The translations under genes were made by a program, and so were the position numbers. Below are positions 1 through 64,000 of a stretch of DNA of 64,000 nucleotides, piece by piece. Source of the stretch: Flavobacterium sp. A45 (lineage in GTDB: Bacteria > Bacteroidota > Bacteroidia > Flavobacteriales > Flavobacteriaceae). The notes beneath the pieces are model-generated. The model did not search any database, was not told the origin of the DNA, and worked only from the letters and a program-made list of their open reading frames with translations. The DNA lies in NCBI RefSeq assembly GCF_002001005.1, contig NZ_MUNX01000070.1:48505-112504 (forward strand), read 5' to 3'. The stretch's first letter is position 1. Each line of letters opens with the position of its first letter.

Positions 1-479
1 TGTCCTCCTCTGAAATACACATGACCACAGAAAGTGTAGCCCAATTTTTCAAAAACTTTCATCATTGCAATATTATCAAAATTCGTGTCTGCTTTTACAC
101 TGTATATGTTGTTCTGAATTGCAAAATCTTCTATACAGCCAATCATTTTTTGAGCACACCCTTTTCCCAAATACTTTTCGGAAATGGCCACACGGTGGAA
201 AACGACAAAATCATCATTGGTTAACCACTTCCCTTCAATTTTTGCATATTCAGGTTCGTCATTGATCAATATTGCACAATACCCAACTATTGTTTCTCCA
301 TCGGTCAAAACAAATCCTGCCTCTTTTTCAATGTCTTTTTGCACGACATCTGGGTTTGGATAGCCATCTTGCCATTGGTCACTTCCTTCTTCTTTTCTCC
401 TTATTATAGCCAATTGTAGAATATCCCATATTTGAGGGATTTCAGAAATTGTAGCTTTTCTAAAGTGATAGTCTGTCAT
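1..479 (-). CDS. GNAT family N-acetyltransferase (3' end cut by window edge)
   Basis: The reverse strand reads open from the ATG at 479 to base 1 without a stop, about 159 codons, beginning MTDYHFRKATISEIPQIWDI. The acetyl-CoA binding motif of the GNAT fold is visible as YLGKGCAQKMI, followed by a typical C-terminal stretch (FEKLGYTFCGHVYFRG). Members transfer an acetyl group from acetyl-CoA to an amine; the substrate cannot be read from sequence. The N-terminal half (REEGSDQW-like KEEGSDQWQDGYPN) resembles the small single-domain GNATs common in Firmicutes and Bacteroidota. Probably only a few residues are missing. Confident in the family, not in the substrate. Confidence 0.85.
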   Translation of the reverse strand, partial: MTDYHFRKATISEIPQIWDILQLAIIRRKEEGSDQWQDGYPNPDVVQKDIEKEAGFVLTDGETIVGYCAILINDEPEYAKIEGKWLTNDDFVVFHRVAISEKYLGKGCAQKMIGCIEDFAIQNNIYSVKADTNFDNIAMMKVFEKLGYTFCGHVYFRGG

Positions 480-713
480 TGTGATTTATTCTTTTTATAT
501 AATTGTAGTAACTTTATAATATTACAAGAAGTTTGGGTTTAATTAAGTCCAACCAAAACTGGATGAACACAAACCAATCAATATCCTTTTTGTATTATTC
601 CCAAATATATTGAATAATAAATACAATTCCCCAAGAGTTTTTTTGAATATGAGATTTTGCTTTAGGTCTTGAAAGAACATAAATCTCTCGTTTTCCTTGA
701 AGTTATTGTGTTT

Positions 714-828
714 GCGAAAGGGATAGGAACTAGCTACCGAAGTAGCGTGGATAGCCCGACCGCATTATAGAAAGTGGGCAAATAAACGGCATCTAAAGTA
801 GCCCACTTACTATAATGGGGTTTCGCCC
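714..828 (+). repeat. Dispersed structured element, copy 1
   Basis: This copy has four parts in order. A closing stem GCGAAA (714-719) pairs with TTTCGC (821-826). A small hairpin AGCTACCGAAGTAGC follows, then a fixed box GTGGATAGCCCGAC. Last is a long hairpin whose arms read ATTATAG..AAGTGGGC and GCCCACTT..CTATAAT. The same architecture recurs at 58957-59068 and, inverted, at 52306-52465. Fixed boxes are conserved while both stems change sequence and keep pairing, so a folded RNA or ssDNA is likely. No open reading frame lies in it. Confidence 0.75.
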
Positions 829-900
829 AAGTAATTTTAGAATTTAGATTACAGACAAGAGCGATAGCGCAATGTCACTAAGTTAGGATTTGTTTGTTTT

Positions 901-960
901 CGCAAAGGCGCTAAGTCGCAAAGTTTAGAGTCGATTCCTTTGCGTCTTCGCGCCTTTGCG
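901..960. repeat. Iterated-word hairpin (CGCAAAG)
   Basis: An imperfect inverted repeat: CGCAAAGGCG and GTCGCAAAG on the left face CCTTTGCG and CGCCTTTGCG on the right. The word CGCAAAG or its complement appears four times in 60 bases. It belongs to a set of similar gap hairpins in this window, each made from a different word. Confidence 0.6.
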
Positions 961-1067
961 AGAGTTATATTTAGAAAAAACTAGCGAGAAATCCTTAGCT
1001 TAATGATATTGAGCGATAGCAAACTGGCGAAACATTTTAGATTTTTTGAATTCCGTTCTATAGGCAC

Positions 1068-1107
1068 AAAAAAATGCCTTTAATCTTTACAGAAAAAAGG
1101 CATTTTT
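1068..1107 (-). terminator. Rho-independent terminator of gdhA
   Basis: AAATGCCTTT and AAAGGCATTT form a stem just downstream of the gdhA stop. On the minus strand it is followed by a T tract (forward A run at 1068-1074). Confidence 0.8.
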
Positions 1108-1125
1108 AATAGTATTAAAAGAATG

Positions 1126-2475
1126 TTATACCACTCCTTGAGCAAGCATAGCATCGGCAACTTTTACAAATCCTGCAATGTTAGCTCCTCTTACGTAGTC
1201 AACATAACCAGATGCATCGCTACCATATTTCACACATGAAGCGTGAATGTCTTTCATAATCATTTTTAATCTTTCGTCCACTTCTTCTGAAGTCCAGCTT
1301 AAACGCAATGAGTTTTGTGACATTTCAAGTCCTGAAGTCGCTACTCCTCCAGCATTTGATGCTTTTCCTGGAGCGAACAAAATTTTAGCTTTTTGGAAAA
1401 CGTGAACAGCTTCTGGTGTAGAAGGCATGTTTGCTCCTTCGGCAACACAGATACATCCGTTGGCAACAAGTAATTTGGCTTCGTCTTCGTTCAATTCGTT
1501 TTGAGTTGCACAAGGCAAAGCTACATCACATTTTACTTCCCATGGACGTTTACCAGCCACGTATTTTGCATTTGGATATTTTGCAACATAATCGCTGATT
1601 CTTCCTCTCAACTCATTTTTGATTTCCATTACATGAGCTAATTTCTCAGCTGTAATTCCTTCTGCATCGTAGATATAACCCGCAGAATCAGACATAGTCA
1701 CTACTTTACCTCCTAATTGAATTACTTTTTCGGCAGCATATTGCGCTACGTTTCCAGATCCAGAGATTACTACAGTTTTTCCAGTGAAGCTTTCTCCTTT
1801 GGTAGCCAACATACTTTGTGCAAAATATACATCTCCATATCCAGTTGCTTCCGGACGGATTAATGAACCTCCGAAAGAAATTCCTTTACCTGTTAAAACT
1901 CCTGTAAATTCGTTTACTAATCTTTTGTATTGACCAAACATGTATCCAACTTCTCTTCCACCAACACCAATATCTCCAGCAGGTACATCTGTATCAGCAC
2001 CAATATGTTTCGATAATTCAGTCATGAAGGCTTGACAAAAACGCATTACTTCGTTGTCTGATTTTCCTTTTGGATCAAAATCGGCTCCACCTTTTCCACC
2101 ACCCATTGGCAATGTAGTCAAACTGTTTTTGAAAGTTTGTTCAAAAGCCAAGAACTTCAAAATACTTAAATTTACTGAAGGATGGAAACGAATTCCTCCT
2201 TTATATGGTCCGATAGCCGAATTCATTTGAATACGATATCCTCTATTTACCTGTGTATCACCTTTGTCATCTACCCAAACTACTCGGAACATAATGATAC
2301 GATCAGACTCGACCATTCTTTCCAAAATCATTTTATTTTGGTATTTTTTGTTTTGTTCGATGAAAGGGATTACTGTCTCAGCAACTTCTGTTACAGCTTG
2401 CATAAATTCCGGCTCGTTCGGATTTTTTTTGGCAACCAATTCGATAAAATCTGTAATACTTTGTGACATGATCAT
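1126..2475 (-). CDS. gdhA: NADP-type glutamate dehydrogenase
   Basis: Interconverts 2-oxoglutarate plus ammonium and glutamate; a cytoplasmic hexameric enzyme of the 450-residue class, matching the 449 residues here. Visible motifs are the substrate-binding PMGGGKGG at residues 123-130 with the catalytic lysine, PAGDIGVG at 165-172, and the dinucleotide-binding GSGNVA at 239-244. MSDS after the second Rossmann strand favours NADP(H), so the role is probably ammonium assimilation (inference). Two ATG codons are possible (2475 and 2469); the second gives MSQSITDF and is the commoner N-terminus. A -7 promoter box lies at 2515-2522 and a paired AAACGTTT motif lies in the leader. The gene stands alone, with its own terminator. 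Confidence 0.96.
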   Translation of the reverse strand: MIMSQSITDFIELVAKKNPNEPEFMQAVTEVAETVIPFIEQNKKYQNKMILERMVESDRIIMFRVVWVDDKGDTQVNRGYRIQMNSAIGPYKGGIRFHPSVNLSILKFLAFEQTFKNSLTTLPMGGGKGGADFDPKGKSDNEVMRFCQAFMTELSKHIGADTDVPAGDIGVGGREVGYMFGQYKRLVNEFTGVLTGKGISFGGSLIRPEATGYGDVYFAQSMLATKGESFTGKTVVISGSGNVAQYAAEKVIQLGGKVVTMSDSAGYIYDAEGITAEKLAHVMEIKNELRGRISDYVAKYPNAKYVAGKRPWEVKCDVALPCATQNELNEDEAKLLVANGCICVAEGANMPSTPEAVHVFQKAKILFAPGKASNAGGVATSGLEMSQNSLRLSWTSEEVDERLKMIMKDIHASCVKYGSDASGYVDYVRGANIAGFVKVADAMLAQGVV

Positions 2476-2483
2476 AAAATTAT

Positions 2484-2502
2484 AAACGTTTCAAAAACGT
2501 TT
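2484..2502. promoter_or_regulatory. Paired palindromic octamer in the gdhA leader
   Basis: The self-complementary octamer AAACGTTT occurs at 2484-2491 and again at 2495-2502. The starts are 11 bp apart, one helical turn, between the presumed transcription start (~2508) and the gdhA ATG. This is the geometry of an operator bound by a regulator on one DNA face. The protein is unknown. Confidence 0.4.
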
Positions 2503-2514
2503 CCGTTAGTTTTG

Positions 2515-2522
2515 CAAAGATA
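2515..2522 (-). promoter_or_regulatory. gdhA promoter, -7 box
   Basis: The minus strand reads TATCTTTG, an exact match to the Bacteroidota TAnnTTTG element, 40 bases upstream of the gdhA start. No good -33 TTG was found at the usual spacing. Confidence 0.55.
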
Positions 2523-2712
2523 CATCTTCTTCAAATATTTTAACTTTTTTTATACCATATTATAATAAAATTATCTTTTTATTAATCATTTATAAAAAAG
2601 TCAATACATGACATATCGTTTTTACGAAATCGATATAGTTTTCGTAAAAAATAGAATAATATCCACTTATTTTTTATTTTGACATTATTAATATCTGTTC
2701 TGGTAGTTTTTA

Positions 2713-2720
2713 TATCTTTG
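2713..2720 (+). promoter_or_regulatory. -7 box upstream of the outer-membrane protein gene
   Basis: TATCTTTG matches TAnnTTTG, 26 bases before the ATG at 2747. A -33 element is not evident. Confidence 0.5.
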
Positions 2721-2746
2721 CTCCGTTTAGAATATACCACATCCCC

Positions 2747-3532
2747 ATGATTAAAATTAAAATATTTGTATTATTTCTAGTAATAGGTCTGTCTCAAAAT
2801 TCCTATTCCCAATTTGGTGTGGCACATGAAATTGGAGTTATAGCTGGTCGAATTGAATTACGATCCGACTATGGACAACGAGATAACACCAAAAACAATT
2901 TAGAAAATCAAGGATTTGGAATTGCCGTTGTTGACTATATGAACTTCTCGTATACTGACAACGTGAATGACTATTTCAAAGAGCATTTTAAAGTACGATC
3001 TGAACTTTCGTACAACAAAGCCAGTTTGAAGCACTATGGTGAATGGGTTGAACGAAATACCCCAGGATCTCAACGTCTCGCAGCAATGAGAGGTTCTACT
3101 CAATTAATCAACCTAGGAATGCAACTTGAGTATAATTTTAAACATATCCACGATTTTGAAAATACGATAGGCAGTTTTGGACCCTACATCAGTTTGGGGC
3201 CACAAATCAGCTACTATACCGCTACTGCTACTTCTACTTTGGGAGACATGGGCGATCCTAGCGTTACTCCAGTAAAATATTTAGTCCCATCAGACGGCCG
3301 TCCTCATGGATATTCTAATGAAAGTAAAGCTGTATTTTCTGCAACCATCAATATTGGAACTCGTTACAAATTAACATCTATGTCTGATCTTATTTTTGAC
3401 ATGAGAGCGCAATATTTTAGCTCGGATTGGGTTGATGGACTTAATCCTAACAAAGATTTGTTTACCGAAAACAAGCAAAATGATTGGCTTACTTTTGTTG
3501 GCTTAGGTTATATTCTTTATTTAGAACATTAA
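2747..3532 (+). CDS. Secreted/outer-membrane protein, THC0290_0291-like
   Basis: 261 residues with a clear signal peptide (MIKIKIFVLFLVIGLSQNSYSQ, cleavage near residue 21). After cleavage FGVAHEIGVIAGRIELRSDY, followed by NNLENQGFGIAVVDYMNFSY, resembles the flavobacterial family named THC0290_0291, which I recall from genome annotations; the function is unknown. Alternating aromatic and polar residues and a C-terminus ending in FVGLGYILYLEH suggest a small beta-barrel in the outer membrane (inference). It has its own -7 box and ends at a strong bidirectional terminator shared with the convergent gene at 3592. Confidence 0.75.
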   Translation: MIKIKIFVLFLVIGLSQNSYSQFGVAHEIGVIAGRIELRSDYGQRDNTKNNLENQGFGIAVVDYMNFSYTDNVNDYFKEHFKVRSELSYNKASLKHYGEWVERNTPGSQRLAAMRGSTQLINLGMQLEYNFKHIHDFENTIGSFGPYISLGPQISYYTATATSTLGDMGDPSVTPVKYLVPSDGRPHGYSNESKAVFSATINIGTRYKLTSMSDLIFDMRAQYFSSDWVDGLNPNKDLFTENKQNDWLTFVGLGYILYLEH

Positions 3533-3547
3533 AAAAAGTATTCAAAA

Positions 3548-3587
3548 AAAAATCCCAACTTTTAGTTATTATAAAGTTGGGATTTTT
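3548..3587. terminator. Bidirectional terminator
   Basis: A perfect 15-bp stem: 3548-3562 pairs with 3573-3587 (AAATCCCAACTTT / AAAGTTGGGATTT). A and T tracts on the two sides allow it to serve both convergent genes, ending at 3532 and 3592. Confidence 0.88.
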
Positions 3588-3591
3588 CTTT

Positions 3592-4737
3592 TTATGCCAA
3601 TGCCTGCTGTAAGTCGGCTATTAAGTCCTCTGCGTCTTCAATACCTACACTCAAACGAACCAAATCATCTGTAATTCCAACTTCTTTTCGTTTGTCTTCA
3701 GGAATAGATGCGTGCGTCATTAATGCCGGATGATTGGCTAATGATTCTACACCTCCCAGAGATTCTGCCAGCGTAAACACTTTTAGCTTTTCAAGAAAAT
3801 CTATCGCCTCTTCTTTTTTGCCAGATGCAAATGTAAAAGAAACCATTCCTCCAAAACCGCTCATTTGTTTTTTGGCAATTTCGTGATACGGATGGCTCGG
3901 TAATCCAGGATAATAAACGGTTTTTATTTTTGGATGATTGCTCAAAAATTCAACAACTTTGGTTCCATTTTCACAATGTCTTTGTACTCTCAAATGCAGG
4001 GTTTTTATTCCTCTTAGCACCAAGAAACTATCCATTGGCCCAAGTGTTGCTCCAGTAGCAAATTGTTGAAAATGCAATTGATTACCCAACGCTTCGTCTT
4101 TAACAATTAAAGCTCCAGCGATTACGTCCGAGTGACCTCCCAAATATTTGGTAGCCGAGTGCATAACAACATCAGCTCCTAAATCCAATGGTTTTTGTAA
4201 ATAAGGTGTCGCAAAAGTATTATCAACCGCAAAAAGGATATTATTAGCTTTAGTTATTTTGGCAATTTCTTGAATGTCTGCCAATTTCATCAAAGGATTG
4301 GTTGGTGTTTCTACCCAAACTAATTTAGTGTTTTCATTAATCAAAGACTTGAATTTATCCAAATCATTCATGTCCACAAAATGAAACACAATTCCGCTGT
4401 CTTTATAAATACGGGTAAACATGCGATAAGTTCCGCCATAAAGATCATCCATCGCGATGATTTCATCACCTGCCTTAAACGATCTTAAAAGACAATCCGT
4501 AGCTGCCAGTCCTGATGAAAAAGCCAATCCACGAGTTCCGTTTTCAATACTGGCCAATGCCATTTCCAAAGCAGTTCGTGTTGGGTTTGCAGCTCTACTG
4601 TATTCGTAATCCGGATTTAAAGGTTTTCCCGGACTTGTTTGCACAAAGGTTGACGTTTGATATACTGGAGGCATTACAGCTCCTGTACTAGGGTCATGAT
4701 GTTGTCCACCATGAATCACTTTGGTATTGAATTTCAT
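3592..4737 (-). CDS. Cystathionine gamma-synthase or gamma-lyase (PLP)
   Basis: A cytoplasmic PLP enzyme of the Cys/Met metabolism family, 381 residues, the usual length. The PLP lysine is K197 in SATKYLGGHSD. The phosphate-binding YSRAANPTR (46-54), the stacking tyrosine in DLYGGTY (Y100), and the aspartate of AVDNTFATPYL are all present. The family includes cystathionine gamma-synthase, which joins cysteine to an activated homoserine, and gamma-lyase, which cleaves cystathionine to cysteine. The C-terminal ESLGGVESLANHP is common to both, so I leave the symbol blank. The gene is monocistronic with a short AT-rich leader; no S-box or other riboswitch was seen. Confidence 0.9.
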   Translation of the reverse strand: MKFNTKVIHGGQHHDPSTGAVMPPVYQTSTFVQTSPGKPLNPDYEYSRAANPTRTALEMALASIENGTRGLAFSSGLAATDCLLRSFKAGDEIIAMDDLYGGTYRMFTRIYKDSGIVFHFVDMNDLDKFKSLINENTKLVWVETPTNPLMKLADIQEIAKITKANNILFAVDNTFATPYLQKPLDLGADVVMHSATKYLGGHSDVIAGALIVKDEALGNQLHFQQFATGATLGPMDSFLVLRGIKTLHLRVQRHCENGTKVVEFLSNHPKIKTVYYPGLPSHPYHEIAKKQMSGFGGMVSFTFASGKKEEAIDFLEKLKVFTLAESLGGVESLANHPALMTHASIPEDKRKEVGITDDLVRLSVGIEDAEDLIADLQQALA

Positions 4738-4808
4738 TTTATCTTTTTTAGATTCTTTCTCTTAATGTCTAGAGTAACTTCTTTGTTGTATTAAACTAAT
4801 AAACAAAA

Positions 4809-5264
4809 TTATACAAACTTTCTAATGCTCATCATTATTCCGATATGCAAGCCTTCATGAAAGTTATTGAATTCAATAGCTCCTACAGCACTTTTCAAAA
4901 TATATCCAGTAGATGTTGGATATTCTTGATAATTGGCGAAAATCCCATTGTTATAATCTGCTTCTAATTTATGTAAAGTATCAAACAACAATTCTTGTAT
5001 TTCATCTGCCTCTGCTTGTGTAACATCTTGTTCTGGCTTAGTTCCTTTTCTATATTTTTCTACCATTGCCTCCGAAACCATCATCGGCAATCCTGATAAC
5101 TTATAAACTAATAATTGCTGTGTCACAACAATGTGACCTATATTCCAAATTAAATTATTACTGAATCCTTCTGGGACTTTATTCAATTGTTCTAATGTGT
5201 AATTTTCAAAATAAGCATTTAGCATTTTTCTGCTAGTGCTGTTAACTTCAAATGTATCTTTCAT
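4809..5264 (-). CDS. DinB family protein (four-helix metal-binding)
   Basis: 151 residues of the DinB/YfiT helical-bundle fold. The metal-ligand histidines are visible in NIGHIVVTQQ and in HEGLHIG near the C-terminus, and the pattern of long amphipathic helices fits. Bacterial members are often thiol-dependent transferases or hydrolases, but many remain uncharacterised; no substrate is assigned. It is divergent from the arsenate-reductase-like gene at 5340, with a 75-bp gap. The N-terminus MKDTFEVNSTSRK fits the family start. Confidence 0.8.
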   Translation of the reverse strand: MKDTFEVNSTSRKMLNAYFENYTLEQLNKVPEGFSNNLIWNIGHIVVTQQLLVYKLSGLPMMVSEAMVEKYRKGTKPEQDVTQAEADEIQELLFDTLHKLEADYNNGIFANYQEYPTSTGYILKSAVGAIEFNNFHEGLHIGIMMSIRKFV

Positions 5265-5339
5265 ATTTTTAATTTTTGCATAAAATTAAACATTTTAAAT
5301 GTCAAATGTTTTCCTTTGCATTTAGAAAATAGAAAAATA

Positions 5340-5690
5340 ATGAACAAAATATACTATCTCGCTTCTTGTGACACTTGTCGAAAAATAATAAAATCACTTC
5401 CAAAAGACCATGATTTGGTTTTTCATGACATCAAACAAAATCCAATCACTGTTGAAGAATTGGAGGAAATGTATCTCCTTTCCGGAAGTTACGAATCGCT
5501 GTTCAGCAAAAAGGCACAATTGTATAAATCGATGGATTTAAAAAATAAATCCCTTACCGAGGAAGATTATAAAAAATACATTTTGGAACATTATACTTTC
5601 TTGAGCCGTCCTGTTTTTATCATTAATGACAAAATATACATTGGCAATACGCAACAAAATATTCTTCAAGTAATGAAAGCGTTGGGTTAA
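5340..5690 (+). CDS. ArsC/Spx family thioredoxin-fold protein
   Basis: A small cytoplasmic thioredoxin-fold protein beginning MNKIYYLASCDTCRK, with a CxxC pair (C10, C13) followed by the family's helical insert, and FLSRPVFI, the Arg-Pro signature of the ArsC/Spx/YffB family. An upstream TTG at 5316 extends the frame, but I prefer the ATG at 5340 because it puts the beta-strand and CxxC at the usual position. Family members reduce arsenate or act as transcriptional adaptors (Spx); neither role can be chosen here. The stop overlaps the next gene's start (TAATG), so the two are likely translationally coupled. Confidence 0.82.
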   Translation: MNKIYYLASCDTCRKIIKSLPKDHDLVFHDIKQNPITVEELEEMYLLSGSYESLFSKKAQLYKSMDLKNKSLTEEDYKKYILEHYTFLSRPVFIINDKIYIGNTQQNILQVMKALG

Positions 5691-6571
5691 TGTCAAAAAG
5701 AAATCTAGCCTTAATTGGCGCAACCATTGTTTCTATAATTTACGGTGTTACTTTTACCATTGCCAAAGATGTCATGCCAAAATACATCAATGCTTATGGA
5801 TTCATCCTTTTGCGCGCTGGTGGATCCATGCTTTTGTTTTGGTTCGTTTGGCTTTTCATGCCCAAAGAAAAAATTACACTCAACGATTTTCCCAGAATAA
5901 TAGCAGCTGCTTTTTTTGGCGTAGCATTCAATATGCTGACTTTTTTTAAAGGTCTGAGTCTGACCTCACCTATTTCGGCGGCGGTAATTATGGTTTCGAC
6001 TCCTATGATTGTGCTGGTTCTTTCGGCCATTATCATGAAAGAGCGAATGAAAAAAAGGATGGTATTAGGAATTATTCTGGGTTTGATTGGAACAGCTTCC
6101 TTAATCCTTTACGGAAAATCCATTGGCGACAGCACCCAATCCGGACTGGGTAATTTTCTGGTTTTGGTCAACGCCATTTCCTATGGATTTTACCTGATTA
6201 TCGTCAAGAAATTAATGAACAAATACAATGCTTTTACATTTGTGAAATGGATTTATTTGTTTGGATTTATAATGGTTTTACCTTTTGGGTGGAGTGAATT
6301 TTCAGCTACTGATTGGAGTATTCTTCCAACGGCTATTTACTGGAAAATAAGTTTTGTGGTCGTGATTTCGACTTTCCTGACCTATTTGTTGAACTTGCTT
6401 TCGATGAAGGAATTGAAACCAACCACTGTAGCCGTTTTTATTTACCTACAACCCTTATTTGCTTCTGTTTTTGCGATAAGTTTAGGAAAAGACACTTTGA
6501 GTTTGCCTAAAGTTGGTTCGGCTTTATTAATATTTTCCGGAGTCTATTTGGTTACTATGAAGAAGCATTAA
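5690..6571 (+). CDS. EamA/DMT family transporter
   Basis: 293 residues with about ten hydrophobic segments arranged as two five-helix EamA repeats; the first repeat ends around ILSAIIMKERMKKRM and the second at the C-terminus (GVYLVTMKKH). DMT proteins are inner-membrane exporters of metabolites such as amino acids; the substrate is not predictable. The ATG overlaps the stop of the ArsC/Spx-like gene by one base, so they form a two-gene operon. Confidence 0.87.
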   Translation: MSKRNLALIGATIVSIIYGVTFTIAKDVMPKYINAYGFILLRAGGSMLLFWFVWLFMPKEKITLNDFPRIIAAAFFGVAFNMLTFFKGLSLTSPISAAVIMVSTPMIVLVLSAIIMKERMKKRMVLGIILGLIGTASLILYGKSIGDSTQSGLGNFLVLVNAISYGFYLIIVKKLMNKYNAFTFVKWIYLFGFIMVLPFGWSEFSATDWSILPTAIYWKISFVVVISTFLTYLLNLLSMKELKPTTVAVFIYLQPLFASVFAISLGKDTLSLPKVGSALLIFSGVYLVTMKKH

Positions 6572-6647
6572 TTACAATTTTACTACATCATTTTAAGCCA
6601 TTAAAACAGCCATTTATTTTTATTACATTTACATAAATTTAGGGAAT

Positions 6648-7319
6648 ATGGATAAACTCAAGGATTTTCTCTACCTCAATAAATATGAGATTTTGCTGTT
6701 CGGATTGATCCAACATTTATTTATTGGCATCTTATTTTCAGATTTATCAGGAGCTCTCAAATTCGTTTGGATCTTGAATATCGTTGTCCTTGGTTTTGCA
6801 ACAATTGGAATTTTTATTCAAAAAGGAAAAAGGAAAAATCAAATCCGGAATTTACTTTTGTTTTTAGTGCTATTGATTACATTGGGAATCCCATTCAACA
6901 ATAAAAATTTATTTTTTTTAATTGTAGCGAATGTAATTTATGTAGTTTTTTTTATTTTTATTTTTTGGGAAGTCTTAAAATTTTTGATAAGTCCTAACTA
7001 TATTAATAAAGATGTTATTTCTGCCGCTGCTTGTGGTTATTTTTTACTGATTGAAATTAGTGTTTTTATCATGCAAACCCATTTTTATCAAAACCCCAAT
7101 TCCTTTAAAGGAATAGATACTTCCACACCTTATACGTCCTTCACTGATTTGATTTATTTTTGTTGCATCACTTTTTCGAGTATTGGCTTTGGAGATATTA
7201 CCCCAAACAGTCAACAAACAAAATTATTCACTTCTCTGTTGGGTATTATTGGACAGTTTTATTCTGTGGTGCTAGTTGGAATTCTGATTAGTAAATTTTC
7301 CTCGGATAAAAAAAAATAA
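6648..7319 (+). CDS. Potassium-channel-like ion channel protein
   Basis: 223 residues with about six transmembrane helices followed by a pore loop and a last helix. The selectivity-filter region is SIGFGD at 178-183, a GFG variant of the GYGD filter of K+ channels, preceded by TSFTDLIYFCCITFS, the pore helix. This matches the Ion_trans_2 family. No cytoplasmic regulatory domain (RCK, cyclic-nucleotide binding) follows; the protein ends in SKFSSDKKK soon after the last helix. It is probably a small inner-membrane cation channel (inference). Gaps of 76 bp upstream and 99 bp downstream suggest its own transcription unit. Confidence 0.8.
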   Translation: MDKLKDFLYLNKYEILLFGLIQHLFIGILFSDLSGALKFVWILNIVVLGFATIGIFIQKGKRKNQIRNLLLFLVLLITLGIPFNNKNLFFLIVANVIYVVFFIFIFWEVLKFLISPNYINKDVISAAACGYFLLIEISVFIMQTHFYQNPNSFKGIDTSTPYTSFTDLIYFCCITFSSIGFGDITPNSQQTKLFTSLLGIIGQFYSVVLVGILISKFSSDKKK

Positions 7320-7391
7320 ATTATACTTTTCAAATAAATTGAAGAATACTGTCACTCACTATAGAATAAAAGCTACTGAAAACTTTTTCCT

Positions 7392-7399
7392 TATCTTTG
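7392..7399 (+). promoter_or_regulatory. yicC promoter, -7 box
   Basis: TATCTTTG matches TAnnTTTG, 20 bases before the yicC ATG. No -33 TTG at the standard spacing. Confidence 0.5.
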
Positions 7400-7418
7400 A
7401 ACACTTTTAGAAAAATAT

Positions 7419-8279
7419 ATGATACAATCGATGACTGGTTTTGGTAAAGCGACTTTGCAATTACCATCCAAAAAAATTACAGTAGAAGTAAAATCTTTAA
7501 ACAGCAAAGGTTTAGATTTAAATGTACGAATGCCTTCTCTTTATCGCGAAATGGAATTGGGTTTACGCAACCAAATCGCTCTAAAACTTGAAAGAGGTAA
7601 AGTGGATTTTTCTATTTTTATCGAAAGTACCGCAGAACAGACTTCTACCAAAGTCAATGTGCCTATCGTAAAAGCATACATCAAACAATTGAGAGAAGTG
7701 TATGCCGATGCCGATGAAACCGAATTGATGAAAATGGCCGTGCGCATGCCCGACACCATGAAAATAGAGCGAGACGAAATTGACGAAAATGACTGGGTAC
7801 AAATCCAGACCGTTATCGAAGAAGCGTTACAAAATATTCTGAATTTCAGAAAAGACGAAGGGCAATCATTGGAAAATGAATTTCAATTGCGTATCGGAAA
7901 TATTCGTCAATATATGAATGATGCTTTGGCACTAGATCTAGAACGCGTTCAGGCGATAAAAGACCGCTTACAGACTGCCATTTCTGAATTGAAAGTAAAT
8001 GTAGATGAAAATCGTTTTGAGCAGGAATTGATTTATTACCTAGAGAAATTGGACATTACCGAAGAGAAAGTGCGTTTGACCAACCACTTGGATTATTTCC
8101 TAGAAACCATCAACGGAACAGAAGCCAACGGAAGAAAACTAGGCTTCATTACCCAAGAAATGGGACGTGAAATCAACACTATGGGTTCCAAAGCGAATCA
8201 TGCGCAAATGCAAAAATTAGTGGTTCAGATGAAAGACGAATTGGAAAAAATTAAGGAGCAGGTGTTGAATGTGTTGTAA
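7419..8279 (+). CDS. yicC: YicC/YloC family endoribonuclease
   Basis: 286 residues starting MIQSMTGFGKA, the hallmark N-terminus of the family, followed by EVKSLNSKGLDLNVRMP. The C-terminal DUF1732-type signature is present: ETINGTEANGRKLGFITQEM and REINTMGSKAN. E. coli YicC and B. subtilis YloC have been reported as endoribonucleases acting in RNA turnover. The neighbouring gmk is a very common partner, so yicC-gmk-nadD is probably one transcript, although two gap hairpins separate the genes. Confidence 0.94.
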   Translation: MIQSMTGFGKATLQLPSKKITVEVKSLNSKGLDLNVRMPSLYREMELGLRNQIALKLERGKVDFSIFIESTAEQTSTKVNVPIVKAYIKQLREVYADADETELMKMAVRMPDTMKIERDEIDENDWVQIQTVIEEALQNILNFRKDEGQSLENEFQLRIGNIRQYMNDALALDLERVQAIKDRLQTAISELKVNVDENRFEQELIYYLEKLDITEEKVRLTNHLDYFLETINGTEANGRKLGFITQEMGREINTMGSKANHAQMQKLVVQMKDELEKIKEQVLNVL

Positions 8280-8285
8280 AAGTAA

Positions 8286-8340
8286 TTAGTCCTTAGTGAT
8301 TAGTCCCTAGAAACTCCAGAGACTAATCACTAAGGACTAA
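8286..8340. repeat. Perfect 20-bp hairpin between yicC and gmk
   Basis: TTAGTCCTTAGTGATTAGTC at 8286-8305 pairs perfectly with its complement at 8321-8340, with a 15-base loop. The words TTAGTCC and ACTAAGGA recur beyond the arms. There is no T tract, so it is not an obvious terminator. It could be a transcript-stabilising or attenuating structure, or a small hairpin repeat. Confidence 0.75.
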
Positions 8341-8359
8341 GGACTAATCTTTTAAAAAA

Positions 8360-8932
8360 ATGAAAAAAGGAAAATTAATTGTATTCTCGGCGCCATCGGG
8401 ATCTGGGAAAACCACTATAGTTAGACATTTATTAGGAAAAAAAGATTTGAATCTGGAATTTTCCATATCCGCAGCTACGCGTGAAGCACGTGGTGAAGAA
8501 GTAAGCGGAAAAGATTATTATTTCATGTCTTTGAAAGATTTTAAAAATCACATAAAAGCAGAGGATTTTGTGGAATGGGAAGAAGTCTATCGCGACAATT
8601 TCTATGGTACGCTAAAAAGTGAAGTGGAACGCATTTGGGCACTAGGCAAAAACGTGATTTTTGACATTGATGTTGCTGGAGGGTTACGAATTAAATCGAA
8701 ATTTCCAGAGGAAACATTGGCTGTTTTTGTTAAACCTCCAAGCGTAGACGAACTCAAAAGAAGATTGAAAGAACGCTCCACCGAAAGTGAAGACAAAATC
8801 AATATGCGAATTGCTAAAGCTTCGGTAGAACTGGCTACTGCACCACAATTTGACGTGATTATAAAAAACTATGATTTGCCTGTAGCATTAGAAGAAGCGT
8901 ATCAATTGGTTAAGGATTTTGTACAGGAGTAA
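8360..8932 (+). CDS. gmk: Guanylate kinase
   Basis: Phosphorylates GMP to GDP with ATP in the cytoplasm. 190 residues, the usual length. The P-loop is SAPSGSGKTT at residues 9-18. The GMP-binding region is visible as SAATREARGEE and GKDYYFMS. VFDIDVAGG-like NVIFDIDVAGG and the lid arginines in KRRLKERSTES follow. The start is the only ATG close to the P-loop. It lies 80 bp after yicC. Confidence 0.97.
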   Translation: MKKGKLIVFSAPSGSGKTTIVRHLLGKKDLNLEFSISAATREARGEEVSGKDYYFMSLKDFKNHIKAEDFVEWEEVYRDNFYGTLKSEVERIWALGKNVIFDIDVAGGLRIKSKFPEETLAVFVKPPSVDELKRRLKERSTESEDKINMRIAKASVELATAPQFDVIIKNYDLPVALEEAYQLVKDFVQE

Positions 8933-8939
8933 AAATTAT

Positions 8940-9030
8940 TACACAAAGATTCGCAAAGAAAAAAAGATTCGCAAAACATTTATTAATTCTTTGTGAATCT
9001 TCGCGATTCCTCTGTGAGAACCTTTGCGAA
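8940..9030. repeat. Iterated-word inverted repeat (TTCGCAAAG)
   Basis: The left half carries AAGATTCGCAAAG twice. The right half carries the complementary words CTTTGTGAATCTTCGCG and CCTTTGCGAA. The repeat fills nearly the whole gmk-nadD gap and makes a false in-frame 5' extension of nadD. Confidence 0.6.
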
Positions 9031-9040
9031 ACAATATTAT

Positions 9041-9622
9041 ATGAAAATCGGACTTTATTTCGGAACGTTTAATCCCATTCACGTTGGGCATCTTATCATT
9101 GCCAATCACATGGCGGAACATGCCGATTTGGATCAGGTTTGGATGGTCGTTACGCCACACAATCCGCTCAAAAAGAAAGCGACTTTACTTGATGATTATC
9201 ACCGTTTGCAAATGGTCTATCTAGCAACCGAGGATTTTGCCAAAATAAAACCTTCTGATATTGAATTCAAATTATCTCAACCCAATTATACGGTAAATAC
9301 GTTAGTTCATTTACAAGAAAAATTTCCTGATCATGAGTTCTCTTTGATTATGGGTGAAGACAACTTAAAATCGTTACATAAATGGAAAAATTATGAAGTG
9401 ATTTTAGAACACCATGACATTTATGTCTATCCTCGCATTTCATCGGAAGGAGAAAATTTGGAGCTGAAAAACCATCCAAAAATCCATTTGATTGATGCTC
9501 CCGTTGTTGAAATATCATCGACCGACATTCGTCACAATATCAAAAAAGGGAAAAATGTTCAGCCTTTATTGCCTCATAAAGTTTGGGATTATATTGACCA
9601 TAATAATTTTTACAGGAAATAA
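9041..9622 (+). CDS. nadD: Nicotinate-nucleotide adenylyltransferase
   Basis: Joins nicotinate mononucleotide and ATP to deamido-NAD in NAD synthesis. The nucleotidyltransferase motif GTFNPIHVGH (HVGH at 14-17) and the C-terminal ISSTDIRHNIKKGK (ISSTxxR) are both present; the length, about 193 residues, is normal. The frame is open back to 8993, but that extension lies in an intergenic repeat, so the ATG at 9041 (MKIGLYFGTF) is the real start. The last gene of the yicC-gmk-nadD group; its stop codon abuts the stop of the convergent LysR gene. Confidence 0.95.
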   Translation: MKIGLYFGTFNPIHVGHLIIANHMAEHADLDQVWMVVTPHNPLKKKATLLDDYHRLQMVYLATEDFAKIKPSDIEFKLSQPNYTVNTLVHLQEKFPDHEFSLIMGEDNLKSLHKWKNYEVILEHHDIYVYPRISSEGENLELKNHPKIHLIDAPVVEISSTDIRHNIKKGKNVQPLLPHKVWDYIDHNNFYRK

Positions 9623-10519
9623 TTAACTCAAAACCCCCTTTAATTCCATTTCTATATCCTGAAAAACAGAACTTAAATTATTATTTTTACCTGATAATAA
9701 AAAAACTTCAGTACTTGGCATTTCTTTGCTGTTCCATATCAATTTCAGTTTCTTTTCTCCAAGCAAATTTTTAGCATTGACATTCCAAGTAATTGCGACT
9801 CCATTATTTTTACTAAGGATTTCCAACATTTCATATTCTGACGGAATGATATAATTGGCCACAATCGAAGGCCTTTTTTTAGCAAAAACATGAAGCCAAA
9901 ATAATTTTATATGTGGAATTCCAGCATCATGGCTGTACCATTTTTGCTCATTCATCCAATTTTCGATACCTAAAAAATCTTTGTTTTTAATTTTTGTTTT
10001 TAAAACCGAAATATCAATATCCGTTGATCCCACAATAACTTGCTTGATATCACCCACTTTTTTCTGAATCGTATCAAAAGTGTCGAACTTCTTGGTTCCT
10101 ATAGCAAAATCTAGTTTTTTGGAATTCACCAAATCAAAGAGCGCATCATTTGTATGGAACGTAAAATCAATAAAATCAAATTTCGAAATCAATGAACTTC
10201 CTATACTACTCATCAAATGCCTAGAAATCCCGACAGTAAGCAATCGATTAGCATTAAAAGCTTTGGCACGAAATCCGTTCTCCACATTTTCCAAACGGTC
10301 TAAGGCATCAATAATTAAATTATTGAGTAACTTAGCATATTCTGTCGGTTCAACCCCTTTGGACTTTCGATTAAAAAGCTTGTAGCCTACATGTGCCTCC
10401 AACATGACTATCTGCTGACTAACAGCTGGTTGACTGATAAATAATTCTTTGGCCGCTAAAGAGAAATTTCCGTTTTTATAAACAGATTTAAACGTTCGGT
10501 ACCATTCCAGATTAACCAT
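9623..10519 (-). CDS. LysR family transcriptional regulator
   Basis: 298 residues. The N-terminal winged helix-turn-helix covers roughly residues 3-62, with the recognition region SLAAKELFISQPAVSQQIVM and the wing YKLFNRKSKG. The C-terminal two-lobed effector-binding domain follows and is more divergent. It is divergent from the secreted PfpI-like gene at 10609 across an 89-bp gap with two opposed -7 boxes, so it probably controls that gene and itself (inference). The effector is unknown. Confidence 0.92.
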   Translation of the reverse strand: MVNLEWYRTFKSVYKNGNFSLAAKELFISQPAVSQQIVMLEAHVGYKLFNRKSKGVEPTEYAKLLNNLIIDALDRLENVENGFRAKAFNANRLLTVGISRHLMSSIGSSLISKFDFIDFTFHTNDALFDLVNSKKLDFAIGTKKFDTFDTIQKKVGDIKQVIVGSTDIDISVLKTKIKNKDFLGIENWMNEQKWYSHDAGIPHIKLFWLHVFAKKRPSIVANYIIPSEYEMLEILSKNNGVAITWNVNAKNLLGEKKLKLIWNSKEMPSTEVFLLSGKNNNLSSVFQDIEMELKGVLS

Positions 10520-10538
10520 GATATAAATATATTTATCA

Positions 10539-10546
10539 CAAACATA
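10539..10546 (-). promoter_or_regulatory. LysR gene promoter, -7 box
   Basis: The minus strand reads TATGTTTG, matching TAnnTTTG, 20 bases upstream of the LysR ATG. Confidence 0.45.
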
Positions 10547-10580
10547 ATTTAAATTATTTTTACTAATATCATATTCGCCA

Positions 10581-10588
10581 TAAATTTG
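10581..10588 (+). promoter_or_regulatory. -7 box upstream of the PfpI-like gene
   Basis: TAAATTTG matches TAnnTTTG, 21 bases before the ATG at 10609. The whole divergent gap is only 89 bp, so a regulator bound here would affect both genes. Confidence 0.45.
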
Positions 10589-10608
10589 CTGTACTAAAAA
10601 ATTACATC

Positions 10609-11379
10609 ATGAAAAAATTTACAGTCTTAACTATTCTAGCATTAACCGTGAGTTGCTTTATGGCAACTGCACAAAAACAAAATAATAAAAAGATGAAAAA
10701 AGTATTATTCGTAGTTACCAGCCACGATCAATTGGGTAACACAGGAGAAAAAACAGGATTTTGGACAGAAGAATTAGCGGCTCCATATTATGCATTGCTT
10801 GATCAAGGCGTGATTATTGACATCGCTACGCCAAAAGGAGGACAACCTCCAATTGATCCAAAAAGTGCCGATCCGTCATCAGCAACCGAAGACACAAAAC
10901 GTTTTGATGCCGATACCGTTTTATTGGAAAAACTAAAAAATACCAAAAAACTAGCTGACGTGAATCAAGCTGATTATGACGCCGTTTTTTACCCAGGAGG
11001 TCACGGTCCACTTTGGGATTTGGTTGAAGATAAAAATTCCATTACACTGATTGAGTCTTTTTATTCACACAAAAAACCTGTTGCTTTTGTATGTCACGCT
11101 CCTGCCGTTTTAAAAAATGTAAAAGTGAATGGGCAATTTTTGGTAAAAGGAAAAAAAGTAACTGGATTTGCCAATACCGAAGAAGAAGCAGTTGGGTTAA
11201 GTAAAATCGTTCCTTTTTTATTGGAAGATGCACTAAAGGCAAATGGTGCAGTATATTCCAAAGGAGCAGATTGGAATCCTTATGCTGTAGAAGACGGTTT
11301 ACTAATTACCGGTCAAAATCCAGCTTCGTCCAAACTAGTTGCTGAAAAATTGTTAGTACAATTGAATTCAAAAAAATAA
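10609..11379 (+). CDS. Secreted type 1 glutamine amidotransferase-like (DJ-1/PfpI, Hsp31-like)
   Basis: 256 residues with an N-terminal signal segment (MKKFTVLTILALTVSCFMATAQ), then a DJ-1/PfpI domain starting at VLFVVTSHD. The predicted nucleophile elbow is FVCHAP with C162 and H163. The conserved glutamate lies in WTEELAAPYY near residue 54, and YPGGHGPLWDL (128-138) is typical of the Hsp31/HchA branch. Relatives include glyoxalase III and protein deglycase or chaperone activities; which applies here is not known. Alternatively, the Cys at residue 16 could act as a lipobox cysteine, although LTVSC is only a partial match. Divergent from a LysR regulator. Confidence 0.87.
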   Translation: MKKFTVLTILALTVSCFMATAQKQNNKKMKKVLFVVTSHDQLGNTGEKTGFWTEELAAPYYALLDQGVIIDIATPKGGQPPIDPKSADPSSATEDTKRFDADTVLLEKLKNTKKLADVNQADYDAVFYPGGHGPLWDLVEDKNSITLIESFYSHKKPVAFVCHAPAVLKNVKVNGQFLVKGKKVTGFANTEEEAVGLSKIVPFLLEDALKANGAVYSKGADWNPYAVEDGLLITGQNPASSKLVAEKLLVQLNSKK

Positions 11380-11387
11380 GAAGAAAG

Positions 11388-11463
11388 TCTCTAAGATTCT
11401 GAGATGCTAAGTTACTAAGTTTCAAAAATTAGAATCTTAGTTTCTCAGCAACTTAGTTTCTCT
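11388..11463. repeat. Iterated-word inverted repeat (CTAAG/CTGAG)
   Basis: The left part carries CTAAGATTCTGAGATGCTAAG and TTACTAAG. The right part carries the complementary AGAATCTTAG, TTTCTCAGCAACTTAG. It fills the gap between the PfpI-like and alcohol dehydrogenase genes. The same words recur at 17656-17686 (direct repeat only). Confidence 0.6.
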
Positions 11464-11476
11464 AAAAAAACTCACT

Positions 11477-12634
11477 ATGTTAAATTTCGAATTATACAAT
11501 CCTACCAAATTGATTTTTGGTAAAGGACAAATAGAAAAATTACCGACGTTAATTCCTGCAGGTGCCAAAATTCTTCTTGCCTATGGCGGAGGAAGTATTT
11601 TTAAAAATGGTGTTCATGAGCAAGCTCGAAAAAGTCTCGAAGGATACAATATTGTAGAATTTGGAGGAATTGAAGCCAATCCACATTTTGAAACTTTGAT
11701 GAAAGCAGTTGCGATTATCAAGGAGGAAAATATCGATTTTATTCTTGCTGTAGGTGGCGGAAGCGTTATTGACGGAGTAAAATTTATTTCGGCAGCAGTA
11801 CATTTTGATGGAAATCCAATTGATATTCTTCAAAAACACATTTTGATTAAAGAAAATGCAATGCCTTTTGGAACAATTTTAACGTTGCCTGCTACTGGAA
11901 GTGAAATGAACTCTGGTTCTGTCGTGACAATTGCAGCTACCCAAGAAAAATTGGCTTTTGGAGGCTCAGCACTATTTCCGCAATTTTCAATATGCGATCC
12001 AACCGTTATTCAATCATTACCAAAAAGACAATTACAGAACGGAGTTGTAGATGCCTACACACACGTGCTGGAGCAATACCTAACTTATGTGCACGAAGGA
12101 TTTTTACAAGACCGAATTGCAGAAAGCATTTTGCAAACTTTAATCCAAATTGGCCCTAATGTTATTGAAAAACCAACTGATTATGCTTTGGCTTCCAACT
12201 TTATGTGGAGCTGCACTATGGCTTTGAACGGACTGATTCAAAAAGGAGTTCCAAGTGATTGGGCAACTCACATGATTGGCCATGAACTGACAGCGCTGTA
12301 TGGAATTGACCATGCCAGAACACTCGCAATCATTGGCCCAAATCTATATAAAGTTATGTTTGAAACCAAAAAAGAAAAATTGGCTCAATACGGAAAACGC
12401 GTCTTTAATTTAACAGGTTCCGAAGAAGAAATTGCTAGAGAAGCTATTGAAAAAACTGTTGCCTTCTTTCACAGCATGGGAATGAAAACTGCACTCTCTG
12501 AAAATGCAGAAAATATTGAGAAAACTGCTGATTTCATTGTCGACCGTTTTGAAAAAAGAGGTTGGAAAGGATTGGGAGAAAAACAAAATATCACTTTAGA
12601 AAAAGTAAAAGAAATTGTTTTAGCAAGTTATTAA
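11477..12634 (+). CDS. Iron-containing alcohol dehydrogenase (YqhD/BDH-like)
   Basis: 385 residues, family length. The N-terminal NAD(P)-binding half has GGGSIFKNG and AVGGGSVIDGVKF. Metal ligands are visible in DAYTHVLEQYL (Asp, His) and in WATHMIGHELTA and GIDHARTLAI (His, His). PSDWATHMIGHE is characteristic of the NADPH-dependent YqhD/butanol-dehydrogenase group, which reduces aldehydes broadly. Next to the PfpI-like protein this could point to reactive-aldehyde detoxification (inference only). It ends at a strong terminator. Confidence 0.93.
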   Translation: MLNFELYNPTKLIFGKGQIEKLPTLIPAGAKILLAYGGGSIFKNGVHEQARKSLEGYNIVEFGGIEANPHFETLMKAVAIIKEENIDFILAVGGGSVIDGVKFISAAVHFDGNPIDILQKHILIKENAMPFGTILTLPATGSEMNSGSVVTIAATQEKLAFGGSALFPQFSICDPTVIQSLPKRQLQNGVVDAYTHVLEQYLTYVHEGFLQDRIAESILQTLIQIGPNVIEKPTDYALASNFMWSCTMALNGLIQKGVPSDWATHMIGHELTALYGIDHARTLAIIGPNLYKVMFETKKEKLAQYGKRVFNLTGSEEEIAREAIEKTVAFFHSMGMKTALSENAENIEKTADFIVDRFEKRGWKGLGEKQNITLEKVKEIVLASY

Positions 12635-12653
12635 GTCTGTATCAAATGGACAT

Positions 12654-12693
12654 AAAAAAAGGCGTTCATCTAACCAATAAGAACGCCTTTTAA
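12654..12693 (+). terminator. Rho-independent terminator after the alcohol dehydrogenase
   Basis: AAAAGGCGTTC pairs with GAACGCCTTTT around a 12-base loop, with flanking A and T runs, 20 bp after the stop codon. Confidence 0.88.
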
Positions 12694-12874
12694 AATACTA
12701 AAACAAAACTAACTCAATCCTTATATTTAAATTCTAAACAATTTATTTATAATGACTTACAACGCAAGTGTTGTGTTTATATTGTATAAAATCAAAAAAA
12801 AATATAAATAATCTATTTTTTTAGCAAAAACTTTATAAAGCTCCATAAATTCAAGGCTTATCATTAAAATTAAT

Positions 12875-12906
12875 TTGTGTTATTGGTATATTTTTAAGTA
12901 CTTTTG
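12875..12906 (+). promoter_or_regulatory. gpsA promoter (-33 TTG, -7 TACTTTTG)
   Basis: TTG at 12875-12877 and TACTTTTG at 12899-12906 are spaced 21 bp, close to the Bacteroidota consensus. Transcription would start around 12913. That excludes the upstream TTG (12904) and ATG (12907) as gpsA starts and supports the ATG at 12925. Confidence 0.6.
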
Positions 12907-12924
12907 ATGAAATTTAATAAAAAA

Positions 12925-13920
12925 ATGGCCGATAATTTAAAATTTGCAGTGATTGGTGGCGGAAGCTGGGCTACTGCCATTGCTAAAATGTTGTGTGTAA
13001 ATCTTCCCGAGATTTCATGGTATATGCGTAATGATGCTGCCATAGAACACATTAAAAACCACAAGCACAATCCTAATTATTTAAGCTCTGTAGAGTTTGA
13101 CAATACAAAACTAAAACTTACCAACGATATCAATGAAGCTGTTGCTTATGCCGATTATATCATATTTGCAATTCCTTCCGCTTTTTTAAACAGCGAGCTG
13201 GAAAAACTAACAGTTTCCCTGAAAGACAAAATAATTTTTTCTGCCATAAAAGGGATTGTTCCCGAAACCAGTTTAATCGTTGGAGAACATTTTCATTACA
13301 AATATGATATTCCTTATTACAATATTGGCGTAATTACAGGGCCTTGCCACGCTGAGGAAGTAGCGCTGGAAAGACTTTCGTACTTAACCATTGCCTGTGG
13401 TGATCCTGACAAAGCAGGTATTGTTGCCAAAAATTTATCCGGAAACTATATCAAAGCCAAAATATCCGATGATATCATAGGAACGGAATATGCAGCAATG
13501 CTAAAAAATATTTATTCTATTGCTGCAGGTATTGCACATGGATTGGGTTATGGCGATAATTTCCAATCGGTTATTATGAGTAATGCCATTCGTGAGATGA
13601 AAAAATTCATCAAGAAAGTGCATAAAATGAAACGTAACATTAATGATTCGGCCTATTTGGGCGATTTATTGGTTACGGGATATTCCGTTTTTTCGAGAAA
13701 TAGAATGTTCGGGAATATGATTGGAAAAGGCTATACCGTAAAATCAGCACAAATGGAAATGAGCATGGTTGCCGAAGGTTATTATGCCGTAAAAAGTGCC
13801 TATAAACTAAACCAAGGCTATGGCGCCAAAACCCCTATTATTGATGCTGTCTATGCTATTTTGTACGAAGGAAAAGAAGCCAAAGCCGTGTTTAAAAAAT
13901 TGACAGAGGAACTTGACTAG
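12925..13920 (+). CDS. gpsA: Glycerol-3-phosphate dehydrogenase [NAD(P)+]
   Basis: Reduces dihydroxyacetone phosphate to sn-glycerol 3-phosphate for phospholipid synthesis. The N-terminal Rossmann motif is FAVIGGGSWATAIAKM. GPCHAEEVALE (the family's TGPC-type region) and the catalytic lysine region YAAMLKNIYSIAAGIAHGLG follow. Length about 331 residues from the ATG at 12925, chosen because the promoter's -7 box overlaps the longer starts. It ends in a clear terminator. Confidence 0.95.
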   Translation: MADNLKFAVIGGGSWATAIAKMLCVNLPEISWYMRNDAAIEHIKNHKHNPNYLSSVEFDNTKLKLTNDINEAVAYADYIIFAIPSAFLNSELEKLTVSLKDKIIFSAIKGIVPETSLIVGEHFHYKYDIPYYNIGVITGPCHAEEVALERLSYLTIACGDPDKAGIVAKNLSGNYIKAKISDDIIGTEYAAMLKNIYSIAAGIAHGLGYGDNFQSVIMSNAIREMKKFIKKVHKMKRNINDSAYLGDLLVTGYSVFSRNRMFGNMIGKGYTVKSAQMEMSMVAEGYYAVKSAYKLNQGYGAKTPIIDAVYAILYEGKEAKAVFKKLTEELD

Positions 13921-13941
13921 ATTGCAGATTTTAGATTGAAA

Positions 13942-13986
13942 AAACAAAAAAGGCATTTTCTAATTTATGAAAATGCCTTTTTTGTT
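13942..13986. terminator. Bidirectional terminator between gpsA and the 14029 gene
   Basis: AACAAAAAAGGCATTTTC pairs with GAAAATGCCTTTTTTGTT around an 8-base loop. The A- and T-rich outer stem lets it serve both convergent genes. Confidence 0.88.
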
Positions 13987-14028
13987 TGATTTCCTCAGCT
14001 AATCATCGGACACTAAAAAACTGAATAC

Positions 14029-14436
14029 TTATTTCACCATCACTCCATCAACAAACAAAAGCGGCACTTCTTCCACATTAGTTTCATTGATGCTGTTGGC
14101 TTTGAAAATAAACTTTTTGTCGTATAATGTGCTTCCGATGAAATAGGTCACCATAAACTCATTGTTTAGTGCCAATACACTTTTTTCCATCATTTCGATT
14201 TTAACCACTGAAACGGCTGGAACTTCCATAAAAGCGTGACGCAAAAGAGAAGTTTTCTTCATTTCTCCGTCGATGGTTCCAAAAGCTTTGGAAACTACCA
14301 TAACACTGTCAAGTTGAAAATCGCTATCGTTTATTAAATACGCATACCACACTTTTTCCATAAAATCGTCGCTCCATTCTTGAACGGCAGCAAGGAATAC
14401 GTTTTCTACTTCGGGGATGTTAATGTCTTTTTTCAT
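14029..14436 (-). CDS. Conserved protein of unknown function
   Basis: About 135 residues starting MKKDINIPEVENVF. No signal peptide or transmembrane helix is seen; it appears cytoplasmic with alternating helix and strand. I do not recognise a domain, only that proteins of this type sit beside pheS in flavobacteria as far as I recall. The frame extends to a TTG at 14445, but the ATG at 14436 is the better start. It lies downstream of pheS in the same direction, separated by a perfect 19-bp hairpin, so co-transcription is plausible. Confidence 0.7.
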   Translation of the reverse strand: MKKDINIPEVENVFLAAVQEWSDDFMEKVWYAYLINDSDFQLDSVMVVSKAFGTIDGEMKKTSLLRHAFMEVPAVSVVKIEMMEKSVLALNNEFMVTYFIGSTLYDKKFIFKANSINETNVEEVPLLFVDGVMVK

Positions 14437-14452
14437 TGTTGTCAAAAGTTAT

Positions 14453-14503
14453 AAAGCCGAAAGTCGAAAGTCCCAAACATTGAAACTTTCGACTTTCGGC
14501 TTT
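14453..14503. repeat. Perfect 19-bp hairpin (CGAAAGT words)
   Basis: AAAGCCGAAAGTCGAAAGT at 14453-14471 pairs without a mismatch to 14485-14503, with a 13-base loop. The arm itself contains the tandem word CGAAAGT. It fills the gap between pheS and the downstream gene. On the minus strand there is no T tract after it, so it is not a canonical terminator. Confidence 0.75.
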
Positions 14504-14512
14504 TGACTTAAA

Positions 14513-15538
14513 TTATATGCTTGATTTAAATTGTTCTAAGAAACGCACGTCATTTTCATAAAACATACGGATGTCACCAATTTGGTATAGTAACATCGCG
14601 ATACGCTCGATTCCCATTCCGAATGCAAAACCATTATATTCGTCTGGATTAATGCCACAGTTTTTAAGAACATTTGGATCTACCATTCCACAGCCCATAA
14701 TTTCTAACCAGCCGGTTCCTTTGGTGATACGGTAATCGGTTTCAGTTTTTAAACCCCAATAAATATCAACCTCGGCGCTTGGTTCAGTAAACGGAAAATA
14801 AGAAGGTCTCAATCGGATTTTTGATTTTCCGAACATCTCTTTCGTGAAATACAAAAGGGTTTGTTTCAAGTCGGCAAACGATACGTCTTTGTCAATGTAC
14901 AATCCTTCTACCTGGTGAAAAATACAGTGTGAACGAGACGAAACAGCCTCATTACGGAAAACTCTCCCCGGAGAAATGGTACGAATAGGCGGTTTGTTGT
15001 TCTCCATATAGCGCACTTGCACTGATGATGTGTGCGTACGCAACAAAATATCAGGATTGGTCTGAATAAAAAATGTGTCCTGCATATCACGTGCCGGATG
15101 GTATTCCGGTAAATTCAATGCGGTGAAATTATGCCAATCGTCCTCAATTTCCGGACCTTCTGAAACGTTAAATCCGATGTTTGAAAAGACATCTATAATT
15201 TGGTTTTTTACCAATGAAATAGGGTGACGTGAACCAATAATTGTCGGTTCGGCCGTACGGGTCAAATCTCCGTAAATTCCTTTGAACTCTTCTTTGTCAG
15301 CCAAAGCTTCCTGAATGGATTTTACTTTGTCTTCAGCAGAAGTTTTAAGTAAATTGATTACTTGTCCAAATTCCTTTTTTTGGTCATTGGGTACGTTTTT
15401 GAATTCAGCAAAAAGATCTTTCAACAAACCTTTGGTTCCAAGAAATTTTATTCTAAATGCTTCTAATTCTGCTGTGTTTTCTGTGGAGAACGCCTGAGCT
15501 TCACCAATATATTCTTTTATCTTATCTATCATTTTCAT
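14513..15538 (-). CDS. pheS: Phenylalanine--tRNA ligase alpha subunit
   Basis: The catalytic subunit of the alpha2beta2 synthetase that charges tRNA-Phe. 341 residues, with the N-terminal coiled-coil arm (residues 1-85) and a class II core: motif 2 in [15 protein letters not shown] and motif 3 in [14 protein letters not shown]. The Phe-pocket region is [12 protein letters not shown]. Two ATGs are possible (15538 or 15532, [10 protein letters not shown]). The beta subunit gene pheT is not in this window, so the two are unlinked here. Confidence 0.97.
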
Positions 15539-15641
15539 TCCGTAATTGAGAGTGCAAATTTAGGAAATTTGTTTCAAGTATCCCGTTTAAAGTATAAAGT
15601 TTCCGTTCCAAAATCTGAAAACTGGTATCTATCCTCAAAAT

Positions 15642-15998
15642 TTAATCAATCACTTCTCTTTCCAGAAAATAATTGACGATTGCTTCTTTCATTAAAACGG
15701 ATTGCTCTCCTGCTTTTAATGGTGGTAATTGTTCTTTTACCTTATAATGGGGCCAGCCGTCTTCGTCAAAATAGTCGAATTCGTAGAATCCATAAGGCTC
15801 CAATAATCGGCAAATAGCGATATGCATCAAATTTAGTTTCTCGTCTTTTTTGTATTCGCGATGAACTTTTCCTAATTCCTGTACTCCTATTAAATAAATA
15901 ATGGCGTCCAAATCCAAATCTTCGCCTTGCGAAAATTGATTGGAAAGTATATCGACAAGCCGTTCCCAGCGTTCTTTTAGTTGTGTGTCTCTTGACAT
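15642..15998 (-). CDS. Conserved protein of unknown function
   Basis: About 118 residues starting MSRDTQLKERWERLVDILS. It is acidic and soluble, with the repeated pattern YGFYEFDYFDEDGWPHYK; no domain recognised. A longer frame starts at 16037, but a -7 box at 16049-16056 would put the transcript start only a few bases before it, so the ATG at 15998 is preferred. It lies upstream of pheS on the same strand with a gap of about 100 bp, divergent from cvpA. Confidence 0.7.
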   Translation of the reverse strand: MSRDTQLKERWERLVDILSNQFSQGEDLDLDAIIYLIGVQELGKVHREYKKDEKLNLMHIAICRLLEPYGFYEFDYFDEDGWPHYKVKEQLPPLKAGEQSVLMKEAIVNYFLEREVID

Positions 15999-16048
15999 TT
16001 TGATCGTTGATTGTTGATTTTCAAAAAGGATAATCAAATTATTTTACG

Positions 16049-16056
16049 CAAAGATA
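16049..16056 (-). promoter_or_regulatory. -7 box for the 15642-15998 gene
   Basis: The minus strand reads TATCTTTG, a TAnnTTTG match. Confidence 0.5.
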
Positions 16057-16095
16057 AGAACTTGAAAATTGACAATGGTTAACGATCAATTCTTT

Positions 16096-16103
16096 TATAT
16101 TTG
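16096..16103 (+). promoter_or_regulatory. cvpA promoter, -7 box
   Basis: TATATTTG matches TAnnTTTG, 25 bases before the cvpA ATG. A TTG at 16069-16071 sits 24 bp away, longer than usual. Confidence 0.5.
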
Positions 16104-16128
16104 CAACTCCAAATTTTAAAATAAAAAA

Positions 16129-16629
16129 ATGAGTTTTTTTGATATTGTTATAGGCGGACTATTGTGTTTTTCATTGTATAAAGGAATCCGAAACGGTCTT
16201 TTTGTCGAAATGGCTTCGTTCTTTTCCCTTATTTTAGGTATTTACATTGCCATAAAATTTTCGGATATAGTGAAGAATATTTTGTCAGGCTGGCTGCATT
16301 GGAATCCATATACTATTCAGGTTTTTGCTTTTATCTTAACTTTTATTGTCGTGGTTATTGGAATTTATATGCTTGGAAAGTTCCTGACTAATTTAGCTGA
16401 TTTTGCTTTTATGGGATGGATGAACAGTCTGGGAGGCGGTTTTTTCAGAGTTTTGAAAACCATTTTAATCATCAGCATATTTTTGACGCTTTTTGAAAAA
16501 ATAAATTACCAAAATTATTTAGCCAAAAAAGAAACATTGGATAAATCCATTTTCTTTAACCCAATTCAAAAGATATCAGGATTTATATTTCCTTCTATTG
16601 AAAAATGGTATGATAAAGCGAGGAAGTAA
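16129..16629 (+). CDS. cvpA: CvpA family membrane protein
   Basis: 166 residues with four hydrophobic helices, starting MSFFDIVIGGLLCFSLYKGI, and the family's GxxxG-like loop GWMNSLGGGFFRVLKT. CvpA is an inner-membrane protein required for colicin V production in E. coli and linked to envelope stress tolerance in other bacteria; its mechanism is unclear. It is divergent from the 15642 gene and ends before a very strong terminator. Confidence 0.88.
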   Translation: MSFFDIVIGGLLCFSLYKGIRNGLFVEMASFFSLILGIYIAIKFSDIVKNILSGWLHWNPYTIQVFAFILTFIVVVIGIYMLGKFLTNLADFAFMGWMNSLGGGFFRVLKTILIISIFLTLFEKINYQNYLAKKETLDKSIFFNPIQKISGFIFPSIEKWYDKARK

Positions 16630-16720
16630 TTTAAGTTAGCAGATAGCAGTTTTAAGGTTGCAGATTTTAGATTTCTTGAATCCGATAAGATTATTTTTTT
16701 ACGAATTATACATAACATCA

Positions 16721-16768
16721 AAAAACAGAGTAGCCCACAGTTCTTGACTGTGGGCTACTCTGTTTTTA
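16721..16768. terminator. Perfect 20-bp bidirectional terminator
   Basis: AAAAACAGAGTAGCCCACAG pairs perfectly with CTGTGGGCTACTCTGTTTTT around a 7-base loop. It lies between the convergent cvpA and batE ends. Confidence 0.92.
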
Positions 16769-16891
16769 TAAATCCAATGATTATTTTTTTGAAATCAAAA
16801 TATAAATATGGAAACTAATTAAATCTATCTCCTGCAAATTTCTGAATTCTTCCTTTCTGCTTTCTGAAATCTTCCGTCTGCAAACTAAACA

Positions 16892-17638
16892 CTAATCTTT
16901 AACTTCCTTTATTGCCCTAGCGTCTATCCAGCCTTCGGTTCCATCTGTCAATTGAATTTTTTTCCAAGCCCCTAAAATTTCCCCCACGTACACTTTGGTG
17001 CCTGCGTGCAGTACAAAAGTGGTTGCGCTTGCACTTTGAGGCTCGCTCCTTACGTCTACAGATTCAGCAAAAACGATGGCTGGTCTTTCATTATCGAAAT
17101 GACTTTTCTCGAAAAAAGCGGCAGAAATACTCATTACAAGAAGCAACAGTATTACAAACATTCCCACAAAGAAAATTCTTTTCACAATTACTGTTTGATA
17201 AAAATAATACCCCATAAAAAACGACAAGAACAAAAACGCAAAAACAATCGTAATCCATGCCCAAGTATCAAAAGGATAAATCCCGGTAAAATCGCGAAGC
17301 AATTTCTCAAAACCAACTTTTGGCACAACTTTGATTTCGTCTATTGTTTGCTTTTGGGCAAATTTTATATTGTTTAAAACATCTTTGTCGGAAGGATCCA
17401 AAACCAAAGCTTTTTCATAATTATAAATTGCCGGGGCTGTTTGGTTTAACTTATAATAACAATTCCCTAAATTAAAATACAACTCAACAGACTCTTTGTT
17501 TGCCTCCAAAACAGATTCATAAGCTTTGGCAGCCTCTGCGTACTCCCCGTTTTGGTACAGAAGATTTCCTTTTTCAAAACCCGTTTGAGCATAGAAAACT
17601 TGTGTGATTAATAATAGTATGTAAAAAATATTTTTCAT
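16892..17638 (-). CDS. batE: BatE: TPR and SH3 domain membrane protein
   Basis: 248 residues. In order: signal peptide (to about residue 17), two or three tetratricopeptide repeats (LYFNLGNCYYKLNQTAPAIYNYEKAL), two transmembrane helices around 125-175, and a C-terminal bacterial SH3 domain (RPAIVFAESVDVRSEPQSAS to EGWIDARAIKEV). This order matches BatE of the Bacteroides aerotolerance operon. It is the last gene of the bat cluster, after batD. The cluster's genes are believed to form an inner-membrane/periplasmic complex; the exact biochemical role is unknown. Confidence 0.88.
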   Translation of the reverse strand: MKNIFYILLLITQVFYAQTGFEKGNLLYQNGEYAEAAKAYESVLEANKESVELYFNLGNCYYKLNQTAPAIYNYEKALVLDPSDKDVLNNIKFAQKQTIDEIKVVPKVGFEKLLRDFTGIYPFDTWAWITIVFAFLFLSFFMGYYFYQTVIVKRIFFVGMFVILLLLVMSISAAFFEKSHFDNERPAIVFAESVDVRSEPQSASATTFVLHAGTKVYVGEILGAWKKIQLTDGTEGWIDARAIKEVKD

Positions 17639-17655
17639 TTTAATTTTTTTTAAGC

Positions 17656-17686
17656 TGCTGAGATTCTAAGTTGCTGAGATTCTAAG
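17656..17686. repeat. Tandem 16-bp direct repeat in the batD-batE gap
   Basis: TGCTGAGATTCTAAGT occurs twice head to tail in the 59-bp gap. The words match those of the inverted repeat at 11388-11463, but here no complementary arm was seen. Confidence 0.6.
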
Positions 17687-17697
17687 TTTCTTAGGTA

Positions 17698-19443
17698 TTA
17701 AATCTGTTTTTCCAATTCAGAAATGATGGCTACTGCTTTGTCAAAATCGTGCTGTATTGTTGCACTTGATGATGGCGCATATCTTGCGATCTCACAATTC
17801 TCGGTAAGTGCAATAAAATCATTGACCACTTCGGGTTTGGCTTTTCTGGACAACAACAATTCCTGAATATTATCTTTACTCATTTCCGAAGTCTCGATAT
17901 GGAGTTTGGCTTTCAAGAAATTATGCATTGCTTTTTCCAAAGCCACATAGAAAGGCTCTTTGTTGTTAATTTGTTTTTTGGCCTCGGACAAATATTTCTT
18001 AGCCAATTTGTTATTCATTTTGATACGGTTACCAAAAACATCACTATCAATTGCTTCTTTTTTCTTTTTGAACAATACAATTATTGGAAGCAATAGGAAC
18101 GGCAAGAACAATAATCCATAGAATTTATCCGAACCAAAAAACACCGGTTCATTCCTTGTTACTAGTTTTGTTTTTAAATCGATATATTTAAACTGCTCCA
18201 CACCTTCAATTCTGTTTTTTCCTACACTAGCAGTTGCAGACGAATCAGCTTTTTGTGTAGGTCCGTCAAGAACATTAATTTTAATTTCCTTGGAACTTAT
18301 CGTTTTGTAGGTTCCTGTTCCTAAATCAAAATACGAAAAATGCATTGGTTTTATGACATATTCCCCTTTAAACTGCGGTATAATAGTGTAGGAATCTGAT
18401 ATTTTACCGGTCATTCCTGATAGTGGTGTGTTTACTTTCTCGTCGTGAACTGCATCATACATTTCTAATGCATTTGGCACTTCCGGCTTAGGCAAGGTAA
18501 ATAATTTAAGATTACCTGTTCCTGCTACACTCAAAACCAAATCTAAGCTTTCTCCATTTTTCAATGTAGTTTTAGACGGAATTGCCTTGAAATCAAATTT
18601 TCCAACGGCACCTGTAAAATCAAGTGGTTTACCAGCTTCCGGCAAAGGTTTTACATTAATGGTTTTGGCTCCCGCAGAAACTCTTTTGCTGTCTTCAACC
18701 AATATAACTCGACCGAATATATCTCTACGATTCGTTGGTAATTGAACTCCAATATTTAACGAAAGTGGTTCTATAACCAGTTTTCCTGACTTTTGAGGGT
18801 ATAAAACTGTTTTTCGCAAAACAACATAACGGTATTGCTCACCTTTGAACATTCCTTCTTCAGGAACCAATCGTTTGATATCAATGTTCTGATTCCAAAA
18901 ATCATTATATTTTGGTTTGCTAAGTTCTTCAAAACCTCTAATCCCTATGTTATTGAAATACAATTTATACACTATCGTGATAGGTTGATTAATGTATGGA
19001 TTTGTATTTGAGATATCGGCTACTAAATATAGATTATCATCTGCTGAAACCTGTGAATCATTTGGATCTCTAGGTTGTTCTGTAGCCGCAGTTACATTGA
19101 TTCTGATAGGTTGTGTTTTGTATATCTGCCCATTATATTCAATCATTGCCTGCTTGATTACCAAGTTTCCTTTTTGGTTGGGCAATAAAAAATATGAATA
19201 GCTTTTCTCGAAAGATGTTTTTCCATTTATCCAAGATTGACTTACCTGCTGACTCGGCCCTGCAATAATTCGAAATCCGTCAAAAGAAGGCTGCACAAAA
19301 TTATCTCCATCAATATTCATCACAAAATCGATACGCAGTCTCTCGTTTAGTCCAAGCGTCGTCTTGCTTACTCTTGCCTCAAACTGCACTTGAGCCAAAA
19401 GTCCTTGAAAACATAATAGGAATAAAATTAAATATCTTTTCAT
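17698..19443 (-). CDS. batD: BatD family protein
   Basis: 581 residues: signal peptide (MKRYLILFLLCFQGLLAQ), tandem immunoglobulin-like BatD regions with QVSQSWINGKTSFEKSYSYF and TVLYPQKSGKLVIEPLSLN (oxygen-tolerance BatD family), a transmembrane helix near residues 435-455 (YGLLFLPFLLLPIIVLF), and a cytoplasmic helical tail. The bulk is periplasmic. It acts with the VWA proteins BatA and BatB; BatD was named from Bacteroides fragilis aerotolerance. It sits between batC and batE. Confidence 0.9.
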   Translation of the reverse strand: MKRYLILFLLCFQGLLAQVQFEARVSKTTLGLNERLRIDFVMNIDGDNFVQPSFDGFRIIAGPSQQVSQSWINGKTSFEKSYSYFLLPNQKGNLVIKQAMIEYNGQIYKTQPIRINVTAATEQPRDPNDSQVSADDNLYLVADISNTNPYINQPITIVYKLYFNNIGIRGFEELSKPKYNDFWNQNIDIKRLVPEEGMFKGEQYRYVVLRKTVLYPQKSGKLVIEPLSLNIGVQLPTNRRDIFGRVILVEDSKRVSAGAKTINVKPLPEAGKPLDFTGAVGKFDFKAIPSKTTLKNGESLDLVLSVAGTGNLKLFTLPKPEVPNALEMYDAVHDEKVNTPLSGMTGKISDSYTIIPQFKGEYVIKPMHFSYFDLGTGTYKTISSKEIKINVLDGPTQKADSSATASVGKNRIEGVEQFKYIDLKTKLVTRNEPVFFGSDKFYGLLFLPFLLLPIIVLFKKKKEAIDSDVFGNRIKMNNKLAKKYLSEAKKQINNKEPFYVALEKAMHNFLKAKLHIETSEMSKDNIQELLLSRKAKPEVVNDFIALTENCEIARYAPSSSATIQHDFDKAVAIISELEKQI

Positions 19444-19450
19444 TACTTTT

Positions 19451-19527
19451 TTAATCGTTTAAGTGTTTAACTGTTTAATCGTTTAAGTGTTCCAAATAAA
19501 CAAATAAACGATTAAACAAATCAACTT
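19451..19527. repeat. Iterated-word inverted repeat (AATCGTTTAA)
   Basis: The left half carries TTTAATCGTTTAAGTGTT twice; the right half carries AACAAATAAACGATTAAACA. It fills the batC-batD gap. Confidence 0.6.
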
Positions 19528-19532
19528 GAATT

Positions 19533-20285
19533 TTACCAATCTTTCTCCGTTTTTACAGGAGATCCTTTTACTTTATTAGCATTTACTTTATCCTGTATTT
19601 TCTTTTCCTCATTGTTTACTGCATCCAAAAGATTTTCGGTACGCTGTTTGGGAATATCACCCGGTTTGGGTTTTGGTTGTCCCTGATCGTTTTTGGGTTT
19701 ATCCTCTTTTTTATCTTTATCCCCGTCTTTCTTATCGTCCTTTTTATCTTTATCGCCTTCTTTCTTGTCGTCCTTTTTATCTTTATCCTTGTCCTTATCT
19801 TTATCCTTGTCTTTGTTTTTATCTTTTTTCTTATCGTCCTTTGGAGGTGGATTATCTTTTAGCATTTTTTTTGCCAAAGCATAATTATAACGCGTTTCTT
19901 CATCCTCAGGATTGTTTCTCAAGGCATTTTTATAGGCTTCCACAGCTTGGGTATAATCCTTCTCTTTCATGAAAACATTTCCCAAATTATGAAAGGCTTT
20001 GTGTTTTTGAGTTCTAGTTTTCAAACTTTTCAAAGCATTGGCATACGCAAATTTGGATTCCGAAAATTGGTTTTGCCTGTAAATGGAATTCCCTAAGTTG
20101 TACGAAGCCACCGTTCGGCTTGGAAATTTAGAGTGTGAAATTCTATAATCGGCTTCAGCTTCCACAAAATTCTTCGCTACATATTCCTCATTTGCTTTAG
20201 GCAAAACTTTGTCTTTCTCTTGAGCATTAGCCGCAAAAGTTAAAAGTATCAGCAATAAGTATATAATTCTATTTTTCATTTTCAT
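19533..20285 (-). CDS. batC: BatC: TPR protein with a Lys/Asp-rich tail
   Basis: 250 residues. Signal peptide (to about AANAQ), then three TPR units (VASYNLGNSIYRQNQFSESK, KAFHNLGNVFMKEKDYTQAV, NNPEDEETRYNYALAKKML), then a low-complexity linker of alternating K and D from about residue 145 to 205. It ends with a short conserved-looking segment (TENLLDAVNNEEKKIQDK). BatC is the periplasmic TPR component of the Bat cluster. The KD tract is encoded by a near-microsatellite of AAAGATAAGGAC-type units, so its length probably varies between strains (inference). An alternative start at residue 3 (MKNRII) is possible. Confidence 0.86.
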   Translation of the reverse strand: MKMKNRIIYLLLILLTFAANAQEKDKVLPKANEEYVAKNFVEAEADYRISHSKFPSRTVASYNLGNSIYRQNQFSESKFAYANALKSLKTRTQKHKAFHNLGNVFMKEKDYTQAVEAYKNALRNNPEDEETRYNYALAKKMLKDNPPPKDDKKKDKNKDKDKDKDKDKDKKDDKKEGDKDKKDDKKDGDKDKKEDKPKNDQGQPKPKPGDIPKQRTENLLDAVNNEEKKIQDKVNANKVKGSPVKTEKDW

Positions 20286-20332
20286 TTCAATATTCCTTTC
20301 AAGATGACTGAACAGCAGTTACTTTTTGTACT

Positions 20333-21364
20333 TTATTTATTTTCTCCAAATAAATTCAATTTGTTTACCCATTTGGTTTTTCTTTCCAAAAAGAAAACAT
20401 CCAAAAACAGAAGCAGAAAACCAAATCCTAAAAACCATTGAAACTGCGATTGGAAATCAGCCATTTGAGTAGCTTCAAATTCTGTCTTTTGGATTTTATC
20501 CAATGTTGCTTTTATATATTCTAAAACTTCTTTAGTATTGTTTCCGTTTACATAACCTCCTTTTGTGGCTTTCCCAATTGCTTCAAGGTTTTTTGGAACC
20601 AATTTTGTGATAACAATTTCTCCGTTTTTGTCTCTTTTATAGCTTTCGACAACTCCATTTCTTTTCAAAGGAATAGTACCTCCTTTTTCTGTTCCAACTC
20701 CAATCGTGATAATCTTAATTCCTAATTTGTATGCTTCTTCTGCGGCTGCTTCAGCTCCTTCGGAATGATCTTCTCCGTCGGATATCATGATCAGCAGCTT
20801 ACTGGTTTTTTTATCATCAAAAAAAGTAGAAGATATCCTAATGGCTTCGTCAAAAGAAGTGCCTACCGAGGAAACCATATCGGTATTTGTACTTTGCAGA
20901 AACATTTTGGCTACGCTATAATCGGTTGTTATCGGCAATAACGGAAATGCGCTTCCGGCATAAGCCACAATCCCTATCCTGTCATTTCCCAGCTGATTGA
21001 TAATTTGTGAAACGATTTGTTTGCTTTTGTCCAAACGGCTTGGAGCAACATCCTCACAAAGCATACTTTTGGATACATCCATAGCAAAAACGATGTCAAT
21101 TCCTTCTCTTTTTACGGTTTCGACTTTAGTCCCGATTTTAGGGTTCACCAAACCAATAATTAGAGCCAATAATGCTAAAAGCAACACTATCAATTTTAAA
21201 ACTGGTTTGAAAACTGAACGTTCCGGACTTAATCTTTTGATTACTTCCAAATCTCCAAATTCACGTTGTTTCTTTCTTTTCCAATATAAATTAAATAGAA
21301 AAAGTACCGCCACAACTGGCAGTATAAAAAGAAAGTATAAATAGTTGCGTTCGTCTAATTCCAT
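20333..21364 (-). CDS. batB: BatB: VWA domain membrane protein
   Basis: 343 residues: N-terminal transmembrane helices (YFLFILPVVAVLFLFNLYW and LLALLALIIGLV), a von Willebrand A domain from about 88 with the MIDAS motif DVSKS (96-100) and ISDGEDHSEG, and a C-terminal helix (WFLGFGFLLLFLDVFFL). The MIDAS aspartates and serines are intact, so metal-dependent ligand binding is likely. It pairs with BatA encoded upstream; between them lies a stray, broken GxxExxY gene. Confidence 0.92.
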   Translation of the reverse strand: MELDERNYLYFLFILPVVAVLFLFNLYWKRKKQREFGDLEVIKRLSPERSVFKPVLKLIVLLLALLALIIGLVNPKIGTKVETVKREGIDIVFAMDVSKSMLCEDVAPSRLDKSKQIVSQIINQLGNDRIGIVAYAGSAFPLLPITTDYSVAKMFLQSTNTDMVSSVGTSFDEAIRISSTFFDDKKTSKLLIMISDGEDHSEGAEAAAEEAYKLGIKIITIGVGTEKGGTIPLKRNGVVESYKRDKNGEIVITKLVPKNLEAIGKATKGGYVNGNNTKEVLEYIKATLDKIQKTEFEATQMADFQSQFQWFLGFGFLLLFLDVFFLERKTKWVNKLNLFGENK

Positions 21365-21429
21365 TTTTATTTAACCACTAAGGTCACTAAGTTTTCACTA
21401 AGTTCACAAAATTAATTGCAAACTGTCTT

Positions 21430-21809
21430 TTATAAAGTTCCGTTTATTACTCTTTTAACACCGTTTTTCAATAAATTAACATTGAAATTAATTAACAATC
21501 CTAATTTACAATTTGACAATCTTAAGTAGGTTAACACTTGTGCCAAATGCACATCATTTAAAGCTTCAACTGATTTAATCTCAACTATAAATTTATCTTC
21601 TATACTAATATCAATTCTATAACCTGCATCCAACTTCACTTCTTCATAAACCAAAGGCAATTGTTTTTGCTTCTCAATTTTTAAATTGTGTTTCTCTAAC
21701 TCATAGAACAAGCATTCCTCATAAGCACTTTCTAATAAACCCGGACCAAAGTTTGATGAACTTTTAATGCACTTTCGAAAACAATTTTTGATATATCATT
21801 CTCGCTCAT
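21430..21809 (-). pseudogene. GxxExxY family protein, frameshifted
   Basis: The intact part (21711 down to 21430) reads MFYELEKHNLKIEKQKQLPL to the end and carries the family's YEEVKLDAGYRIDISIEDK, VEIKSVEAL region. Upstream, from the ATG at 21809, the frame reads MSENDISKIVFESALKVHQT, the usual start, then hits a stop. Near 21743-21748 the DNA reads TTGGTCC where HQTLGPGLLE needs TTGGGTCC: one G is missing. The family has a PD-(D/E)XK-like fold and no firm function. Either a real one-base loss or a sequencing error. The gene is out of place between batA and batB. Confidence 0.82.
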
Positions 21810-21880
21810 CTCTGTTTTGTGTCTTTTATATTATTCACTTTGTGCTCTTTGCGCATTCTCCGTGTACTTTGTGTTTAAAC

Positions 21881-22882
21881 CTATATAAAACTCCTATACA
21901 CTGTATTGCGTAAACCTATTTCCAACAACAATAAAAATCCAGCGAGCAAAACGAAAGGTCTAAATTTTTCGTCATAATCGTAGAATTTTAATTCTTCAAT
22001 TTCAGTCGTTTCCAGTTTATTGATTTCGCCATAAATTTGGGCCAATTTGCTATTACTGGTTGCTCTAAAATATTTACCTCCGGTTTTATTCGCAATACTT
22101 TTCATCATTTGTTCGTCAATTTCCACCTTCATCATTCTAAATATCAATTGTCCGTTAGGTCCAAGTGCATAAGGAGATTCTGCCATCCCGTTGGATCCAA
22201 TACCAATAGTATACACTTTGATCCCATATTGGCGTGCAATATCAGATGCTGTGTCCGGCTCAATGAATCCGGCGTTATTAACACCATCTGTCATTAAAAT
22301 AACCACTTTACTTTTGGCTTTGCTGTCTTTTAATCGGTTTACGGCTGTCGCCAACCCCATTCCGATTCCTGTTCCATCCACCAAAATATTATCGTATTTA
22401 ATACTCCTGATGGCTTCTTGAATAATGGCTTTATCACTTGTCACCGGTGATTTGGTGTAAGCTTCGGAGGCATAGACTACAAGCCCTATTCTGTCATTGG
22501 GTCTTTCATCCACAAAATCTGCAGCCAAACTTTTAAGCGCTTGCATTCGATCTGGCTTTAAATCTCTTGCCAACATACTTCCGGACACATCAATTGCCAA
22601 AACTATATCAATTCCCTTTGTGGTTTTGGTTTTATTGCTGATGTCTACCGTTCTTGGTCTTGCCAATGCAACGATTAATGATGATAATGCCAGTATTCGT
22701 AAAACATCAAGCCCAGGCTTTAATTTTGCCAATAAAGATTCTGTCCCTTTGAAGCCTTGAAGTGAACTCATTTTCAAGGCCGCTGTCTGCTGGTTCCTTT
22801 TCCAAAACAGCCAAGCCACCGCAACAGGCATCAGAAGAAACAACCAAAAAAATTCTGGATTTAAAAAGGTTATTTTTTCCAT
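21881..22882 (-). CDS. batA: BatA: VWA domain membrane protein
   Basis: 333 residues with the same plan as BatB: N-terminal helices (FFWLFLLMPVAVAWLFW and LRILALSSLIVAL), VWA domain with MIDAS DVSGS at 98-102 and LMTDGVNNAGF, C-terminal helix (RPFVLLAGFLLLLEIGL). YDNILVDGTGIGMGLATAVN is typical of BatA. Its ATG overlaps the stop of the upstream BatD-like gene by one base (TAATG), so translation is coupled. Confidence 0.93.
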   Translation of the reverse strand: MEKITFLNPEFFWLFLLMPVAVAWLFWKRNQQTAALKMSSLQGFKGTESLLAKLKPGLDVLRILALSSLIVALARPRTVDISNKTKTTKGIDIVLAIDVSGSMLARDLKPDRMQALKSLAADFVDERPNDRIGLVVYASEAYTKSPVTSDKAIIQEAIRSIKYDNILVDGTGIGMGLATAVNRLKDSKAKSKVVILMTDGVNNAGFIEPDTASDIARQYGIKVYTIGIGSNGMAESPYALGPNGQLIFRMMKVEIDEQMMKSIANKTGGKYFRATSNSKLAQIYGEINKLETTEIEELKFYDYDEKFRPFVLLAGFLLLLEIGLRNTVYRSFI

Positions 22883-24507
22883 TAGTTACTTGCTGATTTA
22901 AGTTCAACCGAATTCATAATACGGTCTGTCAATTCCGTTGCATATCGATCTCCTTCTTCGTGAAGAATCATAATTTGCTGTAGTCCTCCTTCTTGTCCAA
23001 AAAGCAGGATTTCATAATATATTTTGGAACTTGATTGGCTTTCACCATCAATTCTTGAGAAAGTTCCATATCCTTTTTTACCAGTAATTCCGTTGTTGGT
23101 TTGGAAATCCTCTTCTTTGACAATCATATTTTGTGCGCCTTGAGTTTCCAATACTTTCAAAGAACTTTCTATAGCTTTCGATAAATCTAAAGCGCCTTCT
23201 TTTTTGTATTTCATTGTGGACACCATAATATAAAAATTGTCCAGCAAACTTCCATATCCAAATGACTGCATCTCTTTAATCAGTGCCATTCCATCTTTTG
23301 GCAATGATTTGGTCAAATCCATTCGTTTTAAAACCTTTGGAGTTTCAATGATAACGCCCGGATTTCCATACTCACTTTTAACCCATTCGCCTTCCAGCAA
23401 TTCTTTGGTTGGATGTCCCAGCACATTGTCCTTTACATAATCAAAACCTTTGGTGGCGACAAAGAAAGCTGTCGTTGCAAAAAGCAGAAAAAGAACAGAC
23501 CCAACCGATATTGCAATACGCTGATTTCTCTTTTTTCTAAGCAAAATTTTGATTTGTTTTTGCTTTTGAGCTTCATTCAGGATAGTGTCTTCCTCTATTG
23601 GAACTTCAACAGGAATTGCTTCGTCTAGTGTTAAAATCGCTTTTTGAATTCTATTTCTGTCCTCGGTGATTTCATACTCCAGCGGTTTCGACTTTGCAAA
23701 CTTTACTAAATCGGCCTGTTTCAAAACGGTAAACAAATTCTCTATTGTTTCCTGAGAAAGCTTCATTTTCTTTTTTAATGAAGCGGTTTTTAATCCGTCA
23801 ATCAATTCAGAAGTAGTACTTTCCATTGCGGGAATTTCTATTGCTTCTTCAATATAATTTCGGGCAATATCCGTCAGTTCACTATAATATTCTTTGACTT
23901 CTCCATGCTGCCAAAGTTCTTTCTTTTCTAATATATTAAGCAGACTTGTCGCTTTTTCAATCGGAGTTTTATAAACTTCTTCTTCAATTTTTTTCTTCTG
24001 GCGAATTTTGGTGTACCAATAAACAAAAGCTCCAATTCCTAAAATCAATAGTATTCCCAAAAGATATTTCCACCAGTCTGAAGAATCTTCGGCTTTAACA
24101 ATCTCTTTGATGTCATACATTTTTTGTCTTAATGTATCAACCTCAACATTGGCAACCTCAACTTTTATGGAGTCCGTCAAAAACTCTTTGTTGTTTATCA
24201 AGATTTTTATACTTGGAATTGTGTATTTCCCCGAATCAAATTGAGTCAAACCATACTTTTTGATTAATTCGTATCGGTCGTCTTTTTTGATGGTGTCAAT
24301 TGGATACGACTGAATTACTTCCAGCGCTCCAATGTTTTTTAGTTTTGGAAAAACAACTTTAGATAAAGTATCTACTGAAGTTTTTAAAGTCAGTTTAAAC
24401 TCAGCTCCAATTTTATTTTTTGTGGTATCGATACTGGTAACTACTTTTTGCTGTGCAAAAATAGAAGTCGAAATCAGCAGTAATAGTAGGTAAAGTTTAA
24501 TTTTCAT
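22882..24507 (-). CDS. BatD-like two-helix membrane protein of the Bat locus
   Basis: 541 residues. Signal peptide, then a periplasmic BatD-like region (KLTLKTSVDTLSKVVFPKL to about residue 130), a transmembrane helix at about 145-165 (WWKYLLGILLILGIGAFVYW), a cytoplasmic segment resembling DUF4381-type tails (LWQHGEVKEYYSELTDIARN), a second helix near 330 (SVGSVLFLLFATTAFFVA) and a further roughly 180-residue domain I do not recognise. DUF4381-like proteins sit between DUF58 and VWA genes in many Bat loci. The extra C-terminal domain is less common, possibly a fusion. Confidence 0.75.
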   Translation of the reverse strand: MKIKLYLLLLLISTSIFAQQKVVTSIDTTKNKIGAEFKLTLKTSVDTLSKVVFPKLKNIGALEVIQSYPIDTIKKDDRYELIKKYGLTQFDSGKYTIPSIKILINNKEFLTDSIKVEVANVEVDTLRQKMYDIKEIVKAEDSSDWWKYLLGILLILGIGAFVYWYTKIRQKKKIEEEVYKTPIEKATSLLNILEKKELWQHGEVKEYYSELTDIARNYIEEAIEIPAMESTTSELIDGLKTASLKKKMKLSQETIENLFTVLKQADLVKFAKSKPLEYEITEDRNRIQKAILTLDEAIPVEVPIEEDTILNEAQKQKQIKILLRKKRNQRIAISVGSVLFLLFATTAFFVATKGFDYVKDNVLGHPTKELLEGEWVKSEYGNPGVIIETPKVLKRMDLTKSLPKDGMALIKEMQSFGYGSLLDNFYIMVSTMKYKKEGALDLSKAIESSLKVLETQGAQNMIVKEEDFQTNNGITGKKGYGTFSRIDGESQSSSKIYYEILLFGQEGGLQQIMILHEEGDRYATELTDRIMNSVELKSASN

Positions 24508-24573
24508 TTTTTATCTAATTAACCTTGTCAGTTCCAATGGATATTCCAGAACTGATTGGGGCTAGGTTTCGTC

Positions 24574-25437
24574 TTATCGTGATTTAAAATAGCCTAATAA
24601 TTTGGTGACATAACTTTCATCCACTCTTGTGTTTACAACACCTGAACCCGATTTGCTGAAAGTTTCTTTAAAATAATTCACATTATCATGAAAGTATTTC
24701 TCATAATTCATTCGCACCGATTTTGAACCTGTATTAATCAATTGTGTTTCACCTGTCTCAGCATCAATCATCGACACCATTCCTAAGTTTGGCATTTTTT
24801 CTTCTCTAATATCATACACGCGAATACCTGTGATATCGTGTTTTTTTGAAGCAATTTTCAAGGTTTGCTCATAGTCTCCCGACATGAAATCGGAAATAAC
24901 AAAAACGATTGCTTTCTTTTTTTGAGTTCCCGACAGAAACTTCAAAGCTTGAGAAATATCTGTTTTGTGACTTTTAGGTTCAAATTCTATCAATTCACGA
25001 ATGATGCGTAATACGTGAGACCTCCCTTTTTTGGGTGGAATATACAATTCGATTTGGTCCGAGAACAAAATCAATCCTATTTTGTCATTATTTTGAGTAG
25101 CCGAAAATGCCATTGTTGCAGCAATTTCGGTAACAATTTCTTTCTTAAACTGGTTCTTGGAACCAAAACTTTCAGAACCCGAAATATCGACCATTAACAT
25201 CATGGTCAATTCTCTTTCTTCCTCAAAAACTTTGACGTGAGCTTCGTTGTACCTAGCAGTCACATTCCAATCGATGGAGCGTATATCGTCGCCAAATTGA
25301 TATTGACGCACCTCACTGAAAGTCATACCTCGCCCTTTGAAAGATGTATGATATTCACCCGAGAAGATATGATCGCTCAATCTTCTGGTTTTGATTTCTA
25401 TTTTACGTACTTTTTTTAAAAGCTCTTTTGTATCCAT
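24574..25437 (-). CDS. DUF58 domain protein (VWA-like)
   Basis: 287 residues. The DUF58 signature is clear: SFKGRGMTFSEVRQYQFGDD followed by IRSIDWNVTAR. A MIDAS-like DISGS lies in MMLMVDISGSESFG and FVISDFMSGDYEQ follows. No transmembrane helix, so cytoplasmic. In MoxR/Bat loci, DUF58 proteins are thought to be partners of the MoxR ATPase. Second gene of the operon, 82 bp after moxR. Confidence 0.92.
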   Translation of the reverse strand: MDTKELLKKVRKIEIKTRRLSDHIFSGEYHTSFKGRGMTFSEVRQYQFGDDIRSIDWNVTARYNEAHVKVFEEERELTMMLMVDISGSESFGSKNQFKKEIVTEIAATMAFSATQNNDKIGLILFSDQIELYIPPKKGRSHVLRIIRELIEFEPKSHKTDISQALKFLSGTQKKKAIVFVISDFMSGDYEQTLKIASKKHDITGIRVYDIREEKMPNLGMVSMIDAETGETQLINTGSKSVRMNYEKYFHDNVNYFKETFSKSGSGVVNTRVDESYVTKLLGYFKSR

Positions 25438-25445
25438 TTTTTTTA

Positions 25446-25519
25446 GTAATTAGTAATTAGTGAATAGTGAATAGTAACCAACCAAGGCTAATTACTTTTC
25501 ACTTATTACTTTTCACCTA
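25446..25519. repeat. Iterated-word inverted repeat (AGTAATTAG/AGTGAATAG)
   Basis: Left: AGTAATTAGTAATTAGTGAA and TAGTGAATAGTAA. Right: CTAATTACTTTTCACTTATT and ACTTTTCAC. It fills the moxR-DUF58 gap. Confidence 0.6.
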
Positions 25520-26524
25520 TTATGGTACTTCGATTTCGTTTATGATTTTATTGATAATGTCAACCGATGTAATATTTTCGGCTTCGGCTTCATAAGTAAC
25601 TCCGATTCTATGACGTAAAATATCATGAACTACGGCACGAACATCTTCAGGAATTACATATCCACGACGTTTGATAAAAGCATAACATTTGGCGGCAGTA
25701 GCAAGATTAATACTTCCACGTGGTGATGCTCCAAAACTGATTAAAGGTTTCAAATCAGCCAATTTATATTTCTCTGGGTAACGAGTTGCAAAAATAATAT
25801 CCAGTATGTATTTTTCGATTTTTTCATCCATGTAAACCTCACGAACTGCTTCTTGAGCACGAAGAATTTGCTCTACAGAAACTACTTGATTTACTTTTTC
25901 ATAACTTCCTTTAAGGTTTTGACGAATTACCAAACGCTCATCTTCCATTTTTGGATAATCGATAACTGTTTTCAGCATAAAACGATCAACTTGCGCTTCA
26001 GGCAATTGATATGTTCCTTCTTGCTCAATTGGGTTTTGAGTTGCTAAAACTAAAAACGGCTTGTCTAATTTGAAAGTAGTATCGCCAATAGTTACTTGTT
26101 TTTCTTGCATCGCCTCTAATAAAGCCGATTGCACTTTGGCAGGAGCACGGTTAATCTCATCGGCAAGAACGAAATTAGCAAAAATTGGTCCTTTTTTAAT
26201 AGAAAACTCATTGGATTTAATATTATAAATCATGGTTCCAATAACATCCGCGGGCAATAAATCGGGAGTAAACTGGATTCTGCTGAAAGAACCATGAATG
26301 GCTTGTGAAAGAGTATTGATGGCTAATGTTTTTGCCAATCCTGGAACTCCTTCCAACAAAATATGTCCTTGGCCCAAAAGTCCAATTAACAATCTTTCGA
26401 CCATATGTTTTTGTCCCACAATAACTTTGTTCATTTCCATAGTGAGAAGGTCTATAAAAGCACTCTCTCTTTCGATTTTTTCATTGATTGCTCTAATGTC
26501 TAAAGTCGTTGTATTTTCTTCCAT
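25520..26524 (-). CDS. MoxR family AAA+ ATPase
   Basis: 334 residues. Walker A in LLEGVPGLAKTLAINTL, Walker B in LADEINRAPAKVQSALLEAM, sensor 1 region VLATQNPIEQEGTYQLPEAQ, and an arginine-rich DRFMLKTVIDYP. MoxR ATPases act as chaperones that help insert metal cofactors or remodel VWA-domain partners; here the partners are presumably BatA and BatB. First gene of the bat operon, divergent from the aldo/keto reductase at 26750. Confidence 0.95.
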   Translation of the reverse strand: MEENTTTLDIRAINEKIERESAFIDLLTMEMNKVIVGQKHMVERLLIGLLGQGHILLEGVPGLAKTLAINTLSQAIHGSFSRIQFTPDLLPADVIGTMIYNIKSNEFSIKKGPIFANFVLADEINRAPAKVQSALLEAMQEKQVTIGDTTFKLDKPFLVLATQNPIEQEGTYQLPEAQVDRFMLKTVIDYPKMEDERLVIRQNLKGSYEKVNQVVSVEQILRAQEAVREVYMDEKIEKYILDIIFATRYPEKYKLADLKPLISFGASPRGSINLATAAKCYAFIKRRGYVIPEDVRAVVHDILRHRIGVTYEAEAENITSVDIINKIINEIEVP

Positions 26525-26749
26525 TTTTATATATTTATTCCCTTAAATTTTTATCTCTTTTATTTGATGGTGCAAATTGAATTTTTTTTTAGAAGTAAGA
26601 TGTTAAAAAATGGTTAAAACTTCTACCAATCCCCTAATTTTAAGGACGAATTATGATAGTATTTACCTATTTTTAAGAACAAAAAAAAATAAACATCAAA
26701 TTCATAGATTTACCCCCAAAATCACTAGGGGGAATAACAAAATAAAACC

Positions 26750-27622
26750 ATGAGCAAAATTCCATTTTCAAAAATAATTGCAGGCACAATGACTTGGGGA
26801 GCTTGGGGCAAAAACTGCTCTACTCAACAAATTATAGAACTAATAAATTTATGTCTCGAAAGCGGCATTTCAACTTTCGATCATGCCGATATTTATGGGG
26901 GTTATACTACAGAAGAAGACTTTGGAAAAGCTTTTGGCGAGAGCCAAATAAACCGAAAAGACATCCAGTTGATTTCTAAATGTGGTATTCAAATGATGTC
27001 TGAAAAAAGAAACAATACAATCAAACATTATGCTTATTCCAAGGAGTACATTATCGCCTCGGCAGAACAATCTTTAAAAAATTTACAAACTGATTATTTG
27101 GATCTTTTGTTGTTACATCGGCCAAGTCCATTAATGCAAGTAGATGAAATTGCTGAAGCTGTTGAAAAATTAAAAATTGACGGAAAGATTTTGGATTTTG
27201 GTGTTTCAAATTTTACACCAAGCCAAAGCGATTTGATTGAGACAAAAACCAAAATAAACTACAACCAAATTGAGTTTTCTGTTACCCATTTGGATCCAAT
27301 GATTAACGGAAGTTTAGATCACATGCAAACCAACCGAATCACTCCTATGTGCTGGTCACCTCTAGGAACTGTCTTTAGAAAAGATGACGAACAGTCACAA
27401 CGCATTCAAAAAGTTGCAAACGAATTGGCTTCCAAATATGATGTTACCGATGATATTATTTTATTGGCCTGGATACTGAAACATCCCGCTGGAATTTTAC
27501 CCGTTTGTGGCACCTCAGACAAAGGTAGACTTGCCAATTTAATGCAAGCCACGACGATTGAAATCGAGTTACAGGATTGGTTCTCACTTTGGACAGCGAG
27601 TACTGGAAAAGATGTAGATTAG
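26750..27622 (+). CDS. Aldo/keto reductase
   Basis: 290 residues forming an NADPH-dependent TIM barrel. The catalytic tetrad is visible: Asp and Tyr in DHADIYGGYTTEE, Lys in ISKCGIQ, His in LLLLHRPSPLMQ. It resembles the YdhF-type oxidoreductases (FGKAFGES, VSNFTPSQSDLI). Substrate unknown; cytoplasmic. The 225-bp divergent gap to moxR holds no clear consensus promoter. Confidence 0.9.
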   Translation: MSKIPFSKIIAGTMTWGAWGKNCSTQQIIELINLCLESGISTFDHADIYGGYTTEEDFGKAFGESQINRKDIQLISKCGIQMMSEKRNNTIKHYAYSKEYIIASAEQSLKNLQTDYLDLLLLHRPSPLMQVDEIAEAVEKLKIDGKILDFGVSNFTPSQSDLIETKTKINYNQIEFSVTHLDPMINGSLDHMQTNRITPMCWSPLGTVFRKDDEQSQRIQKVANELASKYDVTDDIILLAWILKHPAGILPVCGTSDKGRLANLMQATTIEIELQDWFSLWTASTGKDVD

Positions 27623-27696
27623 ACTATTCAAAATTGATTTGGCAGTTGGATAAAACTGTTCTCAAGTAACAATTTTAGGTTGCAAATTCAGAAAAA

Positions 27697-28836
27697 ATGA
27701 TAAACAAGCGTCTTCTTATTAAAAACCTATTGGCTCACAATGATGAGTCCAGTTTTTATGACAAAAAGCGACAGCTGAATCTGCATTCAAGAGAAGGAAA
27801 AGCCAAGTTTTTGAAACACATTTGCGCGTTATCCAATTCAAATCCAACCAATAATTCCTATATAGTTGTAGGGGTTGAAGATGAAAGTAATCAAATTGTG
27901 GGAGACGATTTTTTTGATGACAGCAGGATTCAGAATTTAGTAAATGCTTTTCTGGAAAATCCGCCCAAAATTCAATACGAAAATGTCCCTTTCCCTAATT
28001 TGCCAAAAGACAAAGTGATTGGACTCGTAACCATAAAACCCAACAGCAAAACTTCCTTTTTCAAAAAAGGAATTCATACTATTCCCGTCAACAGTATTTT
28101 TATACGACAAGGCAGTAATACGATGCCAATTGAAGGCGAAATTGAGAAAAATTTTCATAATATTGAAACCGTTATTGGTATCGAAAATAATTCGAGAAAC
28201 AGCATCGAATACACACTTGACGGCGTGATTGATTTTATGAATTTTCGCCATAAGGACATGGCTCCAAAATACAAAGTTTTCAAAGAATTGTTTGTGATTT
28301 GCTGGGCTGGAATTGCCAAAAAATCCAGAAACAAAACCTATTTGTCACGAGTCGATATTGAACTGATTAACGAACAGATCAAATTATTTTATTCCGCTCA
28401 AGATGTGGTTGAAATCAGTTACGACGAAGATAGTTTTACGATTATTGAATACGTTCCTTTGGGCTTGAATGACATAACCAGTTACTATCCTCTAGAGCAA
28501 CAAACAATCCATTTTCATGATAATGGGTATTATAAAATTGATCGAAAAATACTTTTTGAACCGCCGGAATACAACAAAAAAATGTTGTACCATATTTATA
28601 ATTCAAACATGGCATTACTCCATAAACTAGAAAAAAATATTAAATTGTCGGAACGGGAACGAAAAGATCTGAATCATTTGCCTTCCACTTTTATGATTTG
28701 TTATCTTAATGGTTTTGAAGATGCCAAACAAAAACTAATTGATGCCAAAACGTTATTAAAACCGTTTACGCAAGTCTATCTTTCGTTTAAAGAAGCATTA
28801 CGAATTCTGAGAAAAATGAAATATGATGTGCAATAA
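27697..28836 (+). CDS. ATP-binding protein with AlbA_2/Schlafen-like N-terminal domain
   Basis: 379 residues. The N-terminal 150 residues look like the AlbA_2 (Schlafen AlbA) domain: FLKHICALSNSNPTNNSYIV then VVGVEDESNQIVGDD, and IPVNSIFIRQGSNTMPIEGE. The remaining half is not recognised. AlbA_2 proteins bind nucleic acid, and some cut RNA or act as DNA-binding regulators; in bacteria they occur in defence and stress loci. The usual first motif (E-x-K-x) is weak here (SSFYDKKRQLNLHS), so catalytic activity is doubtful. Follows the reductase by 75 bp. Confidence 0.72.
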   Translation: MINKRLLIKNLLAHNDESSFYDKKRQLNLHSREGKAKFLKHICALSNSNPTNNSYIVVGVEDESNQIVGDDFFDDSRIQNLVNAFLENPPKIQYENVPFPNLPKDKVIGLVTIKPNSKTSFFKKGIHTIPVNSIFIRQGSNTMPIEGEIEKNFHNIETVIGIENNSRNSIEYTLDGVIDFMNFRHKDMAPKYKVFKELFVICWAGIAKKSRNKTYLSRVDIELINEQIKLFYSAQDVVEISYDEDSFTIIEYVPLGLNDITSYYPLEQQTIHFHDNGYYKIDRKILFEPPEYNKKMLYHIYNSNMALLHKLEKNIKLSERERKDLNHLPSTFMICYLNGFEDAKQKLIDAKTLLKPFTQVYLSFKEALRILRKMKYDVQ

Positions 28837-28869
28837 TAAATTTACTTATTGCCATTTGGTCTGCCTTTA

Positions 28870-28965
28870 TTAGCTGAACAATCCTGTTAGCCAAACAACC
28901 ACATCATTTATAACTTGACAAATAAAATTGGTCATTAAAAGCAATAAAGTGAGAAGTGCGTTCAT
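28870..28965 (-). CDS. Possible 31-residue membrane peptide
   Basis: ATG at 28965 to TAA at 28870 reads MNALLTLLLLMTNFICQVIN then DVVVWLTGLFS. It is very hydrophobic and would span a membrane once, much like small type I toxin or regulatory membrane peptides. The palindrome CTTAAAAATTTTAAG touches the start codon on its upstream side and could mask initiation. There is no homology evidence; a chance frame of this size is quite possible. Confidence 0.3.
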   Translation of the reverse strand: MNALLTLLLLMTNFICQVINDVVVWLTGLFS

Positions 28966-29205
28966 CTTAAAAATTTTAAGTAAAATTATAATGTTTTATT
29001 ACAGCATGCAATCACCAAAAACAATGATTTTTTGAAACTCAAAAGTACTGAAAAATACTATACTATCATTCGCATCAAGTTGGAATTCAACGGGTATAAA
29101 TGGCAATTTGACGGTTTTATTCTTAATAAAAACTTAAAGCCTTTTTAATTAACATACTTCTAACATCTCTTTCAAAAAAAAGTTAAACCAACACTTCTTT
29201 TCCCT

Positions 29206-29213
29206 TATTTTTG
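29206..29213 (+). promoter_or_regulatory. -7 box of the phosphatase gene
   Basis: TATTTTTG matches TAnnTTTG, 23 bases before the ATG at 29236. Confidence 0.45.
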
Positions 29214-29235
29214 TAAAAGAACAAATTAAGAATAA

Positions 29236-29967
29236 ATGAGAACATTAGTTATTGGTGACATACATGGTGGTTTGAGAGCTTTACATCAAATTTTCGAAAG
29301 AGCAAACGTAACCCCAAAAGACAAACTCATTTTCCTGGGGGATTATGTAGATGGCTGGAGCCAATCCCCACAGGTAATTGATTTTTTGATAGAATTGAAA
29401 ACGACCCATGATATTATCTGTATTCGTGGTAACCATGATGAATTGCTAAGGGAATGGCTCAAGGACAGTAAAGACAACGAACAATGGTATCAGCATGGTG
29501 GCGAAGCAACAGTATTAGCGTATCAAGATGTTAATAATGAAACCAAAAAAAAACATATCCTATTCTTAGAATCCTTAAAAGACTATTACTTGGACGAACA
29601 AAATCGGATGTTTATCCATGCCGGTTTCACCAATATGAATGGGGTGAACTTCGAGTATTTCCCTAAATTATTTTATTGGGACCGAACACTTTGGGAAGCA
29701 GCTTTGGCATTAGATCCAAAAATGAAATCCGATCATCCGTATTATCCAAAACGATTTACATTATATAACGAAATCTATATCGGTCATACCCCTGTCTCGC
29801 GTATAGGAAAAACCACTCCTGTGCAAAAAGCTAATATTTGGAATATCGATACCAGTGCTGCTTTCAAAGGTCCCCTGACAATACTTGACGTCGATACAAA
29901 AGAGTTTTGGCAAAGCGAACTTTTACCCAGTTTATATCCTACTGAAAAAGGTCGAAATAGAATCTAA
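29236..29967 (+). CDS. PPP-type metallophosphoesterase (serine/threonine phosphatase-like)
   Basis: 243 residues with the full PPP motif set: GDIHGGLRAL (residues 7-10 onward), LGDYVDGWSQS, RGNHDELL, and IGHTPVSRIG near the C-terminus. These residues bind the two metal ions. Bacterial relatives are protein phosphatases or Ap4A-type diadenosine hydrolases; sequence alone does not decide. No signal peptide, so cytoplasmic. Confidence 0.9.
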   Translation: MRTLVIGDIHGGLRALHQIFERANVTPKDKLIFLGDYVDGWSQSPQVIDFLIELKTTHDIICIRGNHDELLREWLKDSKDNEQWYQHGGEATVLAYQDVNNETKKKHILFLESLKDYYLDEQNRMFIHAGFTNMNGVNFEYFPKLFYWDRTLWEAALALDPKMKSDHPYYPKRFTLYNEIYIGHTPVSRIGKTTPVQKANIWNIDTSAAFKGPLTILDVDTKEFWQSELLPSLYPTEKGRNRI

Positions 29968-29971
29968 ACAC

Positions 29972-29979
29972 TATATTTG
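29972..29979 (+). promoter_or_regulatory. -7 box of the 30007 gene
   Basis: TATATTTG matches TAnnTTTG, five bases after the preceding stop codon. Transcription would start near 29986, which rules out the longer reading frame at 29977 and supports the ATG at 30007. Confidence 0.5.
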
Positions 29980-30006
29980 CCGAAAATTTATTACCTATTT
30001 TATATT

Positions 30007-30531
30007 ATGAAAAAAATTATTACAGTTTTATTTTTAGCTACTTTTTGTATAACAAATGCACAACAGGCCTTTAAAGGAAAAGGTGACGCAAAAATTAATA
30101 TTGGAGCCAATATTCAAGACGGAGGTTCTGGAATTCAGGCTTCTGCTGATTTTGGTCTTGGTGAAAATTTCTCTTATGGATTTGTCGCTTCTTATTTATT
30201 GGGAGTAGATGAGTTTTCAGGAATCTATGGCGAAAACATTTACGTTGACGCAAAACCAGAATTTCAAGACCGTTTTGATGCTAAATTTAGAATTAATGCT
30301 AATTTAAGCAGTGTACTTGGTGTAGATCAATTGGATATCTATCCAGGTTTAAGCTTAGGATTACGCAATTTTGGAGGTCATCTTGGAGGCCGTTATTTTT
30401 TTACAGACGGTTTTGGTATTTTTACTGAACTTGGATTCCCAATTGCAAAATACAGCAAGGAAAAAGAAGTATTCGATCATTTAAACAATCAAGTTACCTT
30501 TAGTGTAGGTGCTTCATTTAATTTAGATTAA
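30007..30531 (+). CDS. Small outer-membrane barrel protein, DUF6646-like
   Basis: About 174 residues. Signal peptide MKKIITVLFLATFCITNAQ, then QAFKGKGDAKINIGANIQDG and repeated aromatic-Gly strands (GLGENFSYGFVASYLLGV, LGLRNFGGHLGGRYFFTD) ending FSVGASFNLD, the terminal strand of an eight-stranded barrel. It resembles a flavobacterial family I recall as DUF6646; function unknown. It ends at a strong terminator. Confidence 0.78.
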   Translation: MKKIITVLFLATFCITNAQQAFKGKGDAKINIGANIQDGGSGIQASADFGLGENFSYGFVASYLLGVDEFSGIYGENIYVDAKPEFQDRFDAKFRINANLSSVLGVDQLDIYPGLSLGLRNFGGHLGGRYFFTDGFGIFTELGFPIAKYSKEKEVFDHLNNQVTFSVGASFNLD

Positions 30532-30547
30532 ACCTTAAATTCCAAAT

Positions 30548-30588
30548 AAAAAAAGTGGCTTGTTAATCAAAACAAGCCACTTTTTTTT
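30548..30588. terminator. Bidirectional terminator
   Basis: AAAAAAAGTGGCTTGTT pairs with AACAAGCCACTTTTTTT around a 6-base loop. It lies between the convergent ends at 30531 and 30604. Confidence 0.92.
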
Positions 30589-30603
30589 ATGAATTATAAT
30601 TGT

Positions 30604-32157
30604 CTACAAATCAAATTTGATTCCCTGTGCCAATGGCAGACTCGTAGTATAATTGATTGTATTCGTTTGTCTTCTCATGTAGACTTTCCAAGCATCAGAA
30701 CCAGATTCTCTTCCACCGCCGGTTTCTTTTTCTCCACCAAAAGCACCGCCAATTTCAGCTCCAGAAGTTCCAATATTTACATTGGCAATTCCGCAGTCGG
30801 ATCCTACTACAGACAAGAAATGTTCAGCTTCACGCAAATTATTTGTCATAATCGCAGAGGATAATCCCTGAGCTACTCCGTTTTGAACATCAATTGCATT
30901 CTCAACAGTTCCTGAATATTTGATTAAATATAAAACTGGAGCAAACGTTTCGTGTTGTACAATTTCGAATGAATTTTGTGCTTCAGCAATAGCTGGTTTT
31001 ACGTAGCAACCACTTTCATATCCTTCTCCAGAAAGTACGCCACCTTCAACCAGGATTTTACCACCTTCGGCAACAACTTTGGTTAATGCATTATTATACA
31101 TTTCAACTGCGTGTGTATCAATTAATGGTCCAACATGATTTTTCTCGTCCAATGGATTTCCAATTCTCAGTTGTCCGTAAGCCGATACAACAGCATCTTT
31201 TACTTTATCGTAAATACTTTCGTGAATAATCAAACGACGAGTAGAAGTACATCTTTGTCCTGCAGTTCCTACGGCTCCAAAAACTGCTCCGATAACTGTC
31301 ATTTTGATATCAGCATCTGGAGTTACAATAATTGCATTATTACCACCTAATTCCAATAATGATCTACCCAAACGACCTGCAACAGTTTGTGCCACAATTT
31401 TCCCCATACGAGTAGAACCGGTAGCCGAAACTAAAGGCACACGTTTATCGGCAGTCATCAATTGTCCTATTGTATAATCACCGTTAATCAAACAGGAAAT
31501 TCCTTCAGGAAGGTTGTTTTCTCTGATTACCTCAGCAATAATATTTTGGCAGGCGATTCCGCACAATGGTGTTTTCTCAGATGGTTTCCAAACGCAAACA
31601 TCTCCGCAAATCCAAGCCAATGCAGTGTTCCAAGCCCAAACGGCTACCGGAAAATTGAAAGCCGAAATGATTCCCACAATTCCCAAAGAATGGTATTGCT
31701 CATACATTCTGTGTCCTGGACGTTCAGAGTGCATAGTCAATCCGTGCAATTGACGTGACAATCCTACTGCAAAATCACAAATGTCAATCATCTCTTGTAC
31801 TTCGCCATATCCTTCTTGCAATGATTTCCCCATTTCATAAGAAACCAGTTTCCCTAAAGCTTCTTTATTTTGACGCAATTTCTCTCCAAACTGACGTACA
31901 ATTTCTCCACGTTGTGGCGCTGGCATCAATCGAAATGTTTTGAAAGCTTCGGTTGCAGTTTGCATTACTTTTTCGTAATCTGCTGGTGTGCTAATTTTTA
32001 CAGAAGCAATTAACTTACCATCTACTGGCGAAAAGCTTTCTAGGATTGCTCCGTTTGAAAAATGATTAATCCCTGTCGAAGTTCCTTCGTTTATGGCTTT
32101 AACTCCCAATTGCGCTAATGCCTCTTTCATCCCAAATTGATCTGCTATTGTTGTCAT
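30604..32157 (-). CDS. ALDH7-family aldehyde dehydrogenase (aminoadipate semialdehyde type)
   Basis: 517 residues of the NAD-dependent aldehyde dehydrogenase superfamily. The catalytic cysteine lies in GTAGQRCTSTRRL and the general-base glutamate in LLELGGNNAI. The GQRCTSTRR form and NVNIGTSGAEIGGAFGGEKE place it in the ALDH7/antiquitin branch, whose members oxidise alpha-aminoadipic semialdehyde in lysine breakdown. Soluble. The neighbours do not show other lysine-degradation genes. The upstream region has TATCTTTA, one base off the -7 consensus. Confidence 0.92.
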   Translation of the reverse strand: MTTIADQFGMKEALAQLGVKAINEGTSTGINHFSNGAILESFSPVDGKLIASVKISTPADYEKVMQTATEAFKTFRLMPAPQRGEIVRQFGEKLRQNKEALGKLVSYEMGKSLQEGYGEVQEMIDICDFAVGLSRQLHGLTMHSERPGHRMYEQYHSLGIVGIISAFNFPVAVWAWNTALAWICGDVCVWKPSEKTPLCGIACQNIIAEVIRENNLPEGISCLINGDYTIGQLMTADKRVPLVSATGSTRMGKIVAQTVAGRLGRSLLELGGNNAIIVTPDADIKMTVIGAVFGAVGTAGQRCTSTRRLIIHESIYDKVKDAVVSAYGQLRIGNPLDEKNHVGPLIDTHAVEMYNNALTKVVAEGGKILVEGGVLSGEGYESGCYVKPAIAEAQNSFEIVQHETFAPVLYLIKYSGTVENAIDVQNGVAQGLSSAIMTNNLREAEHFLSVVGSDCGIANVNIGTSGAEIGGAFGGEKETGGGRESGSDAWKVYMRRQTNTINYTTSLPLAQGIKFDL

Positions 32158-32606
32158 TGTAACTTTTTTAGTTAAAATTGTTATATTTTTGTGTAAAGAT
32201 ATTATTTTAAGGTCAATTTTTCACACTCCATAAGATGTTAAAATCAAAATTGCTGCAAAATTAACTTCTTTTGAAACACACAATCTTTAATATGAATAGT
32301 AAAATTATAGCATTTTAATGGGTTGTTGTCATTTTTTACAAAAAAACACATTCGTTAAAAAAGAAGGAAGTAATTTTATCACGGCAAACAGATTAAGTTA
32401 AAAAACAACCGCAGATTCGCAGATTTTTTCTTTATAAAGCTAAATTTTGTGATTTTAGAAAATTTAATTTGTGTTAATTTCACTGAAAGTGATTAATTTA
32501 TGATTCAAAATTTACTAAAATCTGCGAATCTGCGGTAAAAATAAGTCATCTGTTGCCTTGCAGTTTTATAGGCATAAATAAAATTTAAAATAACACCCTT
32601 CATAAT
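32158..32606. other. Non-coding gap containing a 127-bp inverted-repeat element
   Basis: Upstream regions of the divergent ALDH and phosphodiesterase genes. Apart from the element at 32409-32535 no gene or motif could be supported. Confidence 0.6.
32409..32535 (-). repeat. 127-bp inverted-repeat element, copy A
   Basis: The ends are CCGCAGATTCGCAGATTT and its exact complement AAATCTGCGAATCTGCGG. The interior carries TTCACTGAAAGTGATTAAT. Copy B at 51031-51157 has the same ends, the same length of 127 bp and a related interior (GCTTTCAGTGGAATTAACG) in the opposite orientation. No coding capacity, so it is MITE-like or another non-autonomous repeat. Confidence 0.8.
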
Positions 32607-33557
32607 ATGACTTCTTTTAATCGATACTTCATTGGATTATTTTTGATATCTATTCAACTTTTTGCACAAAAACCGGCTTTTGAAGTTGTTCCTTTGGGTA
32701 TAAAAGGCGGTGTTGACGAAGCAAATCTTTCGGCCTATTTGGTTGCTCCCATAAATACCCACGATTATATTTGCCTCGATGCAGGAACCATTAATGCGGG
32801 GATTGAAAAAGCAATTTCGAATAAAGTATTCAATGTTCCGGCTAGTGAAGTTTTGCGAAAATATATTAAAGGATATTGCATTTCCCATGCGCATTTGGAT
32901 CACGTTTCGGGTTTGATAATTAACTCCCCTGCTGATTCTTCCAAAACGGTTTATGCCACAAAGAAATGCATGGAGATGATGGAAAAGCATTATTTTAACG
33001 GAGAGACTTGGGCCAATTTTGGTGATGAAGGCCCTGGTTTTCAACTAAAAAAATATCATTTTCAAACACTTACCTTCGGGGAAGAAACCAAAATCAACAA
33101 TACCGCAATGACTGTAAAAGCATTTCCGCTAAGTCATGTGAATTCCTTTGAAAGTACTGCTTTTTTAATCCAAAACGGCAATGATGCCATTTTGTATTTG
33201 GGAGATACAGGTCCAGATTCGGTTGAGAAAAGCAATCATTTAAGTGAGTTATGGAAAGCCGTTACTCCTTTGCTTCAGCAAAAAAGATTGAGAGGAATTT
33301 TTATCGAAGTATCATTTCCGAATGAACAACCTGACACCTCTCTATTTGGGCATTTGACTCCCAATCATCTTATGAAAGAACTTCACAAACTGGAAGAAAT
33401 GGCAGGAAAAGGAACTTTGAAGAACTTCAAAATTATCATTACCCATTTGAAACCGCCAAGTCAAAACATTGTAAAAATTAAAGAACAATTGCAAAAAGGA
33501 AATGATTTAGGAGTAGTACTCATATTCCCCGAACAAGGAAAACGTTTTGAATTGTAA
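32607..33557 (+). CDS. Class II 3',5'-cyclic-nucleotide phosphodiesterase (MBL fold)
   Basis: 316 residues. Signal peptide (to about LFAQ), so exported. The metallo-hydrolase motif HAHLDH (in ISHAHLDHVSGL) matches the HxHLDH signature of class II cyclic phosphodiesterases, with further ligands in PLSHVNSF, LYLGDTGPD and IITHLKPP. Family members (yeast PDE1, Vibrio CpdP) cleave cAMP or cGMP. The presence of a signal peptide suggests periplasmic scavenging, as for CpdP (inference). Confidence 0.9.
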   Translation: MTSFNRYFIGLFLISIQLFAQKPAFEVVPLGIKGGVDEANLSAYLVAPINTHDYICLDAGTINAGIEKAISNKVFNVPASEVLRKYIKGYCISHAHLDHVSGLIINSPADSSKTVYATKKCMEMMEKHYFNGETWANFGDEGPGFQLKKYHFQTLTFGEETKINNTAMTVKAFPLSHVNSFESTAFLIQNGNDAILYLGDTGPDSVEKSNHLSELWKAVTPLLQQKRLRGIFIEVSFPNEQPDTSLFGHLTPNHLMKELHKLEEMAGKGTLKNFKIIITHLKPPSQNIVKIKEQLQKGNDLGVVLIFPEQGKRFEL

Positions 33558-33576
33558 ATTTTTAGATTTAAACTTA

Positions 33577-33639
33577 AGTTCAATTAATACTGCACATAAT
33601 TTATTTATAAATTAAGTTTTGTTTAGTATTAATTGAACT
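33577..33639. repeat. Perfect 15-bp inverted repeat with 33-base spacer
   Basis: AGTTCAATTAATACT at 33577-33591 pairs exactly with AGTATTAATTGAACT at 33625-33639. It lies between two convergent genes and lacks a T tract. Possibly a decayed element or a transcript-end structure. Confidence 0.65.
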
Positions 33640-33804
33640 GAGGTTTTAAGGGAAGTTTTTGTATTCGTTTGTGTCCCGATTGAACATTCTCCTCTTTTCT
33701 GCGAGATAGAGCGAAAATAGTTCCTGAAGAAAATTATTTTTACATTCAGTTTAATATATTGCTTTTTGACTTCAATAACTCTATATCAAATTATAAACAT
33801 ATTT

Positions 33805-34698
33805 TTATATAATGCTTTTTCTTTTAAACCAACTATAAATAATAACACTTACAAAAACCATAAACAAGATCACATATAAGTAGCCGTATTGCCATCGAAG
33901 TTCAGGCATAAAATCAAAATTCATCCCATATACTCCAACAATGAAAGTTAGTGGCAGAAAAAATGCTGAAAAAACTGTAAGCAATTTGACGACATCATTA
34001 TTCTTTTGTGCCGTTACAGACAAGAATGTATTCATTAAATTTACCGCATTTTCCGTTGCTTCCTCATATTCTAAAATTAATTTGATCAAATTGTCTTTTA
34101 CATCCTGTAGTGCCGAAGAACTTTCCTGAGGAACCACAACCTGATTAATCACATTTTGGGTAAGTAGGAGTAATTTTCTGCTGATTCTGGTTTCTGCCTT
34201 TTGATAATACAAATCTTCAAGAGAGATTTTATATTCTTTTTTTAGAAAAATTGTTTTCTCAACTTCATCAATTTGATTTGTTTGCCATTGCGAAGGGATG
34301 CTATATGTTAAAATTATTTCCTTGAAAATAGAAATCAACAATTCAAAGACGGAGTTATATTTTAAATCTTCGTCAAAAGCTTTCTTCAAAAAAGGAAATG
34401 GCAATCTGTGAATTGTAATTAATTGGTTTTCATTATAAAAAAAAGCCACTTTATTTGACAATTCCTCTACCGTAGAAATATTGTCGTATTCATTTGCCGT
34501 GTAGGCCCTTAAAATAATAAAATCAAAATTCCTTATTTTCTCAATTTTAGGCAAATGTCCCGGTTCTAGAGCATCTTTTATTGGGAAAATATCCAGATCA
34601 AATTTTGTTGCTATTTCTTCCAGTTGTTGTGTTGACGGTTTTTCAATATCAATCCAATTAAAAGTTTTGAATTGTTTTTCTAATATGTTTTTATTCAT
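33805..34698 (-). CDS. corA: CorA family magnesium/cobalt transporter
   Basis: 297 residues. The N-terminal soluble funnel domain contains long helices (about residues 100-240). Two C-terminal transmembrane helices follow, with the signature GMN of YGMNFDFMPELRW between them. This motif forms the entrance of the Mg2+ channel. The C-terminus KRKSII is basic, as usual. It follows a lipoprotein gene by only 10 bp, so they are co-transcribed. The symbol covers the family; substrate preference is not proven. Confidence 0.92.
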   Translation of the reverse strand: MNKNILEKQFKTFNWIDIEKPSTQQLEEIATKFDLDIFPIKDALEPGHLPKIEKIRNFDFIILRAYTANEYDNISTVEELSNKVAFFYNENQLITIHRLPFPFLKKAFDEDLKYNSVFELLISIFKEIILTYSIPSQWQTNQIDEVEKTIFLKKEYKISLEDLYYQKAETRISRKLLLLTQNVINQVVVPQESSSALQDVKDNLIKLILEYEEATENAVNLMNTFLSVTAQKNNDVVKLLTVFSAFFLPLTFIVGVYGMNFDFMPELRWQYGYLYVILFMVFVSVIIYSWFKRKSII

Positions 34699-34708
34699 TT
34701 TTTTAATT

Positions 34709-35425
34709 TTAATTCAAATTTAATCCAAATGCTAATCCGTACCATAATTTGTTCTGGTAAATCCAATATTGCTTGTTTTCATCTAATAAATTGTCATAGC
34801 CAATTGCTATTCCAATGGTAAAATTATTAACCCCAATAATTCCTGCAATTCCTTTTGACCACACTACACCGTCATATTCCTTCACTATTTTTTCCTGAGT
34901 TACCGATGGATTCATAGCGGTACCGCCAAAACCGGTAAACAATCCAAAAGAAAAGGCATAGTGATTTATATTTCGGTTAAATTTTTGAAAAGGATTTAGT
35001 TTATAATCTAAACTGTAGGCATCAGTTCTGTAACCAAAATACACTTCACCATTAAGATTTGTAGTAAATTGATTGGGTAAATCTTTTTGTGCAGGTCTGT
35101 ATTTAAAAGGTATAGTTAGAAAATCAACATCAAAACTATTTTTTAAAAACACGGAAGATTTAATATGATCACTGTTGTATTGCTCTAAATAAATTTGCTT
35201 TTTATGGTGCAGAGTATCAATTATTAGATTTCCTTTTTCATCTTTATTAATTGGATAAATAACAACTGTTTCTTCTTTATTATCGATGTAAACTAACTTT
35301 TTTTTATCATCAAAAGTTGTGCTTTTATAAATTCCAGAAGATAATTGCTGCTTTGATTTTTGCTCTAAAACACTACAGCTGCTACAAAATAGTATACAAC
35401 AAATGGAAATACAAATTATCTTCAT
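34709..35425 (-). CDS. Lipoprotein of unknown function
   Basis: 238 residues with a lipobox-like signal sequence (ISICCILFCSSCSVLEQ), so probably a lipid-anchored envelope protein. The second half has glycine- and aromatic-rich strands (YAFSFGLFTGFGGTAM, FTIGIAIGYDN, LWYGLAFGLNLN) consistent with a beta-rich or barrel domain. I do not recognise the family. It lies 10 bp upstream of corA on the same strand, forming an operon; a link to divalent-cation transport is only a guess. Confidence 0.75.
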   Translation of the reverse strand: MKIICISICCILFCSSCSVLEQKSKQQLSSGIYKSTTFDDKKKLVYIDNKEETVVIYPINKDEKGNLIIDTLHHKKQIYLEQYNSDHIKSSVFLKNSFDVDFLTIPFKYRPAQKDLPNQFTTNLNGEVYFGYRTDAYSLDYKLNPFQKFNRNINHYAFSFGLFTGFGGTAMNPSVTQEKIVKEYDGVVWSKGIAGIIGVNNFTIGIAIGYDNLLDENKQYWIYQNKLWYGLAFGLNLN

Positions 35426-35675
35426 TATTAAAATTTAGGTTAAAATATGTGACGAATTCTGATGACAACTAAACTCCAATTATTTTCAGTTTCCATCTAT
35501 GATTGTTCATTAATATCTCAAAAAAAGTGACTATTTTGTAACTATAAATCTTGAATCGGTTTCCAAAATTATTCCGCACTCAGGGTTTAACGCTGTCCAT
35601 TTTTTGTATGCTAAATTACTGAGATGCTAAAGTTACTGAAAAGTTTCAATAGCTGTGAAAGCTTTGTGTAAACGC

Positions 35676-36752
35676 TTATTTTTTTTCTTTAATTAAATAA
35701 ATGTACACCGGAAAATGATCGCTAAATCCTGGAACAGTTGGAGTATTTCTTAATCCATATCCTTTATATTTGCCTTTTGGATTTATCAAAAAAGGTGCGT
35801 TGTAAACTCCAGCTTTCCAATATTTATAACTCGAATACTCCTCACTTATTAAAGATTGCGTTACAATTATCTGGTCGAAAATATCCCAACTGTCTCTAAA
35901 TGCGATTGTCCCTGTTCCTTTTTTAGCTAAATTTTCCATTGGGTTATACAGCCCAAATGGTTCTACTTCATTTTTACTAGCTTTAGTTTTAAGGATTTTT
36001 TTTAAACTGGTATTAAACGGGCCGTCGTTTAAATCGCCCATCGTAACCACTTTGGCATTTGGATTTATCGATTGTAAGGAGTCAATAATTTTCACATTCA
36101 AGGTTGCTGCTTTTTCCCTCAATAAATTACTTATTGCCTCACCTCCTCTTCGCGAAGGCCAGTGATTTACTATGAAATTTATTTCTTCTCCTTCAAGAAA
36201 TCCCGTTAATAGAATTTGATCGCGAGTGTAAATTCTTTTTGTAATCTTATCAGAATCGATAATATCTTCGCTATCTTCATTTACTATCTTTTCTTTAATT
36301 GGTTTGGTATTCACATCATAAATTAGTAACGGAATATTTGTATAGCTAGTAGGTTTGAAATATTTTTTTTGATATAAAAAAGCACAATCTATTCCTCTTC
36401 TATCTGGGGAGTCGAAGTGTACAATACCATAACCTTTATCAATTATTTGAGGATCCTTGACCAAATCTTCTAGAACCTTTCTGTTTTCCGCTTCGGCTAG
36501 ACCAATAATTGTTGGAGAATTAGAGTTTTCCCCAGTACCAATTTTTGACAATACTCTTGCAATATTACTAATCTTTTTTTTATAATATTCGGTAGTATAA
36601 ATCCAATCTTCATCTCGTGTAGCAGGATCATTAATAGTGTCATATAAATTTTCCATATTATAGAAGGCTACCGTATGAACTAAAAAAGTCTTCTTTTGCG
36701 CATTGGCATTGACCATTAAAAGAAATAGAAAGAGATATACTAATTTATTCAT
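35676..36752 (-). CDS. Secreted endonuclease/exonuclease/phosphatase family protein
   Basis: 358 residues. Signal peptide (MNKLVYLFLFLLMVNANAQ). The EEP fold motifs are visible: FYNMENLYD, IIGLAEAENRKVLEDL, FIVNHWPSRRGG, VTMGDLNDGPFNTS and the final GFSDHFPVYIYL. The residues bind a divalent metal and cut phosphodiester bonds; the substrate could be extracellular DNA or another phosphoester. Exported to the periplasm or outside. Confidence 0.88.
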   Translation of the reverse strand: MNKLVYLFLFLLMVNANAQKKTFLVHTVAFYNMENLYDTINDPATRDEDWIYTTEYYKKKISNIARVLSKIGTGENSNSPTIIGLAEAENRKVLEDLVKDPQIIDKGYGIVHFDSPDRRGIDCAFLYQKKYFKPTSYTNIPLLIYDVNTKPIKEKIVNEDSEDIIDSDKITKRIYTRDQILLTGFLEGEEINFIVNHWPSRRGGEAISNLLREKAATLNVKIIDSLQSINPNAKVVTMGDLNDGPFNTSLKKILKTKASKNEVEPFGLYNPMENLAKKGTGTIAFRDSWDIFDQIIVTQSLISEEYSSYKYWKAGVYNAPFLINPKGKYKGYGLRNTPTVPGFSDHFPVYIYLIKEKK

Positions 36753-36810
36753 TTTATGCTTTTACAATTGGGTTCCAGTTTTGTAAATATAGTAATTTGA
36801 TTACAATTAT

Positions 36811-36839
36811 TTGTTGTCTTCAAGAAATGCATATCTTTG
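36811..36839 (+). promoter_or_regulatory. Promoter of the S66 peptidase gene
   Basis: TTG at 36811-36813 and TATCTTTG at 36832-36839, spaced 18 bp; an exact -7 match. The leader to the ATG at 36888 is about 40 bases. Confidence 0.6.
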
Positions 36840-36887
36840 CTTTAACCCTGAATCTTTAACAGCAATTCATTTTTCAAAAAATACAGC

Positions 36888-37889
36888 ATGCAGACCAATC
36901 CATTTTCTTTTATTCAAAAACAATCTGTTTTGTATCCAATGCTATTGCTTATTTTTGTTTTTCAATCTATGAACAGTCAAGCTCAAACCACTATGATCAC
37001 ACCACCTTATTTACAAAAAGGAGACACCATTGCCATTGTTGCCACCGCCAGAAAAAATGTTGATGACAACCTAAAACCAACAATAAATTTACTACACTCT
37101 TGGGGACTGGAAGTCGTAATAGGAAAAACCATTGGATTAGATCTTAATCAATTGGCAGGAACTGATGAACAGCGTGCTGCCGATTTTCAACATCAAATGG
37201 ACAACCCGAATATCAAAGCAATTTGGTGTGCACGAGGTGGATATGGTACGGTACGAATGATTGATTTATTGGATTTTACTAAATTCAAACAGCACCCAAA
37301 ATGGATTGTGGGTTTTAGCGACGTAACTGTTTTACACAATCATCTTAATACAATGGGTTATAAATCGATTCACGGTACAATGCCCGTCAGCGTCGAAAGA
37401 ACAGCTCCCGAATCTATAGAAACTTTAAAAAAAGCGTTGTTCGGAAAACCTTTGGAATATCAAATCGATCCGTTCCCGATGAATCGTTTTGGGAAAGCTA
37501 CCGGCGAATTGGTTGGTGGAAATTTGTCTATTTTATATAGTCTATTTGGATCTAAATCGGCGATTGACTGTACCGATAAAATTTTATTCATTGAAGATTT
37601 GGACGAATATCTTTATCACATTGACAGAATGATGATGAACCTGAAACGCAACGGCTGTCTCGAAAGTATCAAAGGAATTATTGTGGGCGGCATGACCAAA
37701 ATGAAAGACAATGATATTCCTTGGGGAAAAAATGCTAATGAAATTGTTCAGGATGTAACCAAAAAATACAACATTCCGATTCTTTATAATTTCCCAGCCG
37801 GACACGTTCACGATAACAGAGCCTTGATTATGGGAAATATTGTGAGTATGGATGTGAATGAGAGTTGCAATACTGTGATTTTTAAATAA
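36888..37889 (+). CDS. LD-carboxypeptidase (S66 family)
   Basis: 333 residues with an N-terminal hydrophobic export segment (VLYPMLLLIFVFQSMNSQAQ). The S66 core starts at PPYLQKGDTIAIVATAR. The serine nucleophile lies in WIVGFSDVTVLHN; the Glu/His residues of the triad are in FIEDLDEYLYHIDRM and PAGHVHDNRAL. S66 enzymes remove the terminal D-Ala from tetrapeptides in peptidoglycan recycling; the signal segment suggests it acts outside the cytoplasm. Confidence 0.9.
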   Translation: MQTNPFSFIQKQSVLYPMLLLIFVFQSMNSQAQTTMITPPYLQKGDTIAIVATARKNVDDNLKPTINLLHSWGLEVVIGKTIGLDLNQLAGTDEQRAADFQHQMDNPNIKAIWCARGGYGTVRMIDLLDFTKFKQHPKWIVGFSDVTVLHNHLNTMGYKSIHGTMPVSVERTAPESIETLKKALFGKPLEYQIDPFPMNRFGKATGELVGGNLSILYSLFGSKSAIDCTDKILFIEDLDEYLYHIDRMMMNLKRNGCLESIKGIIVGGMTKMKDNDIPWGKNANEIVQDVTKKYNIPILYNFPAGHVHDNRALIMGNIVSMDVNESCNTVIFK

Positions 37890-37994
37890 AAAAAACTAAA
37901 GAATAGAGTAAAGACTTAATCACCATCTTTATTCTATATTCTCTTCTCTTTTTTCTATCTTCTAAAATGTAACTTCTAATTTCTAACTTCAAAA

Positions 37995-38354
37995 ATGGCT
38001 GCACACAACGAACTGGGAAAGTTGGGAGAGGATCTTGCTGTAGATTACCTTAGAAAAAACGGATACACTATTCTGGACACCAATTGGACCTTTCAAAAAG
38101 CGGAAATTGATATTATTGCCAGAATAGAAAATACTCTTGCTATTATAGAAGTTAAAACCCGTTCGTCTCTCGATTTTGGATTACCGCAGGATTTTGTGAA
38201 ACCAAAAAAAATTCAGCTTTTGGTCAAAGCTGTAGATGCTTACGTAGTTGAAAGAGATTTGGATATTGATGTCCGTTTTGATATCATTGCCATCCACAAG
38301 GAAGAGAAATCCTTTGCAATTGAACACCTTATAGATGCTTTTTTTCATTTTTAA
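37995..38354 (+). CDS. YraN family endonuclease-like protein
   Basis: 119 residues, the normal length of the UPF0102/YraN family. HNELGKLGEDLAVDYLRKNG and the PD-(D/E)XK-like core KAEIDIIARIENTLAIIEVK followed by TRSS are clear. Probably a nuclease fold of the Holliday-junction-resolvase type, with no proven role. The 105-bp gap upstream carries pyrimidine-rich iterated words (TTCTATATTCTCTTC, ATCTTC, AACTTC). Confidence 0.9.
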   Translation: MAAHNELGKLGEDLAVDYLRKNGYTILDTNWTFQKAEIDIIARIENTLAIIEVKTRSSLDFGLPQDFVKPKKIQLLVKAVDAYVVERDLDIDVRFDIIAIHKEEKSFAIEHLIDAFFHF

Positions 38355-38375
38355 AGAAATTTAACAATGTTATAT

Positions 38376-38405
38376 TTGTAACAAATTGTTTTTTATGTAT
38401 ATTTG
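38376..38405 (+). promoter_or_regulatory. Promoter of the 38461 gene
   Basis: TTG at 38376-38378 and TATATTTG at 38398-38405, spaced 19 bp, a full match to the Bacteroidota consensus. Confidence 0.6.
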
Positions 38406-38460
38406 TCGAGAATTTAGAATCAAAAACTAAGTATTAACTACGTACAAACCACTATACATT

Positions 38461-39117
38461 ATGAAAACTGTTTCCTCAATTGTTGAAAATTACATCAAAA
38501 CCAAACCTTTTTTATTGAATGCATTGTCACTTGGAATTATCAATCTGACTTCTTTGTCCAGAAACATTATGACCGAATTGGAAAGTGAATTTGGGAAAGA
38601 AGTAAAACAAGGAGCTGTAGTTATGGCTCTGAAACGATTGACCGAAGAGCTTGACTTTAGACTCAATCACAAAATCAATAAAGTAATAAAAAACATAGGT
38701 GAAATCACAGTACGATCTGCCTTAACTGATTATACCTATGTTGTTTCGGATACTGTTTTGAACAAACAAGCCGATTTAATCACCGACATTAATTCATTAC
38801 CTGATATTTTTTATACATCGTCTAAAGGTGTAAATGAAACTAATATTGTGGTTAGCAACAGTGTAAATCATTTGGTTGAAAAGCATTTTGCTTCCGAAAA
38901 ATTGATTCAAAAATTGGAAAATCTGGCTTCGATTACGGTAAAATTACCAAAAGAAAACATTGTGGTTCCAGGTATTTATTATTTCATCTTCCAGCGTCTA
39001 GCTTGGGAAGGGATTATCATCAATGAGGTAATCTCAACTTCTAACGAATTTACGATTTTAGTAAGTGAAAATGAAGTGGATGTTGCTTTCAAGGTGATAA
39101 AAGATTTGAAAAATTAA
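38461..39117 (+). CDS. ACT-domain-like protein (aspartokinase regulatory-like)
   Basis: 218 residues, no signal peptide. The C-terminal half shows an ACT-like pattern (GIYYFIFQRLAWEGIIINEV then EFTILVSENEVDVAFKVI), as in the regulatory part of aspartate kinases. The N-terminal half is helical (LSLGIINLTSLSRNIMTELE) and resembles a winged-helix or regulatory domain. No kinase domain is present. It could be a stand-alone amino-acid-sensing regulator; I have seen such flavobacterial proteins annotated loosely as aspartate kinase, which would be wrong catalytically. Confidence 0.65.
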   Translation: MKTVSSIVENYIKTKPFLLNALSLGIINLTSLSRNIMTELESEFGKEVKQGAVVMALKRLTEELDFRLNHKINKVIKNIGEITVRSALTDYTYVVSDTVLNKQADLITDINSLPDIFYTSSKGVNETNIVVSNSVNHLVEKHFASEKLIQKLENLASITVKLPKENIVVPGIYYFIFQRLAWEGIIINEVISTSNEFTILVSENEVDVAFKVIKDLKN

Positions 39118-39140
39118 AATAAAAAATATTTTATATAATG

Positions 39141-39169
39141 AAACGAGGCCAAGTGCTTCGTTTTTTTTT
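39141..39169 (+). terminator. Probable terminator after the 38461 gene
   Basis: AAACGAGGCCAAGTGCTTCG is followed by a run of nine Ts; AAACGA(G) pairs with (C)TTCGTTT. A short stem, so only moderate support. Confidence 0.55.
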
Positions 39170-39279
39170 GTTTGAATATAGAATTAACATTTACTAATCC
39201 CTAATTTTACATTTTAAGTAAAAGACATTAAAGTTTTCGCTTCTGATTTATAATTAGTGTATTCATAAATACAATCGCC

Positions 39280-41385
39280 ATGCTAGCCCCTTCTTATCAA
39301 AAGTTAAAAGATATTTTATCCTCCTCTATTGATCCCAAACGCATTTTGACCAATCCTTTGCAAACCCTTGCTTATGGAACCGATGCCAGTTTTTATAGAC
39401 TAATTCCAAAAATCGTAATTCTGGTACACGATGAATCGGAAGTCATTGAAATTATAAAACAGGCCAAAAAACTGGACATTGCTTTGACTTTTAGAGCTGC
39501 AGGAACCAGTTTATCTGGTCAAGCCATTACGGATTCGGTATTGGTGGTAGCCACGCACGGCTGGAAAGATTTTGAGCTATTGGAAAACAATCAAAAAATA
39601 AAACTCGAGCCAGGTATTATTGGAGCAAAAGCCAATAATTTCTTGGCTCCACATGGTTTGAAGATAGGCCCAGACCCGGCATCTATCGCCGCCTGCATGA
39701 TTGGCGGAATAGTCGCGAACAATGCCAGCGGAATGTGTTGCGGAACAGCGCAAAACTCCTATCAAACCATAGCCGATATTCGAATTGTATTGCATGACGG
39801 AACGATTTTGGATACCGCCGATACGCAAAGTATTACAGCTTTCAGGAAAAACCAAACTGCGTTAATTCAGGAAATCGAAAACCTCAGGGATCAAATAAAA
39901 GGCAATGAAATTCTTTTCAATCAGATAAAAAATAAATTCAAGATAAAAAATACGACTGGCTACAGTATCAATGCCTTGGTCGACTATCAAGATCCTATCG
40001 ATATCATCAAACATTTGATGGTAGGTTCTGAAGGAACTTTAGCGTTTATCTCCTCTGTCACCTTAAAAACGGTCATTGACGAAAAACACAAGTCCTGTTC
40101 ATTGATTTTTTTCAACACGATTCAGGATGCCTGTAATGCCACTATTTTATTGAAATCTGCTCCCGTATCGGCCGTAGAGTTATTAGACAGGGAATCGATT
40201 CGCTCTGTTGAAAACGACAATGATTCCCCTGAATATTTCAAAACATTACCCGAATCGGCTTGTGCTTTATTGGTGGAATGCCGTGACAATGATTTGGCCA
40301 CCTTGAAAGAAAAACAAACCGCTATCAGAAATCAGATTCAGTCCATCTCTACTTACACTGATTATGAATTTACAAGTAATCCCAAACAATATTATTTTAA
40401 CTGGAAAGCCCGAAAAGGTTTGTTACCTACAGTTGGCGGACTCAGAAAAAACGGAACAACGGTTATCATTGAAGATGTAGCATTCCCTTTACCTCAACTA
40501 GCAGATGCTTGTCTGGCATTGAAAGATTTGTTTAAAAAGTATGAATACCACGATGCAGTTTTATTTGGTCATGCCTTGGAAGGAAATCTTCATTTTGTCT
40601 TTTCACAAGACTTTTCAAACCAAAATGAAATCGATCGTTACGAAAAACTGATGTCAGAATTGGCTGTTCTGGTTGTCGATCGTTTTAATGGCTCCCTGAA
40701 AGCCGAACATGGAACGGGTCGTAACATGGCGGCATTTGTGGAAAAAGAATGGGGATCTACGGCCTACGAAATCATGAAACGTATCAAAAACATTTTTGAT
40801 CCCAATAATAAAATCAATCCAGATGTATTAATCAATCCAGATCCCAAAGCGCATCTCAAAAATTTAAAACCGCTACCCGAATGCAATGATATTGTTGACA
40901 AATGTATGGAGTGCGGGTTTTGTGAACCACATTGCGTATCCGAAGGCTTGACTTTGTCACCGCGCCAACGTATTGTGATAGCACGAGAAATTAGTCGATT
41001 GGAAGAATCCAAAGATGATCCGCAACGGTTAGCCGATATCCGAAAAGATGTTACCTATCAGTTGGATGAAACCTGTGCCACCGATGGCCTTTGTGCCCTG
41101 GCCTGCCCTGTCCATATCGACACAGGGAAATTTGTAAAAACTTGGCGTGCCAATGAATTAAATTCTGGCAATAAAAAAGTGGCTGCATATATTGGCACAC
41201 ACATGGCAGGAACTACATCGATTTTGAGAACCGGATTAAAAATTGTTTCCTTTTTTCACGCTATTCTTGGAACCACCGTTATGACCGCATTGTCAAATGT
41301 GTCCCATTTTATCACTTTTGGAAAAGTTCCGAAATGGATTCCAGAAATGCCAAAAGGAGCCGACAAAATTAACACGAAAAATTAA
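39280..41385 (+). CDS. FAD-linked D-2-hydroxyacid dehydrogenase with Fe-S domain (front part of a split gene)
   Basis: 701 residues: FAD-binding-4 domain (AAGTSLSGQAITDSVLVV, GGIVANNASGMCCG), FAD-oxidase C domain (to AEHGTGRNMAAFVEKEWG), then a 2[4Fe-4S] region CMECGFCEPHC and CATDGLCALACP. Such proteins oxidise D-lactate, glycolate or D-2-hydroxyglutarate. Full-length relatives carry two more CCG domains; here the frame stops at 41385, at the border of a repeat element, and the CCG domains are encoded separately at 41501-42217. The first part may still pair with the second as a two-subunit enzyme. Confidence 0.88.
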   Translation: MLAPSYQKLKDILSSSIDPKRILTNPLQTLAYGTDASFYRLIPKIVILVHDESEVIEIIKQAKKLDIALTFRAAGTSLSGQAITDSVLVVATHGWKDFELLENNQKIKLEPGIIGAKANNFLAPHGLKIGPDPASIAACMIGGIVANNASGMCCGTAQNSYQTIADIRIVLHDGTILDTADTQSITAFRKNQTALIQEIENLRDQIKGNEILFNQIKNKFKIKNTTGYSINALVDYQDPIDIIKHLMVGSEGTLAFISSVTLKTVIDEKHKSCSLIFFNTIQDACNATILLKSAPVSAVELLDRESIRSVENDNDSPEYFKTLPESACALLVECRDNDLATLKEKQTAIRNQIQSISTYTDYEFTSNPKQYYFNWKARKGLLPTVGGLRKNGTTVIIEDVAFPLPQLADACLALKDLFKKYEYHDAVLFGHALEGNLHFVFSQDFSNQNEIDRYEKLMSELAVLVVDRFNGSLKAEHGTGRNMAAFVEKEWGSTAYEIMKRIKNIFDPNNKINPDVLINPDPKAHLKNLKPLPECNDIVDKCMECGFCEPHCVSEGLTLSPRQRIVIAREISRLEESKDDPQRLADIRKDVTYQLDETCATDGLCALACPVHIDTGKFVKTWRANELNSGNKKVAAYIGTHMAGTTSILRTGLKIVSFFHAILGTTVMTALSNVSHFITFGKVPKWIPEMPKGADKINTKN

Positions 41386-41479
41386 CCACAGATTGCTCCG
41401 CCTATTCGCTATCGCTCGGGTCGCAGATTATTTTTAAAATCTTTGACAAAAAATTTAAAATAATCTACGAATCTGCAGT
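41386..41479. repeat. Degenerate inverted-repeat element splitting the dehydrogenase gene
   Basis: Begins CCACAGATT, ends AATCTACGAATCTGCAG, related to the 127-bp elements at 32409 and 51031. The left arm is interrupted by GCTCCGCCTATTCGCTATCG, then CTCGGGT, before CGCAGATTA. Its left border supplies the stop region of the upstream frame. It lies exactly in the linker between two protein parts that are normally fused. Confidence 0.65.
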
Positions 41480-41500
41480 CAAACATTTAATAAAAAAGTA

Positions 41501-42217
41501 ATGAATACAACCGCTGATTTAAAAGTCGTTTACTTTCCTTCGTGCATCAACAGAAGCATGGGGAAAAATCGTTTCCAAGACTCGGATGATCTTCAATTGA
41601 CCGAACTGACCCATCGATTGTTGGTTCGTGCCGGATTCACAATAATTTATCCTGAATCTATGGATGCTCATTGCTGTGGTATGCCTTTCTCTAGTAAAGG
41701 TTTTGCAGAAGCTAATCATGAACAATCGGAGGCATTAGAAAAAGATTTGTTGAAGGCTTCGGAAAATGGTAAATATCCCGTTTTGTATGATATGAGTCCT
41801 TGTTTTTACCATTCGAAAGAAGAATTTACGAAAGCCTTAAAAATCGTCGATCCTATCGAATTTATGTTGGATTATGTAATGCCACAATTGGTTGTGAAAA
41901 ACAAAAAAGATACTATAGCGGTTTTCCCGGTTTGTTCTGTCAAAAAAATTGGAAAAACAGAACAATTGTTGGCATTGTCAAAAATGTGTGCCGACAAAGT
42001 GACCCTTATTGACAGCAATTGTTGCGGTTTTGCCGGTGACAGAGGTTTCCTGATTCCAGAATTGAACGAACATGGATTGCGCGAATTGAAAGCACAAATT
42101 CCTGCCAATTGCCAAGAAGGTTATTCCACCAGCCGAACCTGCGAAATAGGTTTTGAAAAAATAAGCGGCATTGATTTTAAATCCATCTTTTATTTGATTG
42201 AAGAAGTGACGCGGTAA
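41501..42217 (+). CDS. CCG-domain heterodisulfide-reductase-like protein (rear part of the split dehydrogenase)
   Basis: 238 residues. Two cysteine-rich CCG motifs: HCCGMPFSSKG (with PSCINRSMG before it) and NCCGFAGDRG (with FPVCSVKK before it), the cluster-binding motif pair of the GlpC/HdrB/LldE type. It corresponds to the C-terminus of long D-lactate/2-hydroxyglutarate dehydrogenases. The frame differs from the upstream gene. Its ATG at 41501 lies 21 bases after the repeat. The PSCINRSMG region begins right at the N-terminus, so nothing seems lost. Confidence 0.88.
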   Translation: MNTTADLKVVYFPSCINRSMGKNRFQDSDDLQLTELTHRLLVRAGFTIIYPESMDAHCCGMPFSSKGFAEANHEQSEALEKDLLKASENGKYPVLYDMSPCFYHSKEEFTKALKIVDPIEFMLDYVMPQLVVKNKKDTIAVFPVCSVKKIGKTEQLLALSKMCADKVTLIDSNCCGFAGDRGFLIPELNEHGLRELKAQIPANCQEGYSTSRTCEIGFEKISGIDFKSIFYLIEEVTR

Positions 42218-42484
42218 AACAACAAGTACAGCCCAAAACACCAACTTGGATAAGATAATTTCACACTATACTATTTATTTGCAACGAACTAGCTGCCTTA
42301 CAAATGCTTAAATTACAAGAGCTTTTTTTAAAAGTAATGTCATTTTGAAGTTTGATAACTAATGTTTTTTAAGCCTTTGTAATTATTATCGCTGCAATCT
42401 TTTTTTGCGTATTGAAAAATTATAACCTATTAATACGCAACCAAATCATTAAAATAACATCTATAATAATAAAGCATAGAAAAC

Positions 42485-43015
42485 ATGAAAAACAGAATTT
42501 ATCTTATTGCATTATTATTAATCGGTGGCCTAATCTCTTCTTGTGAATCCGATGATGTAGATCAAAATGAGTTTCAAAATAGTGTCAAGGTCTTATCAGA
42601 TTTCAAAAAATCAACCAATAACTCATATAGATACATAGTCACTGGTGTGTCTTGGGTTGGTACTGCTTGGGAAACTACTATAACTATTTCAGGCGGAAAA
42701 GCAATTCAAAGACATTTTAAATACACTAATACCCAAGGATTAAGAAATGATATTCCTAAAGAAGAATTGGAATGGACTGAAAATGGAAATGAAATAGGCA
42801 GTCATAAAAACATAGCTGCAACTGCTCTAACTTTAGACGAAATATATAATAAAGCCGAACAAGAATGGTTAATTAAAAGAGATAATGCAAAGACATACTT
42901 TGAAACCAAAAACAATGGATTAATCTCCATTTGTGGTTATATTGAAAATGGTTGTCAAGACGATTGCTTTATTGGAATACATATAAAAAATATCGAGCCA
43001 TATAATATCATTTAG
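42485..43015 (+). CDS. Lipoprotein of unknown function
   Basis: 176 residues with a lipobox (LLLIGGLISSCESDD, Cys near residue 20) followed by acidic residues, as in surface-exposed Bacteroidota lipoproteins (the lipoprotein export signal S-D/E rich after Cys). The rest has no recognised domain; it contains a late cysteine cluster (ICGYIENGCQDDC). Isolated gene in a 900-bp region; a 267-bp gap lies upstream with nothing identified. Confidence 0.72.
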   Translation: MKNRIYLIALLLIGGLISSCESDDVDQNEFQNSVKVLSDFKKSTNNSYRYIVTGVSWVGTAWETTITISGGKAIQRHFKYTNTQGLRNDIPKEELEWTENGNEIGSHKNIAATALTLDEIYNKAEQEWLIKRDNAKTYFETKNNGLISICGYIENGCQDDCFIGIHIKNIEPYNII

Positions 43016-43130
43016 AAATATAAAAACCCTTTTTTGTTTTAATCCTCTCCCAAAAAAGAAGAAATAAAAATTGGCCACTTTATATTTCTAAATGACATAA
43101 AAAAAGATTCATAAACCCTTAAAATTTCTT

Positions 43131-43895
43131 TTACAAATTCACACCCCCCGAAACCTCAATACGTTGTCCATTTATCCATTTGGCATCATCGGTACACAAA
43201 AAAGCAACCACACCTCCAATATCATCAGGCAAGCCTACTCTTCCCAAAGCTGTTAACGAAGAAATAAGCTGATTTAACTGCTCATTATCACGAACCACAC
43301 CACCACCAAAATCGGTTTCAATAGCACCCGGAGCCACAATATTCACTCTGATTTTTCTCTCCCCCAATTCTTTTGCCTGATATTTAGTCAACGTTTCCAT
43401 TGCTCCTTTCATACTCGCATAAGTGGAATATCCTGGAAATGAAAAACGAGTCAATCCCGACGAAATATTTACAATTCCACCGCCATCATTCATAACTCCT
43501 AATGCTTTTTGAGTTAGAAAAAAGGGTCCTTTAAATTGAATATTAACCATTTCGTCAAATTGGGTTGTGCTAGTTGTCGAAAAACTTTCGTGAAGACCAA
43601 CACCAGCATTGTTGATTAAGAAATCAATTTTATCGGTTCCGAATGAGTCTTTCAATGCAGTTTCTACTTTTTGAAAAAACAAATCAAAACCACTTACCTC
43701 AGCAACATTCAATTGAATGGCTACAGCTTTTTGCCCCAGTTTTTCAATTTCGTTTACAACACTATCAGCTTCTTCCTTTTTACTGTTGTAAGTCAATACA
43801 AGATCAAGCCCTTTTTTAGCAAGATTCAAAGCCATGTCTTTTCCTAATCCGCGGCTTCCTCCAGTTACTAATGCTATTTTGCTTTTAATTTCCAT
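43131..43895 (-). CDS. SDR family oxidoreductase
   Basis: 254 residues, classical short-chain dehydrogenase. Cofactor motif TGGSRGLGKDMA near the N-terminus, NNAG in LINNAGVGLHE, active site Ser in NISSGLTRFS and YSTYASMK (YxxxK). The basic residue after the second strand (TYNSKKEE) hints at NADP(H). Substrate unknown. It is next to an AraC regulator on the same strand, transcribed after it with a ~100-bp gap; the regulator may control it. Confidence 0.93.
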   Translation of the reverse strand: MEIKSKIALVTGGSRGLGKDMALNLAKKGLDLVLTYNSKKEEADSVVNEIEKLGQKAVAIQLNVAEVSGFDLFFQKVETALKDSFGTDKIDFLINNAGVGLHESFSTTSTTQFDEMVNIQFKGPFFLTQKALGVMNDGGGIVNISSGLTRFSFPGYSTYASMKGAMETLTKYQAKELGERKIRVNIVAPGAIETDFGGGVVRDNEQLNQLISSLTALGRVGLPDDIGGVVAFLCTDDAKWINGQRIEVSGGVNL

Positions 43896-43997
43896 CTTAA
43901 AGTTTGTTTTAAATTATATATGACAAAATTAGTTCAGATGTAAAGTCTTGGAATTGTAAATATCAATCCAGAGTTTGCGAAATTCAAATCAGGTTAT

Positions 43998-44927
43998 TTA
44001 AACCCGAAAAGAAATAGGCGTCAATGTTGTTTGTTTTTTGAAAAAATTTGAGAAATGTGCCAACTCCTCAAAACCGAGCGAGTAAGCGATTTCCGAAATA
44101 TTCCAGTCGGTTTCTTTCAATAGAATTTTGGCCTCATGAATCAATCGGTCGCTGATTAATTCGGTGGTCGTTTTTCCTGTATTCTCTTTTAAAACTTTAT
44201 TGAGATGATTGACATGAATTGCCAAACGGCTAGCAAAATCTTTGGCGGATTTCAATTCCAGTCTTTGGCGCGGCGATTCGATCGGAAATTGTCTTTCGAG
44301 TAATTCCACAAATAAAGAAGAAACTCTCGCAGCCGAATTATGCTTGGAATATAAAGCGGTAACGGGTTGCAGCTTTTGCCCAAAATGAATGAGCTCCGCC
44401 ACATAGTTCCGAATCAAATCGTATTTATACACATAATCCGAATTGATTTCTTGATGTATCTTTTTGAAAACCAATTCAATTTCAGCAGCTTCATCAGTCG
44501 TGAGCTGAAAAACGGGATATCCATCTGTTTGAAAAATAGGCAATTTATCCAAATCAATTCCGCTCTTGTCTTTGGTTAAAAACTCTCCGGTAAAAACACA
44601 AAAATGACCCGATTGCTGGGTGTCCTGCGGAACATAATTATAAGGAATTTTGGGTGTGGCAAATAGAAGTGCATTTTCCTCAATATCAATTACCCGGTCT
44701 GCATACTCGACTCTGTTTTTGCCACGAATCAGGCTTATTTTATAGTAGGCTCTTCGGTCATAAGGCATAACCGGTTTTTCCTTTAGTCTTTCGTAAAGTT
44801 CTTTAGTGCTGAAAACATTAAAATGTCCAATTTCTTTTTGGATATCCTTGGGTAATAATGAATTCTGTTCCGTACCTGAGTCTCCAGAAATTTCTTGGTA
44901 GAACTCTTCTATTGATTTTGGTTTCAT
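43998..44927 (-). CDS. AraC family transcriptional regulator
   Basis: About 309 residues from MKPKSIEEFYQEISGD. N-terminal cupin-like sensor region (KNRVEYADRVIDIEENALLF), C-terminal double helix-turn-helix (SAKDFASRLAIHVNHLNKVL and WNISEIAYSLGFEELAHFSN then FFKKQTTLTPISFR). The frame extends to an ATG at 44951, but the -7 box at 44949-44956 covers that codon, so the ATG at 44927 is used. It probably regulates the downstream SDR gene (inference). Confidence 0.9.
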   Translation of the reverse strand: MKPKSIEEFYQEISGDSGTEQNSLLPKDIQKEIGHFNVFSTKELYERLKEKPVMPYDRRAYYKISLIRGKNRVEYADRVIDIEENALLFATPKIPYNYVPQDTQQSGHFCVFTGEFLTKDKSGIDLDKLPIFQTDGYPVFQLTTDEAAEIELVFKKIHQEINSDYVYKYDLIRNYVAELIHFGQKLQPVTALYSKHNSAARVSSLFVELLERQFPIESPRQRLELKSAKDFASRLAIHVNHLNKVLKENTGKTTTELISDRLIHEAKILLKETDWNISEIAYSLGFEELAHFSNFFKKQTTLTPISFRV

Positions 44928-44948
44928 TGGGAATGAATTTGTAAAAAT

Positions 44949-44956
44949 CAAATATA
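44949..44956 (-). promoter_or_regulatory. AraC gene promoter, -7 box
   Basis: The minus strand reads TATATTTG, a TAnnTTTG match; it overlaps the longer possible start at 44951, which decides the start. Confidence 0.5.
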
Positions 44957-45048
44957 CGGATTCTTTGAAATAATTATTCTATCAATCAAAGATTTGAAAT
45001 TAAGCTTGATAAAATGTGCCAAAAATTTTTAACTTTTCAAATATGCAT

Positions 45049-46074
45049 TTATTCCCTTTCGTTTCTCTTTGTTAGAAATTGGTAGACATATACTATAAAC
45101 GGGAAAGTCACAAAGACAATCCATATAGCAATATGTTTTGGAACAACTTTATAGTAAAAATTCAAACTAAAAATTCCACCAGTGAAGACAATACAATATA
45201 AAGAATGTAAAATATCTATTTGTTGCATCGAATATCTTTTAATGTGATCGTTTTTCAACTCTTTTAGTTCTTTATAGTATTGTTTATTGAAGAACCTTTC
45301 TTTGCTTGGTAAAAAACCTAATATCATAAAGTAATTTTGAACAATATAGACACTTGAAACTCCTAAAAGAAAATATTGAAGTCCAATATAAAATCCGCTG
45401 CTTATATCTTCAGTGTTTTCAATTTGTTCATTTTGAAAAGTTCGAATTATGTTTTCAGTCGCAAGTAAGACAAATATAATGGTACTCCAAACGCTTAAAG
45501 TTAGCCTACTCGTTGGTGTTAATTCTGTATGTGTAAATGCGTGAAAAATTGAAAAAATTGAGAAAAACAAACCCACACCCATTAAAATAATTAGAAATAA
45601 ATTATGCGTTTTAATTAATCCAAAATCTACAACCCAATATATTATCGCTATTGATTGAAGCAAAGTAATTCCTTCCGTTAATTTTGGAATTATTTTATCC
45701 TTGTTAAAACCAATTGTCAACATTAAAAAGAAAACTAAAAAAACGTATGGCCAAATTTCAATATGTTTTTCAAAATCATAATTGTGCTCTCTTTTACCGG
45801 GAAGGAAAGCTAAAAAGCTTAACAAAAATGAAAAAAGTGCTGTAGATAGAACAGTTCCCCATTTTTCCATTATCCGTTTTGTTTCAAAAACAGCTCCAGC
45901 AATTAAGGCAAAAATACTTATTGGAATTAAATTTCGTTCCGTAATATACAATCTGTACGAAATGTATAAAAGTAAAATTAGAGACAAACCACCTACTGCA
46001 ATCATATATGGCATTAAATCAAATCCTTTACTTTTAGTTTTTGGCTTTTTTACTTTTTCTTCTGTTGTTATCAA
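45049..46074 (-). CDS. Multi-pass membrane protein of unknown function
   Basis: 341 residues with about nine or ten hydrophobic helices after a basic N-terminus (EEKVKKPKTKSKG). A polar loop of about 50 residues (KERFFNKQYYKELKELKNDH) lies before the last two helices. No transporter or enzyme signature could be recognised, and the sequence is rich in aromatic and hydrophobic residues. It lies in a minus-strand run between an AraC gene and a barrel-like gene, without tight spacing to either. Confidence 0.65.
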   Translation of the reverse strand: MITTEEKVKKPKTKSKGFDLMPYMIAVGGLSLILLLYISYRLYITERNLIPISIFALIAGAVFETKRIMEKWGTVLSTALFSFLLSFLAFLPGKREHNYDFEKHIEIWPYVFLVFFLMLTIGFNKDKIIPKLTEGITLLQSIAIIYWVVDFGLIKTHNLFLIILMGVGLFFSIFSIFHAFTHTELTPTSRLTLSVWSTIIFVLLATENIIRTFQNEQIENTEDISSGFYIGLQYFLLGVSSVYIVQNYFMILGFLPSKERFFNKQYYKELKELKNDHIKRYSMQQIDILHSLYCIVFTGGIFSLNFYYKVVPKHIAIWIVFVTFPFIVYVYQFLTKRNERE

Positions 46075-46155
46075 TTATCTATCCTTTTTTAGATTTAAAA
46101 CTAACTTTAATGTCTAACAGTTTACAAACTATTAAGAGTTCATAGATTCCATTTA

Positions 46156-46734
46156 TTACTGATTTATTGGAAAAGTAAAACCAATAGCAACTGCTCCAGA
46201 AGTTTGTTCTGCTGATGGATGGTCATAATAGGTAAAGGCAACATCAATATTATGTTTACGCCCTAATGCCAGCCCAATAGAAATAGGAATATGCATTAAT
46301 AGCCCACTCTTCTTTATATCAGTAAAAGGCGTATAAGTATCAAATGAACCTATCGAGGCGCCAACACCGATTTCAAAATAGGGCGCAACCCAAGGTATAG
46401 GTGCGCAAATACGGGCTTTCCCGCCAAATAAAAATGCTTTGGATGTTACCTTGTAACCCTGCTGTTGGTATAGGGGATCAGTGATTCCATCAGGTGATGT
46501 AATAATAATTCCGGCATAAGGTCTTATGCCAACCCATCTAGTTAAACCAAAAACATATTCTCCTTGAGTATAAAACCCAGAACCTCCAATATTTACATCG
46601 TCATAAGGAGCACTTATTCCCATACCTACAGAAACATCAATAAATCTACCTTTTCTAGGTTGTGCTTTTGCAGGGTTAGAAAGAAATATTGTAAAAAGGG
46701 CAATAACAAAAAAAATACGTAAAGTTGAAATCAT
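46156..46734 (-). CDS. Outer-membrane barrel-like protein of unknown function
   Basis: 192 residues: signal peptide (ISTLRIFFVIALFTIFLSNP to AKAQ), then glycine- and aromatic-rich alternating strands (FIDVSVGMGISAPYDDVNIG, YFEIGVGASIGSF) ending AVAIGFTFPINQ, as for a small eight-stranded barrel. No family recognised. Confidence 0.68.
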   Translation of the reverse strand: MISTLRIFFVIALFTIFLSNPAKAQPRKGRFIDVSVGMGISAPYDDVNIGGSGFYTQGEYVFGLTRWVGIRPYAGIIITSPDGITDPLYQQQGYKVTSKAFLFGGKARICAPIPWVAPYFEIGVGASIGSFDTYTPFTDIKKSGLLMHIPISIGLALGRKHNIDVAFTYYDHPSAEQTSGAVAIGFTFPINQ

Positions 46735-46875
46735 AATTAAGGGGCTTGGATGTTACAAAAATGTATTCTTAATGTGCTGCAATTTTGTGAAACACATACG
46801 ATATTTGGTGCCAAAATAAGTCTATTATTCTGATTTACCAAAACACAAAAACCTCCTTTTATTAAACAGAAAATC

Positions 46876-49800
46876 TTACTCCCCACCCAACAACTCCATC
46901 AATTCCAAAGCTCTTCTAGTCGATTTCACATTATCAAAAGTCAATAACAATCGTAAACCGTTTGGAGTTTGCTTTTCTTTCATAACACAAATGCTACTAT
47001 GGGTTTGCACAAACTGAATCACTTTATGGAAACGTTTCGAATGGTAATAATCGGATTGTTGATCGGAGACAAAATAGCCAATCATCTTGCCTTTTTTCAT
47101 CACCAGTTTTTCGATTCCTACTCGAGTGGCAATCCATTTGATGCGAATACTGTTCATTAAGGCAAGTGCCCTAGGAGGCATTGGGCCAAAACGGTCGATT
47201 AATTTATTTTGGAAAACAACCAGTTCTTCCTCGTTTTTCACATCGGCCAACTCGTTGTACAAACTCAGACGTTCGGTGACATTATTAATGTATTCATCTG
47301 AAAACAACAACTCAAAATCAGTGTCGATTTGCAGGTCTTTTACATATTCCTTGGTTTCAATATTATTCTCTTCTGGGTATAAATCCTTGAATTCGTTTTC
47401 CTTCAATTCCTCGATGGCCTCGTTCATGATTTTTTGGTACGTATCAAAACCAATGTCGTTTATGAAACCGCTTTGTTCTCCTCCTAATAAATCTCCGGCA
47501 CCACGAATTTCTAGATCTTTCATCGCAATGTTCAATCCACTTCCCAACTCGCTAAATTGCTCCAAAGCCTGAATTCGTTTTCTGGCATCTTCGGTCATGT
47601 GGGAATACGGTGGACAGATGAAATAACAAAATGCTTTCTTGTTACTTCTTCCTACTCTACCACGCATTTGATGCAAATCAGATAAACCAAAATTATTGGC
47701 ATTATTGATAAAAATGGTATTCGCATTCGGAACGTCCAATCCGCTTTCGATGATGGTTGTCGCCACCAAAACATCAAATTCTCCATTCATAAAGGCAAGC
47801 ATCAATTCTTCTAGTTTGGCTCCGTCCATTTGTCCGTGGCCAATTCCCACTCGGGCATTTGGAACCAAACGCTGAATCATTCCTGCAAATTCCTTGATAT
47901 TTTCGATTCGGTTATTAATGAAAAAAACCTGTCCGTTTCGCTGAATTTCATACGAAATTGCATCCCGAATCAGTTCTTCATTAAAACTTACCACATTCGT
48001 TTCTATAGGATATCTGTTTGGCGGAGGTGTCGTAATTACCGATAAATCCCGTGCAGCCATCAACGAAAACTGCAAGGTTCTCGGGATTGGGGTTGCCGTC
48101 AAAGTCAAAGTATCCACATTGGCCGCGATGGTTTTGAGTTTGTCTTTTACGTTAACACCAAATTTCTGTTCCTCATCGACAATCAATAATCCAAGGTCTT
48201 TGAAAACCACATTTTTGTTGACCAATTGATGCGTTCCAATGACAATATCAAGTTTGCCTTCGGCCAATTGTTTAAGGGTTTCGGCTTTTTGTTTGGCAGT
48301 TCTAAAACGGTTCAAATAACCAATAGAAACCGGCATATCTTTTAATCTTTCGCTAAAAGTACGGTAATGTTGGTAGGCCAAAATAGTTGTAGGAACCAAA
48401 ATTGCCACTTGTTTTGAATTGTCCACAGCCTTGAAAGCCGCACGAATTGCCACCTCGGTTTTACCAAATCCTACATCCCCACAAACCAAACGGTCCATCG
48501 GGCGCTCGCTCTCCATATCGGCTTTGACTTCTTGAGTCGATTTGATTTGGTCTGGCGTGTCCTCATAGATAAATGAACTTTCCAACTCGTTTTGCAGGTA
48601 ACTGTCGGGAGCAAATTGGAATCCTTTTTCCAATCTACGTTTAGCATACAACTGAATCAAATTGAAAGCGATATGCTTGACCCTTGCTTTGGTTTTTTGT
48701 TTTAAAGTCTTCCAAGCACTGGATCCCAATTTGTAAATTTTGGGAGGCGTTCCGTCTTTTCCGTTGTATTTCGAAATCTTGTGCAGTGAATGAATACTCA
48801 CATACACGATGTCATTATCGGCATAAACGAGCTTGATCGCTTCCTGTGTTTTGCCTTCGACCTGTATTTTTTGCAACCCGCCAAACTTCCCGATTCCGTG
48901 GTCGATATGCGTTACATAATCGCCAACGGACAAAGTCGTAAGTTCTTTTAAGGTTAGATTTTGCTTTTTGGAATAGCCGTTTTTGATGCTAAATTTATGG
49001 TAACGCTCAAAAATTTGATGGTCGGTATAACAGGTAATTTGGTTTTCCTGATCGATGAAGCCTTGGTACAAAGGCAACACAATCGTCTTGTATTGTTTGC
49101 GAATATTCTCAGAATTTGCTTCATCCAAAGATTCGAATATATCATGAAAACGTTTCGTCTGCGCTTCATTCGAACAAAACAAATAATTTTGATACCCGTT
49201 AAAATGGTTGTCGCTCAAATTATTCAGCAATAAATCAAATTGCTTGTTGAACGACGGTTGCGGCTGAATGTGAAACTCAAACTTCTTAGTCGTTTTAAAA
49301 ACCGGCTTGGAATTAAATTCCACAACCGAAAAATCCAATGCTCTTTTTACAAATTGCTTTTGGTTCAAGAACAATTGTTCTGGCGTGGCGTGTTTGATAT
49401 CTATGGATAATTTTTCAAAAGCTTCTTCGGCTCTGGCAAATTGTTTATCCAATTCATATAAAAGATTCTCGGTATTCTGAAAAAACAAAACCGTTCTTTC
49501 GGCTATATAATCCAGAAAACTTTCTCTGTTTTCTTGAAAAACTTTATTCTCGACATTCGGAATAATGGTGATTTTTTTCTGCTTTTCTAATGACAGTTGC
49601 GTATCAACAGCAAAACTGCGGATGCTTTCGACTTCATTGCCAAAAAATTCTATTCGGTACGGATTGTCATTCGAAAACGAAAACACATCGACAATTCCCC
49701 CGCGAACAGAAAATTCGCCGGGTTCCGTGATAAAATCAACCCTTTTAAATTCATATTCAAAAAGCACTTCGTTCAAGAAATCGATCGAAATTTTATCACC

Positions 49801-50244
49801 CAAACTTACTTTTAAAGTATTTTGATCCAAGTTTTTTCGGGTCACCACTTTTTCAAAAAGCGCTTCGGGATACGTAACGATTATGGCGGGTTTCTTGCGG
49901 GAATTGATTCGGTTGAGCACCTCAGCGCGAAGCAAAACATTGGCATTATCGGTTTCTTCAATTTGGTACGGACGACGAAAAGAACCCGGATAAAACAACA
50001 CATCCTGCTCGCCTATCATTTGTTCCAAATCGTTCAAATAATACGCCGCTTCTTCTTTATTGTTCAAAACCACCAAAAAAGGAAGTTCCGATTTCTTGAA
50101 AACAGACTGAATCACAAAGGAAGCCGCCGATCCCAATAGACCGTCCAATTGCATTTTTACCTGATTGTTTTCCAACAAACGGGCCACAATCTGAGCCGTT
50201 TTTGGAGAAGAATCATAAACCGAATATATAGTTGCTTTACTCAA
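46876..50244 (-). CDS. mfd: Transcription-repair coupling factor
   Basis: A DNA translocase that removes stalled RNA polymerase at lesions and recruits UvrA. Order seen: UvrB-like N-terminal part, RNA-polymerase-interacting domain (SVGDYVTHIDHGIGKFGGLQ), helicase with Walker A GDVGFGKTEVA, DEEQ box in LIVDEEQKFGV, LTATPIPRTLQ, VGRSNKK (motif VI), and the C-terminal UvrA-masking domain. The frame extends to 50283, but that would overlap the upstream gene by 47 bases. I choose the TTG at 50244 (LSKATIYSVYDSSPK), which overlaps that gene's stop by eight bases (TTGAGTAA), a translational-coupling arrangement. About 1122 residues. Confidence 0.95.
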   Translation of the reverse strand: MSKATIYSVYDSSPKTAQIVARLLENNQVKMQLDGLLGSAASFVIQSVFKKSELPFLVVLNNKEEAAYYLNDLEQMIGEQDVLFYPGSFRRPYQIEETDNANVLLRAEVLNRINSRKKPAIIVTYPEALFEKVVTRKNLDQNTLKVSLGDKISIDFLNEVLFEYEFKRVDFITEPGEFSVRGGIVDVFSFSNDNPYRIEFFGNEVESIRSFAVDTQLSLEKQKKITIIPNVENKVFQENRESFLDYIAERTVLFFQNTENLLYELDKQFARAEEAFEKLSIDIKHATPEQLFLNQKQFVKRALDFSVVEFNSKPVFKTTKKFEFHIQPQPSFNKQFDLLLNNLSDNHFNGYQNYLFCSNEAQTKRFHDIFESLDEANSENIRKQYKTIVLPLYQGFIDQENQITCYTDHQIFERYHKFSIKNGYSKKQNLTLKELTTLSVGDYVTHIDHGIGKFGGLQKIQVEGKTQEAIKLVYADNDIVYVSIHSLHKISKYNGKDGTPPKIYKLGSSAWKTLKQKTKARVKHIAFNLIQLYAKRRLEKGFQFAPDSYLQNELESSFIYEDTPDQIKSTQEVKADMESERPMDRLVCGDVGFGKTEVAIRAAFKAVDNSKQVAILVPTTILAYQHYRTFSERLKDMPVSIGYLNRFRTAKQKAETLKQLAEGKLDIVIGTHQLVNKNVVFKDLGLLIVDEEQKFGVNVKDKLKTIAANVDTLTLTATPIPRTLQFSLMAARDLSVITTPPPNRYPIETNVVSFNEELIRDAISYEIQRNGQVFFINNRIENIKEFAGMIQRLVPNARVGIGHGQMDGAKLEELMLAFMNGEFDVLVATTIIESGLDVPNANTIFINNANNFGLSDLHQMRGRVGRSNKKAFCYFICPPYSHMTEDARKRIQALEQFSELGSGLNIAMKDLEIRGAGDLLGGEQSGFINDIGFDTYQKIMNEAIEELKENEFKDLYPEENNIETKEYVKDLQIDTDFELLFSDEYINNVTERLSLYNELADVKNEEELVVFQNKLIDRFGPMPPRALALMNSIRIKWIATRVGIEKLVMKKGKMIGYFVSDQQSDYYHSKRFHKVIQFVQTHSSICVMKEKQTPNGLRLLLTFDNVKSTRRALELMELLGGE

Positions 50245-50935
50245 CGCGCGCTTCGTTTGGGTTTTTTGGACTAGTTGCCGCACCTCCCGGATTACTAGGT
50301 ATTGTCAGATTCGCTGGCCTTTTAGGATTTCCAGGAATCGACTTACTTCCTGGTAGTACTGGATTTCCGGATTGAATCGCTCTTGAGGTATCCAGCATCA
50401 TCAACAATTCCGTCTCCCCAACTTCCATCGGAATCTTACTTTTCTCAACAATCTTGTCCATTTGTCTTTGCAAGGAAACCAGTTCCAAATTAATTTCGGC
50501 AACTAGCTCCGTTACTTTTTTATCCGAAACTTTATCCAGGTTAATATATAGATCCAACATTCGAACTTGAGTAATCAACGTCGCTATTCTGCTTCTTATT
50601 TGCGATGTGTCAAATTGTGTGGGTATATTGGTGTTCAAAGCCATCACTTTGGTTGACAAAGCCTTGGCTTTCTTTTGAAAAGCAGTAATTGTTTTCTTGG
50701 GTTTAATAGACAGTTCTTCCATAAAGGCACGCCATTCAGGCCAAGTCTTCAATGTAGATTCTGAAGTAGTGTTGATAGGAGTGTCAATAAAATTCCACCC
50801 TTTATTTATTGTTTTAAAAATTAATTCTTTCTTTTTTGCATCCCTTAAGTTATCGGCAAGACGTTCCTCGTTGTCGTTTTTACACGAAAACTGCATCAAG
50901 ATCACCAAAAAAAGTAGCGTTAATTTATTATTCAT
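50237..50935 (-). CDS. Lipoprotein of unknown function upstream of mfd
   Basis: 232 residues. Signal with lipobox (LLFLVILMQFSCKNDNEE, Cys near residue 18), an acidic post-Cys stretch, a helical middle (residues 70-180) and a Pro/Gly/Asn-rich tail (GNPVLPGSKSIPGNPKRPAN). The tail resembles a flexible linker or surface-exposed segment. Family not recognised. It overlaps mfd by eight bases, so an envelope lipoprotein and a DNA-repair helicase share one transcript, probably accidentally. Confidence 0.72.
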   Translation of the reverse strand: MNNKLTLLFLVILMQFSCKNDNEERLADNLRDAKKKELIFKTINKGWNFIDTPINTTSESTLKTWPEWRAFMEELSIKPKKTITAFQKKAKALSTKVMALNTNIPTQFDTSQIRSRIATLITQVRMLDLYINLDKVSDKKVTELVAEINLELVSLQRQMDKIVEKSKIPMEVGETELLMMLDTSRAIQSGNPVLPGSKSIPGNPKRPANLTIPSNPGGAATSPKNPNEARVE

Positions 50936-51030
50936 TTCCTAAATTATTTGAGTCACAAAGTTACAAAGTAAATTTACAATGGCAATCGGAAAATAAAAGG
51001 CAATCCGTTCAAATCTATGAGTTTTTTTTA

Positions 51031-51157
51031 CCGCAGATTCGCAGATTTTAATGTGGCTTATTATCGTGAATTAACCGCTTTCAGTGGAATTAACGCAATT
51101 TTTTTTCTAATTATAGTTACAAAATTCTTTTTTTAAATAAAATCTGCGAATCTGCGG
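51031..51157 (+). repeat. 127-bp inverted-repeat element, copy B
   Basis: The ends are CCGCAGATTCGCAGATTTTA and AAAATCTGCGAATCTGCGG; the interior contains GTGAATTAACCGCTTTCAGT. Same length and ends as copy A at 32409. It is flanked by TTA on the left and TAA on the right. Confidence 0.8.
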
Positions 51158-51295
51158 TAATTTTTAACTCATATAATTGCAACATCAATGACAGAATATT
51201 AACACCTATAATTACGACCTTTTTCCGATTTTAGCTATTTTTTTACAATATCTACAAAAATGATTGTCTTTATTCAAGATAATTTACGAAATCGT

Positions 51296-51303
51296 TATCT
51301 TTG
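51296..51303 (+). promoter_or_regulatory. -7 box of the threonine dehydrogenase gene
   Basis: TATCTTTG, exact -7 match; the transcript would start near 51310, so the true start is the ATG at 51323, not the upstream one at 51260. Confidence 0.6.
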
Positions 51304-51322
51304 CATTTCAAAACAACACACA

Positions 51323-52285
51323 ATGAATCCAAAGATCTTAATTATTGGCGCTTGCGGGCAAATAGGTACTGAATTGACTCATCAACTTAGAGCCATTTAT
51401 GGAACCGACAATGTTATTGCTTCTGATATTCGAAAGCTGAATAACGATGTGGTGAATTCTGGTCCTTTTGAGGTAATCAATGCGCTAGATTTTAACCAAA
51501 TCGAGCATTTGGTAGAACTTCACCAAATCACCGACGTGTATTTGATGGCCGCCTTACTCTCGGCAACTGCCGAAAAAAACCCTGCCTTTGCTTGGGATCT
51601 AAATATGAATTCGTTGTTTCACGTTTTGAATTTGGCGAAAGCCGGAAAAATAAAAAAGATCTTTTGGCCTTCCAGTATCGCCGTTTTTGGACCGACAACT
51701 CCAAAGGAAAATACGCCGCAATATACCGTCATGGAACCTTCAACCGTTTATGGAATCAGCAAACAGGCTGGTGAAAGATGGTGTGAATACTACCACAACA
51801 TTTTTGGGGTCGATGTGAGAAGCATCCGTTACCCGGGATTAATCAGCTGGACAACATTGCCCGGCGGAGGAACCACCGATTATGCTGTAGATATTTACCA
51901 CAAAGCACTTTCGGATGGAAAATACGAGTGCTTTTTGAACTCCGAAACCAAAATGCCAATGATGTATATGGACGACGCCATTGCCGCCACCATCAATATC
52001 ATGAAAGCGCCTGTTGAACAAATCAAAATACGCTCTTCCTATAATTTGGCCGCAATGAGCTTTACTCCAACGGAGGTTGCAGCCGAAATCAAGAAACACA
52101 TTCCAGAACTGGAAGTAACCTACGCACCTGACTTCCGTCAAAAAATTGCCGACAGCTGGCCTGCCAGTATTGACGACTCCCGCGCTAGAGAAGACTGGGG
52201 TTGGAACCACGAATTTGACCTGGAAATGATGACCGTCGATATGCTTAAAAACCTAGCACCTCAATACAATACCGATTTACAGTAA
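51323..52285 (+). CDS. L-threonine 3-dehydrogenase, SDR (UDP-galactose-epimerase-like) type
   Basis: About 320 residues. Rossmann motif IIGACGQIGTEL at the N-terminus; catalytic Tyr-Lys in STVYGISKQAGE; the family-specific RYPGLISWTTLPGGGTTDYA and MPMMYMDDAI. These features match the NAD-dependent threonine dehydrogenases first studied in Flavobacterium frigidimaris, which oxidise threonine to 2-amino-3-ketobutyrate. A partner ligase (kbl) is not in the window. Cytoplasmic. The frame begins earlier at 51260, but the -7 box decides for 51323. Confidence 0.9.
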   Translation: MNPKILIIGACGQIGTELTHQLRAIYGTDNVIASDIRKLNNDVVNSGPFEVINALDFNQIEHLVELHQITDVYLMAALLSATAEKNPAFAWDLNMNSLFHVLNLAKAGKIKKIFWPSSIAVFGPTTPKENTPQYTVMEPSTVYGISKQAGERWCEYYHNIFGVDVRSIRYPGLISWTTLPGGGTTDYAVDIYHKALSDGKYECFLNSETKMPMMYMDDAIAATINIMKAPVEQIKIRSSYNLAAMSFTPTEVAAEIKKHIPELEVTYAPDFRQKIADSWPASIDDSRAREDWGWNHEFDLEMMTVDMLKNLAPQYNTDLQ

Positions 52286-52305
52286 CACACCAATTAATAT
52301 CACTT

Positions 52306-52465
52306 GGGCGTGCCACCATAAAGAGAAGGGACTAATCACTGTAACGGTGATTCAGTCCCTTCTCTTTATGCTGTCGGGCCATCCACGCTACTTCGGTAGC
52401 TTGCTCCAAACGAAGTTCACTGAACTCCAATTAAAATAAAAGCTAAGTGAAGTAATCCCTCACGC
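52306..52465 (-). repeat. Dispersed structured element, copy 2 (inverted)
   Basis: On the minus strand: closing stem GCGTG (in GCGTGAGGGATTACTTC) pairs with CACGC near the end; then AGCTACCGAAGTAGCGTGGA and GGCCCGACAG; then a long hairpin CATAAAGAGAAGGGACT against AGTCCCTTCTCTTTATG, a perfect 17-bp stem. Between the GGGAT box and AAGCTACC it has an insert of about 50 bases with its own hairpin (GTTCAGTGAAC). The stems differ in sequence from copies 1 and 3 and are paired. Confidence 0.75.
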
Positions 52466-52637
52466 AGCATCAATGTTCCAAAAATATTTTTATTGCAAAT
52501 TATCCTGTGTAGGATTCTAATTATTATTTTCTACATTTGAAAAAAGGAAAACGTGATACTTATTACACAAAGCTATCATGATTAGGATGGATAAGTGTGA
52601 TTTTGTCAGGCATATATATAAGTTATAAGCTATTAAA

Positions 52638-52665
52638 ATGAACAACTACATATGAACAACTACAT
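52638..52665 (+). repeat. 14-bp tandem duplication at the start codon of cassette gene 1
   Basis: ATGAACAACTACAT occurs twice head to tail (52638-52651 and 52652-52665). The first ATG gives a five-residue frame ending in TGA; the second is the start of the 268-codon gene. Confidence 0.85.
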
Positions 52666-53458
52666 TCTAGACAAATTACGAGCCGATAGCATACATTTAC
52701 TTCATTTGTCCTCAAACGAAGAAAAAGTTCAGCATACTGGTTTAAGAGGACGACTTAGAGAACTTTTAATTGACAATATATTAACTCCCTGGCTACCTCC
52801 ATACGTTTTAAGTGGCACAGGGACAATTATTGAGGCTGAAAATTTGAAAAGAGAATCAACTCAAGATGACATTATTTTATTTGATAAGACATTAGCACCT
52901 CCAATATTAGGCTCACATAATTCCAAAGAAGGAATTTTTCTTTTTAATTCCGTTTTAGCAAGAATTGAAGTAAAGTCAACTGTAAATAGAGGATATATAA
53001 AAGATTTTTCTGCAACTTCTTTGGAAATTTCAAAATTAAAATTTACTGTCGGTCCTAATTTTAACGCAAATTATTTCGGAGCTTTTAATTTGTTCTTTGC
53101 GTTTAAAAGTGATGCTGACTTGGATAATAAAAATCCAAATTTTGAACTAAAGCGACTTGTAGAAGTAATGAAAGAGCTAAATATTGACCCACTTTCCGGC
53201 ATCATTTCAATGGTCTGCATTCTTGGTAAAGGTTTTTGGAAAATTGGAATGAAAACAGATGGTATAACAAGAACATGGCAAAAATTAAATTCCGATGAAG
53301 TAGCTGATCAAATCACTTGGTTCGTAGGATGTGTTTCAAATTCATGTTTTAATGCCCATATGCAAAGGCAAGGTAGAAATCCAGATAATAGTTTGGAATC
53401 TGGAATAGGAATGTATCTTGACCACCCATTCACAGATATTGATATTAACAGCTTATAA
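52652..53458 (+). CDS. DUF6602-like protein, possible PD-(D/E)XK nuclease (cassette gene 1)
   Basis: 268 residues, no signal peptide. HTGLRGRLRELLIDNILTPW near residue 27 and then SGTGTIIEAENLKRESTQDD, IILFDKT, and VLARIEVKST: the QDDIIL plus IEVKS pair is the D-(E)xK spacing of a restriction-like nuclease fold, and the layout resembles DUF6602 proteins, some of which occur near restriction or toxin genes. Activity is inferred, not shown. Its stop codon lies within the first attC core (AGCTTATAAC), as is common in integron cassettes. Confidence 0.62.
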   Translation: MNNYILDKLRADSIHLLHLSSNEEKVQHTGLRGRLRELLIDNILTPWLPPYVLSGTGTIIEAENLKRESTQDDIILFDKTLAPPILGSHNSKEGIFLFNSVLARIEVKSTVNRGYIKDFSATSLEISKLKFTVGPNFNANYFGAFNLFFAFKSDADLDNKNPNFELKRLVEVMKELNIDPLSGIISMVCILGKGFWKIGMKTDGITRTWQKLNSDEVADQITWFVGCVSNSCFNAHMQRQGRNPDNSLESGIGMYLDHPFTDIDINSL

Positions 53459-53583
53459 CAGCCACTACAACGGATTTGGGCATTTGGCTTAATGGAAAAT
53501 GGTCTTGTATTTGGAATATTTGGCTAATCCGAAAATAGGGCTTAATTTAATCCCAAACCCGCTGTAGTGCCAGAACGTTGGCA
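53453..53583 (+). repeat. attC-like site 1 (131 bp)
   Basis: R'' TTATAAC at 53453-53459 and the crossover core GTTGGCA at 53577-53583. Between them GCCACTACAACGGATTTGGG faces the complement of CCCAAACCCGCTGTAGTGCC, an imperfect stem with unpaired bases as in attC folding. The inner part holds ATTTGGCTTAAT and GGGCTTAATTTAAT. Confidence 0.75.
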
Positions 53584-53634
53584 GACAGCTTGAGAAAACG
53601 AAATGCAAAAAAAAATTAACTAAAAACATAAACT

Positions 53635-54153
53635 ATGTTAGAATTATTTTGGGGAATATTAAATACTGTAATTTTAATTTATTTTATAATTATCTGCTTC
53701 AAAGCAACAAAGATAATTCGTGATAATTTAGGAATATTGGCAACTCTTATTTTTGTTTTTGGTCTTTTGTCATTTATTGGAAAAACAAATGAAGAAAATA
53801 CTAAAAACAAAACTTTTAATTTACAAGAAGAAACTGAAAATATAGAGCGTCCTAAATTTAATGGAAATACTTATTTAAGAGAAAAAAAACTTGAAGATAA
53901 TTTAATGACAGATATTGATATTTCAATTTCATTTGGTGAAAATACAATTGAAAAAAAGCTGTTAAATGCAAATGTTTATAGAAATGGTTTTGTGAGTGGA
54001 ACTGATTGGAAAACTACTAACATAAATGTTTTTAAATTAGAGAATAATACATACAAATACAATGTAACAGGAACAGTTGATTGGAGAATTTTAGGAATAA
54101 AATTTTACACTGAATTGAAAGAATTTGATGGAAAAATTGAATTGAAAAAATAA
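53635..54153 (+). CDS. Unknown protein with N-terminal membrane helices (cassette gene 2)
   Basis: 172 residues, strikingly AT-rich codons. Two helices at residues 4-22 (FWGILNTVILIYFIIICF) and 34-50 (LGILATLIFVFGLLSF), then a soluble, beta-rich domain of about 115 residues with no family I recognise (NVTGTVDWRILGIKFYTELK near the end). It is probably anchored in the inner membrane. The cassette start lies 57 bases before the ATG, leaving room for its own promoter. Confidence 0.7.
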   Translation: MLELFWGILNTVILIYFIIICFKATKIIRDNLGILATLIFVFGLLSFIGKTNEENTKNKTFNLQEETENIERPKFNGNTYLREKKLEDNLMTDIDISISFGENTIEKKLLNANVYRNGFVSGTDWKTTNINVFKLENNTYKYNVTGTVDWRILGIKFYTELKEFDGKIELKK

Positions 54154-54161
54154 AGCCGATC

Positions 54162-54293
54162 TGCCAACACACGCTACAATCAATTTGGGGATTTGGCTTA
54201 ATTTGAAATTGGTTTTGTATTTGGAAGATTTGGCAAATCCGAAGATTGGGCTTAATATAGTCCCAAACCCGCTGTAGCCCCAAGACGTTGTGC
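54162..54293 (+). repeat. attC-like site 2 (132 bp)
   Basis: R'' TGCCAAC at 54162-54168 and core GTTGTGC at 54287-54293. GCTACAATCAATTTGGGG faces the complement of CCCAAACCCGCTGTAGC. About the same length as site 1 and closely related to it along the whole length (ATTTGGCTTAAT, TTGGGCTTAATATAGTCCCA). Confidence 0.75.
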
Positions 54294-54326
54294 GACATTA
54301 CCATAACAAATCTTAAACATTGATTC

Positions 54327-54923
54327 ATGAAGAAAATTCTATTTCTTTCCTTTTGCATGGTAATACTTAGTTCTTGCAACTTACCGTCTTATGTTTTCTA
54401 CAATCCCGGACAAACAACAGGTGTCGATTTCACCAACGGAAAATGGCTACTTAATGAGATAGATGCGCCGGCAGATTGCACAAAATATCTTAAAGAAACT
54501 TCAATACGTGACTTTAAGATTCTTCTCGGCGAAAGATTAAATTATGTGACCGATGTTTCTGGTTTACTTTTGACACAGAAAAAAATTCCTTTGAATCCAA
54601 GTAAGCAAATCATTGCAGACATTAAAAAAGGAACTAACTATGACTTTTTCATAAACATTAAAGCTACCCAAACAAGAAATGATTTTGGTTCAATCGATTT
54701 GACTCCACATAGAATGAGCAGAGAAGGCATGAACAGTAATGAAGTAACAATCGAAATCTACGATTTAAAAAATTCTCAAATTATTTACACTCAAAAAGTA
54801 ATAGCTTCTGTAGGAAAACCAAAAGATAACTCTGATGTTCATTTTTCTAAGCCTTCAAGAAGTTTAATAATTGGCGCATATAATAAACTAATAAGAGATA
54901 TTAAAAACAAGTCAATAAAGTAG
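54327..54923 (+). CDS. Lipoprotein of unknown function (cassette gene 3)
   Basis: 198 residues with a lipobox (FLSFCMVILSSCNLPS, Cys near residue 17). The rest is a single soluble domain (FKILLGERLNYVTDVSGLLL, YDFFINIKATQTRNDFGSID) reminiscent in arrangement, not in motif, of LpoB/CsgG-like outer-membrane lipoproteins; no family assigned. It follows attC site 2 by 33 bases and is followed by a truncated attC. Confidence 0.68.
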   Translation: MKKILFLSFCMVILSSCNLPSYVFYNPGQTTGVDFTNGKWLLNEIDAPADCTKYLKETSIRDFKILLGERLNYVTDVSGLLLTQKKIPLNPSKQIIADIKKGTNYDFFINIKATQTRNDFGSIDLTPHRMSREGMNSNEVTIEIYDLKNSQIIYTQKVIASVGKPKDNSDVHFSKPSRSLIIGAYNKLIRDIKNKSIK

Positions 54924-54930
54924 TAAAGCC

Positions 54931-54986
54931 GCTCAACACCTACTACAACGGATTTGGGCAATTGGCTTAATCGAAAGTTGGTTAAA
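54931..54986 (+). repeat. Truncated attC-like site 3
   Basis: GCTCAAC (54931-54937) then ACAACGGATTTGGGCAATTG and GCTTAATCGAAAGTTGG match the left half of sites 1 and 2. The right half and crossover core are missing after about 54986, so the array ends in a deletion and this cassette should not be excisable. Confidence 0.65.
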
Positions 54987-55213
54987 AGCAATATTTGTTT
55001 CTCCAAAAATCAATAATCAAACTCCCTTTAATAGAATTTCCCCACCACTCTATAAGAAACAACTCCCCCCTTTTAGCCCAATTCTGTAAATAAAATAATA
55101 AAACAATTCATAAATAACTTTTCATTAATTATCTCCGATGATTTTTGCCAATTATATACCAATTTTTATACGTGTTTTGTCTAAATTGCGACTAGAAACA
55201 AATTAGACAGGGT

Positions 55214-57874
55214 ATGCCAGAAAGAGATCCAGAAAAAAACGCCGAAAAAGCACGTTTACAGCTAAGAACCGATAACAAAGGCTGGAAAAAATGGGGTCCC
55301 TATTTATCCGAAAGACAATGGGGTACTGTAAGGGAAGATTATTCCCAAAGCGGTTATGCATGGGGAAGCACTACTCATGACATGGCTCGTTCCAAAGCGT
55401 ATCGCTGGGGCGAAGAAGGGATTGGGGGTATTTCTGACAACAAACAACACATCTGTTTAGCTTTTGCCTTTTGGAACCATAAAGACCGTATCCTAAAAGA
55501 GCGTTTCTTTGGACTAACCCCAGCCGAATCGAATCATGGCGAGGATGTCAAAGAAATTTACTTCTACCAAGATTCCACTCCTACACATTCTTATCAAAAG
55601 ATGCTTTATAAGTATCCTCATGCTGTTTTTCCCTATGAAAAATTAATTGAGGAAAGTAAAAAGCGTAGCCGTCTGGAACCCGAATATGAATTGCTGGACA
55701 CGGGCGTTTTTGACAAAGACGAATATTTCGACATCACCATAGAATATGCCAAAGCCGATGAGCAAGACATATTGATCAAGGTAACGGTAGAAAATCGTTC
55801 CAAAGTAATCGCTCCAATTACGGTTTTACCAACCATCTGGTTCAGAAACACTTGGAGTTGGGGATATGAAAATTACAAACACAAACCTACTTTAATTGGA
55901 GTAGAAAAATCACATATAGAAGTCAATCACCGATTGGTGGGACACTTCAATTTGTATGCCGAAAATGCCAAAGATCTTTTGTTTTGTGACAACAAAACCA
56001 ATTTTGAAAAACTATATAAATCACCCGCTCAATCCACTTATGCCAAAGATGGAATAAACGATTATATTATCAATCAAAAGCGAACTAGCATAAATCCAGA
56101 CGCCATTGGTACCAAAGCGTCGGTGCATTATGATGATTACATTCCGCCACTAGGCAAAAAAGAATACCGTCTTCGCTTTACAAATACCAATCCTGATAAA
56201 CCCTTTGAAGACTTTGATGCTATTTTCAAACAAAGAATCGAAGAAGCTGACGAATTTTATGCTCCACTTCAAAAAGGAGTAAAGGACGAAAAATTAAAAT
56301 CCATTCAGCGACAAGCTTACGCCGGTATGCTTTGGACCAAACAATGGTATTACTATAATGTTTTTGAATGGCTAAAAGGAGATCCTTCGACGCCAAGACC
56401 TGATGCCAATCGAAAAGAGGGACGCAATAGTGCCTGGAAACACATGTACACCTCCAATATTCTTTCTATGCCGGACAAATGGGAATATCCTTGGTTTGCC
56501 GCTTGGGATCTGGCATTTCATACCTTGCCTCTGGCCAGATTGGACCCTGATTTTGCCAAAAGGCAATTATCGGTTATTCTTAGGGAATATTACATGCATC
56601 CAAACGGACAAATTCCGGCTTATGAATGGTCGTTCTCGGATGTCAATCCGCCCGTTCATGCGTGGGCTACATGGAAAGTATATGAAATTGACAAAGAAGC
56701 CAATGGTGGTATTGGAGATACCGTTTTCTTGGAACGTATTTTTCACAAACTGCTGCTCAATTTTACATGGTGGGTGAACTTAAAAGATAAAAATGGAAAT
56801 AACGTCTTTGGGGGAGGGTTCCTCGGAATGGATAATATTGGAGTGTTTGACCGCTCCGCCGATTTGCCAACTGGAGGTCATCTCGAACAAGCCGATGGCA
56901 CGGGTTGGATGGCTATGTACTGCCTTAACATGCTTCGGATAGCCTGTGAAATAGCACTAAAAAATCCTGTTTATCAAGATATGGCATCCAAATTCTTTGA
57001 GCATTTTCTCCAAATTTCGGGAGCCATGCAGTCATTGGGTGATAACAAATTGAACCTTTGGGATGAAGAGGATCAGTTTTATTATGACATGTTACATAAA
57101 GAAAACGGTGATGCCCAACTACTAAAAATCCGTTCGATGGTTGGATTAATTCCACTATTTGCCGTCGAAGTTTTAACCCCAGAATTACTGGAAAAATTAC
57201 CCATATTCAAGCGACGTGTGGAATGGGTCTTGAAAAACCGTCCTGACTTGGCCAGTTTGGTTTCCAGTTGGTACAATCCAGGAAAAGGGGAAACTCGTTT
57301 GCTGTCTACACTTAGAGGGCATCGAATGAAAATGATACTCAAGCGTATGTTTGACGAAAAGGAATTTTTGTCTGATTATGGCGTTCGATCTTTATCCAAA
57401 TATCACAAAGAACATCCGTATAAATTCAAACATGATGGCGGAACCATCCAAGTAGATTATACTCCAGCCGAAGCTACCGGAGACATGTTTGGTGGAAATT
57501 CGAATTGGAGAGGCCCAATTTGGTTCCCTATGAACTATTTGATTTTGGATTCTTTGGAAAAATTCCACAGTTATTATGGCAAAGACTTCAAGGTCGAATT
57601 TCCAACCGAATCTGGTAAACTGATGAATTTACAAGAAGCTGCCGAAGGTGTTGCCGAAAGATTATTGGCGTTATTTGTTCCTGGAGCGAATAAAAAAATT
57701 CCAATGTATGGCGAATACAAAAAGTTTCAGGAAGATTCTCTTTTCAATAAAAACCATTTGTTTTTTGAGTATTTTGATGGAGACAGCGGTAAAGGACTAG
57801 GTGCCAATCATCAAACGGGATGGACAGGACTTATTTCTGAAATTATTAGGCATTTGCATGAGGATTTGGAATAG
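55214..57874 (+). CDS. GH63-like glycoside hydrolase (MGH1-like)
   Basis: 886 residues, no signal peptide. N-terminal region QLRTDNKGWKKWGPYLSERQ with WGTVREDYSQSG, then an (alpha/alpha)6 barrel with WYYYNVFEWLKGD, WEYPWFAAWDLAFHTLPLAR, PAYEWSFSDVNPPVHAWA, FGGNSNWRGPIWFPMNYLIL and HQTGWTGLISEIIRHLHEDL at the end. This is the MGH1-like/GH63 architecture of mannosyl-oligosaccharide glucosidase relatives. Bacterial members hydrolyse alpha-glucosides or mannosylglycerate-type sugars; exact substrate unknown. Cytoplasmic. It stands between the cassette array and the REP element cluster. Confidence 0.9.
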   Translation: MPERDPEKNAEKARLQLRTDNKGWKKWGPYLSERQWGTVREDYSQSGYAWGSTTHDMARSKAYRWGEEGIGGISDNKQHICLAFAFWNHKDRILKERFFGLTPAESNHGEDVKEIYFYQDSTPTHSYQKMLYKYPHAVFPYEKLIEESKKRSRLEPEYELLDTGVFDKDEYFDITIEYAKADEQDILIKVTVENRSKVIAPITVLPTIWFRNTWSWGYENYKHKPTLIGVEKSHIEVNHRLVGHFNLYAENAKDLLFCDNKTNFEKLYKSPAQSTYAKDGINDYIINQKRTSINPDAIGTKASVHYDDYIPPLGKKEYRLRFTNTNPDKPFEDFDAIFKQRIEEADEFYAPLQKGVKDEKLKSIQRQAYAGMLWTKQWYYYNVFEWLKGDPSTPRPDANRKEGRNSAWKHMYTSNILSMPDKWEYPWFAAWDLAFHTLPLARLDPDFAKRQLSVILREYYMHPNGQIPAYEWSFSDVNPPVHAWATWKVYEIDKEANGGIGDTVFLERIFHKLLLNFTWWVNLKDKNGNNVFGGGFLGMDNIGVFDRSADLPTGGHLEQADGTGWMAMYCLNMLRIACEIALKNPVYQDMASKFFEHFLQISGAMQSLGDNKLNLWDEEDQFYYDMLHKENGDAQLLKIRSMVGLIPLFAVEVLTPELLEKLPIFKRRVEWVLKNRPDLASLVSSWYNPGKGETRLLSTLRGHRMKMILKRMFDEKEFLSDYGVRSLSKYHKEHPYKFKHDGGTIQVDYTPAEATGDMFGGNSNWRGPIWFPMNYLILDSLEKFHSYYGKDFKVEFPTESGKLMNLQEAAEGVAERLLALFVPGANKKIPMYGEYKKFQEDSLFNKNHLFFEYFDGDSGKGLGANHQTGWTGLISEIIRHLHEDLE

Positions 57875-57890
57875 GAAGAGCTCTTTGCAA

Positions 57891-57923
57891 AACTTTGTCA
57901 AAGTTTGGAACTTTGACAAAGTT
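57891..57923. repeat. REP-like palindrome L1
   Basis: AACTTTGTCAAAGTT, 3 bases, AACTTTGACAAAGTT: a nested palindrome built on CTTTGTCAAAG, next to the transposase gene. Confidence 0.75.
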
Positions 57924-57969
57924 GGCTTTTCAACAACTATAATGTAATTCATCGGATCTTCCCTTTAGA

Positions 57970-58000
57970 TCTTTGTCAAAGTTTAGAACTTTGATAAAGA
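57970..58000. repeat. REP-like palindrome L2
   Basis: TCTTTGTCAAAGTTTAGAAC then TTTGATAAAGA: same family, one mismatch. Left flank of the transposase gene. Confidence 0.7.
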
Positions 58001-58043
58001 AACTCCCGGATCTTTTCATCATTTCCAAAAATGAACGTTTTAA

Positions 58044-58660
58044 TCATTTCCAAAAATCAAAACTTTCAAATGGATTGTTATGACAAAAAATAAAATTATC
58101 TAAATCATTAAACAATTCTATTACTTCAGTTCGTTTTAAATTCGTTTTAGCATTAGATAAAATTGCCACATAAGAAGAGAATTTGTAGATTTTAAAGTCT
58201 ATTTTTAAATCTACAGGGTTCTGATGAACATAAAGAATTAAGTTTCTTAAATATTCTTCAGATTCAATTTTTTTCGTTTAAAAGGAGATTCTAATAATGC
58301 TCCATGTCTATTATACACTTTGTTATAAGACTGACTATAAGAACTTATGAACTTGCTTATTTGTTTACTAACCACATTCTGTATGGCATGCAAACCCTCA
58401 TTATTCTCTTTGTTCAATTTTAACTCATTTATTGCAAAAAGCAATAAGTCTTCTTTAGATTTTATTTTTATTACAAAATGAAAATGATTTGGCATCAAAC
58501 AATAGGCATAGATATCACAAACTGGAATTACATATTTTGAAAATTGTTTTAGAAAGAAAAGATAATTATCCGTGTTTTTAAAAATTTTCCCTCCATTAAT
58601 CCCACGATTATAGATATGATAATAGCAATCGGGTTCTAAAATTTGAATTCTTATATCCAT
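58044..58660 (-). pseudogene. REP-associated tyrosine transposase (Y1/HUH) with a -1 frameshift
   Basis: Frame 0 from 58660 gives 137 residues, with YYHIYNRGIN, the HUH motif MPNHFHFVI (H59, H61) and the nucleophile Tyr112 in SQSYNKVYN; it stops at 58247. The rest of the family (IESEEYLRNLILYVHQNPVD to a TGA at 58044) follows in the -1 frame. The switch point is the minus-strand heptamer A_AAA_AAA (58274-58268) in perfect slippery phase, so either a frameshift mutation or programmed -1 frameshifting. Together it makes about 205 residues, the usual RAYT length. REP palindromes flank both sides. Confidence 0.85.
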
Positions 58661-58680
58661 TCTGTTTGGTTTTATTGTGA

Positions 58681-58713
58681 ACCTTTGTCAAAGTTTAAAA
58701 CTTTGACAAAGGT
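58681..58713. repeat. REP-like palindrome R1
   Basis: ACCTTTGTCAAAGTTTAAAA then CTTTGACAAAGGT: a perfect palindromic pair immediately upstream of the transposase start. Confidence 0.8.
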
Positions 58714-58753
58714 GGAAACGACAAATCATTCGGGCTTATTCTAAATACTTTTG

Positions 58754-58766
58754 AACTTTGACAAAG
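58754..58766. repeat. REP-like half palindrome R2
   Basis: AACTTTGACAAAG; only one arm remains. Confidence 0.55.
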
Positions 58767-58802
58767 ATGCACCCGACATATTCATTTTATTCTGCTTTAT
58801 GA

Positions 58803-58835
58803 ACCTTTGTCAAAGTTTAAAACTTTGACAAAGGT
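58803..58835. repeat. REP-like palindrome R3
   Basis: ACCTTTGTCAAAGTTTAAAA then CTTTGACAAAGGT, identical to R1. Confidence 0.8.
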
Positions 58836-58956
58836 GTAGATGAAATTATTTAAAATTATTTTTTAAAATTTAAATTTACTAATAAAACGTAAACATATAA
58901 AACAAAATATAGGAAAAAACCTAAAATTAAAAAATTGCCCTAATGCTCTTTTAATC

Positions 58957-59068
58957 GGGTAAGGGATAGAAACTAGCTACCGAAGTAGCGTGGATAGCCC
59001 GACAGCAGTAGCAAAAGGGGCGAGTAAGCGGTGCTAAAAGTAGCCCCTTTTGCTAATGGTGTTACCCC
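58957..59068 (+). repeat. Dispersed structured element, copy 3
   Basis: Closing stem GGGTAA (58957-58962) pairs with TTACCC (59062-59067); AAGGGATAGAAACTAGCTAC then CGAAGTAGCGTGGATAGCCC and GACAGC; long hairpin AGCAAAAGGGGC against GCCCCTTTTGCT (12 bp perfect) with loop GAGTAAGCGGTGCTAAAAGT. The loop resembles the loop of copy 1. It sits 120 bp from the last REP palindrome, in a 487-bp gap (58661-59147) with no other gene. Confidence 0.8.
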
Positions 59069-59084
59069 CAAAAAATTATTGTGT

Positions 59085-59123
59085 AAAAAAAAGCTCTTTT
59101 AAAACCTTACATTTTAAAAGAGC
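59085..59123 (-). terminator. Terminator of the M1 peptidase gene
   Basis: GCTCTTTTAAAA pairs with TTTTAAAAGAGC around a 7-base loop; on the minus strand a T run follows (forward A run 59085-59092). Confidence 0.82.
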
Positions 59124-59147
59124 CTTTATAGGATTGTTTACAAAGAA

Positions 59148-61022
59148 TTATTTTACTTCATAAACATTATTGGTTTGTTTGATATCGGCCATTAAACCGC
59201 TTGGATCGATAGTGATTTTCTTGATAGTAGCCTTAGGTTTTGCAATATTAAATTCAAAAGTAGGATACGCCCAAGCCCAATCGTTAAGAACGGTTCTGGT
59301 AATAGCAGGAGTTGGATTTTCTTTTTCGAAACTCATCAAACGCAACGGAATGTAGAAACTTTCTTTGGTTCCATCTGCATATTCTACCAATACATCAATA
59401 GGCATTGGCGTTCTACCGATTCTCTCTAGGATTACGCTTGTTTTATCTGCATTTTCTTTGACATCTTTGATTCCGTAATCGATAGTATTCAACGTTTGTG
59501 TCCAATCAACCAAATACCAATCCAAATTAGCTCCCGAAACACGCTCGGCAGTTCTCTTGACATCGTTTGGCGATGGGTGTTTGAATTTAAAATCTTGGTA
59601 ATATTTTTTTATCGTTTTGTCCACGTTCTCCTGACCAATCACATAAATCAATTGCGATAGGAATAAGCTTCCTTTTACATAAGACGCAATGCTATACGGA
59701 CGGTTTTCATCATAACGATCCCCATGCGTGGATAGTGGTTGTTCTTTTCCTGATTCTACTAATTTATAATAAGTTGCATAGTTGCCTTTGAATGGGTTCT
59801 CTTCTTTTTTATCATTCAATTCATTCAAAGCCAAATCTTCGATATAGGTAGTAAAACCTTCGTCCATCCAAGGGTGCTTGGACTCGTTGGATGCCAAAAT
59901 ATGTTGAAACCAAGAATGTCCCATCTCGTGGGCCGCAGTTCCCAACATTCCTTGCGTTGTTCCATTTCCTAACATCAAGGTACACATGGCATACTCCATT
60001 CCGCCATCGCCTCCTTGTATAAACGAGTATTGTTTGTATGGATAATCCCCCACATTTTTATTATAAAAATCCATAACTCTTACCATTAAAGGTTCCAGTT
60101 TTTTCCAGTTTTCAGTTACTGCTGGTGTGTTTTTGTATAAGAAATGCAAATCAACATTGTTTGGCCCTTTTACTATATCATGTTGGTAATTTTTATCGGC
60201 AGCCCAAGTGAAATCATGTACCATTGGCGCTACAAAATGCCAAGTCAAAGTCTTTGCTTTTTTAGGATAAACTACAGTAACTCCTGTGTCTTGGTAACCA
60301 TGACCTATTTCGTTTGGTTTTTGCAAGTAACCAGAACCTCCTAAAGTATACTCCTTGTCGATAGTGATTTTAACATCAAAATTCCCCCAAACACCGTGAA
60401 ATTCTCTGGCAATATACGGATCAGCATGCCAGCCCTCAAAATCAAACTCGGCCATTTTTGGATACCATTGCGACATTGATAATTCGATCCCCTCTGAATT
60501 ATTTCGCCCAGAACGACGAATCTGCACTGGTACTTGACCATCAAAATCTAATGTGAAAGTAGTTTTTGAATTTGGTAAAATGGGTTTAGCCAAAGTCACT
60601 TCTAGAATCGTTCCCACTTCTTTGGCAACAGCCACAACACCATCTTGTTTGAAATTGGAAATTTTCAAATACCCAATTTCGTTAGGCTTCAGGTTTTTGA
60701 TTCGGCTTTCTTTTACATCCTTTCCATCGACTTTTATTTTGGTAACCATACGCCCATCAGGATCTTTGATGGTTTGCAGTCTAGCATCCATTTCACTTCC
60801 TGGTTGAAAGGCATTATTATACAAATGATAATATACTTTCTTCAACGTATCCGAAGAGTTATTGGTGTAAACCAGTTCTTGTTTTCCTTTGTACTGGTAG
60901 GTTTTGACGTCCATTGTGACATCCATTTTGTAATCGACCTGCTGTTGCCAGTAACCCGCTTTTTGAGCGAATAAATTCCCCAGACTTACAGAAAAGAAAA
61001 TAAATAAAAAAAGTTTGCGCAT
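59148..61022 (-). CDS. Secreted M1 family metallopeptidase
   Basis: 624 residues. Signal peptide (MRKLFLFIFFSVSLGNLFAQ). Zinc site HEMGH in TAAHEMGHSWFQHIL and the third ligand Glu in WMDEGFTTYIEDLA; the aminopeptidase exopeptidase motif is replaced by GGDGGMEYAMCTLM (GGMEY, close to GxMEN). M1 enzymes remove N-terminal residues; this one would act outside the inner membrane. It follows the S8 peptidase gene on the same strand with a terminator between, so regulated separately. Confidence 0.93.
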   Translation of the reverse strand: MRKLFLFIFFSVSLGNLFAQKAGYWQQQVDYKMDVTMDVKTYQYKGKQELVYTNNSSDTLKKVYYHLYNNAFQPGSEMDARLQTIKDPDGRMVTKIKVDGKDVKESRIKNLKPNEIGYLKISNFKQDGVVAVAKEVGTILEVTLAKPILPNSKTTFTLDFDGQVPVQIRRSGRNNSEGIELSMSQWYPKMAEFDFEGWHADPYIAREFHGVWGNFDVKITIDKEYTLGGSGYLQKPNEIGHGYQDTGVTVVYPKKAKTLTWHFVAPMVHDFTWAADKNYQHDIVKGPNNVDLHFLYKNTPAVTENWKKLEPLMVRVMDFYNKNVGDYPYKQYSFIQGGDGGMEYAMCTLMLGNGTTQGMLGTAAHEMGHSWFQHILASNESKHPWMDEGFTTYIEDLALNELNDKKEENPFKGNYATYYKLVESGKEQPLSTHGDRYDENRPYSIASYVKGSLFLSQLIYVIGQENVDKTIKKYYQDFKFKHPSPNDVKRTAERVSGANLDWYLVDWTQTLNTIDYGIKDVKENADKTSVILERIGRTPMPIDVLVEYADGTKESFYIPLRLMSFEKENPTPAITRTVLNDWAWAYPTFEFNIAKPKATIKKITIDPSGLMADIKQTNNVYEVK

Positions 61023-61033
61023 GGTATTTAAAA

Positions 61034-61065
61034 TAAAAAAATGGAAGAGCCAAAAACTCTTCCAT
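61034..61065 (-). terminator. Terminator of the S8 peptidase gene
   Basis: ATGGAAGAG (61041-61049) pairs with CTCTTCCAT (61057-61065); on the minus strand seven Ts follow. Confidence 0.82.
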
Positions 61066-61085
61066 TGGGTTAATAGATGTTGAAA

Positions 61086-62690
61086 TTATTTTTTAGACAT
61101 TTTCTCTGCCAGCAATAATGCATTGTAAGCATTGACCATTTTGGCTGATTTTGAAGATTCAGTCGATGAAACAGCAACAGGTTCCTGATTTGGATTTGGA
61201 TTTTCGCCCAAAACTACTTTAGCAGGAAGTGCTGTACCCGATTCCATTATAATTTGCTTTACTTGTTTGGCGGATAATTTTGGATAATACGAGCGAATCA
61301 AAGCTGCAACACCAGCCGCATTTGGTGCAGCCATTGAAGTTCCCTGCAAATATTTGTATTTGTTGTTTGGAATGGTCGCATAAATCTCGTCGCCTGGAGC
61401 AAAAACATCCACATTGAAACTTCCATAATTTGAAAATGAAGCAATTACTCCCTCTCCATATTTATTATTCAAGGCTCCAACAGTCAATACATTTGAAGCA
61501 AATTCTTTTGTATTGTCATCGGCGTCATTTGGAAAATTCTTTTTATCCTCTAAATCGATATTATCTCCATCGTTTCCTGCTGCATGAACAAACAATACGT
61601 CTTTCTTTTCGGCATATTTTATGGCATCAAAAACCCATTGTTTATGAGGAGAGTAACTTTTTCCAAAACTGCCATTGATTACTTTAGCACCATTATCCAC
61701 TGCATAACGAATTGCCAAAGCAATATCTTTATCGTACTCATCCCCATCTGGAACTGCCCTTACGGCCATAATTTCCACATTATCGGCAACTCCGTCTCCA
61801 CCAATATTATTGCCTCTTACTTGTGCAATAATTCCAGCTACGTGAGTTCCATGAAGGGCTTCTTCTTTGTCTGGTCCATAAACAGTGTTATTACCGTATT
61901 TGGTGTTTTTTATGTCTTCTGGATTGTCTCCTACAATTTTTCTACCATCAAACTCTTTGTTCAAATTATAGTTCAATTGATCGTAAACGTATTTCCCGTA
62001 GTCTTCAATTTCGGTCCTGAAAGTAGGCCCAGCATTGGTCAGGATACGAGTCATGATCATTTTACTTTTGGTCAAATCGGGATCTGTAGTAACGATTGCG
62101 TTTAAATCTTCAATAGTATAATTTTCTTTATTCAAATGCTTTTGAATGGCTTTATCCGTAGCAATCAAGAAATCAACTTGTTGCTTGTCTTGCATTGCCT
62201 TATTGTATTTTTTATCATAAGCCGCCAATGCGCTTTTGTAAGTAACCGATCCGTCATCCCCTTTTTTTACAATACGAGTCATTTCCAGTGTTTCATGTCC
62301 AGCATCACCTAGAAAATTCCATCCGTGAACATCATCAACAAATCCGTTTTTATCGTCATCAATTCCATTTCCGGCTACCTCTTTTTTATTGGTCCAAACA
62401 ACTGATTTCAAATCTTCATGGTCAATATCTACACCCGAATCCACAACTCCAACAATCACTTTAACTCCTTTTTTGCCTTTAAGTAATTCGGCATACGCTT
62501 TATCCACGCTCATTCCCGGAATACTGTCTTTGGCTAAATCCAGATGCGACCATCTTTGCAATTGAGGTTCACTTAGTTCTCCTTTTTTGGCGGTATAATT
62601 TGTTGTATTTGCCACTGTTTGTGCATTAGCCGAAAGGGATAAAGACAAGGCAACGAGTAATGCTAATGAAGTTAAATTTATTTTTTTCAT
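61086..62690 (-). CDS. Secreted S8 family serine peptidase (subtilase)
   Basis: 534 residues. Signal peptide (LTSLALLVALSLSLSANAQ). Catalytic triad: Asp in VGVVDSGVDIDHEDL, His in ALHGTHVAGIIAQ, Ser in GTSMAAPNAAGVAAL. A large insert of about 150 residues lies between the Asp and His regions. There is no C-terminal type IX sorting domain; it ends EKMSKK. Probably periplasmic. Divergent from the leucine-rich-repeat gene. Confidence 0.95.
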   Translation of the reverse strand: MKKINLTSLALLVALSLSLSANAQTVANTTNYTAKKGELSEPQLQRWSHLDLAKDSIPGMSVDKAYAELLKGKKGVKVIVGVVDSGVDIDHEDLKSVVWTNKKEVAGNGIDDDKNGFVDDVHGWNFLGDAGHETLEMTRIVKKGDDGSVTYKSALAAYDKKYNKAMQDKQQVDFLIATDKAIQKHLNKENYTIEDLNAIVTTDPDLTKSKMIMTRILTNAGPTFRTEIEDYGKYVYDQLNYNLNKEFDGRKIVGDNPEDIKNTKYGNNTVYGPDKEEALHGTHVAGIIAQVRGNNIGGDGVADNVEIMAVRAVPDGDEYDKDIALAIRYAVDNGAKVINGSFGKSYSPHKQWVFDAIKYAEKKDVLFVHAAGNDGDNIDLEDKKNFPNDADDNTKEFASNVLTVGALNNKYGEGVIASFSNYGSFNVDVFAPGDEIYATIPNNKYKYLQGTSMAAPNAAGVAALIRSYYPKLSAKQVKQIIMESGTALPAKVVLGENPNPNQEPVAVSSTESSKSAKMVNAYNALLLAEKMSKK

Positions 62691-62723
62691 CTATGTAGTT
62701 ATTCTGTAATTAATAATCAACTC

Positions 62724-62731
62724 CAAAAATA
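62724..62731 (-). promoter_or_regulatory. -7 box of the S8 peptidase gene
   Basis: The minus strand reads TATTTTTG, a TAnnTTTG match, 34 bases before the ATG. Confidence 0.45.
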
Positions 62732-62940
62732 GTAGAAGTAATTTAGATATTATGTAATCGTTAACTTTATTTTAGGACGCACTTGAAAATAACAATGTTT
62801 TTAATAGAATATTTTTGTTAAAATGTAATAATTTGGCAATTTAACAGCATTATTAGTTTTTTGTCTATTTTTTTAGAAAACTTCCTACAATTAAAGAGGA
62901 AATACCGTACATTCGCGCCAACCGCAAATCGTTATAACCT

Positions 62941-64000
62941 ATGAAAACAAAATTACTTGTTTTGCTATTTTTAGCATCATTAACTACTTATGCACAAACC
63001 AATTTGGTGCCTAATGGTGGATTCGAAACTTGGACGAATAGCACAACCTTGTCTAACTGGACAACAGCAAACAATGTAATCCAAAACACTTCCTCGTACA
63101 CAGAAGGAAGTAAAAGTGTACAATTATCTATTACAAGCACTGCACTTTCTCCAAAAATTACAGCTCAAGTTCCTATGACTGCTGGAACTACTTATACTGT
63201 AAAATTCAAGTATAAGTATGTAAACTCTAACTATAGCGGTCAACATCCCATCAGCTTAAATATTAGCCAAAACGGGAGTGCTACAACGCTTTCCAGTAGC
63301 ACTTTTGCAACAGACAACAACTGGACCATAAAAGAAACCACTTTTACGCCAGACCAAAATATGTCGTATGACTTGGATATTTCCTTATATACTTTTGATT
63401 CTGAGGCTTTCGATGTCTTGATTGACGATGTACAAGTATACATCCAAGGAACAGAACAATATACGCTTATTCCTGATGTGAATTTTGAGAACAAATTGAT
63501 TGCCTTGGGGATTGATTCTGGGGTAGCTGATGGAAAAGTGATGACTAATAGCGTTAACAAATTAACTTCATTGAATGTTTCTAATAGTTCTATTGCTGAT
63601 TTGACAGGAATTGAGGATTTTGTGGCATTAAAAACTTTGGATTGTCAAAGTAACAAATTGAACAGTTTAAATGTTACAAAAAATTTAGACTTAATCAATT
63701 TAAATTGTAGTGCGAATTACCTAACTTCCATCAATGTTACAAAAAACAGTGCTTTGAAATCTTTAAATGTTTCATATATGGCAGAAGGTGTTTCTAGTAG
63801 CCTTTCAGGCCAAGGAAAAATTGAATCTCTAGACCTTTCTAAGAATTTAGCTCTTACTGATTTAAACTGTTCATATAATAAACTTACTAGTTTAGATGTT
63901 TCTAATAATGTTTTATTAATAAATTTAATTTGTAATGCAACTTTTCTAACAAAAATTGATGTTAGTAAAAATATTGCATTAAAATCTTTATCTATTGCAT
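62941..64000 (+). CDS. Secreted leucine-rich-repeat protein (3' end cut by window edge)
   Basis: Open from the ATG at 62941 to the window end, 353 codons so far. Signal peptide MKTKLLVLLFLASLTTYAQ, then a carbohydrate-binding-like jelly-roll region (NLVPNGGFETWTNSTTLSNW to VLIDDVQVYIQG, residues 20-165), then PDVNFENKLIALGIDSG and leucine-rich repeats of the LxCxxNxLTSLDVSKNxxL type. Such proteins of Bacteroidota usually end in a type IX secretion sorting domain, which would lie beyond this window. Likely cell-surface or released adhesin or glycan-binding protein (inference). Confidence 0.88.
   Translation, partial: MKTKLLVLLFLASLTTYAQTNLVPNGGFETWTNSTTLSNWTTANNVIQNTSSYTEGSKSVQLSITSTALSPKITAQVPMTAGTTYTVKFKYKYVNSNYSGQHPISLNISQNGSATTLSSSTFATDNNWTIKETTFTPDQNMSYDLDISLYTFDSEAFDVLIDDVQVYIQGTEQYTLIPDVNFENKLIALGIDSGVADGKVMTNSVNKLTSLNVSNSSIADLTGIEDFVALKTLDCQSNKLNSLNVTKNLDLINLNCSANYLTSINVTKNSALKSLNVSYMAEGVSSSLSGQGKIESLDLSKNLALTDLNCSYNKLTSLDVSNNVLLINLICNATFLTKIDVSKNIALKSLSIA

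Follow-up and report, generated by a model that had tools for sequence, protein, structure and literature searches.

A small integrase-less cassette array in Flavobacterium, probably part of an integron-type system with a patchless integrase

In canonical integrons the integrase gene, intI, is divergent from the cassette array and the R box consensus is GTTRRRY / RYYYAAC. The accessible text of PMC9668308 treats the additional domain of IntI as a defining trait of integrons, and published surveys, as far as their accessible parts go, choose integrases by this IntI domain (PMC2426708, PMC9668308). A further survey (PMC9024848, accessible parts) finds sites by models of known attC, reports CALINs from two attC upwards and lists one complete integron in Bacteroidetes proper, that of Salinibacter (Salinibacter ruber M1; Bacteroidetes/Chlorobi group); a patchless system co-oriented with its array is not mentioned in those parts.

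We analysed a 64,000-nucleotide stretch of the Flavobacterium sp. A45 genome (the window). Judged from its sequence, it very probably carries a small integrase-less array of an integron-type system, for which a patchless integrase encoded elsewhere in the genome would be the likely agent of the predicted excision and insertion. A literature search, with few subscription journals and with preprints outside its scope, revealed no description of flavobacterial integrons of this kind in titles or the openings of abstracts. The system shares with canonical integrons its same-strand, mostly one-gene cassettes, predicted insertion at GTT, an attI-like site next to the integrase gene, arrays that lack an integrase, and palindromic attC sites with covarying arms and little conserved sequence. 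Unlike them, it has an integrase without the ~41-residue patch and with ~70 extra N-terminal residues, and the integrase gene points towards the array, in the same direction as the cassettes. The classical integrons of the Salinibacter ruber M1 type belong to the same phylum in the wide sense, but theirs are of IntI type.

The array and its leader

Between 52,622 bp and 54,985 bp the window was found to hold three cassettes on one strand; the attC-like repeat is complete in two of them and cut short in the third (Table 1). The initial annotation had described three same-strand genes each followed by a full repeat; the ORFs and two of the repeats agreed with this, and the third repeat proved to be truncated to ~50 bases. 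It had also reported that the first 10 bases of cassettes 1, 2 and 3 match the reverse complement of the start of their own repeat at 10/10, 9/10 and 8/10 positions, which was reproduced from the sequence. This match to the own flank extended to position 15 in all three cassettes, position 11 being left out of the counts, and was complete in cassette 2 once one extra base in the flank was bulged out. Single-strand folds of the two complete attC were weak (z −1.70, −0.75, 1.04 and 0.26) and are no proof alone. An Rfam scan of the window gave no match.

Table 1. Features of the array on the window; R1 is a repeat model built from 26 repeat copies, both complete attC of the window among them (RC, reverse complement)
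Feature	Position	Strand	Details
Stretch absent from G324, the nearest relative sampled	52297..55071	+	homology stops at 52296 and restarts at 55072
attI-like leader before cassette 1	52530..52621	+	resembles the leader behind the intact C81 integrase; no integrase here
Promoter-like element TACATTTG, of the Bacteroidota −7 type with the motif TAnnTTTG	52532..52539	+	90 nt before cassette 1
Cassette 1	52622..53576	+	GTT through the base preceding the next GTT; start vs RC of own attC flank 14/14 outside position 11
ORF of cassette 1	52652..53458	+	268 aa; DUF6602 (PF20247), E 2.5e-14
attC of cassette 1, complete	53457..53579	+	AAC-to-GTT core, 123 nt; R1 140.3 bits
Cassette 2	53577..54286	+	start vs own flank 11/14 outside position 11; 14/14 with a one-base bulge
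ORF of cassette 2	53635..54153	+	172 aa; no match in Pfam
attC of cassette 2, complete	54166..54289	+	AAC-to-GTT core, 124 nt; R1 132.9 bits
Cassette 3, attC truncated	54287..54985	+	start vs own flank 12/14 outside position 11
ORF of cassette 3	54327..54923	+	198 aa; no match in Pfam
Truncated attC of cassette 3, left portion	54935..54985	+	~first 50 bases remain, right arm missing; R1 39.7 bits

The same two flanking genes lie ~0.42 kb apart in G324, with neither leader nor cassettes between them, and homology to a second relative (G349) stopped at 52,382 bp and restarted at 55,100 bp; the site was array-free in both of these nearest relatives sampled. With at least two attC (two complete and one truncated) and no integrase match on its contig (C125), the array classifies as a CALIN. 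Unlike a CALIN, it keeps an attI-like leader (~52,530 bp–52,621 bp), which the initial annotation had overlooked. An alignment of 50 leaders from relatives gave the consensus TATATACAA preceding GTT; the conservation of the leader and its fixed spacing from the integrase gene at 50 loci point to a putative attI. The sequence TAnnTTTG, which we take to be the Bacteroidota −7 promoter motif, was present in 26 of the 50 leaders (shuffled mean 2.6, maximum 7), and 23 of its 27 occurrences were 86–92 nt ahead of the first cassette. This leader element would drive the cassettes, and TACATTTG is the predicted cassette promoter of the window array.

Repeats and cassette-specific arms

The R1 model matched the Flavobacterium sp. 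A45 genome 44 times, some of the copies being solitary or degenerate, and a search across Flavobacterium genomes, as the initial annotation had proposed, gave matches in 72 of 121. That annotation had also asked whether the same genes always lie between the copies, and whether the repeats occur freely without matching cassette starts. Different genes were found between the copies, and cassette starts do fit the repeats they belong to: in 23 cassettes of this genome the own match averaged 7.09 of the 10 positions after GTT, compared to 3.23 in 506 wrong pairings, and none of 20,000 permutations reached the observed match sum. A cassette and its own attC begin with complementary sequences.

The attC sites were mostly hairpins of 114–130 nt whose structure was conserved and whose sequence was not, and the same architecture was present in other genera. 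Of the 20 stem positions 5–24, 17 had a Watson-Crick pairing of 0.62–0.88 among 121 distinct attC from 38 loci; the pairs k to k+4 showed up to four pair types and were compensatory, and a slid control gave mostly 0.05–0.5. Independent detection by the stem arms only yielded 89 neighbouring pairs with the same own-match profile. At position 11 of these pairs there was an A in the cassette start in 82, a G in the reverse complement of the flank in 75 and both in 69; in the own-genome cassettes the A/G combination was present in 15 of 23 by straight alignment, rising to 21 of 23 when six were allowed a single bulged base. Unlike in canonical integrons, the cassette-specific arm is 15 nt long, with a conserved, not universal, A.C (top strand) or G.T (bottom strand) at position 11. 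As this arm can pair with the flank of the cassette's own attC, the outer stem would close in the circular cassette. The R box was GTTR here, not GTTRRRY, which occurred at 15 of 245 cassette starts (6 of 89 in the stem-arm-only set), a contrast drawn with the canonical consensus; at 20 classical IntI regions taken as a control, our two detectors located hardly any sites.

In the circle form the bottom strand was stabler than the top strand in 120 of 124 cases; these cassettes had been selected on A/G at position 11, a feature that in itself tips the balance towards the bottom strand. The cores alone favoured the bottom strand weakly (82 of 121; within this genome 13 of 26). The bottom strand may be the substrate, because its folds were stabler on average.

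Of 245 cassettes, 211 had their longest ORF in the cassette's own orientation and 12 had it on the opposite strand, with none of at least 50 aa in 22 and a median ORF share of 0.86, so that the arrays consist of same-orientation, mostly single-ORF cassettes. Among the domains encoded were some of defence type and, in a few instances, of resistance type; an Rfam scan of three loci revealed only a Flavo-1 RNA. A whole cassette was common to Flavobacterium denitrificans and Pelobium manganitolerans (93.3% over 1441 nt; loci L048 and L096). The shared unit ran from the first base of the cassette through the GTT that ends its attC, and was located behind attI in one genome and behind attC in the other, which is one exact case of exchange between genera with G/TT breakpoints. 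In three other shared cassettes the similarity continued 24–240 nt beyond the cassette start.

A patchless integrase preceding co-oriented arrays

The initial annotation had placed the array in a chromosome without integrase and suggested a search for intI elsewhere. The absence holds for the window and its contig and not for the genome, in which an intact integrase heads the largest array, on contig C81; this integrase is patchless, and no classical IntI (TIGR02249, E 1e-50) was found. It is a tyrosine recombinase of 347 aa (175,876 bp–176,916 bp plus stop), and the first cassette starts 102 nt past its stop codon. Residues R204, H294, R297, H320 and Y329, presumably the tyrosine recombinase catalytic set, were invariant across 15 aligned homologues. 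The distance from KDR to HxLRH was 60–65 residues in 66 of 67 array-bearing proteins (the remaining one, a fragment, was counted 0) and 102 residues in 29 of 29 IntI. The protein scored 211 bits against TIGR02249, below the cut-off of 265.

The XerA recombinases are chromosome-dimer resolvases. Archaeal XerA and XerA-like proteins (NF040815; PDB 4a8e, 5hxy) were the best-scoring solved relatives of the C81 integrase and share its patchless catalytic region, but the C81 integrase heads a cassette array and scored just under the curated NF040815 cut-off (217 against 220 bits). The N-terminal SAM-like and catalytic domains of Vibrio IntI4 (PDB 2a3v) also aligned, including the C-terminal SPxD-type end, whereas ~42 IntI4 residues were unmatched between the aligned stretches (IntI4 180–243, query 249–270). 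An AlphaFold model of the integrase was poor (pLDDT 71.8, pTM 0.49); the folds listed nearest to this weak model were XerA and IntI4.

Relatives of the integrase (36–92% identical) directly preceded co-oriented arrays in many Bacteroidota. Of 88 loci with enough sequence, 68 had the signature at 12/14 or better, and in 50 of these the first cassette began 40–125 nt past the integrase match; the other 20 loci showed no signature. In a matched control of 53 of the relatives' 80 loci, those with at least 1000 nt downstream, pairs of at least 13/14 numbered 140 downstream and co-oriented (312 kb), 2 upstream (296 kb) and 0 downstream on the opposite strand; at 14/14 there were 83, 0 and 0. At the 12/14 threshold chance pairs did occur: the 296 kb upstream held 6 of them, spread over 5 of the 53 loci. 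On one complete chromosome (G400) there were 14 cassettes, and the distance from the integrase to the first of them was 106 nt. Among the 121 genomes of the genus, R1-type attC were present in 30 of 43 with the integrase and in 42 of 78 without it (p 0.12), a non-significant co-occurrence; many arrays would therefore be orphans or served by other enzymes.

Counting stand-alone relatives, the integrase family was present in 73 of 296 sampled genomes of the phylum. Nine relatives (42–50% identity, at least 3 kb downstream) lacked the A/G signature and look like stand-alone recombinases. The hypothesis that the 40 patchless integrases with arrays form one clade was rejected (p-AU 3.5e-89), as loci without detected arrays lie among them; a single clade of all 58 patchless Bacteroidota rows was compatible (p-AU 0.55). 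IntI may have arisen inside the patchless group or outside it, the tree being a quick one with long outgroup branches.

Alternative explanations and proposed mechanism

The array could belong to a canonical integron whose patch-bearing IntI was recently lost, the C81 recombinase being an unrelated Xer-type enzyme there by chance. Classical IntI above the TIGR02249 cut-off was present in 84 of the 296 phylum genomes sampled, and cassettes could in principle pass between systems, but at E 1e-50 it was absent from the own genome and from the sampled genomes of its genus, family and order. The fixed distance of a patchless integrase before the first cassette, at 50 loci and on the complete chromosome, and the scarcity of GTTRRRY among the cassette starts also speak against this explanation, which we consider very unlikely. 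Dispersed palindromic repeats (REP, MITE or IS-derived) lying by chance behind genes, with the cassettes immobile, would account for the number of matches in one genome and for the solitary and degenerate copies; such repeats would not explain why other genera have the same architecture with a different repeat sequence, why the arms are cassette-specific, why repeat orientation and position are tied to the integrase, or why the exchange unit terminates at GTT, and we give this explanation almost no credence.

The dif sites are ~28 bp long. If the cassettes were p-dif modules, exchanged by the chromosomal XerC/XerD at dif-like sites, the palindromes would be degenerate dif. The nearness of the integrase to XerA-like proteins fits this, as do other Phage_integrase-family genes in the genome, two of them Xer-like in alignment. 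The long hairpins with covarying arms and a cassette-specific arm, and the tie of array position to a dedicated integrase, argue against it and make it highly improbable.

The integron-type reading already offered by the initial annotation is supported by the specific arms, the covarying attC arms, the attI-like leader, the exchange between genera and the array-free site. From these sequence patterns we infer cassette recombination by this system. The predicted role of the patchless tyrosine recombinase is to release circular cassettes at folded attC sites and to insert them at an attI just behind its own gene. The C81 recombinase would be the enzyme of the system, and the window array, which may have lost its integrase or never had one, would be served by it in trans.

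If the system works as predicted, there would be a defined and testable route for the movement of many flavobacterial accessory genes, a direct test of whether the IntI patch is needed would become possible, and detection tools would require a second integrase and attC model. More broadly, we consider it probable, with less assurance than the reading of the window array, that this is a second great integron lineage, run by XerA-like integrases in which the IntI patch was never present and which read cassettes through a 15-nt cassette-specific arm that carries a built-in strand mark, and that it is a main, hitherto overlooked gene-capture system of Bacteroidota. Were this so, the patch would not be needed for integron recombination, and the second lineage may predate IntI integrons or be independent of them.

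Cassettes of the window and of the host genome

The initial annotation placed a repeat behind each of three same-strand genes in the window. Complete repeats were confirmed for cassettes 1 and 2, but that of cassette 3 was cut off; the claimed agreement of each cassette start with its own repeat (10/10, 9/10 and 8/10) was correct on checking the sequence. Over a 15-nt cassette-start arm, compared with the reverse complement of the cassette's own attC flank and leaving out position 11, cassettes 1, 2 and 3 matched at 14, 11 and 12 of 14 positions respectively, and the arm of cassette 2 reached 14/14 once one extra flank base was bulged out. In a comparison of the window locus across 61 genomes, the two genes that flank the array recur in the two nearest relatives sampled (86% identity), where the gap between them measures approximately 0.42 and 0.54 kb and contains neither a leader nor cassettes. 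In a further relative, G305, the genes are approximately 0.3 kb apart; in the remaining fetched loci the right-hand flanking gene was outside the fetched stretch.

Coordinates of the cassette array and of nearby features in the window
Feature	Position	Strand	Remark
ORF, cassette 1	52652-53458	+	DUF6602
ORF, cassette 2	53635-54153	+	
ORF, cassette 3	54327-54923	+	
Cassette starts (GTT)	52622, 53577, 54287	+	
Complete repeat, cassette 1	53457-53579		AAC-to-GTT core
Complete repeat, cassette 2	54166-54289		AAC-to-GTT core
Repeat, cassette 3	cut off near 54985		
Inverted repeat	51028-51160		23 nt, perfect; arms separated by 87 nt
Palindromic unit	57893-57999		29 nt, CTTTGTCAAAGTTTGGAACTTTGACAAAG, two copies 49 nt apart
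ORF	58247-58660	-	resembles REP-associated (Y1) transposase, by eye

BLAST matched the window repeat at 41 places in its own genome and the covariance model at 44 (E up to 0.001), most of them clustered on contigs C81, C73, C131, C82, C79, C134 and C125, the last being that of the window. Among 23 consecutive cassettes of this genome, own pairing averaged 7.09 matches in the 10 positions that follow GTT, versus 3.23 in wrong pairings (n = 506), and none of 20,000 permutations reached the observed sum. All 23 cassette starts had A at position 11, where the reverse-complemented own flank read G in 15 cassettes, C in six, and T and A in one each; the A/G combination corresponds to an A.C pair in the top strand and to G.T in the bottom strand. 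Six further own flanks had one extra base at position 10 and, with this bulged out, matched at 13 or 14 of 14 positions, all six with A/G. With the bulge allowed, the A/G fit was found in 21/23 cassettes and in 3/506 wrong pairings. The arms with the extra base at flank position 10, which keep the remaining 15-nt match and A/G, form a second class (6/23 in this genome, 7/89 in others) exemplified by the window cassette at 53577.

Structure of attC and of the attI-like leaders

The ends of 121 distinct attC were defined by the arm signature, independently of the stem arms, and most were 122–128 nt long. AAC pairs with GTT, one left base then stands opposite five right bases, and positions 5-24 pair with 9-28. 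Watson-Crick pairing was 0.62–0.88 at 17/20 stem positions, where as many as four pair types occurred, and fell mostly to 0.05–0.5 with a slid partner; the exceptions were 18-22 (A.C 69%), 9-13 (T.G 48%) and 15-19 (0.51). A.C made up 95% at the base pair adjoining AAC/GTT, and over positions 5-20 top-strand A.C (bottom-strand G.T) filled 227 cells versus 86 for top-strand G.T. The bottom strand of the attC cores folded better in 82/121 (31/38 loci), and in just 13/26 in the own genome. With the own cassette start joined, as in the circle form, it was more stable in 120/124 (mean -30.5 vs -26.1 kcal/mol), an excess due in part to these 124 having been selected for A/G at position 11. A bottom-strand preference is given in a passage of PMC8946536. 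A detector using the stem arms alone found 89 neighbouring pairs whose own-match profile was the same, of which 69 had A/G at position 11 and 7 more fitted with a one-base bulge (wrong pairings: 22/7832). Some attC of the own genome (loci L015, L016, L020, L026 and L027) carry a loop insert (such as GCTTCGCCTGTTCGC...GCTCGG) that brings them to approximately 150 nt or longer, and one array of Flavobacterium paronense (L075) holds very short attC of 61 nt beside others of 124 nt.

Similar leaders were recognised by eye before the first cassettes on C81, C125, C73 (two), C82, C79, C71 and C43, the likeness being weaker for C79, C82 and C43. The consensus of 50 leaders in relatives was TATATACAA before GTT, and many of the 50 contained a genome-specific inverted repeat. 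TAnnTTTG was present in 26/50, with 23 of its 27 occurrences 86–92 nt before the cassette, against a mean of 2.6 and a maximum of 7 after shuffling; the window leader has TACATTTG 90 nt before the cassette. We read the leader as a predicted attI plus a putative cassette promoter.

A patchless integrase followed by co-oriented arrays

Five Phage_integrase genes were found in the own genome. One, encoding a 347-aa protein on C81, immediately precedes the largest array, whose first cassette starts 102 nt past the integrase stop. This protein scored 211 bits, in two separate stretches, against the integron-integrase model TIGR02249 (cut-off 265) and 217 bits against the XerA model (cut-off 220). 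Unlike IntI4 (2a3v), it has no counterpart of approximately 42 residues, between query 249 and 270. In a 118-protein alignment the KDR-to-HxLRH distance was 102 residues in 29/29 IntI, 60–65 in 66/67 array-bearing patchless proteins (the remaining one is a fragment), 60–61 in 18/18 relatives without detected arrays and 66–68 in two Xer. C73 retains a 40-residue C-terminal integrase remnant before another leader. A Flavo-1 RNA (RF01705, 55.2 bits) lies just upstream of the intact C81 gene (L014:3632-3709).

The best 80 integrase loci from a scan of the genome collection (55–92% identity) were hosted by Flavobacterium, other Weeksellaceae and Flavobacteriaceae, Pedobacter, Pelobium, MAGs labelled Chitinophaga, Saprospiraceae, Haliscomenobacteraceae, Cytophagales and one Ignavibacteria MAG. 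No cassette was detected at the Ignavibacteria locus, and the Cytophagales contig ends too soon to judge. Orientation was controlled in the 53 of these loci whose downstream sequence spanned 1000 nt or more. At 13/14 or better, 140 signature pairs were co-oriented downstream (312 kb, 42 loci), 2 were upstream (296 kb) and 0 were downstream on the opposite strand; the corresponding numbers were 83, 0 and 0 at 14/14, and 163, 6 and 9 at 12/14. A/G pairs were found in 22 of 40 further loci (36–76% identity), and in 0/40 within the 1 kb or less upstream of the integrase. Taking in all 88 loci with at least 1000 nt downstream, the signature at 12/14 was present in 68, with cassette onset 40–125 nt behind the integrase match in 50 of the 68. 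The complete G400 chromosome has an array of 14 regularly spaced cassettes that begins 106 nt after the integrase. In G339 the strand of the integrase carries 13 signature cassettes, along with numerous model matches, over a stretch of approximately 45 kb; the nearest of the model matches lies approximately 1.2 kb away from the integrase, and the first of the signature cassettes 11 kb away. A Chryseobacterium plasmid encodes an integrase with 66% identity followed by same-strand genes.

Cassette sharing, distribution and relation to known integrons

F. denitrificans and Pelobium manganitolerans have a cassette in common that is 93.3% identical along 1441 nt, a stretch beginning with its first base and ending at the GTT that closes its attC; the cassette follows attI in one genome and an attC in the other. 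Cassette bodies were also common to Paenimyroides and G059 (99.4%), Flavobacterium sp. 245 and G142 (97.3%), and G076 and G111 (99.3%); in these three pairs the match continues into similar attC or leader sequence, 24 to 240 nt past the cassette start. The arrays of L046, L075 and L156 contain near-identical internal copies. The cassette strand bears the longest ORF in 211/245 cassettes, starting a median of 45 nt in. A domain scan of 146 of the 211 ORFs (own genome and named relatives) matched 118 Pfam families with at most 4 members each, including, among the matches listed, AIPR, GmrSD, EcoRI methylase, MerT, beta-lactamase-family, streptomycin adenylyltransferase and pterin-binding; PADLOC gave 64 families, AbiU and cyclase models among them.

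Integrase matches (E 1e-60, stand-alone relatives counted) were present in 73/296 genomes of the phylum, and classical IntI over cut-off in 84/296, with no case in the genomes sampled from the host's genus, family or order. Other classes of the phylum frequently carry classical IntI (L189-L200, L203-L222), around which crude detectors found few attC. Within the genus, R1, the covariance model of the window's repeat type, matched attC in 72/121 genomes (E 1e-8) and the integrase was found in 43/121 (E 1e-90), both occurring together in 30 (p 0.12). A quick tree of 75 proteins placed IntI in a single starred clade and 44 patchless rows in another (SH-aLRT 90, not starred), with some array-bearing proteins outside; a single clade of all patchless Bacteroidota rows was not rejected (p 0.55). 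Two recombinases on Bradyrhizobium and Mesorhizobium plasmids (L224, L225), 39–40% identical to the integrase and directly before IS91 family transposase genes, fell near IntI on a long branch.

Passages of PMC9024848 give the earlier Bacteroidetes record as In0 only and add one complete integron, in Salinibacter ruber, and PMC9668308, in part, counts Bacteroidota among the integron-bearing phyla. The additional domain is described as a defining trait of IntI in a section of PMC9668308 and was used to select intI in one of PMC2426708. The protein name has a precedent: NCBI already calls some members of the family 'site-specific tyrosine recombinase/integron integrase'. A literature search by titles and abstract openings for an account of the patchless-integrase cassette system found no description; given this, its integron-like behaviour in the sequence tests used here and its departure from the canonical family in three features, we call it a putative new variant of the integron.
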